This document shows positions 1 through 6,148 of a stretch of 6,148 nucleotides of DNA, in pieces. Positions within the stretch are counted from its first letter, which is position 1, and each line of letters opens with the position of its first letter. A program made the translations under genes and the position numbers. The DNA comes from Thermococci archaeon. Lineage in GTDB: Archaea; Hadarchaeota; B88-G9. The DNA is taken from positions 1 to 6,148 of the forward strand of contig QMUK01000068.1 in assembly GCA_003660555.1 (NCBI GenBank). The letters are read 5' to 3'. The notes below the pieces were generated by a model. It searched no databases and was not told where the DNA came from. It worked only from the letters and a program-made list of their open reading frames with translations.

Positions 1-254
1 GCGGGAAATGTGAAGTAGAGATAAGGAATTCATATTGTGAGGAATTCAAAAGAGGGACTGAGAGTAAGGGATACGTCTGGGTCGGAGCTATAAGGGGCAT
101 AATGGCTTACTGTTTAGAGTCCACGAACAAGTCAATGAAGCTTTCAGGCAGGGAGACGGAATGCATAGCTAAGGGAGATGAGTTATGTAGAGTCGTCGTC
201 AGACCTGTTGACGCATCCACGAACGAAGCCAATAACCAGTCTTTTATAGAGTGA
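1..254 (+). CDS. V4R-domain protein, C-terminal part (5' end outside window)
   Basis: The reading frame starting at base 3 is open to a TGA at 252-254 and gives 83 residues of a protein that begins before the window. The segment with YCEEF, then a Gly-rich hydrophobic helix (VGAIRGIMAYCLE), then ETECIAKGDELCRVVV matches the C-terminal half of the V4R (4-vinyl reductase) domain, where a Glu-x-x-Cys-x-x-x-Gly-Asp-x-x-Cys pattern is the hallmark; Cys and Asp are present here. V4R domains bind small hydrophobic ligands in some proteins and share their fold with the Bet3-type subunits of eukaryotic TRAPP. The last 15 or so residues after the domain are a polar tail. The N-terminal part, which would show whether the domain stands alone or is fused to a regulator, is not visible, so the function stays open. 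Family call is firm; role is not. Confidence 0.8.
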   Translation, partial: GKCEVEIRNSYCEEFKRGTESKGYVWVGAIRGIMAYCLESTNKSMKLSGRETECIAKGDELCRVVVRPVDASTNEANNQSFIE

Positions 255-259
255 CTCTT

Positions 260-275
260 TGAGAAATATTTCTCA
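260..275. repeat. Perfect 16-bp palindrome behind the V4R gene
   Basis: TGAGAAATATTTCTCA reads the same on both strands and starts five bases after the V4R stop codon. As RNA it could form a weak six-pair stem with an ATAT loop; as DNA it could be a dimeric regulator site. There is no T-tract after it, so a terminator role is not obvious. Confidence 0.55.
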
Positions 276-511
276 TTCTGTGGCTCCTAGAATCCAGATG
301 AGTGCAATACACCCTTAAGTATTCGTCCCCTTAAATTCATATGCTTGAGAATGCTTTGACTCCTTTTCCTCGTTATGGGAGTTGTCCACTTATCCTACCC
401 TAGGAGATGATTACATTTCGACTTTATCTTGGAGGATCACTACTCGACCGAATTACCAATACAAATAAAAAGAGGAAATGTTTATTTCACGCCCAGTAAT
501 CAAATAGTCGA

Positions 512-537
512 ACGCTCTCTAGCGTAAGGAATTCCTT
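512..537. repeat. Short hairpin followed by a 12-bp perfect palindrome
   Basis: ACGCT and AGCGT (512-516 and 521-525) are exact inverted arms around a CTCT loop. Directly after them comes the perfect palindrome AAGGAATTCCTT (526-537), and a near copy of its half, GGAATTTCCT, follows at 543-552. The two symmetric elements touch each other, which makes a bound regulator or a folded leader RNA possible. No known motif was recognised. Confidence 0.45.
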
Positions 538-566
538 GCAATGGAATTTCCTAATATCCAGCGTGT

Positions 567-599
567 CTATCTCGTTCCGGTCTAAGTATGATGTCAAAG
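567..599. repeat. Degenerate direct repeat, copy A
   Basis: This 33-bp stretch is repeated at 634-667 with 26 identical positions out of 34 aligned. There is one single-base gap, and all seven mismatches are transitions (C/T or A/G). Both copies share TCTCG near the left end, GTCTAAGT in the middle and TCAAAG at the right end. The period is 67-68 bp. The pattern looks like an old duplication that has decayed by point mutation. Confidence 0.5.
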
Positions 600-617
600 T
601 GGAATAATCGCTGTGGG

Positions 618-637
618 TCTATATGGGATAATCCCAT
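618..637 (+). promoter_or_regulatory. TATA-like box with overlapping inverted repeat (putative operator)
   Basis: TCTATAT (618-624) resembles an archaeal TATA box and would place a transcription start near 647, giving a leader of about 50 bases for the thiolase gene. Overlapping its right end is ATGGGAT-A-ATCCCAT (623-637), an exact inverted repeat with 7-base arms and a one-base centre. An operator at this spot would block pre-initiation complex or polymerase recruitment, a common archaeal repression layout. Promoter and operator are inferred from position and symmetry only. Confidence 0.35.
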
Positions 638-667
638 CTCGCTCTAGTCTAAGTTACGACATCAAAG
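634..667. repeat. Degenerate direct repeat, copy B
   Basis: Partner of the copy at 567-599. Its left edge overlaps the right arm of the inverted repeat at 623-637, and its right edge lies 14 bases before the ribosome binding site of the thiolase gene, so it would sit in the 5' leader of that mRNA if the TATA-like box at 618-624 is used. Confidence 0.5.
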
Positions 668-680
668 GCTCGAACACGCA

Positions 681-688
681 AGGAGGGG
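681..688 (+). promoter_or_regulatory. Strong Shine-Dalgarno site that sets the thiolase start
   Basis: AGGAGGGG lies 8 bases before the ATG at 697 and 5 bases before an in-frame GTG at 694. It rules out the longer reading frame from the GTG at 613, whose extra 28 residues have no family resemblance and no ribosome binding site. Confidence 0.75.
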
Positions 689-696
689 TTCACGTG

Positions 697-1605
697 ATGT
701 GCAGAGAGTGTAAAGTCAGAGAAGCTAAGCTGTTCTCCAGGGGATCATGGCTTTGTGAAGACTGCTTTCTATACTCAGTTGAGAGGAGATTCAGAAAAAC
801 TGTCAGAAAGTACAGATTAGTGAGAGAAGGAGATAAAATAGCTTTAGCAATTTCTGGAGGAAAAGACAGCATATCAATGTTGGTCTTAATGTCTAAGATA
901 GCTGATGAGATGGGAATCCAATTAGCGCCATTTCATCTGAATTTGGACATGGGGGAATACTCAGAAAAAGCTGAGAAGATTTCTTTAAAGGTAGCGAAAT
1001 CTTTGGGGCTACATCTGGAAGTAGTGAGACCTACTGAGGAGCTAGAAGTCAAAATACGTAGAATGGGAAGAAGATCTGTCTGTTCAGTATGTGGAGCAAT
1101 CAAGAGATACTCCATGAACAAGTTCTCTAGGGAGATAGGAGCCAACAAACTAGCTACTGGTCATACTTTAGATGACATAGCCTCGATATTTCTCTTGAAC
1201 TTCTTAAATAGAAATTACGATTACATCAGGAAAATGGCTCCAATTTCTTACGGAGCGGGGAAGATGGTAACCAGGATAAGACCTCTATACTACATAACAG
1301 AGTTCGAAACTAAGAAGTATCTCGAACTCCAGAACATAGCGTACCTCAAGGAGAAATGTCCACACTCGGAGGGAGCTAAGACAATAGAACTGAAAAAAGT
1401 GTTCGAGAATCTAGAGGAACTCGTCCCAGGATCTAAGGCATCTTTTGTTAGGTCAATGAGGAGAGTAATAGGATACGAGCCAGAAGTAGCTGAGGTTCTA
1501 GAGTGCAGGATCTGTGGAGAGCCGACTTCCTCCAAGGACAGGATATGCTCAGTTTGTAGGATGAGAAGGCCTCAGAGCCGATCCGTATCATCACAGTCAG
1601 ATTAA
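697..1605 (+). CDS. ttuA: TtuA/NcsA-family tRNA 2-thiolation enzyme
   Basis: The 302-residue product is a PP-loop ATPase of the TtcA/TtuA/Ncs6 group, which adenylates a tRNA uridine and replaces its 2-oxygen with sulfur. It has an N-terminal zinc site (C2, C5, C20, C23), the ATP-pyrophosphatase loop SGGKDS (53-58), the catalytic cysteine pair CSVC (C129, C132), the LATGHTLDD block (152-160), a third conserved cysteine in EKCPHSEGA (C221), and a C-terminal zinc site (C270, C273, C284, C287). C129, C132 and C221 correspond closely to the three [4Fe-4S] ligands of Thermus TtuA, which makes 2-thiolation of U54 in the T-loop of thermophile tRNAs the best guess; the related U34 enzyme NcsA is the alternative. 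The start is ATG 697, set by AGGAGGGG; GTG 694 is a close alternative. The stop codon directly abuts that of the convergent GTPase gene. The last dozen residues are a Ser/Arg-rich tail outside the domain. Confidence 0.85.
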   Translation: MCRECKVREAKLFSRGSWLCEDCFLYSVERRFRKTVRKYRLVREGDKIALAISGGKDSISMLVLMSKIADEMGIQLAPFHLNLDMGEYSEKAEKISLKVAKSLGLHLEVVRPTEELEVKIRRMGRRSVCSVCGAIKRYSMNKFSREIGANKLATGHTLDDIASIFLLNFLNRNYDYIRKMAPISYGAGKMVTRIRPLYYITEFETKKYLELQNIAYLKEKCPHSEGAKTIELKKVFENLEELVPGSKASFVRSMRRVIGYEPEVAEVLECRICGEPTSSKDRICSVCRMRRPQSRSVSSQSD

Positions 1606-2139
1606 CTATGACTCCTCATCGGCCATCTCCTCAAGTATTCTATACAGAAGAGTTAAGACCACCTCCTTAACACTTTCCTTGTCTTTGGCTATACAGGGAA
1701 CGACATGCTCTTCGCCCATTACCTCCCTTACGTCCTCTGGGGGGATAGCATTTGGTAAATCCTGCTTATTCGCAGCAACTATGTAAGTTATTCCCTCTCT
1801 TTTCAGAGCATCTGCTATCTCTTTACCCTCAGCTAAACTCCTCTCATCTGTACTATCTACGAGAACTACTGCGCCTAGGGCACCTTCTTTGAGTAAGCTA
1901 GTCATGAACCTAAATCTGTCTTGTCCTGGGGTTCCGAATATGTATAGCACGAGCTCCTCGTCCACAGTAATCCTTCCGAAATCCATAGCCACAGTTGTAA
2001 ATTCTTTTCCCCCTTTCGAGATCTCATCTGGATTAGTCATCCGCTTTTCAGTCGTTATGGGATCTATCTCGGATATTCTGCTTATGAATTCTGTTTTTCC
2101 AGACGAAAATGGCCCAGTAACTATTAATTTCACTTTCAA
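1606..2139 (-). CDS. Small Ras-like GTPase, CvnD/COG2229 type
   Basis: The 177-residue product is a single-domain G protein. The P-loop is GPFSSGKT (9-16), switch I holds EFTTVAMDFGRI (47-57) with the conserved threonine, G3 is FGTPGQDRF (68-76), G4 is NKQD (124-127), and the G5 region is VPCIAKDKESVKEV (147-160). The MDFGRI and GTPGQDRF strings are hallmarks of the group that includes Streptomyces CvnD proteins, where the usual G3 aspartate is replaced (here Gly69), and related to MglA-type switches that work with Roadblock partners. There is no lipidation motif or membrane segment, so it is probably cytosolic or recruited by a partner. It is the last gene of a minus-strand operon: its TTG start lies one base past the stop of the preceding gene, with GGAGG seven bases upstream. 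A Roadblock protein is encoded two genes earlier. Cellular role (polarity, trafficking, signalling) cannot be read from sequence. Confidence 0.88.
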   Translation of the reverse strand: MKVKLIVTGPFSSGKTEFISRISEIDPITTEKRMTNPDEISKGGKEFTTVAMDFGRITVDEELVLYIFGTPGQDRFRFMTSLLKEGALGAVVLVDSTDERSLAEGKEIADALKREGITYIVAANKQDLPNAIPPEDVREVMGEEHVVPCIAKDKESVKEVVLTLLYRILEEMADEES

Positions 2140-2140
2140 G

Positions 2141-2566
2141 TTAGATCCTCCGTATTTTATCTATTATTTTCATTAGTTGCTTTTTAGTAATGGGGAACTT
2201 GCTCTCTCCCACATCTCTCTCTTTCCATTCTATCAGGTAATCGCCTGAGAGTTCCTTGGCTATCTCCAGTTCTCTCTCTGTGAACAAATATATGGATACT
2301 TCGTACTCTTTGTAAGTCCTCTCTTTTTTGATAGATTCCAAAGCTTCATCTCCCTTTAGCTCCCTCCTTCTAAGATATCTTGATACCGCTATGGGGTGCG
2401 ACACCTCGAATAGTATTTGGATATCATCGAAACCTTTACCACCAAATCCAAAGACCCTCACATATCCCGTGAACTTCCTAGGTATCAGTTTCATGACGTC
2501 TGTCATTAGATTTCTTCCAAATTCCTTCTTGAAAGTTTTAAGGTGAGTCCCTCTCGGGAGTAGCAA
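2141..2566 (-). CDS. Unknown 141-aa protein between Roadblock and GTPase genes
   Basis: I do not recognise this protein with certainty. It is soluble, with no signal peptide, membrane segment or cysteine. Its middle, GYVRVFGFGGKGFDDIQILFEVSHPIAVSRY (34-64), reads as a run of beta strands, followed by a charged helix (KGDEALESIKKE) and a lysine-rich C-terminal helix ending KIIDKIRRI. The GYVRV plus GDEALESI arrangement faintly recalls archaeal DUF2226 or DUF4388-type modules, but that is a loose impression. Its place between the Roadblock gene and the GTPase gene corresponds to the place of CvnC (DUF742) in Streptomyces conservons, so an adaptor or effector of the GTPase is a reasonable inference. 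The TTG start at 2566 is supported by GAGGGGAG a few bases upstream. The gene follows the Roadblock gene by 51 bases and precedes the GTPase by one. Confidence 0.7.
   Translation of the reverse strand: MLLPRGTHLKTFKKEFGRNLMTDVMKLIPRKFTGYVRVFGFGGKGFDDIQILFEVSHPIAVSRYLRRRELKGDEALESIKKERTYKEYEVSIYLFTERELEIAKELSGDYLIEWKERDVGESKFPITKKQLMKIIDKIRRI
2147..2151 (-). promoter_or_regulatory. Shine-Dalgarno supporting the TTG start of the GTPase
   Basis: On the minus strand GGAGG lies seven bases before the TTG at 2139-2137. It sits inside the last codons of the preceding gene, so the two are probably translated in a coupled way. Confidence 0.7.
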
Positions 2567-2617
2567 ATAGCTCCCCTCTAAGAAGTAGAAGCGAAAACGT
2601 CATTGAAACCAAGACTA

Positions 2618-2986
2618 CTACAATACTTCCTTTATTCTATCAGCGGCCCTTCTCATGTCTAGGAATAGGAGACCAAGTTTTACATCCTTGCTAGCTATTG
2701 TCACTAAAACGGCCTCCTTTCCGACCTCAGATATTACTACGTATCCCTTGTCTCCTCTAACGTATACTTCACCGAAGGCCCCTCTGTTTAACTCCCCAGT
2801 AACTCTCTCCCCAAGGCTGAGAATAGCTGCAGCCATTGCAGCAACTCTATCTTCCTCTATTCCAGCAGGCAGTGCTGAAGCTATCATTAGACCATCCCCA
2901 GAAACTAGACAGGCCCCTTCAACCCCAGGAACGGTATTCCTGAATTCCTCCAGGACTTCCTGTATTACGTTCGTCTTGCTCCCCAA
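2618..2986 (-). CDS. Roadblock/LC7 domain protein (MglB/CvnB-like)
   Basis: The product from the chosen start has 122 residues and is one complete Roadblock/LC7 domain: an N-terminal helix (NVIQEVLEEFRNTV), the strand pair around GVEGACLVSGDGLMIASALP (21-40), a long Ala-rich helix (EEDRVAAMAAAILSLGERV, 44-62), strands EVYVRGDKGYVVISEVGKEAVLVTIA, and a C-terminal helix (LGLLFLDMRRAADRIKEVL). Such proteins dimerise and act as GTPase-activating or scaffold partners of MglA/CvnD-type GTPases; one is encoded downstream in this operon. I prefer TTG 2986 because GGGGTGA lies five bases before it and the domain starts right after. ATG 3019 would add 11 hydrophobic residues, has no ribosome binding site, and would use up much of the divergent promoter; it could still be a leaderless start. 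Confidence 0.85.
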   Translation of the reverse strand: MGSKTNVIQEVLEEFRNTVPGVEGACLVSGDGLMIASALPAGIEEDRVAAMAAAILSLGERVTGELNRGAFGEVYVRGDKGYVVISEVGKEAVLVTIASKDVKLGLLFLDMRRAADRIKEVL

Positions 2987-3041
2987 AGTGGTCACCCCAA
3001 AGATTATCACATTGAACATTAAAAATGTTTAGGGGGGAAAC
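2987..3041. promoter_or_regulatory. Divergent promoter region with a symmetric AT-rich core
   Basis: Only 55 bases separate the starts of the two divergent Roadblock operons. At its middle is AACATT-AAA-AATGTT (3015-3029), an exact inverted repeat that is also the only AT-rich, TATA-like stretch for both strands. It could be a shared TATA element read in both directions or an operator controlling both operons. For the plus strand, AGGGGGG (3031-3037) is the ribosome binding site of the gene at 3042. If the TATA core serves the plus gene, its mRNA would be nearly leaderless, which sits uneasily with that site. Confidence 0.45.
2992..2996 (-). promoter_or_regulatory. Shine-Dalgarno deciding the Roadblock start
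   Basis: GGTGA on the minus strand, five bases before TTG 2986-2984. No comparable site precedes the alternative ATG at 3019. Confidence 0.5.
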
Positions 3042-3404
3042 ATGAAAGAGGTCATAGAGAGACTAGTAAAGGACTCTCCAATTTATTTGTCTATCTTAGT
3101 GGATAGGAAGGAGGGTTTACCCGTATTATCTTCCCAGGAGGGAGAGGTAGACATAGAGAAAGTATCGGCCTACTTCGCGAGCGCTGTAGACGAAATCATA
3201 AAAGCAACTCAATGTTGTGAAACTGGAGACACAGTAGAAGAGGTTTTAGTCACCACTTCGAATAACTACGTAATACTCAATCCCATTGGGGAGAGATTTG
3301 TCTTGGTATCCATATTAGAAAGGGGAGAGAACCTAGGAATAGCTTCCCTTATGTCTAAGAGGTGTGCATCAAAGCTATTAGGGAGGCTTGAGGAAAGATG
3401 GTGA
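3042..3404 (+). CDS. Second Roadblock/LC7-like protein
   Basis: The 120-residue product has the Roadblock/longin-like order of elements: helix (MKEVIERLVKD), strand pair (YLSILVDRKEGLPVLSS, 15-31), long helix (VDIEKVSAYFASAVDEIIKATQ, 36-57), strands EEVLVTTSNNYVILNPIGERFVLVSIL (66-92), then the final helix (NLGIASLMSKRCASKLLGRLEE). It is clearly different from the divergent Roadblock protein at 2618-2986 and shares little beyond the fold, so the two may form a heteromeric set and not be recent duplicates. Two adjacent cysteines (C58, C59) lie in the loop after the long helix. ATG 3042 follows an AGGGGGG site. Its end overlaps the next gene by seven bases, pointing to coupled translation. Likely role: partner or regulator of the small GTPase encoded nearby. 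Confidence 0.75.
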   Translation: MKEVIERLVKDSPIYLSILVDRKEGLPVLSSQEGEVDIEKVSAYFASAVDEIIKATQCCETGDTVEEVLVTTSNNYVILNPIGERFVLVSILERGENLGIASLMSKRCASKLLGRLEERW

Positions 3405-3916
3405 AGATAAAAGATCTATCCAACAAAATACTAAGTGAAGCTGTGGGATCTACTCAGTATGCGATAATCCATAGAAATGGAACCGTAATATACTCTAACC
3501 CAAGAGAAGGAGTTGACATTTCACCACACTTCACTGAGGCCATCAGAGCATCTAGGGTAGCCTTTAACAGAATATCCCCGGGAGGAGAAATAAGTCTCGT
3601 AATACAGAAAGAGGTCAAAAGTGTAGTAATAAGAGAAATTCCAAAGAGAACATGTTATCAAATTTTAATCACAGAAGGATCCCCATTTTTAGCCTTGGCC
3701 TCTCTAATGAGATATGAGGAGGAAGTTTCTTCTCTAATTCCGGAGGAAACCTCTACTCCAGAGATAGTACATCACTTGTCCGAGAAGTTCTCACTGTATC
3801 CGAAGGAGGTGGCCAATAAAGTATTGGAGAGATTGAAAAAAGAAGAAGAGAAAGGCAGAAAGATGAGCGAAGAAGAGATACTGGACCTAGTGTTGGCCGA
3901 ATCTAAGGTGCAGTAG
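3398..3916 (+). CDS. Degenerate Roadblock-like protein with charged helical tail
   Basis: The 172-residue product has two parts. Residues 1-107 follow a Roadblock-like pattern: N-terminal helix, strands YAIIHRNGTVIYSN (21-34), helix around SPHFTEAIRASRVAFNRI, strands EISLVIQKEVKSVVIREI and TCYQILITEG, and a helix at SPFLALASLMRYEEE. Residues 112-172 are a polar, Glu/Lys-rich helical tail (PEIVHHLSEKF, EVANKVLERLKKEEEKGRK, SEEEILDLVLAE) that could be a small helical or coiled-coil interaction module. The family call is tentative because the signature glycines are poorly kept. ATG 3398 overlaps the preceding gene by seven bases; GTG 3401 is an equally placed alternative. The stop codon directly abuts the stop of the convergent methionyl-tRNA synthetase gene. 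The co-transcribed Roadblock gene suggests the two proteins pair. Confidence 0.65.
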   Translation: MVKIKDLSNKILSEAVGSTQYAIIHRNGTVIYSNPREGVDISPHFTEAIRASRVAFNRISPGGEISLVIQKEVKSVVIREIPKRTCYQILITEGSPFLALASLMRYEEEVSSLIPEETSTPEIVHHLSEKFSLYPKEVANKVLERLKKEEEKGRKMSEEEILDLVLAESKVQ

Positions 3917-5902
3917 TCACGTTACCTTTGCTCCGGGAGGAGAGTCTTCCGCTGTTACAAGGAATACCTTCCCTTTGGATTCGGCTGCTAGGATCATTCC
4001 CTGAGACTCGACTCCACGTATTTTCTTTGGTTTTAGATTGGCTACTATTATCAATTTCTTGCCTATTAAGTCCTCTGGATCATACTGGTCTCCTATTCCA
4101 GCCACTATAGTTCTTTCTGAACCGGATCCCAAGTCTACCTTGAGTAGAATTAGTTTGTTTGTTCCCTCAATTCTCTCAGCTTCCTTAACTACACCAACCC
4201 TCAAATCTATTTTCTTGAAGTAGTCTATGTCTATTGTTTCCTCCTCTACTAACTTCTCCTCCTCTAATCCAAGTAATTTCTTCTCTCTGAGAACTTCCTC
4301 ATCGGTTATCTTTCTGAAGAGTGGCTTAGGCTCCTTAGTAACTCTTAACCCATCTATAGAGATTGGGGCCCACCTAGCCTCGTGGACTTCTCCATCTAAG
4401 TTCAACATTCTCCATATTTCGCTAGCTGTCCTAGGTAAGTAGGGTGCTAGCAGGACAGAGAGATTCGCTACTATATAGGAGCAGTTCCTGATCACCCTTG
4501 CTACTTCTTCCATTTCACCCCTCTTCACCCCCTCCCAAGGTTTTCCCTTGTCAAAGTACTTGTTTCCAAAGCTAGCAAGCTCCATTACTTTCTTTAGGCC
4601 CTGCTTTATCTTGAAGTTCTCTATGTCCTCCCCAACTTCTTCAAAAGTCTTTTCAACTATTTCAGCAACTTCTCCTTCTATCTCTCCTTCTGGTAGTACT
4701 CCATTGAAGTATCTCTTTAGGAAAACCAGTGTTCTGTGGACGAAGTTCCCGAGCACGTCGTTCAATTCGGTATTCACTCTCCTTTGAAACTCCTCCCAGG
4801 TGAAATCGAAGTCCCTGCTCTGCGGAGAATTTATCAAGAGAGTGTATCTCATGAAATCTGGGTTTTCAAACCTCTTAAGGTATTCATTTAACCATATGCC
4901 CCATTTCCTACTTGCAGAAGCTTTCGTACCACATATTATGACGTACTCATTGGCTGGAATTTGCCATGGGAGGTTGTATCCTCCGTGAGCCAATAGCATC
5001 GCTGGCCATATAATGGCGTGGAAGGGAATGTTGTCCTTGGCGATGAAGTGTACTATTTTGGATTTAGGATCCATCCAGAACTCCTTCCACTTATCAGGCT
5101 CCCCAATCTTTTCAGCCCATTCTTTAGTCGAGGATATGTATCCTATCGGAGCTTCAAACCAAACATATAGGACTTTGTCCTCTTCTCCAGGAACTTTCAC
5201 TCCCCACTCTAGATCTCTGGTAATTGCTCGATCCTTTAAACCTTCTTTGATCCAACCAAGGCAGAAGTTCACTACGTTGGGCTTCCAATGTTTATTCGAT
5301 TTTATCCATCTTTCCAACTCATCTTGAAAGGCAGATAATTTGAAGAAGTAGTGCTCGGTGTCTCTTAGAACAGGCTTCTCACCGCAGATTGCGCACCTAG
5401 GGTTAATCAGGTCAGAAGGCTCTAATATTCTACCGCAGTTGTCGCATTGATCTCCTCTTGCACTCTCAAAACCGCAATATGGGCAGGCACCCTCTACGTA
5501 TCTGTCAGGGAGAAATCTCTTGCAGTTCTCGCAGTACATTTGCTTTACTTTCTTCTTGTAGATATACCCCTTTTCCTTCACCTTCAGGAAGAACCTCTTC
5601 GCAGTTTCATGGTGTATTTCTCTGGAAGTCCTAGAGAAGTTATCGAAGCTTATATGGAACCCATCGAATCCATCCTTTATCTCCTTGTAGTAGTGGTCCA
5701 CCAGCTCTTTTGGGGAGATCCCCCTTCTCATGGCCTCTATTTCATTGGGAGTTCCGTGCTCGTCTGTGCCGCAGATGTATATGACATCATTTCCTTTCAT
5801 TCTGTGGTATCTGGCGTATACGTCAGCTGGTATGTAAACTCCTCCAGCATGACCGATGTGTCTCGGGCCGTTGGCATATGGTAAAGCGGCGGTTACTAGT
5901 AT
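3917..5902 (-). CDS. metG: Methionyl-tRNA synthetase with fused C-terminal tRNA-binding domain; start codon anomalous
   Basis: This class I synthetase charges tRNA-Met with methionine. Numbering from the ATA codon at 5902 (661 residues), it has ILVTAALPYANGPRHIGH with the HIGH motif at 15-18, CGTDEHGTP just after, two zinc knuckles (C124, C127, C141, C144 and C153, C156, C170, C173), a KMSKS-loop variant KASAS (327-331), an anticodon-binding helical domain, and from about 559 an EMAPII/Trbp111-type OB-fold domain (IDYFKKIDLRVG to the end). The first ATG in frame (5800) would remove the HIGH motif and cannot be the functional start. Yet no ATG, GTG, TTG or CTG lies in frame between that ATG and the upstream stop at 5944. 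Either ATA at 5902 initiates, or one base is missing in the GGG/AAA run at 5908-5913, in which case GTG 5916 would begin the protein. The stop abuts the preceding convergent gene. Confidence 0.9.
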   Translation of the reverse strand: MLVTAALPYANGPRHIGHAGGVYIPADVYARYHRMKGNDVIYICGTDEHGTPNEIEAMRRGISPKELVDHYYKEIKDGFDGFHISFDNFSRTSREIHHETAKRFFLKVKEKGYIYKKKVKQMYCENCKRFLPDRYVEGACPYCGFESARGDQCDNCGRILEPSDLINPRCAICGEKPVLRDTEHYFFKLSAFQDELERWIKSNKHWKPNVVNFCLGWIKEGLKDRAITRDLEWGVKVPGEEDKVLYVWFEAPIGYISSTKEWAEKIGEPDKWKEFWMDPKSKIVHFIAKDNIPFHAIIWPAMLLAHGGYNLPWQIPANEYVIICGTKASASRKWGIWLNEYLKRFENPDFMRYTLLINSPQSRDFDFTWEEFQRRVNTELNDVLGNFVHRTLVFLKRYFNGVLPEGEIEGEVAEIVEKTFEEVGEDIENFKIKQGLKKVMELASFGNKYFDKGKPWEGVKRGEMEEVARVIRNCSYIVANLSVLLAPYLPRTASEIWRMLNLDGEVHEARWAPISIDGLRVTKEPKPLFRKITDEEVLREKKLLGLEEEKLVEEETIDIDYFKKIDLRVGVVKEAERIEGTNKLILLKVDLGSGSERTIVAGIGDQYDPEDLIGKKLIIVANLKPKKIRGVESQGMILAAESKGKVFLVTAEDSPPGAKVT

Positions 5903-5978
5903 CCTCTCCCTTTCACCGAACCTATCACCCGAGGCGAAGACTTATACATCTAAGACTTAAAGTTTTCCGGGCTCTCTC
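5903..5978. promoter_or_regulatory. Divergent promoter region between metG and amidohydrolase gene
   Basis: TTATAC (5942-5947) is TATA-like for the plus-strand gene and would start transcription near 5971, about 8 bases before the TTG. On the minus strand TATAAG at the same spot (5946-5941), or TTTAAG at 5962-5957, could serve metG. The octamer AAGACTTA occurs twice, at 5937-5944 and 5952-5959, 15 bases apart. No ribosome binding site precedes TTG 5979, fitting a nearly leaderless mRNA. All assignments are positional. Confidence 0.4.
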
Positions 5979-6148
5979 TTGTACCTAATAGCGGAGCACA
6001 TACTTACTCCGAAGAGGGGTATACTCAACAACTACCTTCTAGTGATAGAGAACGGAACCATAAAGCAGATAAGAAGGAGAAAAAGTGTAGAAGAGAAGAG
6101 AGAAGCGAAAGAAGTTCAAATACTAATTCCAGGGTTAGTGAATTCCCA
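5979..6148 (+). CDS. Amidohydrolase-superfamily protein, N-terminal part (3' end outside window)
   Basis: From TTG 5979 the frame gives 56 complete codons and then runs off the window. TTG is the only possible start after the in-frame stop at 5958-5960. The sequence has the N-terminal beta-sandwich of cyclic amidohydrolases: LIAEHILTPKRGILNNYLLV, then the turn IENGTIKQI, then a charged stretch, then ILIPGLVNS followed by CA, which would begin a histidine codon. The PGLVNSH string is where the metal-binding HxH motif starts in deaminases and chlorohydrolases such as the cytosine/adenosylhomocysteine deaminase group. Substrate cannot be told without the rest. It is transcribed away from metG with a 76-base gap. 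Confidence 0.7.
   Translation, partial: MYLIAEHILTPKRGILNNYLLVIENGTIKQIRRRKSVEEKREAKEVQILIPGLVNS

Follow-up and report, generated by a model that had tools for sequence, protein, structure and literature searches.

Platforms that combine several Roadblock proteins with small GTPases, such as Ragulator and TRAPP, have a central part in eukaryotic signalling; the search for their origins in prokaryotes has concentrated on the Asgard archaea. For the GTPase MglA, the precedent for a regulator (of the GAP or GEF type) is MglB; replacement of the DxxG aspartate in motif G3 is an MglA trait, and the CvnD GTPases of the Streptomyces conservons are Group 2 MglA proteins. The conservon used for comparison, from a Streptomyces anulatus plasmid (L222), encodes an ATP-binding protein in the place of CvnA, a Roadblock, a DUF742 protein and a GTPase. 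More than one regulator per MglA has also been described: MglB and a second protein, RomY, make up a bipartite GAP complex (PMC9481161), and Group 3 MglA systems have one or two MglB proteins (PMC4316618). Group 5 (and Group 1) systems, from bacteria, combine PATAN/DUF4388 proteins with an MglB-type Roadblock (PMC4316618).

The locus considered here lies on a contig of 6148 bp (G000:C82), all of which was analysed and is referred to as the window; the source is an archaeal assembly of 1.30 Mb, 91% complete. Five ORFs between two convergent housekeeping genes form two divergent operons (1606-3916), in the layout given by the earlier note:

694-1605, plus strand: TtuA/NcsA-like tRNA sulfurtransferase; convergent flank, abutting the GTPase gene
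1606-2139, minus strand: MglA-family GTPase, 177 aa; TTG start, with an SD-like GGAGG just upstream
2141-2566, minus strand: p4, DUF2226 N-terminal-domain protein, 141 aa; TTG start
2618-3019, minus strand: RB1, Roadblock/LC7 protein (MglB-like; Pfam Robl_LC7)
3020-3041, between the operons: divergent intergenic gap of 22 bp with an adjoining AT-rich stretch; candidate shared promoter region, as read from the sequence
3042-3404, plus strand: RB2, Roadblock/LC7 protein, 120 aa; ATG preceded by a GGGGGG-type SD
3398-3916, plus strand: p7, 172 aa; probable Roadblock-like domain (residues ~1 to 95-111) with a C-terminal helical tail
3917 onward, minus strand: MetRS, ending at 3917; convergent flank, abutting the p7 gene

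The minus-strand operon thus runs RB1, p4, GTPase and the plus-strand operon RB2, p7, the latter two overlapping by 7 bp (3398-3404). The divergent ATG codons of RB1 and RB2 are 22 bp apart, but RB1 may truly start at a GTG or TTG some 25-40 bp inside the annotated ORF, because homologues begin at a TTG that has GGGGTGA just 5' of it. No kinase ORF is present in the contig, in agreement with the earlier note's remark that a sensor kinase corresponding to CvnA is absent. Contamination of the bin was considered and is not supported. MetRS is archaeal, with its best matches (53% and 52%) in two archaeal genomes of the same phylum, and the tetranucleotide make-up of the window is native (correlation with the remaining genome 0.969), so that a mis-binned contig is unlikely.

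The GTPase is recognised by Pfam as ATP_bind_1 (1e-17) and Ras (1e-9), and motifs G1, G3, G4 and G5 are intact (GPFSSGKT, FGTPGQDRF, NKQD and CIAKD). It is a small, single-domain protein in which G3 reads TPGQ, with the DxxG aspartate replaced, as expected for the MglA family. Its closest named relatives are from three Anaerolineae (L055-L057), at 55-59% identity, where a gene for a DUF4388/PATAN protein lies directly upstream of the GTPase gene. Identity to conservon-type actinobacterial GTPases is 46% or less, and the highest found among 247 archaeal genomes is 44%. Archaeal matches spanning most of the protein are mostly fusions with KaiC, on long branches. In 27 searched genomes of the same phylum there was no match to the GTPase, and none to the Roadblocks.

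The Roadblock proteins are unlike one another, and can be identified with decreasing ease. From its sequence RB1 is certainly a Roadblock: it matches Robl_LC7 (PF03259) at 1.2e-20 (73.5 bits, against a cut-off of 23), and its best match in the PDB is a Thorarchaeota Roadblock (7f8m, E 5e-36). Among the sequences compared it is nearest to Roadblocks of family f40, a group of large, GTPase-rich archaeal genomes (53%), and it is 47% identical to those of two further genomes (G037 and G059). For RB2 the same assignment is well supported, with a Robl_LC7 match above the cut-off (1e-5, 25.7 bits against 23), an hhalign probability of 95.3% against Roadblock and an hmmsearch value of 2e-13. For p7 there is no Pfam match above chance, hhalign against Roadblock gives 0.2%, and no credible homologue was found in 61 genomes. 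Its single-sequence AlphaFold model (mean pLDDT 52, pTM 0.37) has the element order of a Roadblock (a-b-b-a-b-b-b-a), and the first 48 matches to it in a Foldseek search of the PDB are all Roadblock, MglB, LAMTOR or dynein LC7 chains; with VIA-align, Z is at most 7.4 and PAS folds are also among the matches. Of the three Roadblock-type proteins reported by the earlier note, RB1 and RB2 are therefore upheld, while p7 is probably a third, by a fold call from a low-confidence model.

The middle gene of the minus-strand operon, p4, had been left as an unknown protein, and can now be given a family. As a single sequence it has no Pfam match, including to full-length PF09987 at the gathering score, and a search of 41 genomes returned only chance matches in unrelated proteins. 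Against a profile of DUF2226 N-terminal regions, by contrast, hhalign gives 95.5-95.9% (E ~1e-8), compared with at most 1.4% for 50 shuffled controls, and with the homologues from archaeal family f16 added to the profile this rises to 97.4% (E 1.5e-11). The best pairwise matches are the DUF2226 proteins of the f16 operons described below (E 5e-6 to 3e-5), and a paralogue (30% match) is found in the same genome at an end of another contig (C19). The portion of DUF2226 that follows the N-terminal domain is missing. Judged by these profiles, p4 is a DUF2226-N domain protein and not a full member of PF09987. Other identities were tried and rejected: for DUF742/CvnC, there is no DUF742 match in Pfam at E<=1 and hhalign against a real CvnC gives 0.0%; for PATAN/DUF4388 (PF14332), there is no Pfam match and hhalign gives 0.1%. 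Searches of solved structures and folds gave nothing meaningful (model pLDDT 60). The name DUF2226 is absent from the literature searched by that term, a search that descriptions under arCOG numbers could escape, and the link of DUF2226 to a GTPase-Roadblock module appears to be a new, undescribed part.

The earlier note asked whether the five-gene order recurs in distant lineages; a core of three genes does, while the full set was found, among the genomes searched, in this one only. A scan of neighbourhoods within 2.5 kb found GTPase, Roadblock and DUF2226 together in the window and in three genomes of family f16, from another archaeal phylum (G061, G226 and G243), and a search of that phylum then added two more (G252 and G255), whose DUF2226 proteins (PF09987) were confirmed by Pfam. 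In all five the trio forms an operon, and in G255 a second Roadblock is included, in the order GTPase-RB-DUF2226-RB. More broadly, a Roadblock is encoded within 2.5 kb of at least 30 of the 71 best GTPase matches and of at least 20 of 83 DUF2226 matches. In numerous further archaeal families the neighbour of DUF2226 is a MinD/FleN-type ATPase, a Roadblock, or both, the MinD-type neighbours being called by the P-loop motif GKGGxGK alone. The source genome itself carries a further run of this kind at the beginning of C19 (RB-RB-DUF2226), with Roadblocks that Pfam recognises weakly or not at all but a Roadblock profile detects (5e-8 and 5e-11). Since GTPase, Roadblock and DUF2226 also occur together in another archaeal phylum, the cluster looks like a real archaeal signalling module, a variant of the GTPase-Roadblock kind and not a copy of a conservon.

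The working model that seems on balance probable is a nucleotide-switch module, in which an MglA-family GTPase is controlled by Roadblock dimers with the DUF2226 protein as adaptor or sensor. The GTPase would cycle between GTP and GDP forms. RB1, as the canonical, MglB-like Roadblock, would most likely be a homodimer and act on the GTPase by direct binding, as its GAP or GEF. Translational coupling links RB2 and p7, and these two would most likely form a second platform, probably heterodimeric, to modulate the switch or localise it. The DUF2226 protein would tie the switch to an input or output. Here we infer binding among the products, and with it a physical complex, as well as the GAP or GEF roles, the heterodimer pairing and the output. 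One GTPase is encoded with several Roadblock-type proteins, as the earlier note had seen, and in view of the precedents of MglB with RomY and of Group 3 systems with two MglB proteins, its suggestion of a multi-subunit regulator is plausible. The leading guess for the output is a surface structure, a pilus or cell polarity, because DUF2226 is often encoded next to MinD/FleN-type ATPases and genes for archaeal Roadblock proteins are frequently found in type IV pilus loci (PMC4858521).

Several observations run against such a module. The five-gene set was found in a single genome among those searched, and the 27 genomes of the same phylum have no match to its GTPase or Roadblocks. The Roadblock call for p7 comes from a low-confidence model, and in the five f16 relatives of the trio the GTPase, unlike that of the window, is fused to a KaiC-type ATPase domain.

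The arrangement might be explained in other ways. The earlier note compared the minus-strand operon to the conservon core, which would make the locus a conservon in reduced form: the archaeon would have received cvnB-cvnC-cvnD from Actinobacteria, and the cluster would have lost its kinase and gained Roadblocks. The order Roadblock, small protein, GTPase is indeed shared, and many actinobacterial relatives of the GTPase, among them plasmid GTPases annotated in a conservon setting, share 40-46% identity with it. The GTPase is nearer, however, to the Anaerolineae GTPases encoded beside PATAN proteins, and in a 60-row tree, drawn without references for all five MglA groups, it falls outside the set containing Streptomyces CvnD (95/95). 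With a DUF2226 domain in place of DUF742, no kinase, archaeal Roadblocks as the nearest relatives of RB1 among the sequences compared and a trio that recurs in archaea, this origin is largely refuted and very improbable. A different possibility is that two unrelated operons happen to stand back to back, GTPase-DUF2226-RB1 on one side and on the other RB2-p7, serving another NTPase such as the MinD/FleN-like ATPase encoded elsewhere in the genome (G000:C137; 59% identical to that of G029). RB2 and p7 are highly divergent and were not met with the trio elsewhere, and divergent Roadblock clusters without a GTPase do occur (G037 and G059, with three Roadblock genes on the minus strand and one on the plus). 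We consider this rather unlikely, since the start codons of RB1 and RB2 are only 22 bp apart, making shared control likely, the four-gene operon of G255 joins a second Roadblock to the GTPase trio, and RB1, RB2 and p7 are adjacent genes of which two or three share a fold.

A third explanation concerns the history of the GTPase alone: its gene would have come recently, by horizontal transfer, from a Chloroflexota-like bacterium into a resident archaeal Roadblock-DUF2226 module, where it replaced another switch NTPase. The best identities are to Anaerolineae and well above the archaeal ones, the GTPase groups with Anaerolineae in the same tree (support 88/76), and relatives in the same phylum are without it. 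Nevertheless, grouping with archaeal GTPases is not rejected by the AU test (p 0.405), archaeal matches over most of the GTPase's length are chiefly long-branched KaiC fusions, and the window has native composition. A gain is a serious possibility, if somewhat short of an even one; a horizontal origin of the GTPase is suggested by the sequences, not significantly by the AU test, and is compatible with the nucleotide-switch module.

Taken more widely, DUF2226 with Roadblock could be a general, hitherto undescribed archaeal regulator of P-loop switch NTPases: of MinD/FleN ATPases, of KaiC-GTPase fusions and, in the window, of an MglA-type GTPase that stands alone and has as many as three Roadblocks, the last being a multi-Roadblock, Ragulator-like platform outside the Asgard archaea. 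This is offered tentatively, and with less conviction than the switch module itself. In a small archaeal genome from outside the Asgard group, one GTPase beside two or three Roadblocks that differ from one another would be a minimal and testable version of such a platform, and the recurrent partnership provides a first functional hypothesis for DUF2226.

Compared with described systems, the five-gene cluster is not a conservon, because genes in the CvnA place and for DUF742 are both missing from the window, though its mode of action may be related. What it shares with the Streptomyces conservon is the order Roadblock, small protein, GTPase and, in RB1, a Roadblock of the CvnB type; the conservon has CvnA, a histidine-kinase-like sensor, and a DUF742-type CvnC where the window has the DUF2226 protein p4 and no kinase. 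The Group 5 (and 1) MglA systems of Anaerolineae (L055-L057), Thermus (L221) and Deinococcus (L223) resemble it in having a stand-alone MglA-family GTPase adjoining a gene for a small regulatory domain, with a Roadblock also present in Thermus and Deinococcus and the GTPase of highest identity in Anaerolineae. All are without multiple divergent Roadblocks, and in Anaerolineae and Thermus the partner is DUF4388 (PATAN) instead of DUF2226. The G037/G059 cluster likewise has several unlike Roadblocks, three on the minus strand and one divergent, but neither GTPase nor DUF2226. In the archaeal DUF2226-MinD/FleN clusters, DUF2226 again neighbours a P-loop NTPase of regulatory type, and in some cases a Roadblock as well. 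There the NTPase is an ATPase, not a GTPase, and DUF2226 is usually longer. The f16 operons differ in that the GTPase forms the C-terminal portion of a ~405-415 aa fusion with a KaiC-type ATPase, the order is GTPase-RB-DUF2226 and no p7 homologue was found in them; like the window, they hold GTPase, Roadblock and DUF2226 in a tight operon. These archaeal operons, together with the Thermus plasmid operon (DUF4388-GTPase-...-Roadblock), are nearer to the window than the conservon is.

A second run of Roadblock-like genes with a DUF2226 gene is found on another contig of the window's own genome, where it is interrupted by the contig end. In two related genomes (G037 and G059) a divergent cluster of Roadblocks without a GTPase has been kept.

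L130 (G000:C19), 1-1065: two Roadblock-like genes, divergent in sequence, and a DUF2226 gene
L120, 4938-6707, and L127, 2980-4758: four unlike Roadblocks in a divergent cluster, three minus and one plus

At many loci (e.g., L107, L172, L174, and L180), genes of ~144–168 aa adjoin DUF2226 and MinD-type genes; these matched none of the profiles used in this analysis, and may be additional divergent Roadblocks.

Roadblocks are also found beside KaiC-GTPase fusions, in one locus as part of what is likely an archaeal signalling array. Since a V4R-like gene (called by eye) lies upstream of a fusion and a Roadblock in genome G040 (locus L029), V4R, of which a fragment lies at the window's edge, may be a further component of the signalling network that includes the GTPase and Roadblock genes.

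L027, 4402-8247: Roadblock, KaiC-GTPase fusion, two more KaiC-like ATPases, and a TPR-like protein, in one operon
Window, 3-254, plus strand: partial V4R-domain protein at the contig edge, C-terminal end only; its Pfam score of 20 bits falls under the cut-off

The first in-frame ATG of the MetRS gene is at 5800, and the frame continues open upstream to a stop, spanning the class I signature region (PYANGPRHIGHAGG).

Window, 5800-5944, minus strand: upstream extension of the MetRS frame, open

No ATG, GTG, or TTG start was found in this extension; either translation begins at an unusual codon or the assembly contains an error.

Farther afield, a Thermus brockianus plasmid operon (L221) encodes DUF4388, a GTPase, two protoglobin-domain proteins, a Roadblock, and an EAL-domain protein, a gene content suggesting that an MglA-type GTPase is tied there to gas sensing and c-di-GMP.
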